From Pontixanthobacter sp. CEM42 (GTDB lineage: Bacteria; Pseudomonadota; Alphaproteobacteria; Sphingomonadales; Sphingomonadaceae), in contig NZ_JADQTN010000002.1 in the NCBI RefSeq assembly GCF_017812015.1, forward strand, positions 620,001-684,000: DNA of 64,000 nt, in the 5' to 3' direction. The notes under the pieces are model-generated. The model saw nothing but the letters and a program-made list of their open reading frames with translations, ran no database searches and was not told where the DNA came from. The position numbers and the translations under genes are program-made. Below are positions 1 through 64,000 of this stretch, in pieces. How positions within the stretch are numbered: position 1 is the first letter of the stretch; each line of letters begins with the position of its first letter.

Positions 1-374
1 ACCAAATTTGGTAGGTCGCCGACATGGCTTCCGCCTTCCGATTCGCTACCATGTGTCTTGCCGAGCGGATTGAGATGCCCGCCAGCCGATTTGAAGTCGG
101 GTCCCTCGCAGCTACCGGTTTGGTGGAGGTGAAAGCCCCGTGTGCCTTCTGGTAGTTCGCTAGGGGCTACAACGAGTTCTACTGCATCGCCTTCTGCCAC
201 GAGCTTGACTCCCCCAACTTCAGTCCCGTCCGCCAATGCAAGATTGCCATATGCGAGCCGTGTGCGCTCGGCTGCCGTCGCAGATGGATCACTTTCCGCG
301 TCTTCGCTTCCGGGCGAACATGCCATCGTCATTGATGCAGCACCTACCGCTAGCGCCACTTTGATATGTTTCAT
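1..374 (-). CDS. sodC: Cu/Zn superoxide dismutase lipoprotein, 3' part outside window
   Basis: Reading leftwards from an ATG at 372-374, about 124 codons are visible before the window edge. The N terminus is a lipoprotein signal (hydrophobic stretch, lipobox MTMAC with Cys19). The mature part ends in the Cu/Zn SOD core: GFHLHQTGSC carries two metal-ligand His residues and a Cys of the usual disulfide, followed by FKSAGGHLNP and GSHVGDLPNL. Members of this family dismutate superoxide to peroxide and O2 in the periplasm, here probably membrane-anchored. A GGAGAG ribosome-binding site lies just upstream of the ATG. The C-terminal part with the remaining ligands lies outside the window. HVGD replaces the commoner HAGD in the last visible motif. 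Family assignment is firm; lipid anchoring is inferred from the lipobox. Confidence 0.9.
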   Translation of the reverse strand, partial: MKHIKVALAVGAASMTMACSPGSEDAESDPSATAAERTRLAYGNLALADGTEVGGVKLVAEGDAVELVVAPSELPEGTRGFHLHQTGSCEGPDFKSAGGHLNPLGKTHGSESEGGSHVGDLPNL

Positions 375-411
375 TGCACTCTCCGTTTAAGTCGCTTTTC
401 GTCACCACAAT

Positions 412-444
412 AAAAAAGGGGCCGGATTTCTCCAGCCCCTTCTT
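412..444 (-). terminator. Rho-independent terminator of the OmpA-like gene
   Basis: A 7-bp stem (416-422 with 435-441, AAGGGGC/GCCCCTT) closes a 12-nt loop. Read on the minus strand it runs into a T6 tract at 412-417. It starts 24 bases after the stop of the OmpA-like gene and lies before sodC, so it should separate the two minus-strand units. Confidence 0.8.
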
Positions 445-467
445 AATAGGTTTATCGCGTTAGCGAA

Positions 468-1604
468 TTACATGCCCGCGTTTGGACCGTAGTTCACTTC
501 AACACGACGGTTTTGCGGTTCACGCACACCGTCAGCTGTTGGGACGCGCAGTTGGCTTTCACCAAATCCTTCGCTGGAGATACGTCCAGCTGGGATACCG
601 CGACCTGCAAGATAATCGGTAACCGATGCGTTACGACGTTCGGCCAGGCCGTTGTTGTAAGTCATCGAACCCGATGCGTCAGTGTGACCTGCCAGCATCA
701 CAGATGCCGAACCGCAGTTTGCGTAGGCTGTAACAGCGTTGTTAAGAATGTTCGCAGCTTCAGGCGTAATGTCTGACTGATCCCATTCGAAGAATACGAT
801 GTACGGGCCTTTGTTGCACACCGGTGGAGGTGGCGGTGGAGGCGTCACTGCAACCGGTGGAGGTGGCGGTGGAGGTGTGTACACTGGTGGTGGAGGTGGT
901 GCTACTGGCTCAGGCTCTGGCTCACCGCCAAAGTTATAAGTCAGCGTACCCATGAGCGAGTGCGAACGGAACTTGCCGTCCAGATCACGACCGAAACGGT
1001 CGACCAGGCTCAGGTTCTCAGCAGTGAACAACCGATAGCGAAGGCCCACATCCCAGCTGTCGCTGAGTGGAGCGCGAACGCCCGCAAGTGCCTGCCAAGC
1101 GATGCCGCTGTCCGAATCGTTGATCGCATCACAAGCGCGTGGGTTAGCACATGCTTGAACGTCAGTGCGTGCAACGCCGAGACCGCCGCCGAAGTAGCCT
1201 TGAAGACCATCATCGGGACCGAAATCGAACAGGCCGTTGACCATGAAGCTCAATACGTTGACGTCACCGCCAGCAGGATAAGTGCCTGCAGGTGTTACGT
1301 CAGGAGCTGTTGTACGCGGCAGACCAACTGAGTCCGCGACGAGATTATCAACATCACCTTCGCGATAGCTGGCTTCAGCTTCGAGGCGGAACGCACCGAA
1401 GTCATAACCAACGACGCCGCCGAAGTCGTAACCTTCTTGGGTGTCAGCGGTTACTTCACCGGCACCATTGTTAACATCAAAGTCGACGTCTTCAATCAAC
1501 ATCGGGCCGCCACCGACCTCGACATACCATTGACCGTCGCGGGCGAGGGCAGGCGAAGCAAGGGCTGTTGAAGCCATCGCCATGCCTATGACGAGTTTCC
1601 GCAT
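468..1604 (-). CDS. OmpA-family outer membrane protein with polyproline linker
   Basis: The protein is 378 residues. The start was set at 1604 because MRKLVIGMAMASTALASPALA is a typical Sec signal peptide and AGGGGAAC lies just before this ATG; an upstream in-frame start would put 25 non-signal residues in front. After the signal comes a beta-barrel region (about residues 22-235), a proline-rich linker with three PPPPPPV-like blocks (about 240-275), and a C-terminal OmpA peptidoglycan-binding domain (AGHTDASGS, AERRNASVTDYL, NRRVEVNYG). Such proteins sit in the outer membrane and tether it to peptidoglycan. The gene is monocistronic, with its own terminator. Two Cys in CANPRAC may form a disulfide in a barrel loop. 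The exact barrel substrate, if any, cannot be told. Confidence 0.92.
   Translation of the reverse strand: MRKLVIGMAMASTALASPALARDGQWYVEVGGGPMLIEDVDFDVNNGAGEVTADTQEGYDFGGVVGYDFGAFRLEAEASYREGDVDNLVADSVGLPRTTAPDVTPAGTYPAGGDVNVLSFMVNGLFDFGPDDGLQGYFGGGLGVARTDVQACANPRACDAINDSDSGIAWQALAGVRAPLSDSWDVGLRYRLFTAENLSLVDRFGRDLDGKFRSHSLMGTLTYNFGGEPEPEPVAPPPPPVYTPPPPPPPVAVTPPPPPPPVCNKGPYIVFFEWDQSDITPEAANILNNAVTAYANCGSASVMLAGHTDASGSMTYNNGLAERRNASVTDYLAGRGIPAGRISSEGFGESQLRVPTADGVREPQNRRVEVNYGPNAGM
820..899 (-). repeat. In-frame repeat encoding the OmpA polyproline linker
   Basis: A 23-bp unit occurs at 820-842 and again at 853-875, offset by 33 bases, with a shorter diverged copy at about 885-899. The period is a multiple of three, so gain or loss of a unit would change linker length without a frameshift. 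The encoded blocks are runs of six to seven prolines followed by Val. Confidence 0.75.
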
Positions 1605-1792
1605 TATGTAGTTCCCCTTTATTAGCGAAATTGAGCCACCGAGTGGCAGTTTTCTAACTTTTCCTATTAGCAGAGGCAAGCGATCAATGACACAAACTGT
1701 TGCAAGAATGTCTCTCTTTGGCCGTTTGCAGCCAAAATTTGCCCGTTTCCTCTACTTCTAGACCTGTCAACGTGAGTGACAGCAGATGGTTC

Positions 1793-2254
1793 CTATTCGG
1801 TTACAGGAAAAATTCCTGCATTCCTAAGGGCTTCAATCAATTGATCGAACGCGGCTCTCAATTCAACATCGACAGTCTGACCCTCAGTTGGGGCAGTCGG
1901 AGTGGTTGGGCGGATCCAGCCGTTTGAATAGACGCTAAATTGCCCGGCCGAGTTGTCGAATATGCGCATGCCGTCCTTCGGCGAGACGAATCTCCACACA
2001 CCTGCCTGCAATCCGGCTAGCTCTCCTTCGTGGCCTACCCATTCCCCCGTAGCGCCGTCCGCGACGAGCCAGATGTCGCCATCCAGCGATTCGGTCGGCG
2101 GGGCGGCCCGCTCACCCTGTGTTGCAGTGTGGAGCAGGATATCCGTCAATGCGTGGGCTTCGTTGACGAAGAACTCCTTCTGCGTTTGGCCAGCAAATAG
2201 GAACGGCAGGAGAAACCGTCCCGACGAATCAGTAAATTCAATAGGTTGGGCCAT
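1793..2254 (-). CDS. DUF2793 protein, GTA-associated
   Basis: The product is 153 residues with no signal peptide or membrane segment. The opening (LPFLFAGQTQKEFFVNEA) and the W-x-F/NGW pattern further on match DUF2793, a small domain found at the end of GTA and prophage tail clusters in Alphaproteobacteria. It is the last gene of the minus-strand tail module, 63 bases after the gp15-like gene, which fits a role as an accessory tail or fibre component. That role is inferred from position only. The C-terminal 25 residues (RAAFDQLIEALRNAGIF) look helical. Confidence 0.8.
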   Translation of the reverse strand: MAQPIEFTDSSGRFLLPFLFAGQTQKEFFVNEAHALTDILLHTATQGERAAPPTESLDGDIWLVADGATGEWVGHEGELAGLQAGVWRFVSPKDGMRIFDNSAGQFSVYSNGWIRPTTPTAPTEGQTVDVELRAAFDQLIEALRNAGIFPVTE

Positions 2255-2317
2255 TTGGGGCTCCTGCGGTTATCGGTTGGTAGCGGGAATCGATCGGATC
2301 GGCGGCGTGCTCGTGTA

Positions 2318-4492
2318 TCAAGGAAGAATTGTGAGTAGCAGCGGATCCGAAAGAGATGTGCTGCCGACCTGCTTGACCCACAGCAACGCGGCTGAATGTG
2401 CAGCGACCTGCTCCGGGTCGAGTGTGATTTCTGGCACGTCAACTTGCCACTGAAGGTCGGGATTGTGGGTGCTGCCGATGCCGACTCGGTAGGATTCGGC
2501 GGCTTCGACCAGTGGCGTTTCGACACCGTCGATCCAGCGCCATGCGCCGCGCGCGCGGCGGGCCCAGCACGCATGCAAGCCTGTTCCGGGACCCCACACG
2601 ACTCGTGGATGCACTGGTGACAGCGGGCGTAAGGTGGTGCCCCGATTCGAAATCTCTGCAATAACGGGCTCTTCGTCGCCTCGTCCGATCGCGGCAATGA
2701 GTTTCTCCTCGCTCGGTGGAAGCTGTTGAGAGTCAATCGGTGTCAATTTGTCATCTATGAGCGTGACCTGCGTACCAATGTCATGCCCTTGCAACGCAGT
2801 CGCTTCGCTTCCGCCTCTGCCGCGGAGAAGGCCCTGCAGGCGCCATTGCCTCGGCCCCAGAGGTGCAGCCGATCCAAATTGTACGATTTCCTCACCGACA
2901 AGCAGACGGTTACCGCCATCAATCAAACGATTGAGATCAAGCGTTGTGAACGCCATCGAATCGGAAACTGTCTCAATTTCGATGATCGCATCGCACTCGA
3001 ACAGAATCGCTGATGAACTTTTCAAAGGCGAAGTAAGCGTGCCCATCGTCGCTTGCTGTCTACCAGTAGCACCGATAGCGTTGAGCGGACCGCCAGATCC
3101 GGAGTACAGCGCCGCACCCGACCAGGTGGGAGCTTCTGCGCTTGCTGCCGCGAAAATCCTTGGTTCGTATGGTGAGCCCCACCCGTCCCATGGCAATTCA
3201 AAGGCGCGAAGCCGCGTTGGATAAGGCAGCGTGTCTGGTGGAATTGCAGGATTGCCTACATCGCCTTCGCTTGAGAAATCGATCGCTTTTGATGGTCGCT
3301 CAAGCTCTAACTCAACGCCATTTGCCCGCCACTCCCAGCCGGAGATGATCCAGTTGCCTGCGATGTCCGGTGCGGTAACCAGCTGGCCAGGCGCCAAAGC
3401 TGGATCGAGCTCGGCTATTCGCCATTTAAGGCGCTCGTTACTGCGCTGATCATGCGATGCAGCGCGATTGATCAGGAGTCGCGCATCGTTTGGTGTCAGC
3501 GCGCCAGGAAATTCGATAATCCGATTGCCGGCCAAGTTGGCGCGGCCATCCGGACGCTGCACGCCCGATTGATAATCGCGCGATAGATCGTAATATCGGA
3601 TTGCGCTTGATAGTGGCGGCGTGCCAGCTTGCCGTTGTCTGCTTTGACCATCCGCTTGTCCGAACTCGCCAGCCTCACCTGTCGCAACAGTCGCAGGCAG
3701 CGGTATTGGTTCTGCGTCCAACGCGGTTTCGCTCGACAGCCGCACATGACCACTGTTTGATTCGGCAATGATCGGGTGGAGCTCGCCGATTAGTTTTACC
3801 GCAGAGGCTAGCGTGCCGCCGGTATAAGAAAAGCCTGACATATGGTCCAAAGGCGTCGATCCGCTGGCGTGCTCAGCTAGCGGCTGGACAATATCGTTCA
3901 GCGAAAACTGGCTCTCATCAGCAAAGACTTCAAATGATAGAGCGGGGACCCGATTGCCAAAGTCCTCCAACTGCAGGTCTTCGAATACAACGTAAGAGCT
4001 GCCCCGAAACACTGGACAGTCCGCACCTTGGGCGGCCGCGAGCAGGGGGTCGACCGGTTGATCGCCATGACCTGTATATAGACGCAGCGTCCCTCCAACT
4101 TTCAGATCTTCACTTGCGCCGCGCAGCAGGTTCCCGTCCGCCCAAATGCGCCCCAGCCGCATTATCGGACGGCTTGAGAGCGCGATCGCCATTGATATCG
4201 AGTAGCTAAACGAAGTTGTCTTGGGCTTGCCCTTTCCCCCGCTGGTTTCGTTATCTTCGCGCAGGTCAGTCGCCCAGATAATAGTTCCCGCCGTGCGCAT
4301 GCGACCAAAATGTTTTGGTAGTGGTGAGCCGTAACTGGACGTTGTGATCTTTAGATCATCGATGCGCGGCCCCTCTTGCGATCCGCCGCCAAAGATCGCG
4401 GCGTCGATCTGCTGACCTGCAAATGCGCCGATGGCACCACCGATGGGCCCGCCGACCAATGTCCCGACGGCACTTAATACAATCGTTGCCAT
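2318..4492 (-). CDS. GTA/phage tail protein, gp15-like
   Basis: The protein is 724 residues. The start at 4492 was chosen because GGAGAA precedes it and it falls two bases after the stop of the preceding peptidase gene; the next upstream ATG would overlap that gene by 43 bases. The N terminus (MATIVLSAVGTLVGG, then a Gly/Ala-rich stretch and FGRMRTAGTIIWATDL) is typical of the putative phage tail protein at the end of GTA clusters, related to RcGTA gp15, which forms the megatron and fibre-attachment part of the baseplate. It is much shorter than the Rhodobacter protein (about 1300 residues) and seems to lack the N-terminal TIM-barrel part; short versions are common in Sphingomonadales as far as I recall. 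No premature stop is seen. Confidence 0.82.
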   Translation of the reverse strand: MATIVLSAVGTLVGGPIGGAIGAFAGQQIDAAIFGGGSQEGPRIDDLKITTSSYGSPLPKHFGRMRTAGTIIWATDLREDNETSGGKGKPKTTSFSYSISMAIALSSRPIMRLGRIWADGNLLRGASEDLKVGGTLRLYTGHGDQPVDPLLAAAQGADCPVFRGSSYVVFEDLQLEDFGNRVPALSFEVFADESQFSLNDIVQPLAEHASGSTPLDHMSGFSYTGGTLASAVKLIGELHPIIAESNSGHVRLSSETALDAEPIPLPATVATGEAGEFGQADGQSRQRQAGTPPLSSAIRYYDLSRDYQSGVQRPDGRANLAGNRIIEFPGALTPNDARLLINRAASHDQRSNERLKWRIAELDPALAPGQLVTAPDIAGNWIISGWEWRANGVELELERPSKAIDFSSEGDVGNPAIPPDTLPYPTRLRAFELPWDGWGSPYEPRIFAAASAEAPTWSGAALYSGSGGPLNAIGATGRQQATMGTLTSPLKSSSAILFECDAIIEIETVSDSMAFTTLDLNRLIDGGNRLLVGEEIVQFGSAAPLGPRQWRLQGLLRGRGGSEATALQGHDIGTQVTLIDDKLTPIDSQQLPPSEEKLIAAIGRGDEEPVIAEISNRGTTLRPLSPVHPRVVWGPGTGLHACWARRARGAWRWIDGVETPLVEAAESYRVGIGSTHNPDLQWQVDVPEITLDPEQVAAHSAALLWVKQVGSTSLSDPLLLTILP

Positions 4493-4494
4493 GA

Positions 4495-4908
4495 CTAGCA
4501 CTTCTCCAGAATTCGGAACTGATGGATGAGCGGCCAAGGAAGCGGCCCCGGCATGGCGGTCACGCTTCGCAAACCCGCATGGGCGTGGACAAACCGATTA
4601 GGCCCAAGTGCGACTAGCAAATGTCTTTGCGCCGGGCCGGGCCGCGTAAGCAGGATATCTCCGCGCAGCACTGGTTCGGAGACGCAAACGAGTCCGTTTC
4701 TCTCTGCGAAATCGAGAACAAAGCCGTAGCCAGCGTTTCGCAGTCCGTATCGCGGTATCGAGCAGGGTTTTTGCCGAGCCTTGCTAAGCGCATGCGCTGT
4801 TAGGCCGACGCAATCCACGCCTGCTTCCCGTGATCGGCCATAGAGCCGGAAGCGGGTGCCAACGAGGCTCTCGGCAGCGCTAGCAAAAGCGTCTGCGGTT
4901 GAGGTCAT
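4495..4908 (-). CDS. NlpC/P60-type cell wall peptidase, GTA gp14-like
   Basis: The protein is 137 residues, starting at an ATG that overlaps the stop of the gp13-like gene (ATGA). It has the compact GTA gp14 layout: an N-terminal helix, then the catalytic Cys in AGVDCVGLTAHAL, and a His in QRHLLVALG or RFVHAHAG that would complete the dyad. In RcGTA this protein is thought to trim peptidoglycan during DNA delivery. Its position between gp13 and gp15 homologues matches the canonical GTA order. No signal peptide is seen, as expected for a protein carried in the particle. Which His is catalytic is not certain. Confidence 0.82.
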   Translation of the reverse strand: MTSTADAFASAAESLVGTRFRLYGRSREAGVDCVGLTAHALSKARQKPCSIPRYGLRNAGYGFVLDFAERNGLVCVSEPVLRGDILLTRPGPAQRHLLVALGPNRFVHAHAGLRSVTAMPGPLPWPLIHQFRILEKC

Positions 4909-5720
4909 TGCGGTGCCGGATAGCGTGCAAGTAAATCGTTGCCAGGCAGGAAGGGCTCGCCTTGAAAATTCACAGCATTGCCAAATCGCCCGTGGCATGT
5001 CGCCAGCAAGTGGTCGCACCCTTGCAAAAGCCGCGCCCTTGTGCCGATTTCCAAATTGGCGGCGATAGGAATATCAACGACCAGACCAGTCGCATTTGTG
5101 TCTAGTATTTGCATCCGCGTGCCAGTCTGTGGGCCGTCAAACCAGCGCAGTTCTCCCCTGAGGTAAAGCTGCATATCGATATCCGCGAAACTCACAGCAT
5201 TGTTGTCCCAATCAATGCCGGAAACAGTGGCGTCGAATGTGAAGCGCTGCGCAGAAAGAGTACATCCTGGCCCGCAGAATTGCGCGCGGCATGTTGGGCT
5301 GGTTCGCGGTATCAGATCGATATCGAGCTTCGCTTTGGCCGACAGCAGATCGGCGGTGAATTCACCGGCTTCCTGAAGCACGGAACCAAACGATCCGGCG
5401 TAAAGGCTTTCGCGATCAAGCGTCTCCCAATCGACCACGCCAATCACAATCTCTGCCTCATCAAACCGGCCTGCCGCCAGATCATCCGCACCGATTGATT
5501 CGTGTGACAGCACACCCTGAACCTCTGCACTGTCGGGCGAGAGATTGGTGGTTCGCCGGATCGCACTAGGAATCATGCCGGGCGCTGCGCGATGCAGGAT
5601 GCCATCGAAGTAGAGGTCACGGTCATGACTGGTGAAACCCAGTGTAACGCCGTCGCGGCGAAACACGCGCCAGAACGTGGCGACACCTTCAAGTTCTTTT
5701 CGGAAGAATACCCGGCTCAT
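4905..5720 (-). CDS. GTA baseplate hub protein, gp13-like (DUF2163/Phage_BR0599)
   Basis: The protein is 271 residues. The ATG at 5720 has GGGAAG nearby and overlaps the stop of the truncated gp12-like gene by ATGA; the longer in-frame extension is simply the antisense of the insertion boundary. N-terminal DUF2163 features are VATFWRVFRRDG and LGFTSHDRDL; the C-terminal Phage_BR0599 part has paired cysteines (CRAQFCGPGC; GCDHLLATC) and the closing RFGNAVNFQGEPFLPGND. In RcGTA, gp13 forms the hub of the baseplate with iron-sulfur or disulfide-linked Cys. The gene is intact, but the loss of upstream genes in the operon may have cost it its promoter. Confidence 0.85.
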   Translation of the reverse strand: MSRVFFRKELEGVATFWRVFRRDGVTLGFTSHDRDLYFDGILHRAAPGMIPSAIRRTTNLSPDSAEVQGVLSHESIGADDLAAGRFDEAEIVIGVVDWETLDRESLYAGSFGSVLQEAGEFTADLLSAKAKLDIDLIPRTSPTCRAQFCGPGCTLSAQRFTFDATVSGIDWDNNAVSFADIDMQLYLRGELRWFDGPQTGTRMQILDTNATGLVVDIPIAANLEIGTRARLLQGCDHLLATCHGRFGNAVNFQGEPFLPGNDLLARYPAPQ

Positions 5721-5819
5721 GAGGCTTCCCGAACTTCGATCAGAGGGACCGAAGGCGCTTCTCCGGCAGCGAAATTCGCTCCGGTGATGTCGAGATTGTC
5801 CTCCGCAAAGCGAACCGGC
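5717..5819 (-). pseudogene. 3' remnant of GTA gp12-like gene (DUF2460), cut by IS
   Basis: Reading minus-strand from the insertion edge, one open frame runs for about 34 codons and ends in TGA inside the ATGA overlap with the gp13-like gene. It encodes PVRFAEDNLDI, then FAAGEAPSVPLIEVREAS. The PVRFD...AGE.PS.PL.EVR ending is the C terminus of the DUF2460/TIGR02217 family (GTA gp12). Everything upstream is replaced by the left end of the insertion element at 5820, and the missing part is not found beyond the right end of that element. Confidence 0.82.
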
Positions 5820-5844
5820 GGCGTTATTATACTTTACATACCCA
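5820..5844 (+). repeat. Left inverted repeat of the IS1595-type element
   Basis: The end reads GGCGTTATTATACTTTACAT and then ACCCA. It matches the right end at 19 of 25 positions, with the same spacing between the TTATTATAC and ACCCA blocks. The transposase gene starts 39 bases further in, after GTAAGGAG. Confidence 0.85.
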
Positions 5845-5883
5845 GCCATTTCGGTTACAAACTCTGTAAGGAGTTAACCAGAA

Positions 5884-6798
5884 ATGTTGAACCTATCCGC
5901 CCCTCACTTCCACGATGAAGAAGCTGCCTACGCTTATGTTGAAAAGCGCCTCTGGCCGAACGGCGCTGCCTGCCCTCATTGCGGCGGCGTTGACCGTGTT
6001 GGCAAGCTAAAGGGCAAAACCACCCGCACCGGCCTGTGGAAGTGCTACCAGTGCCGCAAACCCTTCACCGTGAAGATCGGCACCATCTTTGAAGACAGCA
6101 AGGTTCCGATGCGTATCTGGCTGCAAGCGATGTTTCTAATCGCTGGCAGCAAGAAGGGCCTTAGCAGCAATCAACTGCATCGCATCCTTGGCGTCACCCT
6201 CAAAACCGCATGGTTTATGTCTCACCGTATCCGCGAGGCAATGCGTGATGCCGAAATGGATATGTTCGGTGGATTCGGTAGCGAAGTCCAAGCGGATGAA
6301 ACCTACATCGGTCCAAAGAAGCGCAGTGAGCGTTAGTGCGGCTTTGGACACAAGATGCGCGTAGTTTCACTTCTCGACAAGCGCACCGGCAAAGTCCGCT
6401 CAATTGACGCCAACGCGATGGTCAAGGATGAAGTCGCCAATATCGTTCGTGATAACGTTGCGCGCGAGAGCGTTCTCGTGACTGACGAAGCGCTGTTCTA
6501 CAAGAAGGTCGGTCGTGAGTATGTCGGTCACAAGACCGTGTTTCACGGCATCGGCAACTATGTGAATAACGGCAGCACTACCAACGATATTGAGGGCTAT
6601 TTCAGCATCTTCAAGCGTGGGATGCGCGGCGTTTACCAGTTCTGTTCGGAGCAGCATTTGCACCGCTACCTTGCCGAGTTTGACTTCCGCTACACTAACC
6701 GTGCGGGTGTCGGTATTGAGGACACCGAACGGGCTGACATTCTGCTACGCGGTGTAGTAGGCAAGCGCCTGACCTATGAAACAGCTGCGAGAGCATAA
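5884..6798 (+). pseudogene. ISXO2-like transposase interrupted by in-frame TAG
   Basis: One reading frame of 305 codons runs from ATG 5884 to TAA 6796-6798 with a single internal TAG at 6334-6336 (codon 151). The N terminus holds a zinc ribbon (CPHCGG ... CYQCRKPF) and the ISXO2 helix region. The first catalytic Asp is in QADETYIG, before the stop; the second lies in TDEALFYKK and the terminal block TTNDIEGYFSIFKRGMRG, both after it. A product ending at the TAG lacks half the catalytic core, so the element is immobile unless the stop is read through or transposase is supplied in trans. The frame on both sides is otherwise clean, so the mutation seems recent. A restart at ATG 6355 would lack the first Asp. 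Confidence 0.87.
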
Positions 6799-7001
6799 TG
6801 CCAAAGAAAAAGCGCAAAGAGACTCCAGCGGAGCAAAGCAAAAGGTTCAAAGAAGAAGCCGAAAAGCTGATCGAGGATGGCGAACTAAACCCCACCGAGG
6901 CCGATAAGGCGCTTGATGCCATGGTAGCCTCTCAACGGACTAAAGCTTGCCATCAAGGGGCACAAACAGGGCGTTCGAGCGATCTGCAGAAAGTCCGGTA
7001 G
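6798..7001 (+). CDS. Small basic/helical protein downstream of transposase
   Basis: A 67-residue ORF whose ATG overlaps the transposase stop by one base (TAATG), so it is probably translationally coupled. It starts MPKKKRKETPAEQSKRFKEE and continues as a charged helix (AEKLIEDGELNPTEADKALD). Similar short ORFs with a SxRFxxxA pattern follow the transposase in other alphaproteobacterial IS1595 elements, as far as I recall; their function is unknown. The last 20 codons overlap the 3' end of the convergent DUF3800 gene by 62 bases, so the C terminus may not be original. Confidence 0.55.
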   Translation: MPKKKRKETPAEQSKRFKEEAEKLIEDGELNPTEADKALDAMVASQRTKACHQGAQTGRSSDLQKVR

Positions 7002-7776
7002 CTGACTCGTTCTTGAAATACCTGTTATGTCTGTGCGGGATATACTTGATCATGGTTTCTAGCGCGTACCCTTCATTTTCAATTTCTGGATGGCCTTCGC
7101 GGTCCCACTTCTCACCTTCTCGTCGACCGTGAAAGGCTAGGAAGTCTGCTAATTGGATTGCTCGACAGCTATGTTTGTCAACAAATTGAAGGGAGCCTAA
7201 GGGGCGCGGCAACGGTTCCCAATTCTGCTTTATCCAATTCCAATATTTCAAGATGTTCCCGTTATTCGAGTTCCCAAGCTCTACTAGAACCGAGAGCCTA
7301 ATGTCATTTGGCATGAGCGAAACCGCATCCTTATACATTAAGCTAGCAAGGCAATTTCCAAAGGCCGTGCCAAGTGGACTGAGGAATTTTTGAGCAGGGC
7401 GGGTCTTCCTGTTTTCAGCAAGCCAAGACTTTTGCACCACCGAATTAACGCCGCCAATAACGCATTCGCCAGCAATGCCATAAAGCCCATCGACAAAGTC
7501 ACGCTTTTTGTGGCCATCCCACCCTTTGTAGCAGCCTTTCTCGTGGTGAAAGTCCTTGCCGCGAATAACATCCACTCCAAAGGACTGCAGGAACGGTTCA
7601 ACCGCTCTCTCGAAGTCGACCCATTTATCCACGAATGATACGTAACCCGCCACACCCATAACTGGGCCTTGGTCATTGTCACTGTCGTCTAAATAGCAAA
7701 CCAGCACAAGTACCATCCCCGAACGTTCGTTTCGTCCGAGGTCAAATAGTCGAAAACAATCCTCGGCAGCTTTCAT
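6940..7776 (-). CDS. DUF3800 protein, cargo of the IS1595-type element
   Basis: The protein is 278 residues. The ATG at 7776 has a strong GGAGGTG ribosome-binding site five bases away, so it was preferred to the internal Met21. The core opens with LVCYLDDSDND, followed by VMGVAGYVSFVDKWVDFERA, the pattern of DUF3800, a domain with an RNase H-like fold predicted by others; acidic residues in YLDDS and in RAIQLADFLAFHGRRE near the C terminus would fit the metal site. DUF3800 genes are often found on mobile elements and near defence genes, with no settled function. It lies between the two element ends in the opposite orientation to the transposase, which marks it as cargo. Confidence 0.78.
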   Translation of the reverse strand: MKAAEDCFRLFDLGRNERSGMVLVLVCYLDDSDNDQGPVMGVAGYVSFVDKWVDFERAVEPFLQSFGVDVIRGKDFHHEKGCYKGWDGHKKRDFVDGLYGIAGECVIGGVNSVVQKSWLAENRKTRPAQKFLSPLGTAFGNCLASLMYKDAVSLMPNDIRLSVLVELGNSNNGNILKYWNWIKQNWEPLPRPLGSLQFVDKHSCRAIQLADFLAFHGRREGEKWDREGHPEIENEGYALETMIKYIPHRHNRYFKNESATGLSADRSNALFVPLDGKL

Positions 7777-7796
7777 CTAACACCTCCAAGCTGGTT

Positions 7797-7821
7797 TGGG
7801 TACGCTTCGTATAATAATGCC
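7797..7821 (-). repeat. Right inverted repeat of the IS1595-type element
   Basis: Read on the minus strand it gives GGCATTATTATACGAAGCGT and then ACCCA, matching the left end. It lies 20 bases upstream of the DUF3800 start, so the DUF3800 promoter may sit in or near this end. Confidence 0.85.
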
Positions 7822-7857
7822 TAAATTGTTTGTTTGACCTCAAGCGTCGGAGGGTTT

Positions 7858-8107
7858 GCTTGTTTTCCGCAAGCGCATCCGCGCTCGCGTCCTCGGCGCT
7901 GATCCTTCCGCTTCGCTTCAGGGCGCCTGTGGACGGCCGGTCGGCCTTGCGGTCAGCTAGTCGCTGACCGGATCAGCGCTAACCATCTATCTGGCAACTT
8001 TTCTTGGTCGCGGCAGCCATAGGGCCACGCGGCCCGCCCGCAGCGAAGCGACCGTCAGGGAGCGAAAGCGAGGAAATCGCGCGCCGGATGGCGTGCGGAA
8101 AACAAAA
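7858..8107. repeat. Dispersed structured repeat, copy A
   Basis: This fills the 333-base gap between the insertion element and the YqaA-like gene and encodes no protein I can support. Its ends are imperfect inverted repeats (7858-7884 and 8079-8107, sharing TTGTTTTCCGCA and GC-rich CATCCG). Inside is an 8-bp hairpin, 7950-7957 with 7963-7970, loop TAGTC, enclosed by a second pairing of about 11 bp (7895-7905 with 7970-7980). A related sequence lies at 36790-36987: both share the hairpin and loop, CTTGGyCGCGGyAGCCA and the block GGGAGCGAAAGCGAGG. It may be a non-autonomous transposable element or a structured RNA. Confidence 0.7.
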
Positions 8108-8154
8108 GATGCTCATTGCCGCACTTGGTGCCGTTCCCTAAAGCGCTCACCAAT

Positions 8155-8805
8155 ATGATGAAATTACTCCGCGGGCTTTACGATTGGACGATGGACAAAG
8201 CAGCGCACCCGCACGCGGTGTGGTGGCTGGCGTTCTTTTGCTTCATCGAATCGAGTTTCTTCCCGATCCCGCCGCATCCGTTGCTAGGCCTGATGTGTTT
8301 GGCAGAACCGAAGAAAGCGATCCGCTTTGCGGCGGTGGCTACGCTGTCATCGGTTGCAGGCGCATTGCTTGGTTACGCAATTGGTTGGGGGCTCTACGAT
8401 ACAGTCGGGGCGCAGCTGATTTCGCTTTTGGGCCTCAGCGAGAGCTTCCCCGTTGCCGCCTGCTATCTGCGCGAATATGATGTGGAAGCAATTCTGATCG
8501 CGGGCGCGACGCCAATACCGTTCAAACTGCTGACCATCACTGCCGGCTTCATAGAAATGGCGCTTGTGCCGTTTATCCTCGCCAGCCTCGCCGCACGTGC
8601 GATGATCTTTATGACAGTCGGCATTCTGTTCCGCCTGTTCGGAGCACCGATCAAGCGGATCATCGACAAATATCTCGGCACGGTCACTGCGGTGTTTGTT
8701 GTGCTGTTGGTCGGCGGCTTCCTTGCGCTGACATCATTCAGCGGAGGAAGCGAAGAGGTTCAGGACAAATGCGAGGCCGCTACCGAAATCATTCCCGGCA
8801 GCTAA
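8155..8805 (+). CDS. YqaA/DedA-like VTT-domain membrane protein
   Basis: The product is about 216 residues; two adjacent ATGs (8155, 8158) are equally possible starts. The N-terminal part WLAFFCFIESSFFPIPPHP followed by several hydrophobic segments is characteristic of the YqaA branch of the SNARE-associated/VTT (DedA) family. DedA proteins are inner-membrane proteins linked to lipid scrambling and membrane homeostasis; the YqaA branch is uncharacterised. Five or six hydrophobic segments can be counted (for example AVATLSSVAGALLGYAIGW and GTVTAVFVVLLVGGFLAL). A C-terminal tail with one Cys follows the last segment. Confidence 0.85.
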   Translation: MMKLLRGLYDWTMDKAAHPHAVWWLAFFCFIESSFFPIPPHPLLGLMCLAEPKKAIRFAAVATLSSVAGALLGYAIGWGLYDTVGAQLISLLGLSESFPVAACYLREYDVEAILIAGATPIPFKLLTITAGFIEMALVPFILASLAARAMIFMTVGILFRLFGAPIKRIIDKYLGTVTAVFVVLLVGGFLALTSFSGGSEEVQDKCEAATEIIPGS

Positions 8806-8817
8806 TCCGCGGCAGAG

Positions 8818-8943
8818 TTACATCATTGCGGCAATGGTCGGTGCAATAGTCGCGGCCAAACCAAGCATCGCGGCAAAAGCCACACCAGTGCCGAAAATCA
8901 TTGCGAAAGCGCCCGAGGTTTGGGCGCGAGTAGCAGCAGTCAT
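8818..8943 (-). CDS. 41-residue hydrophobic membrane peptide
   Basis: The ORF starts at ATG 8943 behind an excellent AAGGAGACGATCA ribosome-binding site and ends in TAA. The first 12 residues are polar (MTAATRAQTSGA); the rest is one or two Ala/Gly/Met-rich hydrophobic helices (FAMIFGTGVAFAAMLGLA, then ATIAPTIAAMM). It is convergent with the YqaA-like gene and 75 bases downstream of the Crp/Fnr gene, so it could be co-transcribed with that regulator. I do not recognise a family. The strong ribosome-binding site and clean hydrophobic pattern make it a likely real small protein. Confidence 0.65.
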   Translation of the reverse strand: MTAATRAQTSGAFAMIFGTGVAFAAMLGLAATIAPTIAAMM

Positions 8944-9018
8944 TGATCGTCTCCTTCGAATAGGTAGTGCCATGTTATTCGGATGGATCGATCAAAGGTT
9001 ACACTACAGAGCTGCTGC

Positions 9019-9705
9019 CTAGCCCATTGCGGCGAGTTTGAGTTGTTTGCGATCTAGGATCTCAATACGCCCATAGTGCCGCTTGAGTGCGCCGCGAGCT
9101 TCCAGAATCGCGAGACACTTATTGACGGTCGCGCGGGTCAGGCCAGTCAGTTCGCCAAGCTCCTGCTGACCCAGTGCGATTGTCGCCACGCCCCGTGACT
9201 TGGGTGCCATATTGCTGAGCACTGAGGCCACTCGCGAAAGGCTGGAGTTTTTGCCAAGACCCGCAACCAGATCGAGTACCTCTTGTAGCTGTGCGGCCAA
9301 GTTCCCCACCAAGCGCCGCATTGTGTCAGGGTTGGCTCTGATCTCACGCTCGAATGATTGTGCTTCAATCCAACGAAGCTCCACCGGTCCTTCCGCAACT
9401 GCATCTACAACGCGGCGGTTGGCAGCAAATAACGCAAGTTCACCATACGAATCGCCATCGGAAAGCAGCGCGATGGCGCGAAATTCTCCATCCAGCCTAA
9501 ACTGACCGATCTTCACTTGGCCAGCCTCGATCACCCAAAAACCGATCGCATCGTCGCCGCGCTGCTGGATGATCTTCCCATCTCCAAATGACCGTCGCGG
9601 CGCATCGGTGAGCAGGCGAGAGCGGACATTCTCCTCAAGCTCACGAAAAAGCGTCGGCACCACCAGCGATCGAAGATGCGATTCAGATTGTATACTATTT
9701 GACAT
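9019..9705 (-). CDS. Crp/Fnr-family transcription regulator
   Basis: The protein is 228 residues, the normal length for the family. Residues 20-130 form a cyclic-nucleotide-binding-like beta roll (IIQQRGDDAIGFWVIEAGQV; GDSYGELALFAANRR), and residues 150-225 form a winged helix with the recognition helix in LGELTGLTRATVNKCLAILE. No N-terminal cysteine cluster is seen, so it is not an oxygen-sensing FNR, and a ligand cannot be named. It is divergent from the fatty acid hydroxylase gene, with only 52 bases between the starts, so it may regulate that gene. Confidence 0.88.
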   Translation of the reverse strand: MSNSIQSESHLRSLVVPTLFRELEENVRSRLLTDAPRRSFGDGKIIQQRGDDAIGFWVIEAGQVKIGQFRLDGEFRAIALLSDGDSYGELALFAANRRVVDAVAEGPVELRWIEAQSFEREIRANPDTMRRLVGNLAAQLQEVLDLVAGLGKNSSLSRVASVLSNMAPKSRGVATIALGQQELGELTGLTRATVNKCLAILEARGALKRHYGRIEILDRKQLKLAAMG

Positions 9706-9757
9706 TCTTTGCTCGAACTATCGCGTAACCCTTCGGGCCACAAGAGGAGAACAGGCG

Positions 9758-10606
9758 ATGCCCACTTCGACAATCGTGATTCTGGCTATCTATTTCAGCT
9801 TTGCATTGCTCGAGCTGTGGCGATCAAACCTGTTCAGCAAAGACGAGCAAACCCGCGATGACGGGATTGTTGAATTGGTAAGCACCGGGGTTCTGTTGAC
9901 GCTGACACAACCTGCCATTCTGTTTTCTGCGGCTGCCTTGATGGGGGTCATCGCACCGCAATGGGAGGGCGCGCTCGCAGGCATAAATATAATAGCTGCG
10001 ATCGCGCTCTTCCTCATTTTTGACGATATGACCCAATATTTCTGGCACCGCGCGTCGCATTCTTATGCGTGGCTCTACAATCTCCACCGGGCTCATCATA
10101 ACGCCAGATACATGTCGATCCGGCTCGTTTATCGCAATAATCTCTTTTATTACATGATGATGCCAGGCCTGTGGTTCTCGGGAGTGCTGATCTATCTCGG
10201 CCTTGGCTGGGTGTATGCGGGCTATATCGTGGTCAAACTGTTGGTCATTACTGGTGCCCATTCGGACCTCGCTTGGGACAAGCCGCTTTATAAGATCGGC
10301 TGGCTCTCACCGGTCATGTGGGTGGTCGAACGCACCATCTCCACGCCCGCAACACACCACGCCCATCATGGCCGCCACGCAAGCGATCCGGCAGTCCAGT
10401 ACAAAGGCAATTTCGGCAATCTGCTATTCTTCTGGGACGTGCTGTTCGGCACCGCCAAGATCACCCGGACCTATCCCGAGAGCTACGGCGTCGAGAACTT
10501 ACCAAAAGCGACACTGGGTCAACAACTGGCATGGCCGTTGTTCAAGGAAGGTGCGGACGTTGAAGCCGCCGACGAAACAAAAGCGGCGACCAGTAGCGCC
10601 GGATAA
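9758..10606 (+). CDS. Fatty acid hydroxylase/sterol desaturase family membrane protein
   Basis: The protein is 282 residues, starting at ATG 9758 behind AGAGGAGA; the upstream extension is antisense to the regulator gene and was rejected. It has the diiron His motifs of the family: HRASHS, then HRAHH, and the C-terminal THHAHHGRHA. Four or more hydrophobic segments place the di-iron site at the cytoplasmic face of the inner membrane. Family members hydroxylate or desaturate lipids and sterols; in Sphingomonadales, targets could be sphingolipid or hopanoid/carotenoid chains, which is only a guess based on nearby sphingolipid genes. A charged C-terminal tail follows the domain. Confidence 0.87.
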   Translation: MPTSTIVILAIYFSFALLELWRSNLFSKDEQTRDDGIVELVSTGVLLTLTQPAILFSAAALMGVIAPQWEGALAGINIIAAIALFLIFDDMTQYFWHRASHSYAWLYNLHRAHHNARYMSIRLVYRNNLFYYMMMPGLWFSGVLIYLGLGWVYAGYIVVKLLVITGAHSDLAWDKPLYKIGWLSPVMWVVERTISTPATHHAHHGRHASDPAVQYKGNFGNLLFFWDVLFGTAKITRTYPESYGVENLPKATLGQQLAWPLFKEGADVEAADETKAATSSAG

Positions 10607-10632
10607 GTACAATTCCAGTGTGCCCAGGAGAG

Positions 10633-12108
10633 CTAGACTGTCTCAAGATCGACCCGGTATACCTCTCCGTCCGCATCGAGCACGCAGAGCGTTGACCCAA
10701 GAAGTGTGATCGCAATCACTTCATCCAACGTGCCCGCGTCGGTCTGAAATTCATTGATGACCTCGCTAAACTGATCGTTCGTCGAAACTGAGCCAGCTTG
10801 GAGATCTCCTAGTTTGGCGACGAAAAACCGGCCATCGGCGGTTGCGCTGACAAACCGTTCGTTCAGACTGACCAGCGGCCCTTCGTAATACTGTCCAGCT
10901 ACGATCGGTTGCGCCGCCATCGCTCCTGCGGCGCGGTCAAATTCCAGTACCGGTTCAACAAGATCACCTGTAGCACCTTGGGAAACGGTTGTTCGCCCTT
11001 CTTTGAACGGCCAGCCAAAGTTCATTTGGCCCATCATCGGCTCTAACCGATTAAGCTCGTCAAACTGTGTATCGCCTGTATCGGAAAAGATCAGCGTATC
11101 ACCAATGAAGCTCCCGCCAGTTGGAGCGTGCAGCCCGTTACCCAACTTTTCGCTCACAAAAAATACAACCCCGGCACCACTAAAGGTGTTGGGATTGCGC
11201 AGTACGCGTATGATACCACCAAGCGGACCGCCGTCTTGTGCGCGGTCTGATGCTCCTCCATCACCAGCCATTATGTAGACCGAGCCGTCGGGCGCCATCA
11301 CACTCGACGCGACCAAATTTGCGGCTATGTCCGGGTTGATAACCGCTGCCCCAACGTCATCGCGATGGCTGCTCCAAAGTCCTGGATTCTTGGTGTATCG
11401 CCTGATGAATAGATTACCACCAAACCCGATGATTAATGCAAATACCCGCCTGCTGTTCTCGCGATATTCCCCCAACGGCGCGAGCGTCAGTATCCTGTAG
11501 TCGCCCGTCCCTGGCTCGTTGAGGATATTTCCTGTGTTTAACACTGTGCCGGTACCTGGATCCACTTCGAACACATCACCGCTAGAGTTCGCTACGATGA
11601 GAACGTCTCCTGCTGGGGCGGCTGACATCGACACGACGTCACCAAGCCCGGCACCAATTCGGGTCAATCGAGCGGCATCTGCAATATTGTCGACTTGGAG
11701 GGACAGATTCAAGCTTGCGTTCGCTTGACCGTCCGAAACGGACAGAGTCACTTGGTAGGAATTGTCGCCATTTGCATCCGAAGGGTTTTCGAAATTTGGT
11801 GCGGACACAAAGCGCAACTGGCCACTCGGAGAGATTTGAAACTGCGAAGCATCTTCCCCGCCGCTGATGCTGAACGTGATGGCGTCGCCGTCCGCATCGC
11901 TGCCAGACGCATTGTACACAATGCCCGCGCTATTCTCGTTCGCAGAAGCATTTCCCGTCGAAGTAAATTGTGGCGCATTGTTAACTGCGGCTGGTGGTGG
12001 CGTTGGCGTGGGCGACGATCCACCTCCTCCGCAGGAGCCAAGCAAAAGCGCGGCAAGTGCTACCGAGATCGGTGCCGCACGAAACGGAATGAGCGTATTC
12101 TTTAACAT
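10633..12108 (-). CDS. Lipoprotein with cadherin-like domain and GSDH beta-propeller
   Basis: The protein is 491 residues from ATG 12108, whose N terminus is a lipoprotein signal (SVALAALLLGSCGGGG). After a Pro/Thr linker comes a cadherin-like domain (NNAPQFTSTGNASANENSAG, GSDADGDAITF, SVSDGQA; about residues 40-140) and then a six-bladed propeller of the glucose/sorbosone dehydrogenase type (GDVVSMSAAPAGDVLIV; SVMAPDGSVYIMAGDGG; ELNRLEPMMGQMNFGWPFKEG). The NFGWP block is typical of PQQ-dependent sugar dehydrogenase-like proteins. The fusion suggests a surface or periplasmic protein binding calcium and perhaps a sugar; enzymatic activity is uncertain. It is convergent with the hydroxylase gene. 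Confidence 0.8.
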   Translation of the reverse strand: MLKNTLIPFRAAPISVALAALLLGSCGGGGSSPTPTPPPAAVNNAPQFTSTGNASANENSAGIVYNASGSDADGDAITFSISGGEDASQFQISPSGQLRFVSAPNFENPSDANGDNSYQVTLSVSDGQANASLNLSLQVDNIADAARLTRIGAGLGDVVSMSAAPAGDVLIVANSSGDVFEVDPGTGTVLNTGNILNEPGTGDYRILTLAPLGEYRENSRRVFALIIGFGGNLFIRRYTKNPGLWSSHRDDVGAAVINPDIAANLVASSVMAPDGSVYIMAGDGGASDRAQDGGPLGGIIRVLRNPNTFSGAGVVFFVSEKLGNGLHAPTGGSFIGDTLIFSDTGDTQFDELNRLEPMMGQMNFGWPFKEGRTTVSQGATGDLVEPVLEFDRAAGAMAAQPIVAGQYYEGPLVSLNERFVSATADGRFFVAKLGDLQAGSVSTNDQFSEVINEFQTDAGTLDEVIAITLLGSTLCVLDADGEVYRVDLETV

Positions 12109-12162
12109 CACAACCCCTATATTGTTTGCACTTAGGGGCTTGGCGCTAAGCACTTCTAAAGT

Positions 12163-13404
12163 CTATGAAATGATCCCGGTATTTCTTCCAGCACGTTCAA
12201 ACATCCCCAGAATCGTCCCAACTTCTTCATCGCTATGCTCCGCGCAAAGCGAACAGCGGAGCAGGGTCATATTCGCGGGAGTTGCTGGCGGGCGGGCCAG
12301 ATTGACGTAGAGGCCTTCCTTCAGGAGCGCCTCCCACATCCCGGCGCCGCGTTCCAGATCAGGCATAATAACCGCAACGATTGCACTTTGGCATTCTTCG
12401 GTTCCAAGCTGGAACCCGAGATCCGTCAGCCCCTTGTGAAGCCGCCGGGAGTTTTCCCATAGATGCCCGCGCTTGTTCCCGGCGTGCTGCAATTTGCGGA
12501 TGCTGGTCGCGGCAGTCGCGACAACGCTGGGCGGAAGCGAGGCGGTAAACACATAGGGCCGGCAGACCAGCCGCATAATCTCGAACTTTGGATGGTTGGA
12601 CACACAGAAACCGCCGACTGTCCCGACGCTTTTGGAAAACGTGCCGATGATGAAATCGACATCATCCAGAACGCCTTCATCCTCCACTACTCCACGGCCA
12701 TGCTCGCCGATAAAGCCCATCGAATGCGCCTCATCGACCAGCACCATCGCGCCATATTTTTTGGCGATAGCGACCATTTCTTTGAGCGGAGCAAGGTCGC
12801 CCAACATCGAATAAACGCCTTCCAAAATAACCAACTTACCGGCACCTTCGGGTACACGGCGCAAGCGCTTTTCCATCGCTTCGATGTCGTTGTGCTTGAA
12901 CGGCACGACTTCGGCATTGCCCATCGCGCAACCATCCCAGATGCTCGCATGGCTATCGATATCGAGGATGATGTAATCACCCTTGCCAGCGATGGTCGAA
13001 ATGATTCCGAGATTGGCCAGATAGCCGGTCGAGAAGACCATCGCGTGGTCCATATCGTAGAACTCACGCAGCGCGTCTTCGCATTCCTTATGGCCTTGAT
13101 AGGTGCCATTGAGAACGCGGCTGCCGGTGGTGCCGGTGCCGAAATCAGCGAGTGCTTGCTTGCCGGCATCCACCACGTCGGGATCGAAAGTCATGCCCAT
13201 ATAGTTGTACGTGCCGAGCAGAATTGTGTCGCGGCCATTACAAATTGCACGAGTGGGGGAGAGAACTTTCTCCATCACCAGATTGAAAGGATCTTCCACG
13301 CCGGTAGCGAGCAAGCCTTCGCGCATCGCGATGATGTCGTCGAATTTGCTGAACAGATCGCCGCCAGAGTCAGCAGTGCCTTCGGGGCTGCTAGTGTCGC
13401 TCAT
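12163..13404 (-). CDS. spt: Serine palmitoyltransferase
   Basis: The protein is 413 residues and belongs to the alpha-oxoamine synthase family (fold type I, PLP). The PLP lysine lies in GTFSKSVGT; other family marks are DIDSHASIWDG, ILEGVYSMLGDLAPL and VDEAHSMGFIGEHGRG. It condenses L-serine with an acyl thioester to 3-ketodihydrosphingosine, the first step of sphingolipid synthesis, and is a soluble homodimer in Sphingomonas. The overlap-close acyl carrier protein gene upstream (2-base gap) points to sphingolipid synthesis rather than 5-aminolevulinate or 2-amino-3-ketobutyrate synthesis, the other activities in this family. Confidence 0.9.
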   Translation of the reverse strand: MSDTSSPEGTADSGGDLFSKFDDIIAMREGLLATGVEDPFNLVMEKVLSPTRAICNGRDTILLGTYNYMGMTFDPDVVDAGKQALADFGTGTTGSRVLNGTYQGHKECEDALREFYDMDHAMVFSTGYLANLGIISTIAGKGDYIILDIDSHASIWDGCAMGNAEVVPFKHNDIEAMEKRLRRVPEGAGKLVILEGVYSMLGDLAPLKEMVAIAKKYGAMVLVDEAHSMGFIGEHGRGVVEDEGVLDDVDFIIGTFSKSVGTVGGFCVSNHPKFEIMRLVCRPYVFTASLPPSVVATAATSIRKLQHAGNKRGHLWENSRRLHKGLTDLGFQLGTEECQSAIVAVIMPDLERGAGMWEALLKEGLYVNLARPPATPANMTLLRCSLCAEHSDEEVGTILGMFERAGRNTGIIS

Positions 13405-13406
13405 GA

Positions 13407-13646
13407 TTAGTCCTGCAGCTTGGTTACAGCATCGACAAGCTGACCGTAATTTTCGATCTCGGCTTGCTGGTTCATGCTGATGATGATGTCGAACTCGTCT
13501 TCGATCTCGGCGACGAAATCCATCACGGTCAGACTATCGAATTCAAAATCGCCAACGAAGGTTGTGCTGTCCTGAATCTCGACACCCTTCTTGTTGAAAG
13601 GGCCAATCAATTCGCGGATTTTGCTGTCGACTTCGGCACGGTCCAT
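13407..13646 (-). CDS. Acyl carrier protein for sphingolipid synthesis
   Basis: The protein is 79 residues, starting at ATG 13646 (MDRAEVDSKIRELIGPFNKK). The phosphopantetheine-binding serine sits in FEFDSLTVMDF, and the helix following is acidic (EIEDEFDIIISM) as in ACPs. It lies 2 bases upstream of the serine palmitoyltransferase gene. In Caulobacter and Sphingomonas a dedicated ACP next to spt delivers the acyl chain for the first step; that role is inferred here from position. A TTG six codons upstream is possible but less likely. Confidence 0.88.
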   Translation of the reverse strand: MDRAEVDSKIRELIGPFNKKGVEIQDSTTFVGDFEFDSLTVMDFVAEIEDEFDIIISMNQQAEIENYGQLVDAVTKLQD

Positions 13647-13793
13647 TTGGATATTTCCAATCAATTTTGTTTCTCAGCAAGGCGCTTGCCACGTGAATGG
13701 GGCGGAAAAGCGGCTCAAACCCCTGCTTGTCAAGCGTTAGGTGCGCTGGCAAGCCTGCATCTGCTGTTGCGATACCCCGCAAGGATGAAAAAT

Positions 13794-14363
13794 ATGACCG
13801 AGAATACGGATAAACAAGCACCGGCTGGAGAGGCAACAACGATAAATACTACGCCTGCGCAACCGGCATATTCGGCGCATGCAGTGCATATGATGCGTAC
13901 CGCGCAGCTCAATACGCTAACACTGTCGCAGATGGCCGATCAGAAAGCGTCGATCCTGATGGGCGCGACCTTTCTCGTGTTCTCGCTGTCAGTTAGCCGG
14001 TCCTTTGTTGGCGATATTCCGCCTTCGTTGATGTTGCTGGCGGCTTTTTCGTTCTTGAGTTCGCTCTGCGCGGTGATGGCGGTTCTGCCCTCGATCAAGA
14101 AACCTGATCCGGATGTGACGACACCCAACAAGCTGTTCTTCGGCCATTTCGCCGGAATGGATGAAGAGAGCTGGGCGGAAGAAGTTCTGGAAGATCTCAA
14201 ATCCGACGAAACCGTGTTCCGCGCGATGATGCATGACATCTATCAGAATGGTCAGGTGCTCGCGCAACGCAAGTATAAGTTCCTCGCCTTGGCATACCGG
14301 ATATTCGTGGTGGGCTTGTTCGCGACGGTGATCTCATTCGCGATAGAAGCTATGGCTGCCTAG
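13794..14363 (+). CDS. PycTM-like (DUF5706) two-helix membrane protein
   Basis: The protein is 189 residues from ATG 13794, preceded by AAGGATG; an ATG nine bases upstream lies too close to that site. The core HMMRTAQLNTLTLSQMADQKASILMGATFLVFSLSV-like region begins with the family mark MADQKAS-I-GA, then two adjacent transmembrane helices, a soluble stretch with HDIYQNGQVLAQRKYKFL, and a C-terminal transmembrane helix. This is the layout of the Pycsar effector family (PycTM), where the membrane protein acts after cyclic pyrimidine nucleotide sensing. No cyclase gene is nearby, so antiphage function is unproven; stand-alone members are common in this order as far as I recall. Its last 4 bases overlap the convergent divK-like gene. 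Confidence 0.72.
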   Translation: MTENTDKQAPAGEATTINTTPAQPAYSAHAVHMMRTAQLNTLTLSQMADQKASILMGATFLVFSLSVSRSFVGDIPPSLMLLAAFSFLSSLCAVMAVLPSIKKPDPDVTTPNKLFFGHFAGMDEESWAEEVLEDLKSDETVFRAMMHDIYQNGQVLAQRKYKFLALAYRIFVVGLFATVISFAIEAMAA

Positions 14364-14728
14364 TCCTCGAGCAGCTTTTTCACCGCTGCCATAAATGGAC
14401 TGATCGAAACCGGTTTGGATAAATAGTCCCTTGCCCCGGCGTCGCGTATTCGATCTTCATCGCCTTTCCCGGCATATGCCGTGACCGCTAGTATTGGCGT
14501 ATCGGTTAGTGACGCATCCTGCTTAAACGCCACAATCAGATCCATGCCGGAGATATTGGGCAGTTGGATATCCATAATGACCAGATCGGGCGCAAAGGCC
14601 CGTGCGGCGTTGAGTGCCAATTCACCATCGGCGACCGGCTCCACTTCGAAGCCATTGGCCTTCAGTACGTCGCAGAACAATTTGCGGTTTAGATCGTTGT
14701 CCTCGACAACCAGTATTCTCTTTGCCAT
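14360..14728 (-). CDS. divK: DivK-like single-domain response regulator
   Basis: The protein is 122 residues (start at Met of MAKRILVVEDNDLNRKLF; a start four codons upstream is possible). It is a stand-alone receiver domain: acidic pair in VVEDND, phosphoacceptor Asp in VIMDIQLP, Thr in LAVTAYAGKGDE and the conserved Lys in YLSKPVSI. The sequence follows Caulobacter DivK closely, including GDEDRIRDAGA. DivK carries phosphate between PleC, DivJ and the CckA branch that controls CtrA, whose gene lies 23 kb away in this window. In Caulobacter divK precedes pleD; here it does not. Confidence 0.82.
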   Translation of the reverse strand: MAKRILVVEDNDLNRKLFCDVLKANGFEVEPVADGELALNAARAFAPDLVIMDIQLPNISGMDLIVAFKQDASLTDTPILAVTAYAGKGDEDRIRDAGARDYLSKPVSISPFMAAVKKLLED

Positions 14729-14755
14729 TGCCTCTGCCATACGGCCCCATATCTC

Positions 14756-15091
14756 ATGAGCATGTCGATTGCTCTCTATAGCCCTTATGGCTCCAGCAGG
14801 AATCTTACAATTCTAGACCGTCGCAATTCCCCGCCTGATCTTGGTAGTGCCAGCACTCTGGCCCTTTCGGCGCTTGGCTGGGTGCTCGGAGATCAGCCGC
14901 GCGCTGACCGGCTCCTATCGCTCACCGGTCTAACACCCGATGTGCTGCGCGACGGCTTGGGCGAAGCGGGCGTGCAGGCGGCAGTGCTCGAATTCCTGAT
15001 CAACCACGAACCGGATTTGATTGCGGCTGCAGAGGATTTGCAAGCGCAGCCCGAAGACATCATCGCTGCCCATGAAAGACTGACCCAATGA
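14756..15091 (+). CDS. DUF3572 protein
   Basis: The protein is 111 residues. The conserved part starts at about residue 31: ASTLALSALGWVLGDQPRAD, LLSLTGLTPDVLR, and INHEPDLIAAAEDL, which is DUF3572, a small alphaproteobacterial family of unknown function. The first 28 residues are not conserved in my memory of the family, so the real start may be downstream. It opens a run of five genes whose stops and starts overlap. Confidence 0.72.
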   Translation: MSMSIALYSPYGSSRNLTILDRRNSPPDLGSASTLALSALGWVLGDQPRADRLLSLTGLTPDVLRDGLGEAGVQAAVLEFLINHEPDLIAAAEDLQAQPEDIIAAHERLTQ

Positions 15092-15729
15092 ATTCACCCC
15101 AAAACCGGCCCCTTCTAATTTCCGATTGCGACGAAGTGCTGCTCCACATGGTTGCGCCATTTCGTGATTGGCTTGCCGAGAACGAAGGTGTGGAGTTCCG
15201 TATGGCCGGCAACAATTTTGCCAAGTCGATGCGTTGGCAGGAAAGCGGTGAACTGGTTGACGAAAAAGATATCTGGCGTTTGCTAGGTGGATTTTTCGAC
15301 ACTGAAATGTACCGGCAGACGCCAATCGAGGGTGCGATTGCGGGCATCAACACCATCGCAGAGAACGCCGACGTGGTGATTCTCACCAATCTCAATGACG
15401 CGCGTCAACAGATGCGGGCCGAGCAATTGGCCGAGCATGGCGTGCATGCACGCGTATTCACCAATCAAGGACCGAAAGGGCCTGCGCTTGCCAGTATTAT
15501 CGAAAAGTATCAGCCGGAACGCGCCATCTTCATCGATGATCTGCCGCAACATCATGAATCGGTTTCCGAAGTGGTGCCAGACGTGAAACGGCTCCACCTT
15601 TGCGGTGAGCCGATGCTGGCCCCGCTGATAGATTGTGCGCATGAAGCGGGCCACGCTCATGCGCGGATCGACAATTGGGCAGAGGCCCTGCCATGGCTCC
15701 AAAAAGAACTACACGGAGAGACGGTATGA
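15088..15729 (+). CDS. HAD-superfamily hydrolase
   Basis: The protein is 213 residues, starting at an ATGA overlap with the DUF3572 gene. HAD motifs are visible: motif I as SDCDEVLLHM (nucleophile Asp), motif II LTNLND, motif III Lys in GPKGPAL and motif IV FIDDLPQHHESV. It is therefore a likely phosphatase; substrate unknown. The tight DUF3572-HAD pairing recurs in related genomes as far as I recall. Confidence 0.82.
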   Translation: MNSPQNRPLLISDCDEVLLHMVAPFRDWLAENEGVEFRMAGNNFAKSMRWQESGELVDEKDIWRLLGGFFDTEMYRQTPIEGAIAGINTIAENADVVILTNLNDARQQMRAEQLAEHGVHARVFTNQGPKGPALASIIEKYQPERAIFIDDLPQHHESVSEVVPDVKRLHLCGEPMLAPLIDCAHEAGHAHARIDNWAEALPWLQKELHGETV

Positions 15730-16187
15730 GTATCGAAGCACGTTTGAAGGAGCTGGGTATCACGCTGCCCAACGCTGCTGCACCGGTCGCGAGCTATGTG
15801 CCGGTCGTGGTGCAAAATGATGTCGCTTATATTTCCGGCCAATTGCCATTCATTGACGGAAACTTGGTAACCGGAACGCTGGGCGAAGATGTCAGCCTGG
15901 AACGCGGTACCGCTGCTGCGCGCGCTTGCGGCCTCATGATCATGGCGCAACTGGTGAATGCGCAAATCTCGCTGGATCGAGTGGCGCGAATTGTGAAGCT
16001 CGGCGCGTTCGTCAGCTCGGCCAGTAATTTTTCAGACCAGCCGAAAGTCGCCAATGGCGCATCCGAGCTGATGTTTGATGTGTTTGGCGAAGCGGGCCGC
16101 CATGCGCGCAGTGCGGTGGGCGTACCCGTCCTGCCGTTACATGCTGCAGTAGAGGTGGATGCAATCATTGCTCTTCACCCTGCTTGA
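15726..16187 (+). CDS. RidA-family protein
   Basis: The protein is 153 residues, starting at ATG 15726, which overlaps the preceding stop (ATGA). The long family (YjgF-like with LGITLP start) pattern is clear: ISGQLPFIDG, FVSSASNFSDQPKVANGAS and the C-terminal ARSAVGVPVLPLHAAVEVDA with the Arg that binds the substrate carboxylate. RidA proteins hydrolyse reactive enamines and imines made by PLP enzymes. The gene overlaps the next one by 29 bases. Confidence 0.88.
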   Translation: MSIEARLKELGITLPNAAAPVASYVPVVVQNDVAYISGQLPFIDGNLVTGTLGEDVSLERGTAAARACGLMIMAQLVNAQISLDRVARIVKLGAFVSSASNFSDQPKVANGASELMFDVFGEAGRHARSAVGVPVLPLHAAVEVDAIIALHPA

Positions 16188-16932
16188 TACATGGCGCGCG
16201 CCCGCGCCGAATCCGGAGCGGATCAGTTGGTTAAGCAAATGGGATTATGCCCATCGCGGCTTACACGGCGATGGCGCGCCTGAGAATTCTCCGTCCGCTT
16301 TTGCAGAGGCTATTGGGCGAGGGCTCGGGATTGAGTGCGATGTCCAGCGAACCCGCGATGGTCAGGCGGTGGTGTTTCACGATTGGGAATTAGACCGGTT
16401 GACGGATGAGACCGGGCCGGTCGATCGCCGCAACGCGGCCGACATCGAGAAAATTCTGCTGTCAGGATCGAACGATGCGATTCCGCAACTGAGCCGCCTG
16501 CTCGATCAAATTGGCGGTGAAGTGCCGGTACTGATCGAGCTGAAATCTGCATTCGATCGTCGGATCACGCCGCTATGCTTGGCAGTAAAGCGTGCGCTTG
16601 AGGGGTATCGAGGACACTATGCAGTGATGAGCTATGATCCGCGGGTATCCAGCTGGTTTCACAAAAACACGCCAAAGGCAGTGTGCGGTCTGGTGGTGAA
16701 AGAAGCGGGCCGCCAATCGCTCAAAGCAAAGTGGGAACGCCGTGCTGCGCTATGGCACGCGAAGCCCGATTTTCTGGCGTATGATGTGCGTGATCTGCCC
16801 AGCACATTTGCCGAGTCGCAGCGCAAGCGGGGCATTCCTGTCCTAACCTGGACCGTGAATTCGGAGGAGCGGCGAGCGACAGCTTTGCTCCATGCTGATG
16901 CTCTGATCGCCGAACTCGAAAGCACGGCGTGA
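16159..16932 (+). CDS. Glycerophosphodiester phosphodiesterase
   Basis: The protein is 257 residues and cytoplasmic (no signal peptide). It has the GDPD TIM-barrel signature: first catalytic His and Arg in YAHRGLHGDGAPENS, metal ligands Glu and Asp in GIECDVQRTRDG, and the second His in VFHDWELDRLT. It cleaves glycerophosphodiesters to glycerol-3-phosphate and an alcohol. It overlaps the RidA gene by 29 bases and the FemAB-like gene by 4, so it is part of the same operon. Confidence 0.88.
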   Translation: MQSLLFTLLDTWRAPAPNPERISWLSKWDYAHRGLHGDGAPENSPSAFAEAIGRGLGIECDVQRTRDGQAVVFHDWELDRLTDETGPVDRRNAADIEKILLSGSNDAIPQLSRLLDQIGGEVPVLIELKSAFDRRITPLCLAVKRALEGYRGHYAVMSYDPRVSSWFHKNTPKAVCGLVVKEAGRQSLKAKWERRAALWHAKPDFLAYDVRDLPSTFAESQRKRGIPVLTWTVNSEERRATALLHADALIAELESTA

Positions 16933-18065
16933 GCGAAGCGCCGTTGGTAGCCAAAGTCGCCGGATCGGTTGGCGCGCTCGATAAAGCCGAATGGGACGCG
17001 CTGGCAGGCAGCGATAACCCCTTCATGTCGTATGATTTTCTCACAATCATGGAGGAATCGGGTAGCGTTGGCCCCGGCACTGGATGGCAAAGTGCGCCGA
17101 TCATTATTGAAGGTGAAAACGGCGAATTGCTGGCGGCGATGCCATCCTATCTGAAAGGCAATAGTCGCGGCGAATTTGTCTTCGATCACGCTTGGGCTGA
17201 TGCCTATCAGCGCGCTGGCGGCGAGTATTATCCGAAGGTGCAGATCGCGGCACCGCACACGCCCGCAACCGGACCGCGCTTGTTGTACGCAGACGAAAAA
17301 TACGCAGTGCCGTTACTGCGAGCTGCCGAACAATTATGCGCTGCGAACGGCTTTTCCTCGGCCCATGCAACCTTCTTAGAACCGGATCAGCTGCCGCTGT
17401 TCGAACAGGCCGAGTGGATGCTGAGGAGTGATATTCAATTCCATTGGTACAATCGTGACTACCAGTCGTTTGACGATTTCCTTGGCGCGTTGGCTTCACG
17501 CAAGCGCAAGGCGATCCGCAAAGAGCGCGCTGCAGCGCAGGACGGCGTTGAGATCGTCCACTTTTCGGGTGCCGAGATCACAGAAGGTCATTGGGATGCG
17601 TTCTGGGAATTCTATCAGGACACCGGCGCGCGCAAATGGGGGCAGCCCTATCTAACACGGCAAGCTTTCAGCCTGTTTAGCGAACGGATGGGCGACCGAG
17701 TGTTATTGATGCTGGCGCTGGAAGAGGGTGTGCCAATCGCTGGCGCCCTTAACTTTGTGGGCGGGACTGCGCTCTATGGCCGTTATTGGGGATGCAGCCG
17801 CGAGAAGCGCTTCTTGCATTTCGAGCTATGCTATTACCAAGCCATTGACGCGGCGATTGCGCGCGGATTGGAGAAGGTCGAAGCTGGCGCTCAGGGCGGT
17901 CACAAACTCACCCGAGGTTATGAGCCCTGCAAGACGTGGTCAGCCCATTGGATCGCTGATCCCGGTTTCCGGGACGCAGTATCCGATTTTCTTGAGCGCG
18001 AACGCGAAGGTATCGATGTCGACCAGATGTATCTGGGCGAAAGGACGCCGTTCAAGAAGACTTAA
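16929..18065 (+). CDS. FemAB-like/GNAT-fold N-acyltransferase (DUF482)
   Basis: The protein is 378 residues, starting at GTG 16929 inside a GTGA overlap with the phosphodiesterase gene. The sequence (NPFMSYDFLTIMEESG, FVFDHAWADAYQ, RKRKAIRKERAAAQ, LYGRYWGCSREKRFLHFELCYYQ, KVEAGAQGGHKLTRGYEP) is that of the peptidoglycan biosynthesis/recognition FemAB-like family (PF04339, DUF482). Relatives are thought to transfer acyl or aminoacyl groups; no substrate is established. It ends the overlapped operon and its last 4 bases overlap the convergent SEL1 gene. Confidence 0.85.
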   Translation: MSEAPLVAKVAGSVGALDKAEWDALAGSDNPFMSYDFLTIMEESGSVGPGTGWQSAPIIIEGENGELLAAMPSYLKGNSRGEFVFDHAWADAYQRAGGEYYPKVQIAAPHTPATGPRLLYADEKYAVPLLRAAEQLCAANGFSSAHATFLEPDQLPLFEQAEWMLRSDIQFHWYNRDYQSFDDFLGALASRKRKAIRKERAAAQDGVEIVHFSGAEITEGHWDAFWEFYQDTGARKWGQPYLTRQAFSLFSERMGDRVLLMLALEEGVPIAGALNFVGGTALYGRYWGCSREKRFLHFELCYYQAIDAAIARGLEKVEAGAQGGHKLTRGYEPCKTWSAHWIADPGFRDAVSDFLEREREGIDVDQMYLGERTPFKKT

Positions 18066-18391
18066 GCGACTTTGCGTTGCCCTGCGCGGAGCCATTCGCG
18101 AGCGCGGCGCTGTGCTTCGGCGATTTCGCGAGCGGTCATTTCTTCGGAAATATCGGCACGGCACCAAGCAGCTTCTTCGTGGCCCTTAGTGGCGGCCAGA
18201 TTGAACCATTTATGCGCTTCAATCAGATCGCAAGGTGCGCCGTGGCTACCGGTCGAGAAAGCGACGCCCAGATCAAAATAGGCGATATCTTCGCCTTGTG
18301 ATGCGGCGGCTAAGCATTCTGCGACCAGAAGGTCGGCTGCTTTAGTATCTACCGGAGTGGCGTTTCCGCCGTCGATTGCAGTGAATTGCAT
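18062..18391 (-). CDS. SEL1-like repeat protein
   Basis: The protein is 109 residues from ATG 18391, behind GGGGGAATAGAC. It contains one clear SEL1/TPR-like repeat, AYFDLGVAFSTG followed by DLIEAHKWFNLAATKGHEEA. There is no signal peptide. Such repeats mediate protein contacts; no partner can be named. A longer start 18 codons upstream has no ribosome-binding site. Confidence 0.78.
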   Translation of the reverse strand: MQFTAIDGGNATPVDTKAADLLVAECLAAASQGEDIAYFDLGVAFSTGSHGAPCDLIEAHKWFNLAATKGHEEAAWCRADISEEMTAREIAEAQRRAREWLRAGQRKVA

Positions 18392-18705
18392 GTCTATTCC
18401 CCCATTCGTCTGGCTGATCCCTTTCGCCAGTGATCCTTGGTTCACCCGAACATGGTCAACAAATGGTTAACGTGGATGCAAATAAATCACCGAATGGCTG
18501 GAAATTCCGGGCAAATCGTGATGTCGATCACTGAGCTTTCGAGTCTACTTATGCGCCTTTCGTGGATTGCATCTTGTGCCAAAAAAATGTGCCGCCTATA
18601 GGCCCGCGGAATTGGTCGAATGGAATGACCGGAAAAATCCGGCTTTTGCGGGGCATTCGCCTTGAAATTGCATTGTACTGGCTTGATCCGGGAGTTTTGG
18701 ACCTA

Positions 18706-19164
18706 ATGACCGCTGTGTCGATCGACGATATCGAAGTCCTTGAAAGAGTGAAGAAATCTCTCGAGCCGGATTATATCCCGGCGGAGGGCGATCCCTATAT
18801 GGATCAGAAGCAGCAGGATTATTTCCGGATGCTGTTGCTCGAATGGAAGAAATCGATTCATTCGGACTCCTCGGTCACTCTTCAATCACTGCAAGACGGA
18901 CCAATCCGCGAAGCCGATCTGAATGATCGCGCCTCCAGTGAAACCGATTGGAGCATTGAGCTCCGCACCCGCGATCGCCAACGCAAGCTGATATCCAAAA
19001 TCGATTCCGCTCTGCGCCGGATTGACGAAGGCGAATATGGCTATTGCGAAGTCACAGGCGATCCGATTGGCCTCAAGCGTTTGATGGCCCGACCGGTCGC
19101 CACTATGACGGTTGAGGCACAGGAAGCGCATGAACGCCGCGAAAAGATATCACGCGACGATTAA
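18706..19164 (+). CDS. dksA: RNA polymerase-binding transcription factor DksA
   Basis: The protein is 152 residues from ATG 18706, close to the E. coli length of 151. It has the long coiled-coil (DYFRMLLLEWKKSIHSD ... LISKIDSALRRIDEGEYGYC) and the C-terminal helix (EAQEAHERREK). The zinc finger is degenerate: only the first Cys (YGYCEVTGDPIGLKRL) remains of four, which is usual for alphaproteobacterial DksA and removes zinc or redox sensing. With ppGpp it retunes rRNA and amino acid promoters. A 260-base stretch upstream likely carries the promoter. Confidence 0.9.
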   Translation: MTAVSIDDIEVLERVKKSLEPDYIPAEGDPYMDQKQQDYFRMLLLEWKKSIHSDSSVTLQSLQDGPIREADLNDRASSETDWSIELRTRDRQRKLISKIDSALRRIDEGEYGYCEVTGDPIGLKRLMARPVATMTVEAQEAHERREKISRDD

Positions 19165-19299
19165 ATCGCCTCCGTTCGGCGCATTAAAATTCTTCCGATC
19201 AAGATTAAAGCTTCGTTAGCCACTCTTCCTCTATGAGAATCGCAATTCCTCTGATGAGGATTGTGTGCATCGAATGACGAAGAGGGTCTGACTGCAATT

Positions 19300-19674
19300 A
19301 TGTCTGGAGTAGACACCCGTAATATCTCGCGAGACAGCCTGTTCCTGATGGCCGAAGTGCGCCTTGAGGGAGAGCAGAGCGAACACCGTGTGAAAGTGCG
19401 CAATTTGTCTTCGGGCGGCATGATGGCCGAAGGGGGCCCGTCTGTGGTGCGCGGCGGCAACGTTTCTATTCAGCTTCGCAATATAGGTTGGGTAGAAGGC
19501 GTTATTGCCTGGGTTCAGGATGAACGCTTTGGGATTGCCTTCGCGAAAGAGATTGAACCCAAGTTAGCGCGCGCGCCTGTCGGCAGTGCTGAGAAAAGCT
19601 CACCGCGATTTACCCGGCCCTCTGGGATATATGCCGATCAATCCGCTGACCCCGCGCGGCTTCGGAACATTTGA
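19300..19674 (+). CDS. PilZ-domain protein
   Basis: The protein is 124 residues from ATG 19300, behind AGAGGG. A single PilZ domain spans about residues 8-95, with NISRDSLFLMAEV at the start and the NLSSGGMMAEGG version of the D/N-x-S-x-x-G motif. PilZ domains bind cyclic di-GMP through an RxxxR stretch plus this motif; the Arg pair is weak here, so binding is not certain. A disordered tail (about 30 residues) follows. It sits alone on the plus strand. Confidence 0.8.
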   Translation: MSGVDTRNISRDSLFLMAEVRLEGEQSEHRVKVRNLSSGGMMAEGGPSVVRGGNVSIQLRNIGWVEGVIAWVQDERFGIAFAKEIEPKLARAPVGSAEKSSPRFTRPSGIYADQSADPARLRNI

Positions 19675-19747
19675 CGCCTTCGCAATCGGCCACTGGCCTA
19701 CCTTTTCTACACTGACGACACCCCAATAAGCTGCTATCTCCGCAGGT

Positions 19748-21223
19748 ATGAGCTCTTTCGTGCGTATCCTGTCCATCTCGGCGATGTTGGTTTCGCTCGC
19801 TAGTTGCGGCAACAGTTTCGACGATGACGTAACCAGAGTCGCGTTCATCGGGACTTCCGATGACATTGCTACCAATGGTGTTCGATTGGCACCCGCTGGG
19901 CAGCATCTCCGCTCTGCGACTGCAGAAGGACTGGTTGCTCTAAACGCAATCGGTGAAGTCGTTCCTGCATTAGCCGAACGTTGGATCGTGACCGAAGACG
20001 GCCTCAGCTACATTTTCCGATTGAGAAATTCGAAATGGGAAGACGGTACTGCGATCACCAGCCAGAACGCGCTCCAGTCGATCGAACAAAATTTGGCCCA
20101 ATTGCAGGGCACCTCCCTCGGCGTTGATCTGGAGATTATCTCTGATATTCGCGCGATGACTGGACGAGTCATCGAGTTTCGCTTGAAAAGTCCGATGCCG
20201 CAGTTCCTCCAGCTTATTGCTCAACCGGAGTTGGGCTTGCGCAGAGGAGGAGTTGGTAAGGGACCAATGATCGCGGAGCGGGAGGATGATACGATTATTC
20301 TCTCTGTTTTGCCCCCTGAACAACGTGGACAATCGACACAGGAAGACTGGCAGGATGATTTTCGCCAGATCCGGATATTTAGCCTGCCTGCGCAAGCAGC
20401 GGCTGACCGTTTTGAAGCGGGCGAAGCAGATGCTGTGTTTAGCGGAAATTTGCTGAATCTGCCGGTGGCTGAAACCGGGCCGCTTTCCAGCGGCACGCTG
20501 AGGCTCGACGGTGTGTTCGGACTGTTCGGCCTGCGTTTTACCAATTCAAACGGCCTGCTTGACGATGCGCCGCTTAGAGAAGCGGTCGCAATGGGCATTG
20601 ATCGCACGACTCTGCTTCAGGCGTTTAATTTGGGCGGCTGGTCGCCGACCACGCGAATAGTTCCGGCCGAATTACCGAACAATCCCGTAGTTCCGACCGA
20701 GCGTTGGACAGATATGACCTTTGAAGAGCGCCGAGCCGAGGCGAAGCGCCGAGTGATTGCCTGGCGTGCGCAAAATCTGTCTGTCGAAGCGCAGCTATCG
20801 CTTTCTCTGCCCGATAGTCCTGGGTCGGATATTCTATTTTCTGAGTTGGTGAGCGATTTTGACGATATCGGCATATTATTGGAGCGCGCCGAGGCCGGAC
20901 AGAGAGCAGACATTGTGCTTGTCGATACGCTGGCGCGCTATGCCGACAAGCGATGGTTTCTGAACCAGTTTAACTGTGCGCTGGAACGTGGACTATGTTC
21001 GCCGGAAGCTGATGCGCTGGTGCTGGATGCCATTTCGGCAGCAAATCCTGCCACCACTGCGCAATTGCTGGCCGAAGCGGAGGAAGAATTGCTTGCCTCT
21101 CAGGCCTATATCCCGATCGGTGCGCCGGTCCGGTGGTCGCTGATCCGGGGGGGTGTAGACGGTTTTGCAGAGAACAGCTGGGGCCTGCATCCCTTGTTCC
21201 CGATGGCTTCACGCCCCAATTAG
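19748..21223 (+). CDS. Oligopeptide ABC transporter substrate-binding lipoprotein
   Basis: The protein is 491 residues. A lipoprotein signal (SISAMLVSLASC) is followed by a family 5 solute-binding domain: ALAERWIVTEDGLSYIFRLR, KWEDGTAITSQNAL, and the dibasic-looking LREAVAMGIDRTTLLQ block. Family members bind peptides or nickel at the outer face of the inner membrane. No permease or ATPase genes are nearby, so it is an orphan; it could work with transport genes elsewhere or serve another role. Confidence 0.82.
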   Translation: MSSFVRILSISAMLVSLASCGNSFDDDVTRVAFIGTSDDIATNGVRLAPAGQHLRSATAEGLVALNAIGEVVPALAERWIVTEDGLSYIFRLRNSKWEDGTAITSQNALQSIEQNLAQLQGTSLGVDLEIISDIRAMTGRVIEFRLKSPMPQFLQLIAQPELGLRRGGVGKGPMIAEREDDTIILSVLPPEQRGQSTQEDWQDDFRQIRIFSLPAQAAADRFEAGEADAVFSGNLLNLPVAETGPLSSGTLRLDGVFGLFGLRFTNSNGLLDDAPLREAVAMGIDRTTLLQAFNLGGWSPTTRIVPAELPNNPVVPTERWTDMTFEERRAEAKRRVIAWRAQNLSVEAQLSLSLPDSPGSDILFSELVSDFDDIGILLERAEAGQRADIVLVDTLARYADKRWFLNQFNCALERGLCSPEADALVLDAISAANPATTAQLLAEAEEELLASQAYIPIGAPVRWSLIRGGVDGFAENSWGLHPLFPMASRPN

Positions 21224-21241
21224 AGGGGGAAGGAGAGCATT

Positions 21242-21703
21242 ATGGTCGATAGTGACCGCAATCAGCCTGAGATATTTCGCCCGGAACGGACGGAGTCCGG
21301 TCAGGCGCAACCCATGGGATTTGAGCTACCCGTTGGGACTGATCCCGTTTCGATCCGCAAGCGGATTGAAGCGATGGAGCAATTGCTCGAGCGCAGCTTT
21401 CGCATCCCCGGGGTGAATTACCCAATCGGGCTTGATTCGATTATCGGTCTGGTGCCGGTGCTGGGCGATATCGTAACGACCGCAATGGGCGCTTACATTG
21501 TTTGGGAAGCCAAGAACCTTGGCCTACCCAAGTGGAAGATCTGGCGGATGATGGGCAATGTCGGTTTCGATGCCTTGCTCGGCGTTGTTCCGGTGGTTGG
21601 CGATGCGGCCGACTTCCTGTTCCGCTCGAACACGCGCAATTTGCGGATTGTGAAGAAGCACTTGGACAAGCACCATCCCGCCGCCCGCACAATTGATGGC
21701 TAA
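21242..21703 (+). CDS. DUF4112 membrane protein
   Basis: The protein is 153 residues. The conserved part begins at about residue 45 (LLERSFRIPGVNYPIGLDSIIGLVPVLGDIVTT pattern) and has two Gly/Val-rich hydrophobic segments (IIGLVPVLGDIVTTAMGAY; ALLGVVPVVGDAADFLF), the layout of DUF4112, a bacterial membrane family of unknown function. It lies 18 bases after the binding-protein gene and 49 bases before kynA. Confidence 0.8.
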   Translation: MVDSDRNQPEIFRPERTESGQAQPMGFELPVGTDPVSIRKRIEAMEQLLERSFRIPGVNYPIGLDSIIGLVPVLGDIVTTAMGAYIVWEAKNLGLPKWKIWRMMGNVGFDALLGVVPVVGDAADFLFRSNTRNLRIVKKHLDKHHPAARTIDG

Positions 21704-21752
21704 GCGAGCGAGATAGTTTCAAATTAAACCAGATTGCAGTTATAGGGCACGC

Positions 21753-22544
21753 ATGACCAAGAGCGTTACCTATTCGAGCTATCTCGATCTTCAAAAGATC
21801 CTCTCCTCACAGCATCCCGCGTCTGACGCGCATGACGAGATGCTGTTCATCGTGGTCCATCAGGCCAGTGAGTTGTGGCTGAAGCTGTGCCTGCACGAGC
21901 TGGTCGAAGCGCGTGAGCATATTGCTGCCGATACGCTTAGCCCGGCATTCAAAATGCTGGCGCGCGTTGCACGGGCGCAGAATCAGCTGATTTCGAGCTG
22001 GGATGTGCTGTCGACAATGACACCGCATGATTATTCATTGGTGCGCCCGCATTTGGGATCGTCGTCTGGCTTTCAGTCTGCACAATACCGATTGATGGAG
22101 TTCCTGCTGGGTGGGCGCAATCCGGATATGGTGACGATGCACGAAGCCACGCCTGATGTGGCGGCAGAACTTCATGCGGAACTGGATCGGGCCAGTCTTT
22201 ACGATGAAGCTGTCCGCCTGCTCGCGCGACGCGGCTTTGATATCCCGAGTGAAGTTCTCGAGCGCGAAATGCATTTACCGTGGACAGCATCTGAGGCTGT
22301 CGAGGCTGCATGGGCGGAGGTGTACCGCCACCCCAACAAGCATTGGGATTTGTACGAGCTGGCCGAGAAATTGGTTGATCTCGAATATCATTTCCAGCGT
22401 TGGCGCTTTGGACACCTCAAAACCGTTGAGCGGATTATCGGTTTCAAAAAGGGCACTGGCGGAACGGCTGGCGTGCCCTACCTCGAAGCCGTTCTGAAAC
22501 AGACGTTCTTCCCCGAATTGCTCTCTGTCCGGACAGCTATATGA
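21753..22544 (+). CDS. kynA: Tryptophan 2,3-dioxygenase
   Basis: The protein is 263 residues, close to the usual bacterial size. It has the TDO pattern YSSYLDLQKILSSQHP, DEMLFIVVHQASELW, SGFQSAQYRLMEF and VDLEYHFQRWRFGHL; the last contains the heme-region His. This heme enzyme opens the indole ring of tryptophan to N-formylkynurenine. It is the first gene of a three-gene kynurenine operon with 4-base overlaps. Confidence 0.95.
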   Translation: MTKSVTYSSYLDLQKILSSQHPASDAHDEMLFIVVHQASELWLKLCLHELVEAREHIAADTLSPAFKMLARVARAQNQLISSWDVLSTMTPHDYSLVRPHLGSSSGFQSAQYRLMEFLLGGRNPDMVTMHEATPDVAAELHAELDRASLYDEAVRLLARRGFDIPSEVLEREMHLPWTASEAVEAAWAEVYRHPNKHWDLYELAEKLVDLEYHFQRWRFGHLKTVERIIGFKKGTGGTAGVPYLEAVLKQTFFPELLSVRTAI

Positions 22545-23167
22545 GCAGGCAAATCTGGGACATCTCGCAGAAATTGCGGCCCGGGCTGCCGGTATGGCCC
22601 GGTGATACTGAATTCGCGCATGAGGGTACTTGGGCGATGGATGACGGATCGCCGGTCAATGTCTCGAAGCTTGCAATGTCCACGCATAGCGGCACCCATG
22701 CCGATGCTCCGCTGCATTATGATGAGGCAGGACTGGATAGTGCTGCGAGCGATCTGACGCCCTATATCGGCGAATGTCTGGTAATTGATGCACGCGGCGT
22801 AGGCTCGGAAATTGATGTTGGCGATTTGCCACATATCGATTCTGCGGACCGCGTATTGTTCCGGACTTATGAGAAATTCCCTCACGATAAGTGGGAAGAA
22901 GGTTTCACTGCGATTGCAGCTGAGACGATAAAATGGCTTGCGGTGCAGGGTGTAAAATTGGTGGGCATTGATACCCCTTCTATCGATCCGCAAAACTCCA
23001 AGACGATGGATGCGCATAAGGCGGTACTTGCGGCTGATATGCGGATTCTGGAGGGCCTAGTCCTCGATGATGTACCGGAGGGCCGATACGAGTTGATAGC
23101 CTTGCCACTGCCAATTGTTGGCGCTGATGCCTCGCCTATTCGTGCGATATTGAGGGAACTACCGTGA
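22541..23167 (+). CDS. kynB: Kynurenine formamidase (arylformamidase)
   Basis: The protein is 208 residues and belongs to the cyclase-like metal-dependent family: STHSGTHADAPLHYD carries the HxGTHxDxPxH zinc ligands, and GIDTPSIDPQNS continues the KynB-specific pattern. It releases formate from N-formylkynurenine. The start overlaps the kynA stop and the end overlaps kynU, so the three are translationally coupled. Confidence 0.94.
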   Translation: MSRQIWDISQKLRPGLPVWPGDTEFAHEGTWAMDDGSPVNVSKLAMSTHSGTHADAPLHYDEAGLDSAASDLTPYIGECLVIDARGVGSEIDVGDLPHIDSADRVLFRTYEKFPHDKWEEGFTAIAAETIKWLAVQGVKLVGIDTPSIDPQNSKTMDAHKAVLAADMRILEGLVLDDVPEGRYELIALPLPIVGADASPIRAILRELP

Positions 23168-24387
23168 GCCTCGTTGACGCTGCCCAGCAACTAGACGGCG
23201 CCGCTCCGCTCCGCGAATTTCGTGATCGCTTCGATTTGCCTGAAGGTGTGATCTATCTTGATGGCAATTCGCTCGGTGCTTTGCCGAGAGCCACCAAAGC
23301 TCGCATTGCCGAAGTGGTCGGGCAGGAATGGGGCGAGGGCTTGATCCGCAGCTGGAACAGCGCGGATTGGATCGCCCTACCGCAGCGTGTCGGAGGGAAG
23401 ATTGCGCCGCTGATCGGAGCGCAACCGCATGAAGTGATTGCTTGCGACTCCACCAGCGTGAATCTGTCAAAACTGATTGCGGCGGCGCTGCATATGCGTT
23501 CTGGCCGAAAAGCGATCCTGTCCGAACCCGGCAATTTCCCAACCGATATTTACATGGTCGAGGGGCTGGAAGCACAGGGTCTGGCGACTCGCAAACTCGC
23601 CGAACGCGATGCTCTAATCGACGCTCTCGATGAAGACGTGGCGCTGCTGATGCTTACTCACGTGCATTATAAGACGGGCGAAACGTTTGACATGGCAGCT
23701 CTGACCAAAGCTGCGCATGATGCCGGCGCTTTGGTGCTGTGGGATCTGTCGCATAGCGGCGGTGCGCTGCCGGTTGAATTGAACAAGTGTAACGCGGATT
23801 TCGCGGCCGGTTGCGGCTATAAATATTTCAATGGTGGGCCGGGCGCGCCCGCCTATGCCTACGTCGCGGAGCGGCATCACGGCGACTTGCAACAACCGCT
23901 CACCGGCTGGATGGGCCACGCGCAGCCCTTTGCCTTCGATGATGATTACGCGCCCGCGCCGGGGGTTGACCGGTTGCTCGCCGGAACCCCGCCGATCTTG
24001 GGATTGTCCGCGCTGGAAGTCGGTGTCGATATGATCGCCGAAATCGGTATCGACCGGCTGATTGCGAAGTCGCGCGAGCTAAGCGAGTTCTTCCGGCAAG
24101 CCATATCCGAACGTCTGCCCGATCTGGAACTGGTCAGCCCGACAGACCCGACCCAGCGCGGCAGTCAAATATCCTTCCGCCACGTAGAAGCTTATGCGAT
24201 CTGCCAAGCCCTGATCGCGCGCGGCATCATTGGCGATTTCCGCGATCCTGATATTCTTAGGTTCGGCTTCGCGCCTGCTTATGTGAGTTTTGAGGATGTT
24301 GCGCGGGCGGTTGAGGCGTTGGGCGAGATTATTGAGACCGGCGATTGGGATCGAGCCGGATTCAAGCAGCGTGCTGCCGTGACGTGA
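23164..24387 (+). CDS. kynU: Kynureninase
   Basis: The protein is 407 residues, starting at GTG 23164 (GTGA overlap with kynB). It is a fold type I PLP enzyme: YLDGNSLGALPRATKARI at the start, LWDLSHSGGALPVEL, and the PLP lysine in GCGYKYFNGGPGAPA. It cleaves kynurenine to anthranilate and alanine, completing the conversion of tryptophan to anthranilate. No further anthranilate-degrading genes follow, so the product may feed quinolone or biosynthetic use or be exported; that is unresolved here. Confidence 0.95.
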   Translation: MSLVDAAQQLDGAAPLREFRDRFDLPEGVIYLDGNSLGALPRATKARIAEVVGQEWGEGLIRSWNSADWIALPQRVGGKIAPLIGAQPHEVIACDSTSVNLSKLIAAALHMRSGRKAILSEPGNFPTDIYMVEGLEAQGLATRKLAERDALIDALDEDVALLMLTHVHYKTGETFDMAALTKAAHDAGALVLWDLSHSGGALPVELNKCNADFAAGCGYKYFNGGPGAPAYAYVAERHHGDLQQPLTGWMGHAQPFAFDDDYAPAPGVDRLLAGTPPILGLSALEVGVDMIAEIGIDRLIAKSRELSEFFRQAISERLPDLELVSPTDPTQRGSQISFRHVEAYAICQALIARGIIGDFRDPDILRFGFAPAYVSFEDVARAVEALGEIIETGDWDRAGFKQRAAVT

Positions 24388-24424
24388 TGTTCTGCGATGC
24401 TGTACCGAAAATCAGGCCACATAG

Positions 24425-24802
24425 ATGCAAACGATAGTACATTCTGTTGGTCTTGCTGGAGACGGCGATGAAATCTGGGCGATCGAGGAAGTTGAGCGCG
24501 CTTTCGATGTTAAGCTGGACAAGGAAGATGCGCCAAATTGGGTGACCGCTGGCGATGTTTTCGCTTCTCTTCAAAAGAAGTTGCCAGACAGCGTCCACCT
24601 TGAAAGCGAACTTTGGGACAAATTTGCCGTTGCGCTTTCTCAAGAAACTGCAGTGGACCCGAAAACACTGTCGCCTGATAGTCCGCTAATACTGGAGGGG
24701 CATCCCTGGCGTAAGATTAGTGCGTTGGTCGGATGGGGATGGGGCATAGCCCTCGCATTTCTGCTTTTTTCTTTTGGTGCCGCAATCGTTGCTTCTTTGT
24801 AG
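24425..24802 (+). CDS. Hypothetical protein with C-terminal membrane anchor
   Basis: The protein is 125 residues. The soluble part (AIEEVERAFDVKLDKEDAPN, then WVTAGDVFASLQKKL) resembles short alphaproteobacterial ACP-like or acyl-carrier-associated hypothetical proteins, but no phosphopantetheine serine is seen. Residues 101-123 form one transmembrane helix (GWGWGIALAFLLFSFGAAIV). Similar proteins of the form xxVExAFxVxxxxE-A-xWxTVGD are commonly annotated as hypothetical. The ribosome-binding site is weak. Confidence 0.6.
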   Translation: MQTIVHSVGLAGDGDEIWAIEEVERAFDVKLDKEDAPNWVTAGDVFASLQKKLPDSVHLESELWDKFAVALSQETAVDPKTLSPDSPLILEGHPWRKISALVGWGWGIALAFLLFSFGAAIVASL

Positions 24803-25004
24803 CGCGCGGTATTACCGAACGTTTCGGGTCAGAATTGGCTGTCCTACAACTCAACTATAGCGGCATATCGATCCGATGCGATATCCATCTTGTTTTCACA
24901 AGTCTTCGTTTGAACCACCTCGAAACTCGCTGCGATTTTCCTTACCTTGGACCCTGTTCCATGTGTTCCATCGTGTAGGGTTTGCGCCCCACTGCGAGCT
25001 AGAA

Positions 25005-25610
25005 TCACCCCTCCAGCTCGATGTCCCAATAGAGCCAGTCGCGCCATGTTTCGTGGAGGTAGTTGGGCGGGAAGCCCTTGCCGATATGCTGCAACTGCCA
25101 GCTGGTTGGGCGGATCGGATTGACCATGGTCATGCCCGCTTGCTTGGGTGTGCGACCGCCTTTCTTCATATTGCAGGGCGCGCAGGCACTCGCGATATTC
25201 TCCCATGTTGTCTTCCCGCCCAGACGGCGAGGGATCACATGGTCGAAAGTCAGATTCTCCTCGCTGCCGCAATATTGGCACGTGAAGCGATCGCGCAGGA
25301 ACAGGTTGAAGCGGGTGAAAGCGGGAAACTCGCTCTGCTTCACATATTGACGCAGTGCGATCACCGAGGGGATTTTCATATCGAGCGAGGGCGAGTGAAC
25401 CTCGCGGTCATAACATTCGATAATGTCGACGCGATCGAGGAACACCGCCTTGATCGCGGTCTGCCACGGCCACAGGCTCAGCGGGTAATACGACAAGGGT
25501 GTGTAGTCAGCATTCAAGACGAGCGCCGGGCAGCCTGCCAGATTGCGGCTTCCATCTTCATTGGCGCTTTTGAATTGCGCCGCTTGATCAATCAGTTCAG
25601 CTTTGAACAC
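25005..25610 (-). CDS. HNH endonuclease-family protein
   Basis: The protein is 201 residues. The GTG start at 25610 was chosen because GGAGGGAG lies 7 bases away; an upstream ATG has none. It carries an HNH fold with two zinc knuckles (CQYCGS, CAPCNMKKGG) around FDHVIPRRLGG and the Asn in WENIASAC. This is the common stand-alone HNH protein of Alphaproteobacteria, with the N-terminal VLNADYTPLSYYPLS block. Nuclease activity is expected but the target is unknown; no restriction or phage genes are adjacent. Confidence 0.85.
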   Translation of the reverse strand: MFKAELIDQAAQFKSANEDGSRNLAGCPALVLNADYTPLSYYPLSLWPWQTAIKAVFLDRVDIIECYDREVHSPSLDMKIPSVIALRQYVKQSEFPAFTRFNLFLRDRFTCQYCGSEENLTFDHVIPRRLGGKTTWENIASACAPCNMKKGGRTPKQAGMTMVNPIRPTSWQLQHIGKGFPPNYLHETWRDWLYWDIELEG

Positions 25611-25731
25611 GTTGGTGCTCCCTCCTGATGGACATGAGAGGAGCATTTGCGCCAAAAAGCGTCAACCCTGTTACAGGGTGCGAATCCACAGGCAATTTTG
25701 ATCGGTGCGGCCAAGGGAGAGGAGAACGGAC

Positions 25732-26562
25732 ATGGTAGTGACCCGCTTCGCCCCCAGTCCGAACGGTCCGTTGCATGTCGGCCACGCATTGTCGGCGATC
25801 ACGGCGCATGATTTGGCGCGGGATGCTGGCGGCCGGTTTTTGCTGCGGATCGAGGATATCGATGGGGCGCGCAGTCGTCCCGAACTGGCAGATAGCTTCC
25901 GTGCGGATCTGGAATGGCTGGGTTTGGAATGGGAAGAGGTTCCGGCGCAATCTACGCGCTTGGCTGAGTATGAGGCAGCGGCCGAGCGGTTAAAGTCGGA
26001 GGGCTTGCTGTATCCGTGCCGATGCACGCGGACCGACATCAAAGCAGTCGCGACAGAATTTGGACCCGAAGGTCCGATCTATCCCGGCACTTGCAAGGAG
26101 CAGAAGATCGACCACTCGAAGCCGGTCGCATGGCGGCTGGACGTCTGGCGAGCTGTTGCTTTCGTTGGATTGCTCGAATGGGCTGATGCATCGGCGGGAA
26201 TGCAGATTGCAACGCCAAAACAGCTTGGCGATGTCGTGGTTATGAGAAAGGACGCTCCGGCGAGTTACCACCTTGCGGCTACCATTGACGATGCTGCGGA
26301 TAGCGTAACGCTAGTGACACGCGGGCAGGACTTGTTCGCTGCCACGCATATCCACCGGCTGTTACAGGCCCTGCTCGATCTGCCGGTGCCAAAGTGGCAT
26401 CACCACCCGTTATTGCTCGACGAAACAGGAAAGAAATTAGCGAAACGTCGTGGCTCCCCATCGCTAGCCGACCTGCGCGAACAAGGCGTGGATGGTGCAA
26501 AGATTGCAAGCGATATTCGATCAAGCAGCTTTCCCATTGGAATGTCGCTGGCGAAGGACTAG
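25732..26562 (+). CDS. gluQ: Glutamyl-Q tRNA(Asp) synthetase
   Basis: The protein is 276 residues from ATG 25732 behind GAGAGGAGA. It matches the catalytic half of glutamyl-tRNA synthetase: TRFAPSPNGPLHVGHA (HIGH-like) and GKKLAKR (KMSKS-like), with zinc ligands CRC, Tyr and Cys (YPCRCTR ... IYPGTC). The anticodon-binding domain is absent, as in YadB/GluQ-RS, which adds glutamate to queuosine of tRNA(Asp). Confidence 0.92.
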   Translation: MVVTRFAPSPNGPLHVGHALSAITAHDLARDAGGRFLLRIEDIDGARSRPELADSFRADLEWLGLEWEEVPAQSTRLAEYEAAAERLKSEGLLYPCRCTRTDIKAVATEFGPEGPIYPGTCKEQKIDHSKPVAWRLDVWRAVAFVGLLEWADASAGMQIATPKQLGDVVVMRKDAPASYHLAATIDDAADSVTLVTRGQDLFAATHIHRLLQALLDLPVPKWHHHPLLLDETGKKLAKRRGSPSLADLREQGVDGAKIASDIRSSSFPIGMSLAKD

Positions 26563-26571
26563 ATACTCGGC

Positions 26572-26808
26572 ATGAACTATATTCTTATACCCGCTCTGAT
26601 CATTCTGTTGATCCTCGTGCTCGTGTCGCTGGTCCGCGGGATCGTCGCTTTCATGAAGAGCACCAAGATCGATCTTGAAACCGGCGAGAGCCAAGACGCG
26701 ACTGATATGCAGTTGATGCAGAACAAGATGATGTTCGCGCGGATCAAGTATCAAGCGCTTGCGATTGTTGTTGTTGCTATTCTGCTTGGCCTCACACGCG
26801 GTGGTTAA
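26572..26808 (+). CDS. Two-helix HIG1-like membrane protein
   Basis: The protein is 78 residues with two transmembrane segments (IPALIILLILVLVSLVRGIV and QALAIVVVAILLGL) joined by a polar loop with MQNKMMFARIKYQ. The NKMMxxRxxxQ pattern is that of HIG1-domain proteins, small membrane proteins linked to respiratory complexes in mitochondria. It is 9 bases downstream of gluQ and overlaps the adenosyltransferase start by 8 bases. Confidence 0.8.
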   Translation: MNYILIPALIILLILVLVSLVRGIVAFMKSTKIDLETGESQDATDMQLMQNKMMFARIKYQALAIVVVAILLGLTRGG

Positions 26809-27385
26809 GCTCAACAAGATTTACACGCGCACTGGCGATGACGGCACGACCGGGCTGGTCGACGGGGCGCGCGCGAAGAAGCATTCGGCTCGGATTGCTG
26901 CAATTGGCGATGTTGACGAGGCCAATAGCGTCATTGGACTGGCATCCGGGTCGCTTCATGGCAGCGGGCATGACCGTTCGATCTCGCGAATCCAGAATGA
27001 TCTGTTCGATCTTGGCGCGGACCTCGCAACTCCGCTCGGCGAATTTGGCAGTGAGGACTTCGAGCCGACCGAGATGGTGCTGCGCGTGGTTGCCGCACAA
27101 GTTGATTGGCTGGAAAATGCGATCGACGATATGAACGCAAATCTGGAACCGCTCACCAGCTTTATCTTGCCTGGCGGTACAGAAGCCGCAGCGCGTGCGC
27201 ACATCGCAAGATCCGTGGTGCGCCGGGCAGAGCGTTCGGTAACAGCACTGGCTGATGCCGAGCCGGTCAATCCGCAAGCAATTGCCTATATCAACCGCTT
27301 GTCGGACTACTTTTTCGTCCTCGCGCGTGTGCTGAACGACAATGGCGCCGCAGACGTACAGTGGGTGCCCGGAGCTAATCGATAA
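26801..27385 (+). CDS. Cob(I)yrinic acid a,c-diamide adenosyltransferase, PduO type
   Basis: The product is about 194 residues from GTG 26801 (VVKLNKIYTRTGDDGTTGL); earlier in-frame starts would run over the membrane protein gene. Family marks are RTGDDGTTGLVDG (ATP), IGDVDEANSVIGLA, SFILPGGTEAAARAHIARSV and YINRLSDYFFVLAR. It adenosylates cob(I)alamin from ATP to make coenzyme B12. The start is uncertain because no strong ribosome-binding site is seen; coupling to the preceding gene is likely. Confidence 0.9.
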   Translation: MVKLNKIYTRTGDDGTTGLVDGARAKKHSARIAAIGDVDEANSVIGLASGSLHGSGHDRSISRIQNDLFDLGADLATPLGEFGSEDFEPTEMVLRVVAAQVDWLENAIDDMNANLEPLTSFILPGGTEAAARAHIARSVVRRAERSVTALADAEPVNPQAIAYINRLSDYFFVLARVLNDNGAADVQWVPGANR

Positions 27386-27466
27386 CAGGCTGATCGCAAA
27401 CCGCTAGTCAGGGCTGGATCAAGCCGTTAACAGGCGCCTTTGCTGCAATTGCGAAGGAATATTTTG

Positions 27467-28336
27467 ATGCGGAAAGTCGCGGTAATCGGTGCGGGTCAAA
27501 TGGGTTCGGGCATTGCCCAGACTGTGGCGCAGCATGGTATTCAGATCATGCTGTCGGATATCGATCTGGCAGTGGCCGAGAAAGCCAAAGACGGCATCGA
27601 AAAGTCGCTCGGCAAGCTGGTCGGGCGCGGAAAAATCGAAATCGCCGATGCCGAATCCGCTTTGTCGCGGATTACCCCAATTGGCGAGAATGCGCCGATG
27701 GCTGAAGCTGATTTGATTATCGAAGCAGCAACCGAGCAGGAGCACATCAAGAAAGCGATTTTTGAAGCGGCTGGCAAAGTCCTGCGCGATGACGCGATTA
27801 TGGCCAGCAACACCAGTTCGATACCAATCACTCGCATGGCCAACTTCGCGCCCGATCCGGCGCGTTTTATCGGGCTGCACTTTTTCAATCCCGTGCCGGT
27901 GATGGGTTTGATAGAGGTCATTCCCGGTCTTGCTACCGCTCAGAATACGACCGATCAGATCACGGCTTTTGCTGAAAGTCTCGGCAAAGAAGTTGTTCTC
28001 TCTCAGGATGAACCTGGCTTCGTTGTCAACCGCATCCTGTTGCCGATGATCAACGAGGCGATTTTCGTTCTTGGCCAAAGTACCGCCAATATCGAAGACA
28101 TCGACAAAGGCTGCCGGCTGGGTTTGAACCACCCGATGGGGCCGTTGCAGCTCGCGGATTTCGTCGGGCTCGACACCTGCTTCGAGATTATCAAAGTGCT
28201 CTATGATACGACAGGCGACAGCAAATATCGCCCTGCGCCATTGCTGGTGAAATATGTCGAGGCCGGTTGGCTGGGCCGCAAAACCGGACGCGGCTTCTAT
28301 GACTACTCGGGCGAAGCGCCAGTTCCTACGCGTTAG
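27467..28336 (+). CDS. 3-hydroxybutyryl-CoA dehydrogenase
   Basis: The protein is 289 residues from ATG 27467 behind AAGGAA. It has the NAD-binding [11 protein letters not shown] motif at the N terminus, the [12 protein letters not shown] stretch, catalytic His in [11 protein letters not shown] and the Asn/Glu region, and the C-terminal [24 protein letters not shown]. It oxidises or reduces (S)-3-hydroxybutyryl-CoA in fatty acid or polyhydroxybutyrate/butyrate metabolism. It stands alone between the adenosyltransferase and the convergent DUF202 gene. Confidence 0.92.
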
Positions 28337-28345
28337 GAAAACGGC

Positions 28346-28735
28346 CTAAAGAGCAGCGCTCTTTCGCAGTAGCCATAACGCTGCGGCGAGTACGACTGCG
28401 AGTGCTGTTACAATATAACTCAGCCACCGCATATGCAGCACGCGGGGGGCATCAATGTCATGGGTGGAAAGACGTGTAAGCGTCTTGCAGGCGTTGCGCT
28501 GCGCCGACCAAGCTACCAGTCCGCCGATCAGTATGAATACCGTGGCGATTGCTTTTGCTAGCCACGGTGGATCAAACTCACCGAACAGGGCTCTGAAGCC
28601 CAGTCCGATACCAATTGCTGCGAAGGCGGTACGCATCCATCCGGCATAGGTCCGTTCAGTCGCTTGCACGGTGCGGTCTTCGGCTCAATCGGTGCGTTGT
28701 TCAGCTAAATCGTTAGAATCACTCTTTTTCGCCAT
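28346..28735 (-). pseudogene. DUF202 membrane protein with in-frame TGA at codon 17
   Basis: From ATG 28735 the frame reads MAKKSDSNDLAEQRTD, then TGA (28685-28687), then AEDRTVQATERTYAGWMRTA and onward to a normal end at 28346. The family pattern LAE-RTD-W/F-AEDRT-NERT-AG-RT makes a lost aromatic codon (TGG to TGA is one base) the simplest reading. Downstream are three hydrophobic segments typical of DUF202. Translation could restart at GTG 28669, giving 107 residues with an intact membrane domain; the missing N terminus is conserved in the family. A sequencing error cannot be excluded from here. Confidence 0.75.
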
Positions 28736-28749
28736 CCCAACTACATAGA

Positions 28750-29205
28750 TCAATGAATGTCGTCTTCAACACGTATACGCTCAATGGGTTCGTCCGCAGC
28801 TCTGCCCGGGGGGCGTTCGGAAGTGGTCCGTATCGGGCGCGTTTGAACGGATTGTGAAGCGTTGCTTTGCTGCACGATCATGGCTTCGTCATTGTCGTTA
28901 TTGCTGGCACTTGGCTTCGTAGTCGGGCTGGGATCGAAGCCTTCAGCCGTATCGATGAGCTCGTCGTCCTCAAAAAACTCGGATATCGGAGGGTTGGCTT
29001 GTGGAGCCGCCGCTTCGGATTGCACCACCGTGGCGGGCTTAGCTTCGTCAGCGACTTGGGCTTCGTTCTCTCCAGTGAAGTCTTTGGATATCTTCATCAG
29101 CAAGCCGTCTTCACCCTCCGAGCCGACAAGCCGGGAGAGGCCGAACATGATCAGGCCAAGAAAAACCAGCGAAGCGAGGCCGTTGCGAGAGATAAATGAA
29201 CCCAT
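28750..29205 (-). CDS. Hypothetical membrane-anchored, disordered protein
   Basis: The protein is 151 residues with one N-terminal membrane segment (LASLVFLGLIMFGLSRLV) and a long polar, low-complexity tail rich in Asp, Glu, Ser and Pro (NNDNDEAMIVQQS, RTTSERPPGRAADEP). It lies 24 bases downstream of mutS on the same strand, so it may be co-transcribed. I do not recognise a family. Confidence 0.6.
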   Translation of the reverse strand: MGSFISRNGLASLVFLGLIMFGLSRLVGSEGEDGLLMKISKDFTGENEAQVADEAKPATVVQSEAAAPQANPPISEFFEDDELIDTAEGFDPSPTTKPSASNNDNDEAMIVQQSNASQSVQTRPIRTTSERPPGRAADEPIERIRVEDDIH

Positions 29206-29229
29206 GAAGGGATATTAGCCGAAAATTCC

Positions 29230-31857
29230 TTAAATTTCGGTAGACTCGGCTGTGCGCTTCAATTCGTAGAGCAATTCGAGGGCGTCGCGCGGAGACAGGG
29301 CGTCTAGATCGAGCTGTTCGAATTGCTGGCGGAGCTTGGTATCGGCGCTTTCTTCTTCTGGCTCTGCAACAGCTGCAAACAGCGGTAAATCACCAAGTCC
29401 TGCGGCCAATCCGCCCGTTTCCGCACGGCCTTTCTCCAACTTGTCGAGAACCGACTTAGCCCGAGAGACGACCGGCTTGGGAATGCCCGCCAGTCGGGCT
29501 ACGGCCAGACCATAGCTGCGATCTGCGGGACCTTCCGCAAGTTCGTGCAGCAACACCAGATCGCCCTTCCATTCGCGGGCCCGGACATGGTGCAGCGACA
29601 ACGCATCACAGCTATCGGCCAATCGTGCGAGTTCGTGATAGTGGGTGGCGAACAAGCATCGGCAGCGATTGGTTTCATGCACTGCCTCGACTACCGCCCA
29701 TGCCAAGGCCAGGCCGTCATAGGTCGACGTGCCGCGCCCGACTTCGTCTAGGATCACAAAGCTCCGCTCGGTTGCTTGCGAGAGGATCGCGGCCGTCTCG
29801 ACCATCTCAACCATGAAAGTCGAACGTCCGCGCGCCAGATTGTCCGACGCGCCCACGCGGCTGAACAACCGATCCACCAGACCGATTGTCGCGCTGGACG
29901 CAGGTACAAAGCCGCCTGCTTGGGCAAGCAGTATGATTAGCGCATTCTGCCGCAGAAAAGTCGATTTACCACCCATGTTGGGGCCGCCGATTAGCCACAG
30001 GCGATCTTCTTCACTCAGCGCGCAATCATTGGCGACAAAGCGATCATCGCTGGCGGCCAAAGCCGCCTCCACCACGGGATGCCTTCCTGCTGCGATATCT
30101 AGGCAACTATCCTTGCAAATATCCGGCTTGCACCAATCGCCTTCAGCAGCGCGTTCGGCTTGTCCGGCGGAGACATCCAGCCTCGCTAGGGCAGATGCCG
30201 TTGCTGCAATGGCTTGGCGCGCGGCAATGACCTGATCAGTCAGGTCTTCAAAATGCGCTTCCTCCGCCGTCAGCGCATGTCCGCCCGCTTCGGCAATGCG
30301 TCCTGCCTCTTCATGCAAAGAGAGTGAGTTGAAGCGCACTGCGCTGGCCATAGTCTGCCGGTGCGTGAACCCGCTATCTGGCACCATTAGTGCGTCGGCA
30401 TGTTTGGGTGGCACTTCGATGAAATAGCCGAGCACGCCATTATGCTTGATCTTAAGCGAGGCGATGCCGGTATCTTCCCGATAGCGCGCTTCGAGCGCCG
30501 CGATTGCGCGCCGCGCATTGCCCGAAACTTGGCGTAGCTCGTCGAGCGCGGCGTCATATCCTTCAGCGATGAATCCGCCATTCTGCCGTTCGGTTGGTGG
30601 TGATGCGACCAGCGCGCGTTGCATCAGATCAACCAACGCCCCGTGACCGCCCATCGCAGGAAGAAGCCTTTCGAGCAGGGTAGGGTGATCGCTCTTTTGG
30701 CTCAGGAAGTCACGAATGCGCCGCGCTTCGGCCAAGCCATCGCGAATTTGCCCGAGATCACGCGGGCTGCCTCGGCCCGCTACCACTCGACCCAAAGCTC
30801 GTCCGATATCGGGAAGCGCGCGAAGTACTTCGCGCAGATCGGCGCGTAGCAGTGGGTCTTGGTGCAAATACTGCACCAGCGCGAGTCGCTCCGAAATAGC
30901 GATCAGATCGCAAAGCGGCGCGGCCAGATCGTCAGCCAGTTGCCGTGCACCCGCGCCGGTAACACAGCGATCCACGGCGGCAATCAGACTACCTGCGCGC
31001 CCGCCTTGTTGAGAGGTGAGAATTTCCAGACTTGCCCGCGTGGCCTCGTCCATTGCCATTTGCGCGTCGCTCGCGCGCAGTTGCGGAGGAAGCAGCAGCG
31101 GTAAATTCCCGCGGCCGACATGATCGAGATAGGTAATCAGCCCCCCTGCGGCGGCCAGCATTTCGCGCGTAAAATCACCAAATGCATCGAGGGTTTTTAC
31201 CTCATGGATCGCTTTGAGTTGCCGCTCTCCATCGTCGCTTCCGAAGTCACCTCGAGGCCTCTCGATCACATCGTCGATTGCACGATTGAACCCCTCGGGC
31301 GCAACGACTTCACTGGCTCCGATCTGTGCGAGCGAAGCATTCACATCTAATGGTTCGCAGCGTTGCAAAATCATCTGACCAGTAGAGATGTCGCAGCTGG
31401 CTATTCCGATAGCTCCACGCACTTCGCAGATGGCGGCAAGAACATTGGCGCGGCGCGGTTCGAGCAATGCTTCCTCGGTCAGCGTGCCTGCGGTTACGAA
31501 CCGCACAATGTCCCGCTTCACCAGCGTTTTTGAAACTGGAGTGCCTTCTTTCTTGGCACGGATTTTGGCTTCTTCGGGCGTCTCGACCTGCTCGGCAATC
31601 GCAACGCGGCATCCGGCTTTGATCAACTTTGCAAGATACCCTTCGGCAGCGTGCACCGGCACGCCGCACATCGGGACGGGATTGTCCTGATCTTTGCCAC
31701 GTGCGGTTAGGGCGATATCGAGAATGCCCGATGCGATCTTCGCATCTTCGAAAAACAGCTCGAAGAAATCACCCATCCGGTAGAACAGCAGGCAGCCTTC
31801 GGCCTCCTGCTTCAAAGCATGATATTGCTCCATCATCGGTGTGGACTTGCCCGCCAT
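29230..31857 (-). CDS. mutS: DNA mismatch repair protein MutS
   Basis: The protein is 875 residues, normal length. The mismatch-recognition motif is FYRMGDFFELF near residue 30; Walker A is GGPNMGGKSTFLRQ and Walker B VILDEVGRGTSTYDG, with the ATPase His in FATHYHEL. It binds mismatches and small loops and recruits MutL. The 3' end carries the short C-terminal tail after the ATPase domain (QQFEQLDLDALSPRDALELLYEL pattern), which in E. coli mediates tetramer formation. The gene diverges from the malic enzyme gene. Confidence 0.97.
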   Translation of the reverse strand: MAGKSTPMMEQYHALKQEAEGCLLFYRMGDFFELFFEDAKIASGILDIALTARGKDQDNPVPMCGVPVHAAEGYLAKLIKAGCRVAIAEQVETPEEAKIRAKKEGTPVSKTLVKRDIVRFVTAGTLTEEALLEPRRANVLAAICEVRGAIGIASCDISTGQMILQRCEPLDVNASLAQIGASEVVAPEGFNRAIDDVIERPRGDFGSDDGERQLKAIHEVKTLDAFGDFTREMLAAAGGLITYLDHVGRGNLPLLLPPQLRASDAQMAMDEATRASLEILTSQQGGRAGSLIAAVDRCVTGAGARQLADDLAAPLCDLIAISERLALVQYLHQDPLLRADLREVLRALPDIGRALGRVVAGRGSPRDLGQIRDGLAEARRIRDFLSQKSDHPTLLERLLPAMGGHGALVDLMQRALVASPPTERQNGGFIAEGYDAALDELRQVSGNARRAIAALEARYREDTGIASLKIKHNGVLGYFIEVPPKHADALMVPDSGFTHRQTMASAVRFNSLSLHEEAGRIAEAGGHALTAEEAHFEDLTDQVIAARQAIAATASALARLDVSAGQAERAAEGDWCKPDICKDSCLDIAAGRHPVVEAALAASDDRFVANDCALSEEDRLWLIGGPNMGGKSTFLRQNALIILLAQAGGFVPASSATIGLVDRLFSRVGASDNLARGRSTFMVEMVETAAILSQATERSFVILDEVGRGTSTYDGLALAWAVVEAVHETNRCRCLFATHYHELARLADSCDALSLHHVRAREWKGDLVLLHELAEGPADRSYGLAVARLAGIPKPVVSRAKSVLDKLEKGRAETGGLAAGLGDLPLFAAVAEPEEESADTKLRQQFEQLDLDALSPRDALELLYELKRTAESTEI

Positions 31858-31979
31858 AGGATCGGGTTACGCGCGGGCGGCTCGATTCGGGAAGGGGCAG
31901 GGTGATGCCTTTCCCCTATCGCATTGCGCCAAGCTGGTTTAAACGGCGATCAGCAGTTTACAGCAGAGGGATTACCTAC

Positions 31980-34241
31980 GTGGCAAACGACAAAAATGCA
32001 GGGTTCACCAAACGCGAAGCATTGTTTTACCACGAGACAATCCGGCCCGGCAAAATCGAGATTGTCGCTTCCAAGCCGATGGCAACGCAGCGCGATCTGG
32101 CGCTGGCCTATTCCCCGGGTGTTGCTGTACCGGTTCAGGCCATCGCGGATGATCCGGCCAATGCAGCGAAATACACCGCGCGCAGCAATCTGGTCGCGGT
32201 GATTTCAAACGGTACGGCCATTCTTGGCATGGGTAATTTGGGTGCATTGGCATCCAAGCCCGTGATGGAGGGCAAGGCGGTTCTGTTTAAGCGTTTCGCC
32301 GATGTAGATTCTATCGATATCGAGCTCGCAACAGAAGATCCGGACGCCTTTATCGAAGCGGTTGCCCTGATGGAGCCGAGCTTCGGCGGGATAAATTTGG
32401 AAGACATCGCCGCGCCTGAATGCTTCATTATTGAGCAAGCGCTGCGCGAGCGGATGAATATTCCGATCATGCATGATGACCAGCACGGCACGGCGATTAT
32501 TGCCGCCGCTGGCCTGATCAACGCCTGTCACTTGACCGGGCGTGATTTCAAAGACGTGAAGATGGTTGTGAACGGGGCGGGCGCGTCTGCGCTTGCCTGT
32601 ACTGCGCTGATAAAGAGCATCGGCGTACCGCATGAGAATGTGACCGTGTGCGACCGGTCTGGGCCAATTTACCCGGGCCGCGAAAAGGTCGATCAGTGGA
32701 AAAGCGCCCACGCGGTCGAGACAGAAGCGCGTACGCTGGAAGAAGCGCTAGACGGTGCCGATATTTTCCTCGGGCTGTCTGCCGCTGGTGCGCTCAAGCC
32801 GGAATGGGTCAAGAAAATGGCGGATAAGCCGATCATCTTCGCAATGGCCAATCCTGACCCCGAGATTACGCCGGACGACGCCAAAGCCGTCCGTCCCGAT
32901 GCGATTATCGCAACGGGCCGTTCGGACTTCCCCAATCAGGTGAACAATGTTCTCGGTTTCCCATTCATTTTTCGCGGCGCGCTGGATGTGCAAGCGACTG
33001 CGATCAACGAGGAAATGAAAGTCGCCGCGGCGCATTCGATTGCCGAGCTGGCCCGCCGCCAAGTGCCCGAGGAAGTGGCCGCTGCCTACGGCAAGAACCA
33101 CAAGTTCGGCACCGACTACATCATCCCTGCGCCATTCGATCCGCGCCTGATGGAAGTTGTCTCGTCAGCCGTCGCGAAAGCAGCGATGGATTCGGGCGTT
33201 GCGCTCGCGCCGATCGAAGATTTTGAAGCCTATGGGCAGTCTCTTAAGGCGCGTCTCAATCCGACGACATCGGTTCTTACGAACACCTATGAGACAGCAA
33301 AGGCCAATCCAAAACGTGTCGTGTTTGCCGAGGCAGAAGAAGAAGTCGTGCTGCGCGCGGCGATCCAATTCCGTGACTTTGGATACGGCACACCGGTTCT
33401 GGTGGGCCGGACCAAAGCTATCGCCGACAAAATGCATATGTTGGGCGTCGAGGATCATCGCGATTTCGAAATCCAGAACTCGAAAGACAGCGAACATGTT
33501 CCTGCGATGGTCGACTATCTCTATGAGCGACTGCAGCGCAAAGGTCATACGCGCCGTGATGTTGGCCGGATGGTCAATCAGGAACGGAACGTCTTTGCCG
33601 CGCTGCTTGTGGCGCTGGGTCATGGCGATGCGATGATTTCGGGCGTCACGCGAACCTTCGCGCAGACAGCGCGCGAAGTTAATCTGGTGCTCGATTCAAA
33701 AGAAGACGCGCTGCCTTTCGGTATCCATATGATGATCGGCAAGAACCACACGACATTCCTTGCCGACACGACCATCAACGAACGCCCGAGCGCTGAAGAG
33801 CTTGCGCATATTGCACGCGAAACCGCTGCCGTTGCACGCCGGATGGGCCACGAACCGCGTGTAGCGTTCCTGTCATATTCGACCTTTGGCAATCCGAGTG
33901 GGAAATGGCTCGACAATATTCGCGGAGCGGTAGCGATCCTCGATCAGGAAGATCCTGGCTTTGAGTATGAAGGCGAAATGGCACCCGATGCTGCGCTGAA
34001 CCCGAAAGTCATGGAGCTATATCCGTTCAATCGCCTGTCTGGCCCCGCCAATGTGCTGATTATGCCCGGTCTGCAATCGGCCAACCTGTCTGCAAAAATC
34101 CTGCGCGAATTGGGCGGAGATGATACGATTGGCCCGATGTTGATCGGGATGGAGAAACCGGTGCAGATCGTTCCGATGACCGCAATCGCACCTGATGTAC
34201 TGACGCTGGCGGTGTTGGCTGCCGCGGGGGTGGTGGGGTGA
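31980..34241 (+). CDS. maeB: NADP-dependent malic enzyme with phosphotransacetylase-like domain
   Basis: The protein is 753 residues from GTG 31980 (AGAGGG nearby, sequence starting VANDKNAGFTKREAL); an upstream ATG would add 26 residues. It is the large MaeB form: malic enzyme N-terminal and NAD(P)-binding domains (LAYSPGVAVPVQAIADDP, MHDDQHGTAIIAAAGLINA, NGAGASALAC), then from about residue 425 a phosphotransacetylase-like domain (FAEAEEEVVLRAA; YPFNRLSGPANVLIMP), which is regulatory in characterised members. It decarboxylates malate to pyruvate with NADPH production. Confidence 0.93.
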   Translation: MANDKNAGFTKREALFYHETIRPGKIEIVASKPMATQRDLALAYSPGVAVPVQAIADDPANAAKYTARSNLVAVISNGTAILGMGNLGALASKPVMEGKAVLFKRFADVDSIDIELATEDPDAFIEAVALMEPSFGGINLEDIAAPECFIIEQALRERMNIPIMHDDQHGTAIIAAAGLINACHLTGRDFKDVKMVVNGAGASALACTALIKSIGVPHENVTVCDRSGPIYPGREKVDQWKSAHAVETEARTLEEALDGADIFLGLSAAGALKPEWVKKMADKPIIFAMANPDPEITPDDAKAVRPDAIIATGRSDFPNQVNNVLGFPFIFRGALDVQATAINEEMKVAAAHSIAELARRQVPEEVAAAYGKNHKFGTDYIIPAPFDPRLMEVVSSAVAKAAMDSGVALAPIEDFEAYGQSLKARLNPTTSVLTNTYETAKANPKRVVFAEAEEEVVLRAAIQFRDFGYGTPVLVGRTKAIADKMHMLGVEDHRDFEIQNSKDSEHVPAMVDYLYERLQRKGHTRRDVGRMVNQERNVFAALLVALGHGDAMISGVTRTFAQTAREVNLVLDSKEDALPFGIHMMIGKNHTTFLADTTINERPSAEELAHIARETAAVARRMGHEPRVAFLSYSTFGNPSGKWLDNIRGAVAILDQEDPGFEYEGEMAPDAALNPKVMELYPFNRLSGPANVLIMPGLQSANLSAKILRELGGDDTIGPMLIGMEKPVQIVPMTAIAPDVLTLAVLAAAGVVG

Positions 34242-34243
34242 GC

Positions 34244-35293
34244 TTACTCGCCGCCAGCAACGGAGCGTAGCCATTTACTGACTGGCTCCACGAACAATTC
34301 TGGCCGACTTTCCCCGTCGCTCCAAGCATAGGCGGAAACTGGGTCTGGGTAGATGCGTAGCCCATGGCCAGCATGCGGAATCTCGAGCCATGTCGCAGAG
34401 CCGGGGCGCAACCGATTGATCGTATCGACAATGACGCGATGGCTTTGGCGGGGTTCGAACTGATCGTATTCGCCATAGATCACCATCACGGGCTTCTTGA
34501 TCCGGACCCAAGCCGACAGCCAGTCTTTTTCGGCAGCTTGCCAGTGCCATGCGTGAGGGCGGCCATAATGCGGTTTGGTATCTGTCCCGAGCAGTGAGTT
34601 CCAGACGCCTGCTAGATGAGGATGAGCCTCTTCAATGGCTTCGGGCGTCATTTTGTCGAGCAGATAGTAGCGCTGAAATTCCATCCGGCGCAGCATCTCT
34701 GCGTGGATCTTGTCAGGTGCGAAATCGGCTTGTCGTTCGAGCTGCTGCCTATCGAAATGCACCATCCGCTCGAGATATGTCAGGGCCCCGCCGCCTTGGA
34801 CAATAACTCCAGCAACATCATTTCCGTCTGCGACAAGCGGTGCTGTCGTCGAACCCAAACTGCTGCCATATATCACGATCCGGTCCGAATCGACCCAGTG
34901 ATCCTTCGATATTTGGGCCAACGCCTCGCGGTAGTGGCGTACCTCGGTATTGTAATCGAGCGCGTTGCAGCCCGGCCCTTCGCTTGATCCTTCACCCGCT
35001 CTATCAACGCGGATGAGGGCATAGCCAGCAGCCAGCGCCAGCCGTTCTTCTGAACTGACACGATTCTCGCGAGGCGCGACGGAACCGCACGATACCCACT
35101 GGGTAAGAAACAGCGCGGGCAATGGCGCCTGCGAGCCTGTCGGTCTGCTAACATAGCCAGACAGGGTAAGGCCCTCGGTCGTCGAGACGGAGACTGTCTT
35201 ATGCTCAAGCGCGGAAGCCTCTTGCGCTGATGCATGGGCCGAATGGGCCAAAGTAAAAACGAACAGGGCGGATGCTAGAATACGGTAAATCAT
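34244..35293 (-). CDS. Secreted alpha/beta hydrolase
   Basis: The protein is 349 residues with a signal peptide (ILASALFVFTLAHSAHASA). The alpha/beta hydrolase marks are DRAGEGSSEGPGC, nucleophile Ser in VIYGSSLGSTTAP, acid in YGEYDQFEP, and His in IPHAGHGLRIYPD. There is an extra insert of about 80 residues between the nucleophile and acid (lid domain). It is probably a periplasmic esterase or peptidase of the S9-like group; the substrate is unknown. It is 30 bases downstream of the LytTR gene, which may regulate it. Confidence 0.82.
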   Translation of the reverse strand: MIYRILASALFVFTLAHSAHASAQEASALEHKTVSVSTTEGLTLSGYVSRPTGSQAPLPALFLTQWVSCGSVAPRENRVSSEERLALAAGYALIRVDRAGEGSSEGPGCNALDYNTEVRHYREALAQISKDHWVDSDRIVIYGSSLGSTTAPLVADGNDVAGVIVQGGGALTYLERMVHFDRQQLERQADFAPDKIHAEMLRRMEFQRYYLLDKMTPEAIEEAHPHLAGVWNSLLGTDTKPHYGRPHAWHWQAAEKDWLSAWVRIKKPVMVIYGEYDQFEPRQSHRVIVDTINRLRPGSATWLEIPHAGHGLRIYPDPVSAYAWSDGESRPELFVEPVSKWLRSVAGGE

Positions 35294-35323
35294 GCGGCGA
35301 GAATGCCGCGGATCAGGGGTGGA

Positions 35324-36058
35324 TCAAGCTCGCCGGGACGAAGGGACGAAATCCAGCAGATTGCGATACGCGTTGCCAACCGGCAAACGCTTGCCATTTG
35401 TGAGCAGCACTCCCTGCCGGTCCAGTCGTGCAACTGATTTGCGCCGGACCACGTAAGATCTGTGTATCTGACAAAGCGCACTGGCGTCGCTTTCTAGCAA
35501 TGCAGCAAGCGTCGATCTAACAAGTACGGGCGGACCGTTAGAGCGGTGCAGTTCCACATAATTGCCTGCGGCACGGGCCCAATCGAAATCCTGCAGGTGC
35601 CCATCACTTGTAGTGCTCTTTGTTCGGTTCTCGCGAGTTCTTAGGGCCAGTATGCCAAGGACCGTAGCTGAAACTGCCAATCCGGGTAGCCGACGCACGA
35701 TCTCAAAGTCCAAATCGGTGCGGTATTCCCCGTAAATTGGTAACTCGATGGCGAGCGAGACGATCATGGCTACGGTCAGTGCGCAGCAGACTGTCCTCAG
35801 CTTGTGGAAGTGGCGCGCAGTTTCGACAGCCGCGATCCACGGCACGATGTTGATGACACCCCACGCAACCGCGTTGAAAAGAGTTTCCGGATTGCCGGCG
35901 AAGTAATTGTAGAGCAGACAATAGACCGCATTTAAGGCAACTGCAGCGAAGCATAGGGCCGTCAGCCTTAGCGTTATCGGATAGTTTTGATATGCTGCGA
36001 GCACCGACCTTCTCCAACCAAACCGTCGTTCTATTTCCGCTGATACCGGAAATACCAC
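35324..36058 (-). CDS. LytTR-domain regulator with N-terminal membrane domain
   Basis: The protein is about 244 residues; the GTG start at 36058 overlaps the 3' end of trmB by 28 bases, and no other good start is seen. The N-terminal half has about four transmembrane segments (LTALCFAAVALNAVYCLLYNYF, AVAWGVINIVPWIAAV, LTVAMIVSLAIELP, LAVSATVLGILAL). Residues 165-240 form a LytTR DNA-binding domain (AAGNYVELHRSNGPPVLVRST, CQIHRSYVVRRKSV, RLPVGNAYRNLL). Such membrane LytTR regulators lack a receiver domain and act directly from the membrane. Confidence 0.82.
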   Translation of the reverse strand: MVFPVSAEIERRFGWRRSVLAAYQNYPITLRLTALCFAAVALNAVYCLLYNYFAGNPETLFNAVAWGVINIVPWIAAVETARHFHKLRTVCCALTVAMIVSLAIELPIYGEYRTDLDFEIVRRLPGLAVSATVLGILALRTRENRTKSTTSDGHLQDFDWARAAGNYVELHRSNGPPVLVRSTLAALLESDASALCQIHRSYVVRRKSVARLDRQGVLLTNGKRLPVGNAYRNLLDFVPSSRRA

Positions 36059-36732
36059 ACTTCATGTCCGAACACTTCGCGCGCCTTTTTCTCGTAGCGG
36101 GTTTGGCTCCAGCCGCCGGGGCGGTTTTGCCAGTCTGACGGGCTTTCAGCGAGCCATTCGAACTCGTCTGTGTGGCGGCGCATTACCATCAGAGCGTGAC
36201 GCAGATAGATATCATGATCGGTGCCGAAACGAAATTCGCCGCCAGGTTTGAGTTTCGCTGCGATCATTTGCACCGGACCGTCATTCATCATCCGCCGCTT
36301 GGCATGACGGGCTTTGGGCCATGGGTCAGGATGCAGCAAATAGACGAAGCTAAGCGCACCATCTGGAATGCGCGCCAATACTTGCAGCGCGTCCCCGTGG
36401 TGGAGGCGGATATTGGGTAAGCCGCGCTCTTTCGTATGGGTGAGCGCGCCTGCGACACCATTCAAAAACGGCTCGGCCCCGATAAATCCGTGATCGGGCA
36501 GCATATCGGCGCGGTCGGCCATATGTTCGCCAGAACCGAAGCCGATTTCAAAATGCATCGGCCGGTCGTCGCCGAACAAGCCTTGCGACGTGACGTCGCC
36601 TTCCAATGGTACAGCAATCTTAGTCAGGAAATTCTCGACCAGATCTTGTTGGCTCGCGCGCAGGGGTTTGCCTTGGCTACGGCCGTACAAGCGGTTGAGT
36701 GTCGTTGGATCGCCGGGCTTGTGAGCAGTCAT
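36031..36732 (-). CDS. trmB: tRNA (guanine-N7-)-methyltransferase
   Basis: The protein is 233 residues from ATG 36732. It has the TrmB pattern MHFEIGFGSGEHM (SAM motif), FIGAEPFLNGV, the LLHPDPWPKARHAKRRM block (PDPWPK-H-RR) and GGEFRFGTDHD. It methylates G46 of tRNAs. The reading frame extends upstream without an ATG having a ribosome-binding site. It is divergent in layout from its usual metK neighbour, which lies 12 kb away here. Confidence 0.92.
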   Translation of the reverse strand: MTAHKPGDPTTLNRLYGRSQGKPLRASQQDLVENFLTKIAVPLEGDVTSQGLFGDDRPMHFEIGFGSGEHMADRADMLPDHGFIGAEPFLNGVAGALTHTKERGLPNIRLHHGDALQVLARIPDGALSFVYLLHPDPWPKARHAKRRMMNDGPVQMIAAKLKPGGEFRFGTDHDIYLRHALMVMRRHTDEFEWLAESPSDWQNRPGGWSQTRYEKKAREVFGHEVWYFRYQRK

Positions 36733-36789
36733 GGTGGAGCGTTTAGGCGGCTTTGTGTATGGTCTCAAGCAGCGGGGGTCTGTTTGTTT

Positions 36790-36987
36790 AGACCCTCAGT
36801 CGCCGGGCGGAATGCATCCGCATTCCTTGGCTACCTCGCATAAGCTCGGGCGCGCAGTCGCGCTTGCGGTTCACTGGTCGTGAACCGAACCGTTCCAAGC
36901 CATCGATATTCGTTTTGAATCTTGGCCGCGGTAGCCACAGGGAGCGAAAGCGAGGATATCGCGCGCCGGATGGCGTACGGAAAACAA
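36790..36987. repeat. Dispersed structured repeat, copy B
   Basis: This fills most of the 330-base gap between trmB and ctrA; no coding region is supported in it. It shares with copy A (7858-8107) an 8-bp hairpin (36867-36874 with 36880-36887, loop TGGTC), CTTGGCCGCGGTAGCCA, GGGAGCGAAAGCGAGG and a right end GGATGGCGTACGGAAAACAA. The hairpin stems differ between the copies at three paired positions, each still pairing. A local GGAATGCATCCGCATTCC palindrome lies at the left side. About 40 bases after copy B comes the ctrA terminator. Confidence 0.7.
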
Positions 36988-37000
36988 GTAAACCACATAC

Positions 37001-37036
37001 AAAAACGCGCCCAGAGTTCTTCAACTCGGGGCGCGC
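37001..37036 (-). terminator. Rho-independent terminator of ctrA
   Basis: On the minus strand, an 11-14 bp GC-rich stem (around GCGCCCCGAGTT with AACTCTGGGCGC, one mismatch, GAAG loop) runs into TTTTT at 37001-37005. It lies about 25 bases after the ctrA stop. Confidence 0.82.
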
Positions 37037-37062
37037 TCTCGCTGTATCAGGAGACTAAAAAC

Positions 37063-37758
37063 TTAGGCAGCTTCTGCGGCTGCTTCTGGATCGCGCAGGA
37101 CGTAACCACGGCCCCACACCGTTTCGATGTAGTTTTCGCCATCACATGCGTGGCTGAGCTTTTTGCGCAGCTTGCAAATGAAGACATCGATAATCTTGAG
37201 TTCGGGCTCATCCATGCCGCCATAAAGGTGGTTGAGGAACATTTCCTTGGTGAGCGTTGTGCCTTTGCGGAGCGAAAGCAGCTCCAGCATGGCGTATTCT
37301 TTGCCGGTCAGGTGAACACGGGCGCTGTCGACTTCAACAGTCTTCGCATCGAGGTTCACGGCCAGTTTGCCGGTGCGGATGATCGATTGGCTGTGGCCTT
37401 TCGAACGGCGCACAACGGCATGAATGCGGGCAACCAGCTCTTCGCGGTGGAAAGGCTTGGTTACATAATCGTCAGCGCCGAAGCCGAAGCTGCGGATCTT
37501 GCTGTCCATTTCGGCAATGCCGGAAAGGATGAGAACGGGTGTTTGTACCTTGGCGACGCGCAGCTTCTTGAGCACGTCATAGCCGTGCATGTCTGGCAGG
37601 TTCAGGTCGAGCAGGATGATATCGTAATCATACAGCTTGCCCAGATCGAGCCCTTCTTCGCCCAGATCGGTCGCGTAGACATTAAAGCCTTCGGTGGTTA
37701 GCATTAACTCGATAGCTTTGGCCGTTGTTGGCTCGTCTTCGATCAACAGTACACGCAT
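37063..37758 (-). CDS. ctrA: Cell-cycle response regulator CtrA
   Basis: The protein is 231 residues. The receiver domain has the acidic pair in LLIEDEPTT, phosphoacceptor Asp in [15 protein letters not shown] and Lys in [11 protein letters not shown]; the C-terminal winged helix has [19 protein letters not shown] and [12 protein letters not shown], identical in character to CtrA. The C-terminal AEAA tail fits the degradation-signal (AA) ending typical of CtrA. It controls cell-cycle, motility and GTA genes in Alphaproteobacteria; a GTA remnant lies in this same window. Confidence 0.95.
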
Positions 37759-37849
37759 GGGTGGCTCCCCTCTTGCCCAAATCAGTCTGGTAACACTTCG
37801 CTAAGAGGTGTTGCCGTGGATTAACCACACAACATCTGAACAAAAAAGG

Positions 37850-37864
37850 TTAACGCGCGGTAAA
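37850..37864. promoter_or_regulatory. CtrA-type binding site upstream of ctrA
   Basis: TTAA-N7-TAAA (read on the other strand TTTA-N7-TTAA) lies 92 bases upstream of the ctrA start, one base off the TTAA-N7-TTAA consensus. A further TTAAC follows at 37870-37874. Autoregulation of ctrA through such boxes is known in Caulobacter. That this site is used is inference. Confidence 0.55.
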
Positions 37865-37899
37865 CACCGTTAACACTTTTTTGGTGTGACCTTCGGGAC

Positions 37900-39354
37900 T
37901 CACCCCAAAGCCTGCAGCTTTTTCGCCCTTCGGCGCTGCACGCTGCTGCCGATGCCCATAGCTTCGCGATATTTCGCTACCGTCCGGCGGGCAATATCGA
38001 AGCCTTCGCCTTTGAGCATTTCAACAAGCTTATCATCGGAGAGAATTTTCTTCGGGTCTTCGGCATCGGTGAGCGCTTTGATCCGGGCCTTTACTGATTC
38101 AGACGAGGCACCGCCTTCACCATCGGCGCCGCCGCCGACCCCGCTCATAAAGAAGTATTTGAGTTCAAACGTGCCGCGATCGCAATGGAGGTATTTATTG
38201 GAAGTTACGCGACTGACCGTGCTTTCATGCATTTCGATCTCTTCAGCGACTTCGCGCAGCGTCAGCGGACGTAATTCGGATACGCCGTTGCGGAAGAAGC
38301 CGTCCTGCTTCTTAACAATCTCGGCCGCCGTCTTGAGGATTGTCTTTTGTCGCTGGTCGAGCGCTTTGATCAGCCAGTTTGCATCATTGAGCTTCTCATT
38401 AAGCCAGCCGCGTGACTCTTTATCAGTGCAACCCTGTTTGAGTTCAATGAAGTAGCCGCGATTGACAACAAGGCGCGGAAGCGTCGCTTCATTAAGTTTT
38501 ATGTCCCAGCCATCTGCATCATTCTGCGCAATAAGAATATCCGGCACGACTGCGCTTTCTGGTGTGCCGCCATAGGCTAGGCCCGGCTTTGGATCGAACT
38601 CGCGTAGCTCGCCGAGCATATCGGCAAAATCTTCGTCATCGACATCGCACATTCGCTTGAGCCGGGCGAATTCACCCCTCGCAACAAGATCGAGGTTCTC
38701 GATCAGTCGCTCCATACAGGGATCGTAGCGATCAATTTCTTTCGCTTGCAGCGCGAGGCATTCGCTTAAATTTCTAGCGCCGACACCGGTCGGGTCGAGG
38801 GTTTGGACAGCCTCTAGCGCTTGTTCGGTTTCCACGAGTGAGACACCCAGCTCGGCAGCGATCTCTCGCGGTTGACTGCGTAGATATCCGGCTTCGTCAA
38901 GCTGGCCGATAAGATTGCGGGCAATGAACTCTTCGCGGGCATCGGAGCAGGCGGCACCGACTTGCTCGTGCAGATGGTCAGCGAGCGATATCGAGTCCGC
39001 ACTGCTTTCCTCTATTCCTGGCAGGTCATCTGCAGTTGCACCTGATCCTGCGGCACCCCATTCGCCGTCTCCGGTGTCACGGTCCACATCAATTGCTGTC
39101 TTGTCGATGTCGAGCGCTGCCTCTTCACCCACAGGTGCATCGGCCGCCGGTTCGTTCATGGATTCGTCTTTGACGGGTGCATCCTCGCTCCGAAGTTCCC
39201 CTGCTTCCAGCAGCGGATTGGCTTCGAGCGCATCACCGATGAAGGTTTCGATTTCCAGATTGGACAGCGCCAGCAGCTTGATCGCCTGCTGCAATTGCGG
39301 CGTCATTACCAGCGATTGCGACTGTCTGAGGTCTAGGCGCGGGCCCAAGGCCAT
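37900..39354 (-). CDS. rpoN: RNA polymerase sigma-54 factor
   Basis: The protein is 484 residues, typical length. Region I at the N terminus is Gln-rich (MALGPRLDLRQSQSLVMTPQLQQAI), followed by an acidic region II, the core-binding and HTH regions, and the RpoN box ARRTVAKYREAMGI near the C terminus. It directs RNA polymerase to -24/-12 promoters with enhancer-binding activators. It is downstream of lptB on the same strand, a common arrangement, with 26 bases between the genes. Confidence 0.96.
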   Translation of the reverse strand: MALGPRLDLRQSQSLVMTPQLQQAIKLLALSNLEIETFIGDALEANPLLEAGELRSEDAPVKDESMNEPAADAPVGEEAALDIDKTAIDVDRDTGDGEWGAAGSGATADDLPGIEESSADSISLADHLHEQVGAACSDAREEFIARNLIGQLDEAGYLRSQPREIAAELGVSLVETEQALEAVQTLDPTGVGARNLSECLALQAKEIDRYDPCMERLIENLDLVARGEFARLKRMCDVDDEDFADMLGELREFDPKPGLAYGGTPESAVVPDILIAQNDADGWDIKLNEATLPRLVVNRGYFIELKQGCTDKESRGWLNEKLNDANWLIKALDQRQKTILKTAAEIVKKQDGFFRNGVSELRPLTLREVAEEIEMHESTVSRVTSNKYLHCDRGTFELKYFFMSGVGGGADGEGGASSESVKARIKALTDAEDPKKILSDDKLVEMLKGEGFDIARRTVAKYREAMGIGSSVQRRRAKKLQALG

Positions 39355-39380
39355 GGATCAGGTTTCCGCCATCCTGCTCA

Positions 39381-40163
39381 TTACAGAGTGAAGCCTTCGC
39401 CTAGGTAGAGGCGCTTTACATTCTCGTCAGCGACCAAGTCTTGCGGAGTTCCAGCGAACAGAACCTGCCCGCCATAGATGATGCAGGCACGGTCGACGAT
39501 TTCCAGTGTCTCGCGAACATTGTGATCGGTGATCAACACGCCGATCCCGCGTGTCTTCAGATCTTTGACCAGATCGCGGATATCGCTGATCGACAGTGGA
39601 TCAATTCCGGCGAAGGGCTCGTCCAGCAGCATGATTGACGGCTTTGCTGCCAGTGCGCGGGCAATTTCGCAGCGGCGACGTTCACCGCCCGAGAGCGCCA
39701 TTGCCGGCGATGTCCGCAGACGCTCCAATCCAAATTCGTCGAGCAATCGCTCCAATTCTGCGCTGCGTGTGTCAGCATCAGGCTCGACCATTTCGAGCAC
39801 GCAGTTGATATTCTGTTCAACCGTCATTCCGCGAAAAATGCTCGTTTCTTGCGGCAGGTAGCCGAGCCCGAGAATTGCACGGCGATACATCGGCAGTTTG
39901 GTAACATCGTCGCCGTCCATCAGGATCCGGCCCGAATCCGGCTTCACCAATCCCATGATGGAGTAGAAGCAGGTTGTCTTACCTGCGCCGTTCGGGCCGA
40001 GCAGGCCAAGGACTTCACCCTTGCCGACAGTAAGCGAGATATCGGTGAGGACGGCGCGTTTATCATAGCTCTTGGCGATGGAAATGACTTCCAATCCGCC
40101 ATTGGGCATCGGGGCCGTCGCTGCGACCGGCTCAGTTCGTTCTGCGGTTTCCTGCATGCTCAT
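39381..40163 (-). CDS. lptB: LPS export ABC transporter ATP-binding protein
   Basis: The protein is about 260 residues from ATG 40163; starts at 40157 or further upstream are also possible, since no ribosome-binding site is decisive. ABC marks are Walker A in GPNGAGKTTCF, the signature MALSGGERRRCEIARAL and Walker B IMLLDEPFAGIDP, with VLITDHNVRETL after. The YLPQETSIFRGMTVEQN block is specific to LptB, which powers LPS transport with LptFG. The usual upstream lptA/lptC genes are absent here. Confidence 0.9.
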   Translation of the reverse strand: MSMQETAERTEPVAATAPMPNGGLEVISIAKSYDKRAVLTDISLTVGKGEVLGLLGPNGAGKTTCFYSIMGLVKPDSGRILMDGDDVTKLPMYRRAILGLGYLPQETSIFRGMTVEQNINCVLEMVEPDADTRSAELERLLDEFGLERLRTSPAMALSGGERRRCEIARALAAKPSIMLLDEPFAGIDPLSISDIRDLVKDLKTRGIGVLITDHNVRETLEIVDRACIIYGGQVLFAGTPQDLVADENVKRLYLGEGFTL

Positions 40164-40336
40164 AGACTGCCCATGTAGCATTCCGAGTCCCGTTGAGAAG
40201 CCGTTTTCTGCAAACTGGCAAGATTCGTGCATGGTGTATCGGGGCATGGTCAAAGCCCCTTGTGGTTACTGCGCTTGATTGTCGGGCCAGACTTTGAAAT
40301 ACTCCGACTCGGGACGAGGACATTGGGAGAAAGCGT

Positions 40337-40699
40337 ATGAACAAGGCGCTTAATGACGCTCACGAGACATCGGGGCGGGGCAAAGATTGGCGAAAGAGCA
40401 TGAGCGATCATGTGGCCTTTGCGCTGTTGGTCTATACTGGCATCCATATTTTCGCGACCGTTGGCGCCATGAAGGCGACCGGTCTCAAAACAGGCGCATT
40501 GTTTGCGCTGTGTTTCCTAGTCGCAGCGATTATTCCTGCATTGCGCAAGTTTGAGCGTCGCTGGACGACGCTGAGCGATGAGCAGGCGGTCGACCCCGAT
40601 TATGCTCCGGCCTTCCGGCGTGATCTGGCCTTCCTGTGGATTCTGGCAATTGGTCTGCCTTTCGCGCTGACCTTTATGTTCAGGGCGATGGCGGGTTGA
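40337..40699 (+). CDS. Hypothetical inner membrane protein
   Basis: The protein is 120 residues behind GGGAGAAA. Three hydrophobic segments are visible (VAFALLVYTGIHIFATVGA, TGALFALCFLVAAIIPAL and LAFLWILAIGLPFALTFMF). A polar stretch between the second and third holds FERRWTTLSDEQ. I do not recognise a family. It is divergent from lptB and upstream of the tldE/pmbA gene. Confidence 0.65.
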   Translation: MNKALNDAHETSGRGKDWRKSMSDHVAFALLVYTGIHIFATVGAMKATGLKTGALFALCFLVAAIIPALRKFERRWTTLSDEQAVDPDYAPAFRRDLAFLWILAIGLPFALTFMFRAMAG

Positions 40700-40788
40700 A
40701 TTGTAAGCGCTGAATTAGTGCGGGGGCGTTGCCTCTGCTCATCTGCCACTCTAGGTCCGGACAATGACATTACGGGCCAGTTTCTGAC

Positions 40789-42135
40789 ATGATTACCTCC
40801 TCCGAGGCGCAGGATCGCTGCGCGCAATTGATCGATCTTGCGACCAAAGCCGGTGCGGATGCTGCCGATGCAGTGACCGCTGCGAGTGCGTCCGAGAGTG
40901 TTTCAGTGCGGCTTGGTGCATTGGAAGATGTTGAGCGATCCGAAGGCGAGGAAATCGGCTTGCGGGTGTTTGTCGGCCGGCGCTTTGCAACAACCAGCAC
41001 CAGCGATTTTTCCGCAAGCGGGTTGAGTGATTTGGCGAAACGCGCGGTCGCCATGGCCAAGCTAGCGCCCGAAGATCCCTATGCAGGGCTTGCCCCTGAG
41101 CACTTGCTGGCAACCGGCACAGCGCGCGATCTCGACGTGTGTGACCCTGCAGAACCCACGCCGAGCGAGATTAAAGCGCGTGCTTTGCACGTCGAAGATG
41201 CTGCCCGCGCCGTTTCGGGTGTGACCAATAGCAATGGCGCAAGTGCAGGCTTCTCGCGGTCGATCTCGGCATTGGTCACCAGCCATGGTTTTTCGGCGGG
41301 TTACGAAGCCACCAGCCACAGTCTGAGCGCAAGTATGATCGCAGGCGAAAGCGAGACGATGCAACGCGACTACGACTATCGCGTCGCTCGGCACCTGTCC
41401 GATCTACCATCAGTCGAATCGATCGGCAAAAATGCGGGTGAGCGCTCGGTTGCGCGGCTCAACCCTGGAACTCTGCCCAGCGGCGCGATGACGGTCGTGT
41501 TCGATCCGCGTGTAGGCGGCACACTTGTCTCTCACCTTCTCGGCGCGATGAGCGGGATGGCCATCGCACGGCGATCCAGCTTCTTACTCGACCGGTTGGA
41601 CGATGATCTGTTTGCCAAGTCGATCCGGATCATGGATGATCCGCACAAAATGCGAGGGCCGCGTTCGCGACCTTTTGATGGCGAGGGTTTGCCAACCGCG
41701 CCTCGTGCAATCGTAGAGAATGGCAGAGTAACCGGGTGGTTGCTCAACGTCGCGTCGGCCAAGCAATTGGCGCTAGCACCAACCGGCCACGCATCTCGCG
41801 GTGCCGGAGGCTCACCGGGTGTCTCGGCGAGCAATGTTCATGTTGAGGCTGGCGATGTGACACGCGATGAGCTGATCGCGGACATCAAGGATGGCGTGCT
41901 CGTCAACGAGCTAATCGGGCAAGGCGTCAACGGGATTACCGGTGACTATAGCCGCGGTGCATCAGGCTTCCGTATCAGCGACGGCAAAATTGCTGGCCCG
42001 GTTTCCGACTTCACAATAGCCGGCAATCTGATCGCTATGTTCGCGAACCTAACGCCAGCAAATGATCTGGAAATGTACCGCGCCATTAATGCCCCGACGT
42101 TGCGGGTCGATGGCATGACGATAGCTGGCGGCTGA
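40789..42135 (+). CDS. pmbA: TldD/PmbA-family metalloprotease subunit (TldE/PmbA)
   Basis: The protein is 448 residues. It matches the PmbA/TldE branch: RLGALEDVERSEGEEIGLRV near the start and GGTLVSHLLGAMSGMAIARR, TGHASRGAGGSPGVSASNVH and GVLVNELIGQGVNGITGDYSRGASGF in the C-terminal half. No HExxH zinc motif is present, as expected for PmbA, which partners catalytic TldD. The pair processes peptides such as microcins and unfolded peptides. A tldD gene is not in the window. Confidence 0.92.
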   Translation: MITSSEAQDRCAQLIDLATKAGADAADAVTAASASESVSVRLGALEDVERSEGEEIGLRVFVGRRFATTSTSDFSASGLSDLAKRAVAMAKLAPEDPYAGLAPEHLLATGTARDLDVCDPAEPTPSEIKARALHVEDAARAVSGVTNSNGASAGFSRSISALVTSHGFSAGYEATSHSLSASMIAGESETMQRDYDYRVARHLSDLPSVESIGKNAGERSVARLNPGTLPSGAMTVVFDPRVGGTLVSHLLGAMSGMAIARRSSFLLDRLDDDLFAKSIRIMDDPHKMRGPRSRPFDGEGLPTAPRAIVENGRVTGWLLNVASAKQLALAPTGHASRGAGGSPGVSASNVHVEAGDVTRDELIADIKDGVLVNELIGQGVNGITGDYSRGASGFRISDGKIAGPVSDFTIAGNLIAMFANLTPANDLEMYRAINAPTLRVDGMTIAGG

Positions 42136-42144
42136 GCCGCTGGC

Positions 42145-42672
42145 TTACTTTCCGGCCAGTGCGATGGCTTCCAACACCACTCGCTTCGCCTCCTCGGCAT
42201 CACCCCAATTGCCGACGCGGACCCATTTTTCGGGCTCCAGGTCTTTGTAGTGGGTGAAGAAGTGTTCGATTTGTTGGAAGATGATCGAGGGTAAATCCTT
42301 GGTCTCACCGACATCCGAATAATATGGGAACGTCGTATCCACTGGCACGCAGACTAGCTTTTCATCACCGCCATGCTCGTCTTCCAGATTAAGAACGCCA
42401 ATCGGGCGGGCGCGCACTACCGAACCCGCGATGAAGGGCGTGCGGGCAATGACCAGCGCATCCAGCGGATCGCCATCGGGCGATAGGGTGTGCGGAATAA
42501 ACCCGTAATTGGCGGGATAGCGCATCGGCGTGTGCAGAATACGGTCGACAAACAAAGCGCCTGAATCCTTGTCGAATTCATATTTCACCGGCTCGCCGCC
42601 GGTTGGCACTTCGATGATGACGTTGAGGCTTTCGGGCGGATTGTCGCCGATGCTGAGTTTGCTGATATCCAT
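42145..42672 (-). CDS. ppa: Inorganic pyrophosphatase
   Basis: The protein is 175 residues, the standard family I length, starting at MDISKLSIGDNPPES. The active-site block is SPDGDPLDALV (DxDPxD), with YPANYGFIPHTL and ITGLN-like KLVCVP further on. It hydrolyses pyrophosphate to drive biosynthesis. It is convergent with the tldE/pmbA gene (10-base gap). Confidence 0.95.
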   Translation of the reverse strand: MDISKLSIGDNPPESLNVIIEVPTGGEPVKYEFDKDSGALFVDRILHTPMRYPANYGFIPHTLSPDGDPLDALVIARTPFIAGSVVRARPIGVLNLEDEHGGDEKLVCVPVDTTFPYYSDVGETKDLPSIIFQQIEHFFTHYKDLEPEKWVRVGNWGDAEEAKRVVLEAIALAGK

Positions 42673-42790
42673 GCACTGCTCAATAGCGACGGGCAGCGGC
42701 TCCGCCAACAAAGAAAATGCTGCACTGCGGCAAAGTGACTATATCGCAGGCTATATTGCGAGCGGCGCGGCAACCGCCTAAGCGGCACCC

Positions 42791-44062
42791 ATGAGCAAGA
42801 ATACGCCCAAAGCGATACGTGGAACGCAGGATATTTTCGGCCCCGATGCGGAGGCATTTGCCTTTGTCGTTGAGACATTCGAGCGCGTCCGCAAACTCTA
42901 CCGCTTCCGCCGCGCGGAAATGCCGGTGTTTGAAAAGACCGAAGTGTTCGCGCGCTCGCTCGGCGAAACAACCGATGTCGTTTCGAAGGAAATGTACTCA
43001 TTCGAAGATCGCGGCGGGGATTCGCTGACGCTGCGCCCGGAATTTACGGCTGGGATTGCGCGTGCTTATTTGACCAATGGTTGGCAGCAGCACGCGCCGC
43101 TGAAGCTGGCAACGCACGGCCCCCTGTTTCGGTATGAGCGCCCGCAAAAAGGCCGCTATCGTCAGTTCCACCAGATTGATGCGGAGATTATCGGCGCGGG
43201 TGAACCACAGGCTGATGTCGAATTGCTGGCGATGGCCGATCAGCTTCTGAAAGAACTGGGTATTGAGGATGTCACGCTGCATCTCAACACGCTGGGCGAT
43301 GGGGAAAGTCGCGAAGCATGGCGCGCGGCACTCGTGGAGTATTTCCGCGCGGTCAAAGACGAGTTGAGTGAAGATTCGCAAGAGCGGCTGGAGAAGAACC
43401 CGCTGCGAATTCTCGACAGCAAGGATCGTAAGGACAAACCCTTCCTCGCTGATGCACCGAAGATTGATGACTTTCTGTCCGACGAAGCACGCGCGTTTTT
43501 TGAAGCGGTGACCAGCGGGCTGGATGCAGCAGGCGTCAAATGGAAACGCGCTGAAGCTTTGGTGCGAGGTCTGGATTATTACCGCCACACGGCGTTTGAA
43601 TTTATTCCGGACGAGGGGAGTGTGTCTGCGGATGCTTTGGGCAGCCAGAGCACGGTGCTCGGTGGCGGGCGCTATGATGGGTTGATTGAGAACCTCGGTG
43701 GCTCGGCCACGCCCGCGGTGGGTTGGGCTGCAGGTATTGAGCGGCTGGCTATGTTGGTTGGTGATCGAGCGGACGACTTGCTTGAAGTCGCAATCGTTGC
43801 CGAGCATGCTGCACGCGAGTCGGAAGCCGCTGAGTTGGTCGCGCGCTGCCGACGGCGTGGTTTTCAGACAGAACTGTTTGCGACCGGGAGTCCGAGAAAG
43901 CGGTTCGACAAAGCGAGGAAAGCCGAGCCAGCAGTTCTAGTATCATTCGATGTTCGAGAGGGTAAAGACACAACGAAGTTTGCTTGGTTCGAGAGTACTT
44001 CAGGTCGTGTCGAAGAAGCCAAGGCGTTCTTGAGCGAATTTCAGAGCGCATCTGAGATATAA
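42791..44062 (+). CDS. hisS: Histidyl-tRNA synthetase
   Basis: The protein is 423 residues, a class II synthetase. Motif 2 region is [21 protein letters not shown] and motif 3 [12 protein letters not shown]; the His-specific block is [14 protein letters not shown]. It starts [15 protein letters not shown] behind a modest ribosome-binding site. The stop overlaps the prfA start (TAATG). Confidence 0.95.
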
Positions 44063-45129
44063 TGAATATCCCCGAAGAACGCCTTGTCCAAATTGTGAAC
44101 CGATTCGCTGAACTCGAAGCGCGGATGGCGTCGGGTACGCTCGAGGGAGAGGAATTCGTCAAGGCGAGCCGCGATTATGCGGAGTTGGAACCTGTCGCGC
44201 GTAGTGCGCAGGATGTGCAGGCGATTCGTGAGGAAATTGCCGGGCTGGAGGACATGCTCTCTGATCCTGAAATGAAAGCGATGGCCGAGGAAGAGCTTCG
44301 CGGATTGCGTGAAAGCCTGCCCGGGAAAGAACGCGCGCTTGCCATTGCCATGCTTCCGCGCGATTCTGCCGACAGCCGTCCAGCGATGCTGGAAATCCGC
44401 GCTGGTACCGGCGGTGATGAAGCGGCACTCTTCGCAGGCGATCTCTACCGGATGTATGAGAAATTCGCATCTGAGCAGGGGTGGAAAGTCGAGCCGGTCA
44501 GCATGAGCGCCTCGGAAGTCGGCGGCTTCAAGGAAGTCGTTGCCAATGTCACCGGTACCGGCGTGTTCGCCAAGATGAAATTCGAAAGCGGTGTCCACCG
44601 CGTGCAGCGTGTGCCCGTGACCGAAAGCGGCGGACGCATCCATACGTCGGCGGCGACTGTAGCGGTTCTCCCTGAACCGGATGAAGTCGATGTCCATGTC
44701 GATCCGAATGATTTGAAGGTCGATATCTATCGCGCCTCTGGCGCAGGCGGTCAGCACGTCAATACGACCGATTCCGCAGTACGTCTGACACACTTGCCGA
44801 CTGGCCTAGTGGTGATCCAGCAGGACCAACGTAGCCAGCACAAAAACCGCGACAAGGCGATGCAGGTGCTGCGCACGCGGCTGTATGATCTGAAGCGCGC
44901 AGAAGCTCATGGCGCAGAGGCGGAAGCGCGCAAAGCAATGGTCGGTTCGGGCGACCGCTCCGAACGCATCCGCACTTATAATTTCCCGCAGGGCCGCGTG
45001 ACCGATCACCGGATTGGATTGACGCTGCATAAACTGCCGGAAGTGCTCGAGGGGGCAGGCCTCACCGAATTGGTCGATGCCTTGATCGCTGAGGATGAGG
45101 CAAAGCGCTTGGCCTCGCTCGATTCGTGA
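44062..45129 (+). CDS. prfA: Peptide chain release factor 1
   Basis: The protein is 355 residues. The GGQ motif is in GAGGQHVN and the RF1-type codon-recognition tripeptide is in VPVTESGG (P-V-T), so it reads UAG and UAA. In this window a TAG occurs inside the transposase frame. It overlaps the hisS stop by one base and is followed 10 bases later by prmC, which methylates the GGQ Gln. Confidence 0.96.
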
Positions 45130-45139
45130 AGCTGGGGCA

Positions 45140-45961
45140 GTGAAAGTCTCAGACGCGTTGCGTGACGCTGCAAAACTGCTCAGCGAGACATCTGATACCG
45201 CGCGGCTCGATGCGGAGTTGCTGATGGCGGAAGCCATGGAGATTTCACGTTCCGATATGTTGCTGCGGGCAGTTGACCTCGAAGTGCCATTGCGTTTCGA
45301 ACGATTGGTCGAGCGACGGGCTCAGCACGAACCGATTGCCCACATCCTGGGTCATCAGGAGTTTTACGGGCGCGAATTTTTGGTGACGCCAGATGTTCTG
45401 ATCCCGCGCGGTGATAGTGAGACTATTGTCGATGTAGCGCTCTCGCAATGCACGGATGATGCGCGAATGCTCGATCTTGGTACGGGGTCAGGAGCACTCC
45501 TGCTGACATTGCTCGCTGAAAAGCCGAATGCCAGCGGTGTAGGCGTCGATGCGTCGCTGAGCGCTGTTGCAATCGCTGCGTCAAATGCTGCGCGGTTGAG
45601 CGTGTCGGAACGCGCTCACATTTTACATCGCGACTGGAAAGATGCAGACTGGACCGATGATCTTGGCCTGTTCGATCTGATCGTCGCCAATCCGCCCTAT
45701 GTCGAAACCGCTGCGGAGTTGGATCCGTCAGTGCGCGACTTCGAACCAGCGCAAGCTCTCTTCGCCGGTCCTGATGGTCTGGATGACTACCGCATTGTCA
45801 TTCCGCAAATACGCAACTTGCTTACCGATGGGGGCATCGCCGTCCTCGAAATCGGCCATACTCAAGACGCTGCGGTCTCTGAAATCGCCTCCAAATCTGG
45901 CTTCTCTGTCGGGCTTCACCGCGATCTTGCCCACAGGCCGCGCGCCTTACTGCTGAGATAA
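45140..45961 (+). CDS. prmC: Release factor glutamine methyltransferase
   Basis: The protein is 273 residues from GTG 45140 (VKVSDALRDAAK), with GGGG nearby; the start in the upstream prfA coding region was not used. Family marks are LGHQEFYGREF, the VLIPRGDSETIVD block, the SAM motif LDLGTGSGALLLTL and catalytic NPPY in VANPPYVETA. It methylates Gln of the GGQ motif of RF1 and RF2. Its adjacency to prfA is standard. Confidence 0.93.
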   Translation: MKVSDALRDAAKLLSETSDTARLDAELLMAEAMEISRSDMLLRAVDLEVPLRFERLVERRAQHEPIAHILGHQEFYGREFLVTPDVLIPRGDSETIVDVALSQCTDDARMLDLGTGSGALLLTLLAEKPNASGVGVDASLSAVAIAASNAARLSVSERAHILHRDWKDADWTDDLGLFDLIVANPPYVETAAELDPSVRDFEPAQALFAGPDGLDDYRIVIPQIRNLLTDGGIAVLEIGHTQDAAVSEIASKSGFSVGLHRDLAHRPRALLLR

Positions 45962-46207
45962 GGGCTTGGCAAAGCTGAAAACAGGGGTTACCCCTACAAA
46001 CAGATCAGCGGTTTTCGGCGATTTCGCCCTCAATCCGGTCTAGCTCCAACATTTGCGAACGGCCTGCGCTTCGGCGCCAATGCGACCGGAAAACAGGCAA
46101 AATGCAAATGGGGCTTCCGCGTTTCGCGATAATGTGGGCGCGGTTAGGTCATTTGGCCGGGCGGCATGAACAACGCCGCCATGGGTCGTTACCGGGAAGA
46201 GAATTCC

Positions 46208-46897
46208 TTGAATAATAATCGTAATAACAATCGTCGCCGCGGTGGTGGTCGCAACAACAACCGCAATCAGGGCGGTAATCCGAACGCACAGAACCGGATT
46301 GATAATCGTGCGCGCGGCAATGCGCCGCAGCTGCTCGATAAGTACAAGAAGCTCGCGCAGGATGCCTATCACAATGGCGACCGCGTGCAGCAGGAGTACT
46401 ATCTGCAATTCGCCGATCACTATTTCCGCGTCATCGCCGATAATAAGGCTCGTCAGGAAGAAGCGCGCGCGAAACGTCAGGAAGAGCGCGGAGATTCCGG
46501 TGACGATTCTGACGGCAACGATGATGATGGCGGTAAGCAGAATAACCGCCTATCACGCGGTCGCCGCGATGATCAGAATGATGATGGCGGTAAGCCGAAC
46601 GGGCGCGGACGCGGTCGGGGCAATCGCGCTCAGGATGATGGCGATGGCGACCAAGGTAACCGGGGCAGTGAAGGTGATGAAGGTGAAAACCCATTCACTC
46701 GCGAAACCAAACGCCCGCGCAAGCCGCGTGCTGCAAAGCCTTCGGCCGATAATGGTGAGCTCGACGTGAGTGCGCTCCCGCCAGCCATCGGTGGAGCGGA
46801 TGAGGAAGAAGCGCCCAAGCCGAAACGTGCTCCGCGCCGCCGCAAGGTTGCTGATAAAGACAGCGATGGTGCCGCCGAAGCTTCGGCAGAGGCGTAA
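46208..46897 (+). CDS. DUF4167 protein, low-complexity, RNA-binding-like
   Basis: The protein is about 229 residues from TTG 46208, which follows GGAAGAG and starts at the family-typical NNNRNNNRRR; an ATG at 46166 is the alternative. The conserved core is RGNAPQLLDKYKKLAQDAYHNGDRV and YYLQFADHYFRV. The rest is charged, Arg/Asp/Gly-rich and probably disordered (GGGRNNNRNQGG, KRPRKPRAAKPS). DUF4167 is conserved in Alphaproteobacteria without known function; the Arg/Gly tracts suggest nucleic acid binding. Confidence 0.85.
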   Translation: MNNNRNNNRRRGGGRNNNRNQGGNPNAQNRIDNRARGNAPQLLDKYKKLAQDAYHNGDRVQQEYYLQFADHYFRVIADNKARQEEARAKRQEERGDSGDDSDGNDDDGGKQNNRLSRGRRDDQNDDGGKPNGRGRGRGNRAQDDGDGDQGNRGSEGDEGENPFTRETKRPRKPRAAKPSADNGELDVSALPPAIGGADEEEAPKPKRAPRRRKVADKDSDGAAEASAEA

Positions 46898-46930
46898 TCG
46901 CACAATAACGGGCTGGGAGAGGGTTCCGCG

Positions 46931-48505
46931 ATGACTGCTCTCGCCCGATTTACAGGATTTGCGCTGGCAAGACCGCGCTGGCTTGCGCTGATTTTAGGGG
47001 CGCTTGCGGCAACCGGTTTTCCGCCGTTAGCGCTTTGGCCTCTTACGTTGCTGGCAATGGCCGGGCTGATGTGGTTGATATTCACCGCCAAGGGGTGGCG
47101 CGACGCGGCAATGCGCGGTTGGCTGTTTGGTGTCGGCCATTTCACGCTGGCCAACAATTGGATAGCGACGGCCTTCACTTATCAATCGGAAATGCCGACC
47201 GCGCTTGGCTGGGTCGCAGTTCCACTGTTATCACTATATCTGGCGGTGTATCCGGCACTCGCAGCAGCTTCCGCCAAACTGCTGTCCCGCAATCAAAGCA
47301 TCGGCTGGTTCGGCCTGTTGTTTGCGGGCACTTGGGCGATAGCCGAATGGCTGCGCAGCTGGGTATTTACTGGCTTCGCATGGGATCCGTTAGGCTTGGT
47401 CTTGTTGGGGCCGTTCAATAGCCCAGGCTTAGCCATCGCTCTGCCATGGTTCGGCACCTATGCGCTGTCAGGCTTAGTGATCGCACTCGCCGCAATATTC
47501 CTGTCGCTCGCATTTCGCCGCAAGCCTCTGACGGCACTCATGGTTGCAGCGCCATTAGTCGCTGGCATGTACGGAATATTTCCAGAACAGCAAGAAGGCA
47601 CACTGGCGTTTACGCTGATCCAACCTGATATCCGGCAGGAAGAGTTGAACGATTCGTCCAAATTCGAGGGGCATTTTATCCGCTCGGCGTTGCTGTCCCG
47701 GAAGCAGCGAGAAGTTGAGAAACGTCTGGTCCTCTGGCCGGAGTCGGGCGTTCCCGATTACATTCGTGATGGCTATCCGCAGCGCTACTATAGGCAGATG
47801 ACTGTCAATGCGGACCCGGCTTTGGCGCGGTTCAGGTTAGGCCGGGTCGCGGACAAGGGCGGGATGCTGCTCACTGGTAATGTCGATCTGGAGATTGAAA
47901 ATGGCCGCGCTGCAGGCGCGCGGAATGCAGTGACCGCCATCAGTGAGCAGGGTGAACTTGTCGCAGGTTACGACAAAGCGCATTTGGTCCCCTATGGTGA
48001 ATATCTGGCGCTGCGCTGGCTGCTGGAACCGCTTGGTGCAACACGGTTGGTTGCTGGAAGTATCGACTTTTGGCCCGGCCCCGGTCCGCAAACGCTGGAA
48101 CTTGGTGAATGGGGCAATGCAGGGATTCAGATTTGTTACGAGATCGTATTCTCAGGCGATGTCGTAGATTCGGAAACCCGGCCCGATTACATCTTCAATC
48201 CATCCAACGACGGCTGGTTCGGTTCATGGGGACCGCCACAGCATCTGGCGCAGGCACGGATGCGGGCAATTGAGGAGGGGCTACCAGTCCTCCGTTCAAC
48301 CACCACCGGTATCAGCGCAGTGATCGATGCCAATGGTGTTGTGCGCGATTATATTGGCATGCGCCGCGACGCCCGAATTGACGGGTTCGTTCCGCCAGCC
48401 AAAGCGCCGACACTATTTTCCAAGCTCGGCAATTGGCTACCAATGGGTTGGGCAATTCTCGCAATATTGCTTTCGCTGGTTGCCACTCAGTTGCGACGCG
48501 GCTAG
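46931..48505 (+). CDS. lnt: Apolipoprotein N-acyltransferase
   Basis: The protein is 524 residues. It has about six N-terminal transmembrane segments and a nitrilase-like periplasmic domain with the catalytic triad: Glu in WPESGVPDYI, Lys in GYDKAHLVPYGEY and Cys in GIQICYEIVFSG. It adds the third acyl chain to the N-terminal Cys of lipoproteins; several lipoproteins are encoded in this window. The last helix lies at the C terminus. metK follows 59 bases later. Confidence 0.94.
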   Translation: MTALARFTGFALARPRWLALILGALAATGFPPLALWPLTLLAMAGLMWLIFTAKGWRDAAMRGWLFGVGHFTLANNWIATAFTYQSEMPTALGWVAVPLLSLYLAVYPALAAASAKLLSRNQSIGWFGLLFAGTWAIAEWLRSWVFTGFAWDPLGLVLLGPFNSPGLAIALPWFGTYALSGLVIALAAIFLSLAFRRKPLTALMVAAPLVAGMYGIFPEQQEGTLAFTLIQPDIRQEELNDSSKFEGHFIRSALLSRKQREVEKRLVLWPESGVPDYIRDGYPQRYYRQMTVNADPALARFRLGRVADKGGMLLTGNVDLEIENGRAAGARNAVTAISEQGELVAGYDKAHLVPYGEYLALRWLLEPLGATRLVAGSIDFWPGPGPQTLELGEWGNAGIQICYEIVFSGDVVDSETRPDYIFNPSNDGWFGSWGPPQHLAQARMRAIEEGLPVLRSTTTGISAVIDANGVVRDYIGMRRDARIDGFVPPAKAPTLFSKLGNWLPMGWAILAILLSLVATQLRRG

Positions 48506-48521
48506 GACGCCGCACAGACAT

Positions 48522-48541
48522 AAGGATTTCTTTATATCCTT
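48522..48541. promoter_or_regulatory. Palindromic operator candidate upstream of metK
   Basis: AAGGAT-N8-ATCCTT lies 24 bases before the metK start, in a 59-base gap. AT-rich palindromes of this kind in front of metK and ahcY fit operators of SAM- or SAH-responsive ArsR-family regulators (SahR/SamR) in Alphaproteobacteria, as I recall. An RNA hairpin is an alternative reading. The site does not match the SAM-II or SAM/SAH riboswitch patterns I know. Confidence 0.45.
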
Positions 48542-48564
48542 GGGCTTTCTTCATATGAGGCATC

Positions 48565-49776
48565 ATGCGTAGCGATTATCTGTTCACTTCGGAAAGCGTT
48601 TCCGAAGGCCATCCCGACAAAGTTTCCGATCAAATTTCCGACGCGATTGTCGATCTGTTCCTGTCAAAAGACGCCGAAGCACGCGTTGCCTGCGAGACGT
48701 TGACGACAACGCAGCGCGTTGTTTTGGCCGGCGAGATTCGTGGTCGGGGCATCATGGACACCGATGGCAATTGGGCATCTGGTGTTGAGCAAGAAATCGA
48801 AGACACTGTTCGCAAGACAGTTCGCGAAATCGGTTACGAGCAAGACGGGTTTCATTGGGAAACACTGACCTTCGAAAACCACCTTCACGGCCAATCCGCA
48901 CACATCGCGCAAGGCGTCGATGCGAGTGGCAACAAGGATGAAGGTGCCGGCGACCAAGGCATTATGTTTGGGTACGCATGTGACGAAACGCCGGATTTGA
49001 TGCCCGCGCCAATCGATTACAGCCACAAAATTTTGGAGCAGATGGCGGCGGATCGGAAAGATGGCACTGCGCCATTTTTGGAGCCAGACGCCAAAAGCCA
49101 AGTCACGCTACGTTACCAAGATGGTAAGCCCGTCGCCTGCACAGCAGTGGTTGTTTCGACCCAGCATGCTGAGGGCTATGACTCAGGCGCTGAAGAGATC
49201 GCGCTCAAAGACTATGTGAAGAAAGTCGTTGGAGGCGTTCTTCCGGACGGTTTCATTTCGGGTGATACCGCATGGCATATCAACCCGACCGGCTCCTTTG
49301 TAATCGGCGGTCCAGATGGCGACGCGGGCCTTACTGGCCGCAAGATCATCGTCGACACGTATGGTGGTGCAGCCCCACATGGCGGCGGCGCATTTAGCGG
49401 CAAAGACCCGACCAAGGTTGATCGTTCGGCTGCTTACATCACGCGTTATCTGGCGAAGAATATCGTTGCTGGCGGTTTCGCGACCAAATGTACGATCCAG
49501 CTCGCCTATGCGATTGGCGTATCCTCGCCATTGTCGCTCTATGTCGACACGCACGGCACCGGCAGCGTCGATGATGCAGCGATGGAAAAAGCCATCCAAG
49601 GCATCAAGAAGCTTGGTGGCCTTACCCCGCGTGCCATCCGCACCCATCTTGGTCTCAACAAGCCAATCTACAGGAACAGCGCAGCCTACGGTCACTTTGG
49701 CCGGACGCCTGCCGGCGATCACTTCCCATGGGAAAAGACCGATCTGGTGGACGATTTGAAAGCGGCTCTCGCCTAA
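48565..49776 (+). CDS. metK: S-adenosylmethionine synthase
   Basis: The protein is 403 residues, standard for Alphaproteobacteria. It starts [19 protein letters not shown] and has [19 protein letters not shown] and [19 protein letters not shown] (the P-loop-like GGGAFSGKD). It makes SAM from methionine and ATP. It is followed by a strong bidirectional terminator. Confidence 0.97.
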
Positions 49777-49797
49777 GAATTCGCATCAGTAGAAACA

Positions 49798-49835
49798 ACA
49801 AAACGGGCGGCCCGGAAACGAGCCGCCCGTTTTGT
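49798..49835. terminator. Bidirectional terminator between metK and scoB
   Basis: A 14-bp perfect stem (49798-49811 with 49822-49835; ACAAAACGGGCGGC) has a 10-nt loop. A-tracts on one side and T-tracts on the other allow it to work on both strands for the convergent metK and scoB genes. Confidence 0.9.
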
Positions 49836-49856
49836 CATCTGCAAGAATGCGTCCAA

Positions 49857-50507
49857 TCAGCTCTCGTAATGCGCCGTCGTTTTTGCGGCGACTTCCTCTG
49901 CCGTAATGCCGGGGGCGAGTTCGATCAGTTTGAAAGGGCTTTCATGATCAGCACGGTGGAATACGCACAGATTGGTAATGATCATATCGACCACATTCTG
50001 CCCGGTCAGCGGTAGGGAGCATTCGGGAATAAACTTCGGATCGCCCGCTTTGCTGTTGTGATCCATAACAACGATGATCTTTTTGACACCCGCGACCAGA
50101 TCCATCGCGCCGCCCATGCCTTTGATCATCTTGCCCGGGATCATCCAGTTGGCGATGTCACCATTCTGCGCGACTTCCATCGCACCAAGAACGGTCAAAT
50201 CGATATGTCCGCCGCGAATCATGGCGAAGCTGGACGCGCTATCGAAATAGGCAGAGTGCGGCAGTTCGCTGATTGTCTGTTTCCCTGCATTGATCAGGTC
50301 CGCATCGACGTCTTCGTCATAGGGGAAGGGGCCGATACCCAGCATTCCGTTCTCGGACTGCAGTGTCACTTGCATCCCTTCGGGAATGTGGTTGGCGACC
50401 AGTGTAGGGATGCCGATCCCCAGATTCACGTAATAGCCATCCTGCAATTCCTGCGCGGCGCGGGCGGCCATCTGGTCGCGTGTCCAGCCTGTGGCGGTAT
50501 CTGCCAT
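49857..50507 (-). CDS. scoB: 3-oxoacid CoA-transferase subunit B
   Basis: The protein is 216 residues. The catalytic Glu is in [12 protein letters not shown]; the family pattern also includes [20 protein letters not shown] and [20 protein letters not shown]. With subunit A it moves CoA from succinyl-CoA to acetoacetate, opening ketone body or PHB-derived acetoacetate use. The partner scoA is 1.2 kb upstream, separated by a lipoprotein gene, although the two are adjacent in most genomes. Confidence 0.93.
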
Positions 50508-50531
50508 GTCTTACTGTCTTTCTATTTCAAA

Positions 50532-51665
50532 TTATTGGGCAGTCAGCGGTAATGGGGTCAGGAACCAGCCTGCGCCGATCAACTCTTCGAGCGGTTGGGC
50601 GGCACTTGTGTCCTTCAAGTAGAGATAGAGTTCATCAAAATCGGCACGCGTATCGCCGCCTATAGCCAGCAGGCAGTGCGTTTCGGCGAGTTCCTTGCGG
50701 CGCGCCTGCTTACGGTCATCGGCCCGCCGCATCAGAAGCAGCGCATCGTCACCGCGGGGGTCCAGCCCGCTGGCAACGAGCGATTTGCGGATCGCGCCAG
50801 CGGCAATCGCAGGCTGCTTGGAGATCCAGAAAATATCGACCGCTTGCAGTCTGAGTGATGCGAGAATTTGTCCTAATGCCGGATTGGCTTGAGGTGTGAT
50901 TGACGAGTCAAACGTCTGATCGCCGGGATCAAGATCAATCAGCACAGCTGGCGGGCGAATGCTACAATCTGTACGCGTCGGACTAAGCGAACCGGGAGCG
51001 GCCAATATGGCCGACTGACGAGGGCTTTGAACCGGATCGCGCCGCGCTTGTGAATCCACATAGCTATAGAGCGCATCATAGGCGCGGAAATCGGTTGGAC
51101 CGTTTGGCAGTGAAGGTGGTGAGGCTGTCGCAACCGCTGGTGATTCCGCAACCGTTAGGTCTGGAACGGGCGCTGGCATCTCAGCGCGTGCTGTCGGTAC
51201 TTCGGCTACTTCGGTTGGAGCCGTTTCAACAAGCTCGGCATCCTCGGCGACCGCAGTCACTCCGCCGAGCGCCTCTTTCTGCTCGATATCCACGGGACCG
51301 ATGAAGTCAGCAGACGGCCGCTCGACGACAGCCAGCTCTTCGTCTGGAATCGAAATCTGTGATGCCGGCAATTCTTCGACTGCCACTTCTGCCATTTGAA
51401 CTTCGGCGATCGGTTCCTCGGTGACGGCGGCAGGTGGCGGTGTCGGAACTGGTACCTCAGCAACCGTAGTTTCGGAAACAGGCTCTGCAGCCGCTGTGTC
51501 TTCGACCGCCACAACGCCGTCGCGTTCTTCGTTCTCGTCTGATTCAAGCGCTTCTCTGCCAAGCAGCGCACCACTGGCGACGACCGGGATGGCAGCCACC
51601 ACGCAGCCGCTGAGGAGCAGGGCTGAACCGAGCGCGAATATAGCGTTGGCCGTCTTGCGTGGCAT
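50532..51665 (-). CDS. HAD-like lipoprotein between scoA and scoB
   Basis: The protein is 377 residues. A lipoprotein signal (AIFALGSALLLSGC) precedes a long low-complexity stretch rich in Pro, Ala, Glu and Val (about residues 45-195), then a compact domain with VLIDLDPGDQTFD, VDIFWISKQ, RRKELAETHCLLAIGGDTRADFDELY-like order. The DxD pair, the Ser-Lys stretch and GGD.RADFDE are like the acid phosphatase/HAD family, but the second Asp of motif I is D-L-D-P, so activity is likely but not certain. The gene starts one base inside the scoA stop (TGATG) and ends 24 bases before scoB. Confidence 0.68.
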   Translation of the reverse strand: MPRKTANAIFALGSALLLSGCVVAAIPVVASGALLGREALESDENEERDGVVAVEDTAAAEPVSETTVAEVPVPTPPPAAVTEEPIAEVQMAEVAVEELPASQISIPDEELAVVERPSADFIGPVDIEQKEALGGVTAVAEDAELVETAPTEVAEVPTARAEMPAPVPDLTVAESPAVATASPPSLPNGPTDFRAYDALYSYVDSQARRDPVQSPRQSAILAAPGSLSPTRTDCSIRPPAVLIDLDPGDQTFDSSITPQANPALGQILASLRLQAVDIFWISKQPAIAAGAIRKSLVASGLDPRGDDALLLMRRADDRKQARRKELAETHCLLAIGGDTRADFDELYLYLKDTSAAQPLEELIGAGWFLTPLPLTAQ

Positions 51666-52387
51666 CAGGCGTCCTCGCGCTCCGTGATCGTGCGGAACTC
51701 GATTTTCTTGTCGTAGGGTGCGCCTAGGACCATCCGCTGAACATAGACACCAGGCAAATGGATGCAGTCTGGATCGAGTGAGCCGGCCGGTACAATCTCT
51801 TCAACTTCAACGACGCAAACTTTGCCGCAGGTTGCCGCGGGCAGATTGAAATTGCGCGCTGTTTTGCGGAACACCAGATTGCCGGTTTCGTCGGCCTTCC
51901 ATGCTTTGACAATGGCTAGATCAGCGAAGATTCCCCGTTCGAGGATGTACTCTTCGTTCGTTCCGTCGTCTTTGGCAAAACTCTTTACCTCCTTACCAAC
52001 TGCAACCTGCGTTCCGACACCGGTCTTGGTATAGAAGCCGGGGATGCCCGCTCCGCCAGCGCGCATCCGCTCGGCTAAAGTGCCTTGTGGGCAGAACTCG
52101 ACTTCGAGCTCGCCGGAAAGGAATTGTCGTTCAAACTCCTTGTTTTCCCCGACATAGGAGGAGATCATCTTCTTCACCTGTTTGGTACGCAGCAGCTTAC
52201 CGATACCCTCATTATCGACCCCGGCATTATTGCTGGCGAAAGTCAGTCCGGTAACACCGCTATCGCGGATCGCATCAAGGAACCGTTCGGGAATTCCACA
52301 CAGTCCGAAACCTCCGGATGCGATCAGCATATCATTGCGAAGGACGCCATCGAGAGCGGATGCGGCGTCAGGAAACAGTTTTTGCAT
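51665..52387 (-). CDS. scoA: 3-oxoacid CoA-transferase subunit A
   Basis: The protein is 240 residues. Typical marks are IASGGFGLCGIPERFLDAIR, LTFASNNAGVDNEG and GIPGFYTKTGVGT, with IVKAWKADETGNLVFRKTARNFN in the C-terminal half. It forms the CoA-transferase with ScoB. The start region has no strong ribosome-binding site. It is first in the three-gene unit scoA, lipoprotein, scoB. Confidence 0.93.
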   Translation of the reverse strand: MQKLFPDAASALDGVLRNDMLIASGGFGLCGIPERFLDAIRDSGVTGLTFASNNAGVDNEGIGKLLRTKQVKKMISSYVGENKEFERQFLSGELEVEFCPQGTLAERMRAGGAGIPGFYTKTGVGTQVAVGKEVKSFAKDDGTNEEYILERGIFADLAIVKAWKADETGNLVFRKTARNFNLPAATCGKVCVVEVEEIVPAGSLDPDCIHLPGVYVQRMVLGAPYDKKIEFRTITEREDA

Positions 52388-52586
52388 ATTTCACCTCGAA
52401 GAACGGTTGGGTTCTGCAGCAGAGAATGTTCTGCTTTGCGCATAGCGATTGGCTGGGCGCGTGTCATCCTGAGAAGCGGTTGCTCTTTAGTCGATTGATG
52501 CGAGGGATTGGTCGAGGTCGACTGGTCGGCTGATCAATATCATGCTTTGCTACCATCAGCGGAAATGTAACTGAGGGGGAAATTCA

Positions 52587-53327
52587 ATGCGGGCTATTGT
52601 TTTAGCACTCGCCATGGCGGGTATGTTGGCCACTGGGCCATCTCATGCAGGATCGAAGAGCATCGATGCGGCTGTCGCCAGCTCCGCACGCAGCGATGAG
52701 AGCCGCGCGCTTGATGAAAGTCGACAACCTGCGGCAGTTCTGGAATTCTCCGGAATCGAGAGCGGTGATGTCGTGGCTGATTTTATGGCAGGCGGTGGTT
52801 ATTACACCGAGTTGATTGCCGACGTTGTTGGGAAGAACGGGCGGGTTTACGCCGTTAACCCGCAGGGCTTCCACGATGCTGAGGCATGGGCACCGATTTC
52901 CCGGAGGCATTCCAACATCCGGACGATGCCGGTTGACCCGCGGCAGATGATGATCGCGCCCGGCAGCGTGGATAGCGTCTTCACGCATCTGGTGTTCCAC
53001 GACCTCTATTGGGAATCGGAAAAGTTCAGATTTCCCCGGCTCGACCCCGAGATGATGCTCGCAAATTGGTTTGCAGGCGTGAAATCGGGCGGGTCGGTGA
53101 TTGTCGTCGACCATGTTGGGCCAGCTGGCGATCCACGCGAAGTGACGGCCAAGCTTCATAGGATCGATCCCGCGCGTGTTATTGCCGATATGACCAAGGC
53201 GGGCTTCGTGTTGGAGGCCCAGTCGGATATGCTGCGCCGCAGCACAGATGATCAATCATTGAATGTTTTTGACCCGTCAATTCGGGGCAAGACCGACCGA
53301 TTTGTGATGAAATTTCGCAGACCCTAA
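52587..53327 (+). CDS. Exported class I SAM-dependent methyltransferase-like protein
   Basis: The protein is 246 residues with a signal peptide (IVLALAMAGMLATGPSHAGS). The rest is a Rossmann methyltransferase fold: VVADFMAGGGYYTELIADVV (SAM motif), GKNGRVYAVNPQG, and SVDSVFTHLVFHDLYW. An exported methyltransferase is odd because SAM is not normally in the periplasm; several such proteins are annotated in Sphingomonadales, and the function is unknown. A clear plus-strand terminator lies 120 bases after its stop. Confidence 0.82.
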   Translation: MRAIVLALAMAGMLATGPSHAGSKSIDAAVASSARSDESRALDESRQPAAVLEFSGIESGDVVADFMAGGGYYTELIADVVGKNGRVYAVNPQGFHDAEAWAPISRRHSNIRTMPVDPRQMMIAPGSVDSVFTHLVFHDLYWESEKFRFPRLDPEMMLANWFAGVKSGGSVIVVDHVGPAGDPREVTAKLHRIDPARVIADMTKAGFVLEAQSDMLRRSTDDQSLNVFDPSIRGKTDRFVMKFRRP

Positions 53328-53446
53328 GCGTATTTGGCAAGATTGTTGCGCTTTGTGCAACAAACAATGATCTTTTCGCACTTGCACAATAAACGGTTGT
53401 GACGCATTTAGACGGTGCCTTTTAGGCATCCTCTCCCAAACTTTTT

Positions 53447-53477
53447 AGGCCCGGTCGGTAACGACTGGGCCTTTTTT
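53447..53477 (+). terminator. Rho-independent terminator
   Basis: Stem 53447-53457 with 53462-53472 (AGGCCCGGTCG/CGACTGGGCCT, one G-T pair, loop GTAA), then T6 at 53472-53477. It is 120 bases downstream of the methyltransferase stop, so it ends either that transcript or a short RNA starting in between. Confidence 0.88.
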
Positions 53478-53585
53478 CTTGTGCGCCCGCAAGGCCCTGA
53501 TTGGTCTTTCGCATTTGCATCCTGCGCGCCCTCTTCCTAGCTAGAGCCGAACGAAGTTGATTCTGACCTAAGGAACAGGTGCTTG

Positions 53586-55910
53586 ATGGCGAAAACCGAC
53601 GCGGCGACAGTAGAAAAGACGACTCGATTACAAGTCGCGGCGGCACGGCAGGAGGAAAGCGGTCAAGGTATTGCCCGTATGCCGCGGTCTGCTTTTCAGG
53701 CGCTTGGCATTACCGAAGGCGATGTCGTCGAAATCACCGGCAAGCGGAGCACCGTTGCGGTCGCCATGGCTGCTTACGATGAAGATCAATCACTGGCGGT
53801 GATCCGTCTGGATGGCCTCCAGCGGGGCAATGCCGAGGCTGCATCAGGCGAACATGTTCAGATCACCAAGGCTGAATCGCAACCCGCAACGCGCGTCGTG
53901 TTCGCGCCTGCGCAGCGTGAAATGCGGTTGCAGGGCCCGACACAAGCACTCAAACGGAACTTCTTCCGCAAACCAGTTGTTGCAGGCGACTTGGTTGCAA
54001 CGACTGGTCAACAGCCGGTCCAGAACATGCCTGCGGAAGTCCAGCGGATGTTCAACGCGCCGGCCTATGCTCTTACGCAGATTCGCCTGAGTGTGGTTTC
54101 GACTGTCCCGAAGGGCATCGTCCATATCGATGAGAATACCGAGGTCGAGCTACGCGCGGAATATGAGGAGCCACGTGATCCGCGTGCGGGTGTCAATTAC
54201 GATGACGTTGGCGGGATCGGTGATACGATCAAACAATTGCGCGAGATGGTGGAACTGCCGCTGCGCTATCCCGAATTGTTCACCCGCCTAGGCGTTGATC
54301 CGCCAAAAGGTGTGTTACTGCATGGCCCTCCGGGAACCGGCAAGACCCGGCTTGCCCAAGCGGTTGCCAATGAAAGCGATGCCGAATTCTTCACCATCAA
54401 CGGCCCGGAGATCATGGGATCTGGGTATGGTGAGAGTGAGAAGAAACTGCGCGAAGTGTTCGAGGAAGCAACGAGAGTTTCTCCATCGATCATTTTTATC
54501 GACGAAATCGACTCTATCGCACCCAAGCGTACGCAGGTGCAGGGTGAAGCGGAGAAGCGACTGGTAGCCCAATTGCTTACCTTGATGGACGGGCTCGAGG
54601 CACGTTCCAACCTTGTGGTGATCGCGGCAACAAATCGTCCCGATGCGATGGATGAGGCTTTACGCCGTCCGGGCCGGTTCGATCGTGAAATCGTGATCGA
54701 CGTGCCGGATGAGAAGGGCCGCCGCGAAATCCTCTCTATCCATACCCGCGGAATGCCGGTTGGTGACAAAGTCGATTTGACCGAATTGGCCAAGACGACG
54801 CATGGTTTTGTGGGCGCTGATATTGCTGCTCTTGCCCGAGAGGCTGCGATCGAAGCCGTTCGCCGGATCATGCCGCAGCTCAATCTCGACGAACGCACGG
54901 TCCCGCAAGAAGTTCTCGACGATCTATGCGTCACTCGCGAAGATTTCCTCGCTGCACTCAAGCGTGTGCAACCATCCGCGATGCGCGAAGTGATGGTGCA
55001 GATGCCGGATGTCGGCTGGGATGCCATTGGCGGTGTCGATGATGCCATCGAGAAGCTGCAGGAGGGTATTGAGCTTCCACTCAAGAATCCCGAAGCATTT
55101 GAGCGTTTGGGCATTCGTGCGGCTAAAGGCTTCTTGCTCTACGGCCCTCCCGGTACCGGCAAAACCTTGCTGGCCAAAGCTGTCGCCAAAGAAGCGGAAG
55201 CCAATTTCATCTCGATCAAGAGCAGCGATCTCTTGAGCAAATGGTACGGCGAAAGCGAGCAACAGATCGCCCGCTTGTTTGCCCGTGCGCGCTCGGTCGC
55301 GCCGTGCGTAGTATTCATCGATGAGATCGACAGTCTCGTCCCGGCGCGCGGAAGCGGTCAAGGTGAGCCGCAGGTTACCGGCCGCGTGGTCAATACTATT
55401 CTTGCCGAAATGGATGGTCTGGAGGATCTACAATCTGTGATCGTGATCGGGGCAACCAATCGCCCCACGCTCGTCGACCCTGCCATCCTGAGACCTGGCC
55501 GGTTTGATGAACTCATTTATGTCGGCACACCCGACGTTGCGGGTCGCGAACATATTCTTAAAATCCACACGGCCAATATGCCGCTGTCGGGAGACGTTGA
55601 TCTGCCGAAAATCGCGCAAGAACACACCGGGCGCTTTACCGGCGCTGATCTGGAAGATGTAGTACGCCGTGCGGGCCTAAACGCGCTGCGCCGTGCAGGC
55701 GGCGATGTCAAAGAAGTCACACAAAGCGACTTTATGGAAGCCATCAAAGACTCGCGCGCAACGGTCACTTCGAAGATGGAAGCCGAGTATAAAAAGATGC
55801 GCGGCGAATTGAAGAAGCGCGCCGCGGCAGTCAAACCGTCAATCGGCTTCCTCACCGATGGAATGGTCGAACCCGTGCGCGACAAGAAGCACGGCGCTGA
55901 CGAGGAATAA
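53586..55910 (+). CDS. CDC48/p97-type AAA ATPase
   Basis: The protein is 774 residues from ATG 53586 behind AAGGAA. An N-terminal double-psi barrel (SAFQALGITEGDVVEITGK, MNAPAYALTQIRLSV-like region) is followed by two AAA domains: D1 with Walker A GPPGTGKTRLAQAV and Walker B IIFIDEIDSIAPKR, and D2 with GPPGTGKTLLAKAV and VVFIDEIDSLVPARG, each with NRP sensor regions (ATNRPDAMD, ATNRPTLVD). This is the archaeal/eukaryotic unfoldase plan; it is patchily distributed in bacteria but known in Alphaproteobacteria. It probably unfolds proteins for degradation or remodelling. No ubiquitin-like partner is seen. Confidence 0.93.
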   Translation: MAKTDAATVEKTTRLQVAAARQEESGQGIARMPRSAFQALGITEGDVVEITGKRSTVAVAMAAYDEDQSLAVIRLDGLQRGNAEAASGEHVQITKAESQPATRVVFAPAQREMRLQGPTQALKRNFFRKPVVAGDLVATTGQQPVQNMPAEVQRMFNAPAYALTQIRLSVVSTVPKGIVHIDENTEVELRAEYEEPRDPRAGVNYDDVGGIGDTIKQLREMVELPLRYPELFTRLGVDPPKGVLLHGPPGTGKTRLAQAVANESDAEFFTINGPEIMGSGYGESEKKLREVFEEATRVSPSIIFIDEIDSIAPKRTQVQGEAEKRLVAQLLTLMDGLEARSNLVVIAATNRPDAMDEALRRPGRFDREIVIDVPDEKGRREILSIHTRGMPVGDKVDLTELAKTTHGFVGADIAALAREAAIEAVRRIMPQLNLDERTVPQEVLDDLCVTREDFLAALKRVQPSAMREVMVQMPDVGWDAIGGVDDAIEKLQEGIELPLKNPEAFERLGIRAAKGFLLYGPPGTGKTLLAKAVAKEAEANFISIKSSDLLSKWYGESEQQIARLFARARSVAPCVVFIDEIDSLVPARGSGQGEPQVTGRVVNTILAEMDGLEDLQSVIVIGATNRPTLVDPAILRPGRFDELIYVGTPDVAGREHILKIHTANMPLSGDVDLPKIAQEHTGRFTGADLEDVVRRAGLNALRRAGGDVKEVTQSDFMEAIKDSRATVTSKMEAEYKKMRGELKKRAAAVKPSIGFLTDGMVEPVRDKKHGADEE

Positions 55911-56990
55911 TTATTTGCCCTTCACGCGCTCGTTCGCCGCTTCGACTTCGAGTCGGTGGCGGATGAGCGCGTCTGGCATTTCCTCACGCAGCCACTCGAG
56001 CATGTGCTCGCGGACATGGCAGCGCAATTGCCACAGATCACCAATGGTTCTGGCGCTGACCGCAAGGCGTAGCTCAATGCTCTCCGGATAGGCTTCGGTC
56101 ATCAAGCACTGGACAGTGCGGCCATCCCAAAGCGGGTTCTCTTCAACGAAGCGGACCAATTCCGCGCGGATTGGCTGGACTTTGGTTGCGGGATCGAGGT
56201 GAAGCAGAATGGGTCCGGTCAGTTTCTCGCTCTTGCGCGACCAATTTTCGAAGCTCTCATCGAGAATGGATGTGGTCGGGACGATAACCGCTCTTTCATC
56301 CCATGTTCGTATAGTGATGAAGCTCATGCGGATCTCCTCCACCCGGCCCGTATGTCCATCAATCACGACCAAATCACCCAATCGCAACGGTTCAGTAAAG
56401 GCGATCTGCAATCCGCCAATAAGCGATTTCAGCGCAGGTTGCGCTGCGGCACCAACCGCCAGTGCCGCCAAACCAGCGGAAGCCAGCAAGGTGGTTCCGA
56501 TCGACTTTACCGCCGGGATGCTGAACAACATCAGGCCTACCGTGACAAAGATGATCACAAACGTGGCCGTGCGCGAAAAAATCGCGATACGCGTACGGCG
56601 ACTGCGGACAGCGACGGGGTCTTCCGATGCCTCAAGCTTGATTTCCATCGCCGCAGTGAAGGCTTTGACAATCGTGTAAGCGATCCAACCCAGCAAAGCC
56701 GGGCGAACGAAGCGCGCGATAGGCTCCCAAACCAAAGCGAGCGTGTCGTTGCCCTGGGCCACGATCGTGACGCCGATGGCGATCAGCGACCATTTGATCG
56801 GCCGCCTGATACCTTCGATAATGAGATCATCAGTCGTTGTTTCCGACTGCCGCGTCACGCGCTGCAATATTGCGAACACGATTCGATAGATCGCATAGGC
56901 GATTACGACGGCTGCAGCCAACGCGATGGCGGCGCTGGCCGCATCGCTCCAAATGATGTCCCAGTTTGCCGGGTTATACTGTTCTAACAT
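55911..56990 (-). CDS. Small-conductance mechanosensitive channel, MscS family
   Basis: The protein is about 359 residues from ATG 56990. There are four to five transmembrane segments; the pore helix region TTLLASAGLAALAVGAAAQPALKSLIGG has the Ala/Gly packing of TM3. The beta domain begins at GDLVVIDGHTGRVEEI. It releases solutes upon membrane tension. The stop is immediately adjacent to the cdc48-type gene, convergent with no gap. Confidence 0.88.
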   Translation of the reverse strand: MLEQYNPANWDIIWSDAASAAIALAAAVVIAYAIYRIVFAILQRVTRQSETTTDDLIIEGIRRPIKWSLIAIGVTIVAQGNDTLALVWEPIARFVRPALLGWIAYTIVKAFTAAMEIKLEASEDPVAVRSRRTRIAIFSRTATFVIIFVTVGLMLFSIPAVKSIGTTLLASAGLAALAVGAAAQPALKSLIGGLQIAFTEPLRLGDLVVIDGHTGRVEEIRMSFITIRTWDERAVIVPTTSILDESFENWSRKSEKLTGPILLHLDPATKVQPIRAELVRFVEENPLWDGRTVQCLMTEAYPESIELRLAVSARTIGDLWQLRCHVREHMLEWLREEMPDALIRHRLEVEAANERVKGK

Positions 56991-57352
56991 AGCCGCCACC
57001 TATGGATGCGCCGAAGCACTTACAACCCCGTGCGTCGCTGGCGGGACTGGCCAGGGTGACAGATGGTTGACAAAGGCGACACGGTGTCAACCGCGTAAAA
57101 GTCGCCCTAAATATCTCTAAAATCGAGAAAAACCTGCTTCTCGGCCGCAAGGCGACACGAGTGCTCCGCCCCCGGGGCGCACTCCCGGCGTTTGCTCCGC
57201 CCAGAACGGATTGCGGATGGACGGCAGCGCTGCAAGAGTTTGGCAGGTGGACCATGCGGCTACGATGCAGCTTGCAGCGCCTGTAGGACAGCAGAAAATA
57301 TGGCGTCCGCTTGCGACCCAATTGCAGCCGTTGTGAAAGCTCTAGTCTGCAT
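56991..57352. other. Gene-free gap with an 8-bp inverted repeat
   Basis: This 362-base gap lies between the mscS-like start and the glutaredoxin-MauE stop. I find no supported gene; the long minus-strand frame over part of it has an unusual start and no family resemblance. One strong feature is GGTTGACA-N12-TGTCAACC at 57068-57095, a perfect 8-bp inverted repeat, 78 bases upstream of the mscS-like start, which could be an operator. AAGGCGACAC occurs in that spacer and again at 57150-57159. Confidence 0.5.
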
Positions 57353-58099
57353 TCAGCCTAATGCAGGCTTTATGAGCATCCAAATAGCCATACCGATCAT
57401 AAACAAGTTCTCGGTCAAAGAGACAAAGCCTAGTGGAACATTGCTATCGCCGCCGACGCAGGCGCATTTCAGTTCTCGCTTGTCGATATAGGCCGCTTTG
57501 AAGACGCTTATGGCACCAATGCTACCAATGGTCAGCGCAACCGGGATGGAAATCCAATTGAGAATATGCGCAGTCATCAGCACTCCGGCGAGACCTTCGG
57601 CAAAGGGATAGATATAGCCATAGGGCACCCACCGTTTGGCGAGCAGATCATAATTCAGGAACATCGTTGAGAAGTTCTCGACATCGCGCAGCTTCAAGTA
57701 AGCAAGGCCGCACATTGAGAAACTGACAAACCACTCCGCAGAAAGGATCGATAGCGGCCTACCAGTCGCTACCCACGCAGCGCCGAGAGCCATAAGTGCC
57801 ATCATCGCAAACAGGGCGACAACTGGCTGATAAGTAGTTCCGCTCTTTTCGACTGGCTTGCCAAAATGCGCCGTCAGATCGGTGTAGCCGCCGATGCGTT
57901 CGCCATCGATCCATGCTTGCGGGGTCGTTTCGACACCATGCTCCATCTTGAAGGCATCCGTTTCCTCGCGGGTCGTGAGGTGATGATCCTCGACATCAAA
58001 ACCTTGACGTTCAAGTAGCCACTTGGATTTTACGCCATAAGGGCACACGTGATCTTCCATGACCATGCGATAGAGTTTGGCGTTTTTTAGTTGCTTCAC
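57353..58099 (-). CDS. Glutaredoxin-MauE fusion membrane protein
   Basis: The protein is 248 residues. Residues 8-85 form a glutaredoxin-like domain with CPYGVK as a monothiol motif and TTPQAWIDGERIGGYTDL. Residues 90-245 form a MauE/DoxX-like membrane domain with four helices (VVALFAMMALMALGAAWVA; LSAEWFVSFSMCGLAYL) and a CACVGGDSNVPL cysteine pair in a loop. It is 11 bases downstream of csoR, so it probably belongs to the copper-responsive unit; MauE-type proteins act in thiol-disulfide handling. The role in copper handling is inferred. Confidence 0.82.
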   Translation of the reverse strand: MKQLKNAKLYRMVMEDHVCPYGVKSKWLLERQGFDVEDHHLTTREETDAFKMEHGVETTPQAWIDGERIGGYTDLTAHFGKPVEKSGTTYQPVVALFAMMALMALGAAWVATGRPLSILSAEWFVSFSMCGLAYLKLRDVENFSTMFLNYDLLAKRWVPYGYIYPFAEGLAGVLMTAHILNWISIPVALTIGSIGAISVFKAAYIDKRELKCACVGGDSNVPLGFVSLTENLFMIGMAIWMLIKPALG

Positions 58100-58110
58100 G
58101 TTAACGGCTC

Positions 58111-58383
58111 CTACTTCCGCGTCCGTTCGAGCAGATCGACAAGTTCCTGAAATTTCTCTCGCTGCTCACCTTCGTCGCCACTCGCGATTGCTTCGGCCAC
58201 ACAACAGGCCGCGTGATCCTTGAGAACCTGAGTTTCGACTTTTGCCAGAGCGGATTTGACCGCCTGTATCTGGTGCAGGATGTCGATGCAGTAGCGGTCG
58301 TCTTCGACCATCTGCGCGACGCCCCGGACTTGGCCAGCAATTCGGTTCAGCCGATTGACCTTTGCATTGTTTTTGTCGCTCAT
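58111..58383 (-). CDS. csoR: CsoR/RcnR-family copper-sensing repressor
   Basis: The protein is 90 residues from ATG 58383, the standard size. Copper ligands follow the C-H-C pattern: Cys in DRYCIDILHQ, His and Cys in DHAACCVAEA. It is all-helical and represses copper resistance genes until Cu(I) binds. It diverges from copA, and a clear CsoR operator lies in the gap (58402-58418). An upstream ATG would extend into the operator and was rejected. Confidence 0.9.
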   Translation of the reverse strand: MSDKNNAKVNRLNRIAGQVRGVAQMVEDDRYCIDILHQIQAVKSALAKVETQVLKDHAACCVAEAIASGDEGEQREKFQELVDLLERTRK

Positions 58384-58401
58384 AAGTTCGATCCCATTGA
58401 A

Positions 58402-58418
58402 ATACCCTAGGGGGGTAT
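58402..58418. promoter_or_regulatory. CsoR-type operator between csoR and copA
   Basis: The sequence ATACCCTAGGGGGGTAT is a near-palindrome with the TACCC...GGGTA pattern of CsoR-family sites. It overlaps a likely promoter region (TATATATAGG follows) and sits between the divergent csoR and copA starts, so it probably controls both. Confidence 0.8.
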
Positions 58419-58460
58419 ATATAGGAACCTGTAGCGGATCAACAATAGCGATGAGCATTC

Positions 58461-60155
58461 ATGCCCGAACTTACACGAAGACGCTTGATTACCAGCACCG
58501 CAGCACTTGCTGCTGCGACGTCACTTCCAATGCCGGGTTGGGCTAAGGGGCGCTCTCTAACGCACGCTAGGAGAGGCTTCGGAGAGTTTTCCGGTGAGGA
58601 CATCGAACTCGCCATCGGCGATCACCATTTTTCAACAGGTGGGCGCTCTGGGCACGCATTTGCGGTCAACGGCACTGTCCCCGGTCCTCTCATTCGCTTG
58701 CGCGAAGGGCAGGATGTCCGGCTGCACGTCACCAATAATCTGGATGAGGATAGTTCGATCCATTGGCATGGTTTGCTGTTACCTTTCCAGTTCGATGGCG
58801 TTCCCGGTGTCAGCTTTCCCGGCATCAAGCCGGGTCAGCGTTTTACCTATGAATTTCCGATCCGGCAGAACGGCACCTATTGGTGGCATTCGCATTCCGG
58901 CTTGCAAGAACAGGCTGGGCATTATGGCCCGATCATAATTGAGAGCGCCGAACCCGACCCGCGCTATGACCGCGACTATGTCGTGCTGCTATCCGAGTTC
59001 ACGCCGATGCATCCGCATGAAATCATGCGGAAGCTGAAAGTCGGCGAGCACTATTTCCAACGTCAGATGCAGACCGCCAGTGAGGGTGAGATGTCCGGCG
59101 CAGAACGGCGTATGTGGGGCCAGATGCGAATGAACCCACGTGACATCTCCGATGTGACGGGCAGCACCTACACATTTCTGATCAACGGACACGGACCCGC
59201 TGACAATCTGGAATTGGAGTTCAAACCCGGCGAGCGGGTTCGTCTGCGCATCATCAACGGCAGCGCAATGACGTTCTTCAACCTGCGCATTCCCGGCGTG
59301 TCGATGACGGTCATTCAGGCTGATGGGCAATATGTCGATGAAGTGGCGGTCGATGAATTCCAGATTGGGGTGGCTGAAACTTACGACGTGATCGTTGCCC
59401 CGCCCGCCGGAAGCCATGCGATTGTAGCGGAAGCGATGGATCGAAGCGGCATGGGTGTTGCCAGTCTGACTTCGCATAAAGGCCATATTGCAACCCCTCC
59501 GCCGCTACGCGAAATTCCGACCCTCACCATGACAGATATGGGAATGATGGATCATGCAGCTATGGGGCACGACATGGGCGGCATGGATCATGACATGCGC
59601 GACACTTCACTGCTGCCCGATGATGTCAAAGCCGGACCGGGCGTCGATATGGTTGCGCCGATGCCAATGGACCGGATGAACTTCCCCGGTCTTGGCCTCG
59701 ACAAAGTTCCACACCGCGTGCTGCGCTATACCGATCTCAAGGCCAAGCGCATGAACCCGCACCGCGAGGTCGAGCGAGAGATGGAGATACATCTCACCGG
59801 AAACATGGAACGCTACATGTGGTCCTTTGACGGCAAGAAGTTCACTTCCGTCACCGATGACCCGATCCGGTTCGGCTATGATGAGCGCGTTCGGGTAAAG
59901 CTGGTCAATCAGACCATGATGGCGCACCCGATCCATTTGCACGGCCATTTCTTTGAAATGGTGAACGGTGCAGACCATATGCATCAACCACTCAAACATA
60001 CCATGGTGGTGCAGCCGGGCGGCACAGCAACATTCGACTTGACTGCCAATGAGCCGGGTGATTGGGCGTTTCACTGCCACCTGCTCTACCATATGCACGC
60101 AGGCATGATGCAGGTGGTTACCGTTCGGCCATTTCCTAAAGGTGATGGCGAATGA
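58461..60155 (+). CDS. copA: Multicopper oxidase, copper resistance protein A
   Basis: The protein is 564 residues. A Tat signal starts it (ELTRRRLITSTAALAAATSL, then a cleavage site near GWAKG). Three cupredoxin-like domains carry the copper ligands: HWHGL, WWHSHSG, and the C-terminal HPIHLHGHFFE plus HCHLLYHMHAGMM. A Met/His-rich segment (DMGMMDHAAMGHDM, GGMDHDMRDT) probably binds excess copper. It oxidises periplasmic Cu(I). copB follows with a 4-base overlap. Confidence 0.95.
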   Translation: MPELTRRRLITSTAALAAATSLPMPGWAKGRSLTHARRGFGEFSGEDIELAIGDHHFSTGGRSGHAFAVNGTVPGPLIRLREGQDVRLHVTNNLDEDSSIHWHGLLLPFQFDGVPGVSFPGIKPGQRFTYEFPIRQNGTYWWHSHSGLQEQAGHYGPIIIESAEPDPRYDRDYVVLLSEFTPMHPHEIMRKLKVGEHYFQRQMQTASEGEMSGAERRMWGQMRMNPRDISDVTGSTYTFLINGHGPADNLELEFKPGERVRLRIINGSAMTFFNLRIPGVSMTVIQADGQYVDEVAVDEFQIGVAETYDVIVAPPAGSHAIVAEAMDRSGMGVASLTSHKGHIATPPPLREIPTLTMTDMGMMDHAAMGHDMGGMDHDMRDTSLLPDDVKAGPGVDMVAPMPMDRMNFPGLGLDKVPHRVLRYTDLKAKRMNPHREVEREMEIHLTGNMERYMWSFDGKKFTSVTDDPIRFGYDERVRVKLVNQTMMAHPIHLHGHFFEMVNGADHMHQPLKHTMVVQPGGTATFDLTANEPGDWAFHCHLLYHMHAGMMQVVTVRPFPKGDGE

Positions 60156-61195
60156 TCCGGATTTGCATTCTCGCAGCAGTTGCGCTGGCGTCCGCGCCGC
60201 TTGCCGCGCAGGATCATAGTGCGCACGGCAAACAAACCGCGCCAGAGGTGGATCATTGCGCGATGGGTCATATGCCAGCCGATCAATGCCCTCCGCAAAA
60301 CGATGAGAAACCTCTTGAGGGAGCAGATCACGCCTCGATGGCGCATTCTACTTCCGACGCAGCAGACACGCCTCCAATGGACCATTCGGCCATGGGGCAC
60401 GGTGGGCACTCTGCACCTGATGATAAATCGGCCAAAGGCGCAGCACCCGAAACTGCGGTCCCGGCGAGGGCGCTAGAAGGTCCGCGCCACGCAGCAGATA
60501 GCATTTGGGGCGCAGAAGCTATGGCCCCTTCGCGCAAGCAACTGGCCCGCGAAAACGGCGATATGAAAACCGGAATGATACTCCTTGAGCGGCTGGAGGC
60601 GCGTTTCGCTGCTGATGGCGGTGAAGATGGATATGTCTGGGATGCGCAAGGCTGGTATGGCGGCGACATTAACCGTTTCGTTGTAAAAACAGAAGGTGAA
60701 GGCGAGTTTGGCGGCACGGTCGAGGACGCCGAGATACAGGCTATCTACAGCCGTGCCATCGGGCCTTTCTTCGATTTGCAGGCAGGTGTCCGCTTTGATC
60801 CTGAACCTAATACACGCACGCATTTGGTGGTCGGAGTGCAAGGTCTCGCACCTTATATGTTTCATGTTGATAGCGCACTGTTCCTATCCGACAGGGGCGA
60901 CCTGACGGCCCGCATTGAGGGCGAATACGATCAGAAGATAACGCAGCAGCTAATTCTGCAACCGCGCATTGAGATTGAATTGGCTGCGCAAGACATCCCG
61001 GAGCGCGACATTGGCGCGGGTATTACCAAAATCAAGCCGGGTCTTCGACTGCGATACGAGCTTCAGCCAGAGTTCGCGCCTTATATCGGCGTCGAATACG
61101 AAGCCAAGGTGGGCCAGACAGCAAACTTGGCGCGATTAGCTGGTGAGGACCCGGATGGTTTCAAGTTGATTGTCGGTCTTCGAGCGTGGTTTTAG
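60152..61195 (+). CDS. copB: Copper resistance protein B
   Basis: The protein is 347 residues with a signal peptide (ILAAVALASAPLAAQ). The N-terminal part holds repeated His/Met motifs (DHSAHGK, DHCAMGHMPADQC, DHASMAHS, DHSAMGHGGHS), probably copper-binding. From about residue 125 it is a beta-barrel domain of the CopB family (LLERLEARFAADGGEDGYVWDAQG; the C terminus FKLIVGLRAWF ends in an aromatic). It is an outer membrane protein acting with CopA. The overlap with copA (ATGA) is translational coupling. Confidence 0.93.
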   Translation: MIRICILAAVALASAPLAAQDHSAHGKQTAPEVDHCAMGHMPADQCPPQNDEKPLEGADHASMAHSTSDAADTPPMDHSAMGHGGHSAPDDKSAKGAAPETAVPARALEGPRHAADSIWGAEAMAPSRKQLARENGDMKTGMILLERLEARFAADGGEDGYVWDAQGWYGGDINRFVVKTEGEGEFGGTVEDAEIQAIYSRAIGPFFDLQAGVRFDPEPNTRTHLVVGVQGLAPYMFHVDSALFLSDRGDLTARIEGEYDQKITQQLILQPRIEIELAAQDIPERDIGAGITKIKPGLRLRYELQPEFAPYIGVEYEAKVGQTANLARLAGEDPDGFKLIVGLRAWF

Positions 61196-61281
61196 ACTGC
61201 GAGCGAAGTCGGCTTTCCACCCCAATCGCGGACGTTGGTAACAGATAGCAAAATGCACTACCAAAGGTACTGGAGAAGATT

Positions 61282-61593
61282 GTGCTTTCGAAAATTAACA
61301 AGCGACTTGGTGTAGCGGCTGCCCGGGAAGAAATGCGCATACCTTCAGAGACAGAAGTCGCTGATCGGACGATGGAGCTATTTTACTTTGCTTGCACAAT
61401 GACAATGATCATTGTTTGTGTGGTCTATTGGACAGCATTCACAAACTCCTCGCTTGGGTTCGCTACAGCTATTTTAGGCCCCCTGTCGACTTTAGCCGCT
61501 GGGATTTTTTCCAGAAGAAAGCGTCTAAGAATGGGCGATCAGCGCGCTAGTTATTTGAGTTCGCTCGCCGAAAGTAACTGTTCCTCTGATTGA
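61282..61593 (+). CDS. Hypothetical membrane protein
   Basis: The protein is 103 residues from GTG 61282 behind TGGAGAAG. It has a polar N terminus, two adjacent hydrophobic stretches (FYFACTMTMIIVCVVYW and SSLGFATAILGPLSTLAAGIF) and a basic FSRRKRLR stretch after. I do not recognise a family. It lies between copB and polA and is convergent with polA. Confidence 0.55.
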   Translation: MLSKINKRLGVAAAREEMRIPSETEVADRTMELFYFACTMTMIIVCVVYWTAFTNSSLGFATAILGPLSTLAAGIFSRRKRLRMGDQRASYLSSLAESNCSSD

Positions 61594-61663
61594 GGCGCGA
61601 CGTCAGCTTTCCACCCCAAACTCAGACATTCGGATATTGGCTCCCGATATCGCCGCCCTCCCT

Positions 61664-64000
61664 CTAATGCGCCTCGCCCCAGCTACTGCCCGATCCGATA
61701 TCGATGCCCAGCGGGATCGACAGCGACATGGCAGGCTCTGCCGCTTCAGCCATGACTTTTTCGATCACTTTGCTCGCCGCCTCGACGTCACCTTCGGGCA
61801 GTTCGAATACCAGTTCATCGTGGACCTGCAGCAGCATCTGGACATGGCCTAGCCCGGCCTCCTCTAGCGCTGGCATCATCCTGGCCATCGCGCGTTTGAT
61901 GATGTCGGCGCTGGTGCCCTGGATCGGAGCATTGATCGCGGCGCGCTCGCTGCCTTGGCGTTCGGTCTGGTTCTTGGAGTTGATCCGCGGGAACCAGGTT
62001 TTGCGGCCGAACAGTGTTTCCGAATAACCGCGCTCCTTCACCTGTATCAGCGTTTCGGAGATATATTTCTGGATCCCCGGGAAGCGGTCGAAATAGGTGT
62101 TGATCACCTCCTGAGCTTCGTCGGCCTCTACGCCCAACCTGCCTGCAAGTCCCCAGCGCGAAATGCCGTACAGGATCGCGAAATTGATGGTCTTGGCCGC
62201 CGCCCGCGTATCCCGGGTGACTTCGCCGTACATTTCTTTCGCAGTGCGTGCATGGATATCCTCGCCTTGTTCGAACGCTTCCTTGAGCGAGGGGACATCG
62301 GCCATATGCGCGGCGAGGCGCAATTCGATTTGCGAATAGTCTGCGGCGAGCAAGACATTGCCTTTCTCTGCCACAAATGCTTCGCGGATTTGACGGCCGA
62401 TAGCGGTGCGGATCGGAATATTCTGCAAGTTTGGATCGGTGGAGGACAGCCGCCCGGTCTGCGCGCCGACCAAAGAGTAACTCGTGTGAACCCTTCCGGT
62501 GTCGGGATTGATCGCTGCCTGCAGAGCATCGGTATAGGTTGACTTGAGCTTGCTCAGTTGCCGCCATTCCAAGACGCGCGTGGCGATCTCGGCACCTTGT
62601 CCGGCCAGCTTTTCAAGTATGGTCTGGTCGGTCGAATATTGTCCGCTCTTGCCTTTGCGCCCGCCTTTGTAGCCGAGCTTCTCGAACAGGATGGTGCCTA
62701 ACTGTTTCGGGCTGCCGATAGTGAATTCTTCGCCAGCTTCCTCATGGATCAGCTTTTCAAGCTTGCCCATCTCAGTGGCGAATTCCTCTGACAGTTTGGC
62801 AAGCCGCGCACGATCCACCTTGATTCCGTTGCGCTCCATCATCGCAACGACCGGAACTAGCGGACGGTCGACGCGTTCATAGATCTTAGTACCGCCCTCG
62901 ACTGGTAAGCGTGGTCTCAGATGTTTGTGCAGCCTCCACGTAACGTCAGCATCCTCCGCCGCATATTCGGTTGCGCGGTCAAGCGGTACTTCGCCGAACG
63001 GGATTTGCTTCTTGCCAGTGCCGCACACCTCTTTGAACGATAGCGGTGTATGGCCCAAATGGCGGTTGGACAGTTCATCCATACCGTGCCCGCCGCCGAT
63101 GCCTGCTTCACCCCGTCCGGCGTCGAGATCGAAGCTGATAATCATCGTGTCATCGATTGGGCTGACTTCGACTCCGTAACGCGCAAGCACGTTCAGGTCG
63201 TATTTGATGTTCTGCCCGATCTTTAGAACCGCATCGCTGGCGAGCATCGGCTTGAGCGCTTCCAAGGCGTCGTCGCGCGCAATCTGTTCGGGGCGCTCGG
63301 CGAACATATCGGTGCCGCCGCCGCCTTCATTGTGGTGATCAAGCGGGATGTAGCACGCATCATTCGGCCCAACGGCCAGACTGATCCCGACCAGATCGGC
63401 CTGCATCGCATCGAGAGCGCTTGTTTCTGTATCGACCGCGACGACCCGGGCATTCACACATTTGGCAATCCACGCGTCGAGCGCTTCGGGTGTCTGGACG
63501 CACTCATAGGATGTGCGATCCACTGCAGGCATATCGGGCAAGGGCTGACGATTGCCGTCGGGTGTACCCTCGTCACCAGCTTTTTGGGCTTTGGCCGGAT
63601 TGAGGTCGTTGGGGCGTTCCGGGCTACCACTCCCGGAATCAAGTCGCCGGAGCAAGCTGGTGAAGCCATGCTCCTGCAGGAACGCGGTAAGAGGCTCTGG
63701 CGGGATGGTCTTGAGCGCCATCTCTTCAAGCGGGACGGGGAGTTCGCAATCTTCCTTCAGCGTCACCAAAATTCGGCTGAGTTCGGCATCCGCGCGGTGT
63801 TCCAGAAGGCGCTCTTTCAGCTTGGACTTTTTCATGTCCTCCGCCGAATCCAAGGCGGCAGTGAGATCGCCATGTTCAGCGATTAGCTTGCTCGCAGTCT
63901 TTGGGCCGACGCCATAGATGCCGGGTATGTTGTCTGCAGTGTCACCCATTAGCGCGAGGACATCGCCGACTTTATCGGGCGTTACACCAAACTTCTCTTC
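61664..64000 (-). CDS. polA: DNA polymerase I, N terminus outside window
   Basis: About 778 residues are visible; the frame stays open to the window edge, so the first part of the 5'-3' exonuclease domain is missing. The order of domains is: rest of the 5' nuclease (MGDTADNIPGIYGVGPKTA), a 3'-5' exonuclease with AVDTETSAL and the YAAEDADVTWRLHK motif (so the proofreading site looks intact), then the polymerase with motif A AADYSQIELRLAAHM, motif B RAAAKTINFAILYG and motif C LQVHDELVFEL. It repairs gaps and removes Okazaki primers. Confidence 0.97.
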   Translation of the reverse strand, partial: EEKFGVTPDKVGDVLALMGDTADNIPGIYGVGPKTASKLIAEHGDLTAALDSAEDMKKSKLKERLLEHRADAELSRILVTLKEDCELPVPLEEMALKTIPPEPLTAFLQEHGFTSLLRRLDSGSGSPERPNDLNPAKAQKAGDEGTPDGNRQPLPDMPAVDRTSYECVQTPEALDAWIAKCVNARVVAVDTETSALDAMQADLVGISLAVGPNDACYIPLDHHNEGGGGTDMFAERPEQIARDDALEALKPMLASDAVLKIGQNIKYDLNVLARYGVEVSPIDDTMIISFDLDAGRGEAGIGGGHGMDELSNRHLGHTPLSFKEVCGTGKKQIPFGEVPLDRATEYAAEDADVTWRLHKHLRPRLPVEGGTKIYERVDRPLVPVVAMMERNGIKVDRARLAKLSEEFATEMGKLEKLIHEEAGEEFTIGSPKQLGTILFEKLGYKGGRKGKSGQYSTDQTILEKLAGQGAEIATRVLEWRQLSKLKSTYTDALQAAINPDTGRVHTSYSLVGAQTGRLSSTDPNLQNIPIRTAIGRQIREAFVAEKGNVLLAADYSQIELRLAAHMADVPSLKEAFEQGEDIHARTAKEMYGEVTRDTRAAAKTINFAILYGISRWGLAGRLGVEADEAQEVINTYFDRFPGIQKYISETLIQVKERGYSETLFGRKTWFPRINSKNQTERQGSERAAINAPIQGTSADIIKRAMARMMPALEEAGLGHVQMLLQVHDELVFELPEGDVEAASKVIEKVMAEAAEPAMSLSIPLGIDIGSGSSWGEAH

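What the first reader, a model, noticed from the sequence alone, without database searches (positions are those of the whole stretch)
7858..8107. Dispersed structured repeat with a covarying hairpin (copy A)
Seen: a 250-base non-coding unit with imperfect inverted ends (sharing TTGTTTTCCGCA), an inner 8-bp hairpin with a five-base loop, and an enclosing ~11-bp pairing. Copy B at 36790-36987 keeps the same 8-bp stem and T-R-G-T-C loop, but three stem positions differ and each change is compensated on the other side. Compensatory change means selection for pairing, not just shared ancestry. No known repeat family that I can name fits. It could be a MITE-like element mobilised in trans or a structured RNA.
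Basis: partly seen in the sequence, partly recalled or inferred. Interest (0 to 1): 0.62.

Follow-up and report, generated by a model that had tools for sequence, protein, structure and literature searches.

The report
Dispersed mosaic palindromes with drifting hairpins
The window holds two members of a previously unnamed family of small, hairpin-rich DNA repeats scattered between genes in Erythrobacteraceae bacteria; their hairpin stems change sequence in matched pairs, but the pattern looks like a DNA copying or correction process rather than selection on an RNA.

Summary
The genome (Pontixanthobacter-like, Erythrobacteraceae) has at least 33 such loci. The family occurs in all 8 sampled genomes of the genus and in 66 of 150 sampled genomes of the family, but not in Rfam. 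A typical element is ~235 bp: imperfect inverted ends, and arms carrying three hairpins with conserved loops (ATCC; GGTC/AGTC; often TRGTC) and hypervariable stems. Copies A and B are mosaics of these modules with leftover ends of an earlier occupant.

Covariation is massive: 123 distinct arms, 96.3% of cells paired against 69% shuffled. The inference "so selection for pairing" does not follow. G·T pairs (22) are no commoner than A·C (24), two thirds of compensated changes between near neighbours are transversion-type, and real tRNA stems show 16 G·T and no A·C. That fits DNA-level palindrome copying (template switching, module exchange) better than RNA selection.

At orthologous sites the elements are present, absent, shortened or rebuilt. 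They abut stop codons (18 gene 3' ends within 10 bp, 6.8 expected). No Y1/RAYT transposase was found in this genome, nor in 16 of 18 element-bearing genomes searched; target duplications were not resolved. Best filing: a new variant of bacterial MITE/REP-like dispersed palindromes; mobiliser unknown.

The parts
7830..7850 (+). Leftover terminal piece of an earlier element (TTGTTTGACCTCAAGCGTCGG) abutting copy A
   Evidence: pattern search (C2:627830-627852, 3 mismatches to the end consensus); position
7855..8107 (+). Copy A, mosaic palindromic element
   Evidence: 43 matches of this query in the own genome at E<=1
7860..7871 (+). Left inverted end TTGTTTTCCGCA
7872..7885 (+). Hairpin H1, stem AGCGC / loop ATCC / GCGCT
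   Evidence: loop ATCC conserved across the family
7895..7905 (+). 5' half of the enclosing ~11-bp pairing (partner 7970-7979)
7935..7946 (+). Hairpin H2, GGCC-GGTC-GGCC
   Evidence: alternates with GCGC/GGGC stems in other copies
7950..7970 (+).
8003..8019 (+). Conserved linker CTTGGTCGCGGCAGCCA
8022..8035 (+). Hairpin GGGCC-ACGC-GGCCC of the right arm
8056..8105 (+). Right-arm block shared with copy B (96% over 50 bp)
8082..8093 (+). H1-type hairpin of the right arm, CGCC-GGAT-GGCG (ATCC loop on the other strand)
8094..8105 (+). Right inverted end TGCGGAAAACAA
36758..36778 (+). Leftover terminal piece preceding copy B (shared at this locus with G004 and G007)
36781..36987 (+). Copy B, mosaic element between the ctrA-like response-regulator gene (37063-37758, -) and the methyltransferase gene (36031-36732, -)
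36809..36826 (+). Copy B hairpin H1 GGAATGC-ATCC-GCATTCC
36852..36863 (+). Copy B hairpin H2 GCGC-AGTC-GCGC
36867..36887 (+). Copy B hairpin H3 CGGTTCAC-TGGTC-GTGAACCG
36921..36937 (+). Copy B conserved linker CTTGGCCGCGGTAGCCA

Best explanation
A and B belong to a family of short non-coding dispersed palindromic elements (MITE/REP-like) of Erythrobacteraceae. SHOWN: dispersal; mosaic anatomy; presence, absence or rebuilding at orthologous sites; location directly after stop codons. INFERRED: elements arrive by insertion into T-rich or hairpin-bearing sites behind genes, including the middle of older elements, whose ends are left as terminal pieces; the mobilising enzyme is unknown and is not a resident Y1/RAYT. 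INFERRED: the paired changes arise mainly at DNA level. A mutation in one stem arm is copied to the other by template switching on the hairpin (quasi-palindrome correction), and whole hairpins or arms are exchanged between copies. Loops, which cannot be corrected in this way, stay conserved because they are recognised or because copies are homogenised. Any effect on the host would be REP-like: a stable hairpin just after a stop codon, affecting translation or mRNA decay of the upstream gene.
For: At least 33 loci in the own genome. 66 of 150 family genomes by covariance model. Covariation: A2 98% paired, 61 double changes, no one-sided wobble change; A3 96.3% paired against 69.2% shuffled. Non-wobble spectrum: WC 2109, G-T 22, A-C 24, other 58; tRNA control G-T 16, others 0. 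Near neighbours: 112 WC-to-WC double changes against 37 one-sided (7 G-T, 12 A-C, 18 other); 72 transversion-type against 40 transition-type; 26 of 27 distinct H1 stems lie one base pair from another stem. In-situ case: at C2:87757 own and G004 share the arm, and 2 of 6 differences in 110 nt are one compensated H1 pair. Copy B locus: no element in G001 or G002, a ~73-bp mini-palindrome in G004, a different mosaic in G007. C2:74424 element absent in G004, which carries an unrelated palindrome there. Stop codons: 18 gene 3' ends within 10 bp, 6.8 expected, 0 of 20000 simulations. Template switching is a published source of compensatory change (PMC8794818).
Against: No target-site duplication and no autonomous partner with the same ends were found, so transposition is not proven. 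Template switching and module exchange were not separated. Some loci are more conserved than their flanks (C1:153869: 97.8% over 226 nt against 84-86% in flanks), which could mean function or gene conversion. Wobble counts include decayed copies, which alone give a symmetric spectrum. The tRNA control is small (21 tRNAs). Gene calls used for the stop-codon test are from a home-made codon-score caller and island edges are approximate.
Confidence: 0.6

Rival explanations
1. A structured RNA family (sRNA or 3'-UTR element) whose hairpins are kept by selection on the transcript.
For: Strong covariation and conserved loops; location right after stop codons, hence probably in transcripts; one ortholog much more conserved than its flanks.
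Against: G-T is not favoured over A-C (22 vs 24) and is rarer than in tRNA stems (1.0% vs 6.3%); most changes are transversion-type; mosaic arms and rebuilding at one site; no fixed gene partner; no Rfam match at gathering in the window and none of weight in six loci.
Confidence: 0.17
2. Elements moved as folded single-stranded DNA by an unrecognised hairpin-reading enzyme; conserved loops are recognition marks and stems may drift as long as they stay palindromic.
For: Conserved loops with free stems; insertion next to hairpins, terminators and inside older copies; presence/absence between species.
Against: No Y1 transposase in the own genome and in only 2 of 18 element-bearing genomes; no bounded transposase gene seen among the end-motif hits; a single-strand reader should favour G-T on one strand, which is not seen.
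Confidence: 0.15
3. Ordinary MITEs cut from an IS with the same inverted ends; covariation is only shuffling of pre-existing hairpin modules between copies.
For: Inverted ends, size, copy number, intergenic location; module exchange seen at orthologous sites.
Against: No IS with these ends seen in the own genome at up to 3 mismatches; no target duplication; many single-copy perfect stems (13 of 27 H1, 14 of 24 H3) need a source other than shuffling.
Confidence: 0.08

Closest known systems
REP / BIME / REPIN elements with RAYT (TnpA-REP)
   Same: Dispersed extragenic palindromes, often within ~15 nt of a stop codon (PMC12306157), clusters
   Different: ~235 bp with two arms of several hairpins each; no RAYT in this genome or in 16 of 18 element-bearing genomes; RAYT foot tetranucleotides not tested
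CIR (Caulobacter CcrM-associated intergenic repeats) of alphaproteobacteria
   Same: Alphaproteobacterial, intergenic, two hairpin arms joined by a linker (PMC2229807)
   Different: ~110 bp and GANTC at a hairpin loop; here the loops are ATCC, GGTC/AGTC, TRGTC, and GANTC appears only near some termini (9 of 59, 2.1 expected). No CIR sequence was compared here
Bacterial MITEs (Correia/NEMIS, ERIC, RUP, RPE)
   Same: 100-250 bp, inverted ends, intergenic, strongly folding (PMC2229807, PMC10969869)
   Different: Mosaic of exchangeable arms with hypervariable stems; target duplications and parent IS not found
Quasi-palindrome template-switch correction (a mechanism, not a family)
   Same: Makes and keeps perfect stems with simultaneous two-sided changes (PMC8794818)
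   Different: Described there for RNA genes; here proposed for a dispersed DNA repeat family, not demonstrated

Membership tests
MITE | Terminal inverted repeats, small size, many dispersed copies, non-coding | tested here: met
MITE | Target-site duplication | tested here: inconclusive
   Orthologous sites too diverged or rebuilt
MITE | Ends shared with an autonomous IS/transposase | tested here: inconclusive
   Own-genome end-motif hits fall in the element islands; the one wide facing pair inspected (G016) spans a ctrA-like gene; intervening genes were not all annotated
MITE | Presence/absence at orthologous sites | tested here: met
REP/REPIN with RAYT | Cognate Y1_Tnp (PF01797) transposase in the genome | tested here: not met
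   Absent in own genome; 2 of 18 element-bearing genomes have one
REP/REPIN with RAYT | Short (20-40 nt) palindrome with a conserved foot tetranucleotide | not tested
   Element is ~235 bp; a foot motif was not searched for
REP (functional analogy) | Palindrome within ~15 nt after a stop codon | tested here: met
   18 gene 3' ends within 10 bp, 6.8 expected; 16 of 26 elements with a 3' neighbour. An effect on translation was not testable
CIR | GANTC at the hairpin loop | tested here: not met
   Loops are ATCC, GGTC/AGTC, TRGTC
Known structured RNA (Rfam) | Match to an Rfam model at its gathering score | tested here: not met
RNA under selection for pairing | G-U tolerated over A-C on the transcribed strand | tested here: not met
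   22 vs 24; tRNA control 16 vs 0
Intrinsic terminator | GC hairpin followed by T-run | tested here: not met
   The T-run lies 5' and the A-run 3' of the palindrome on either strand (read from the sequences)

The most novel reading that the evidence does not exclude
A hairpin-reading, non-RAYT mobilisation system drives these elements, and palindrome correction lets stems drift while loops stay fixed: a DNA family that imitates RNA covariation and would fool covariation-based RNA discovery.
Probability: 0.2. Interest if true: 0.75.

Novelty: new variant of a known kind. Interest (0 to 1): 0.5.

Why it matters
Paired changes in stems are widely taken as proof of a functional RNA. Here is a large natural set (123 distinct arms from many species) where pairing is nearly perfect and variable, yet the wobble signature of RNA selection is missing. 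If the DNA-level reading holds, it gives a direct, strand-symmetric test (G-T against A-C) for telling DNA palindrome maintenance from RNA selection, and it describes a common but unnamed repeat family that rebuilds the regions just behind genes in Erythrobacteraceae.

Tried and rejected
Known RNA: only suhB elsewhere in the window; a weak sub-threshold ar14 match at one locus. RAYT/Y1 transposase: absent. Autonomous parent: G016 has three elements in 4 kb, but between them lie host genes that read like a ctrA-type response regulator, RpoN and an ABC ATPase, not a transposon (by eye). Short palindromic minis as source: the one pattern tried found only 2 in nine genomes. Plasmids and phages: copy A none in plasmids; a typical element gave short hits on seven Sphingobium replicons and none in phages. 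The genome contigs pattern scan used too short a motif and returned many unrelated chance hits; only the Erythrobacteraceae hits fit. Intrinsic terminator and integron attC: considered, rejected from the order of the T and A runs and the reversed core orientation (by eye). Literature: no paper on these repeats found in the library held.

Full report
1. What was checked. The anatomy reported for copy A and copy B is in the sequence at the stated places, and the 28-bp right-arm pattern common to both has no chance expectation in the window. The three compensated stem differences between A (CGGTCAGC-TAGTC-GCTGACCG) and B (CGGTTCAC-TGGTC-GTGAACCG) are real.

2. It is a family. The window is part of a 3.08-Mb genome (two contigs). 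One relative in the same genus has the contig lengths of Pontixanthobacter aquaemixtae, so the genus is most likely Pontixanthobacter, family Erythrobacteraceae. Copy A as query gives 43 matches in the own genome at E<=1; a typical 233-bp element (L017) gives 36; a search for the end motif TTGTTTRGCCTCAAGCGCCGGCG gives 29 sites and none for the reversed control. Merged, these make 33 separate loci, a lower bound. All 8 genomes of the genus held here have matches, and a covariance model of one arm finds it in 66 of 150 genomes of the family, in 49 of 96 genera (at most 28 candidates per genome were scored, so counts saturate).

3. Anatomy. A full element is ~235 bp. Ends are imperfect inverted repeats, roughly (GAGTY)TTTTGTTTRG-NCCTCARNCGCCGG; GAGT lies within 22 nt outside 17 of 59 termini where 2 are expected. 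Each arm carries hairpins: H1 with loop ATCC, H2 with loop GGTC or AGTC, H3 often with loop TRGTC, joined by conserved linkers (CCTCGCATAAGCTCGG; CTTGGTCRCGGCAGYCA). Several end types combine freely, so elements are mosaics; A and B share only H3 and the last 50 bp. Terminal pieces of 20-35 bp are often stacked outside the real ends (A, B and others).

4. Covariation. In 18 arms of the own genome 98% of cells pair and 61 cells have changes on both sides, with no one-sided wobble change. In 128 arms (123 distinct) from many species 96.3% of 2213 cells pair, against 69.2% in shuffles and at most 43.4% when the partner is slid; 525 cells are doubly changed. The alignment was fitted to the structure, which favours pairing, but a covariance model also tolerates G-U better than A-C, so that bias works against the next point.

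5. Why this is not good evidence for RNA selection. If a transcript were selected, G-U should be tolerated and A-C not. Observed: WC 2109, G-T 22, A-C 24, other 58. In tRNA acceptor and T stems from the same loci, counted by fixed position, there were 236 WC, 16 G-T and no other. Among 60 near-neighbour pairs, 112 pair changes were WC to WC and 37 one-sided (7 G-T, 12 A-C, 18 other); 72 of the 112 are of a kind that cannot pass through G-T. Nearly all distinct stems lie one base pair from another stem, as expected if a single mutation is copied to the partner strand. Template switching in replication is a published mechanism for exactly such changes (PMC8794818). Exchange of whole hairpins between copies is the other DNA-level source; the two were not separated here. 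Decay of dead copies also gives symmetric mismatches, so the test is strong against present-day RNA selection and weaker against selection only in active master copies.

6. Behaviour at orthologous sites. The locus of copy B (between ctrA-like and methyltransferase genes) has no element in G001 and G002, a mini-palindrome of ~73 bp in G004, and a different mosaic in G007, with the same old terminal piece outside in own, G004 and G007. At C2:74424 an element is present in own, G007 and G006 but absent in G004, which has an unrelated CCCGC palindrome there. At C2:87757 own and G004 share one arm, with a compensated H1 change among six differences in 110 nt, but have different centres. Other shared loci show inner parts replaced and outer ends kept. 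One shared element, C1:153869, is 97.8% identical over 226 nt while its flanks are 84-86% identical: constraint, conversion or transfer could explain this.

7. Position. With a codon-score gene caller, 18 gene 3' ends lie within 10 bp of an element against 6.8 expected by random placement in the same gaps (0 of 20000 simulations), while 5' ends are not enriched. Several elements sit in the T-run of a terminator hairpin (C2:243257, C2:607561, C1:207002). E. coli REPs within 15 nt of stop codons lower translation (PMC12306157); a similar effect here is inference. A itself lies between two gene 5' ends, and B between a gene 3' end and a gene 5' end, so neither window copy is one of the stop-codon cases.

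8. Mobiliser. Y1_Tnp is absent from the own genome and from 16 of 18 element-bearing genomes. The end motif did not reveal a pair bounding a transposase gene. No target duplication could be read. Movement is therefore inferred from dispersal and presence/absence only.

9. Verdict. A real, widespread, unnamed family of mosaic palindromic elements, closest to MITEs and REPs, with an uncommonly clean case of Watson-Crick-only covariation. New variant of a known kind.

Noticed in passing
window 53410-53486 (+): Rfam suhB/mmgR sRNA match, 51.9 bits.
   Followed up: no
window 6940-7776 (-): DUF3800 gene next to copy A; no DNA match to it in the other 7 genomes of the genus at E<=1e-6, so it is probably an accessory gene brought in beside the element.
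   Followed up: partly
L234 (G018 contig C24, 1-320): Three tandem copies, period ~100 bp, of a single element arm at a contig edge next to a tRNA-Leu gene: an arm can behave as a unit of its own.
   Followed up: no
own genome C1:153869-154093: Element 97.8% identical to its G004 ortholog while flanking sequence is 84-86% identical.
   Followed up: partly
L341, G004 ortholog of own C2:74424: A different palindrome (CGTCATTCCCGCGCAAGCGGGAA...) occupies the space right after the stop codon where own carries the element.
   Followed up: no
59 termini in the own genome: GAGT (17 vs 2 expected) and GANTC, the CcrM methylation site (9 vs 2.1 expected), are enriched just outside the ends.
   Followed up: partly
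Sphingobium replicons NZ_CP020539.1 and others: A 43-nt piece of the arm (linker plus H2) at 93% identity on seven ~1-Mb replicons.
   Followed up: no
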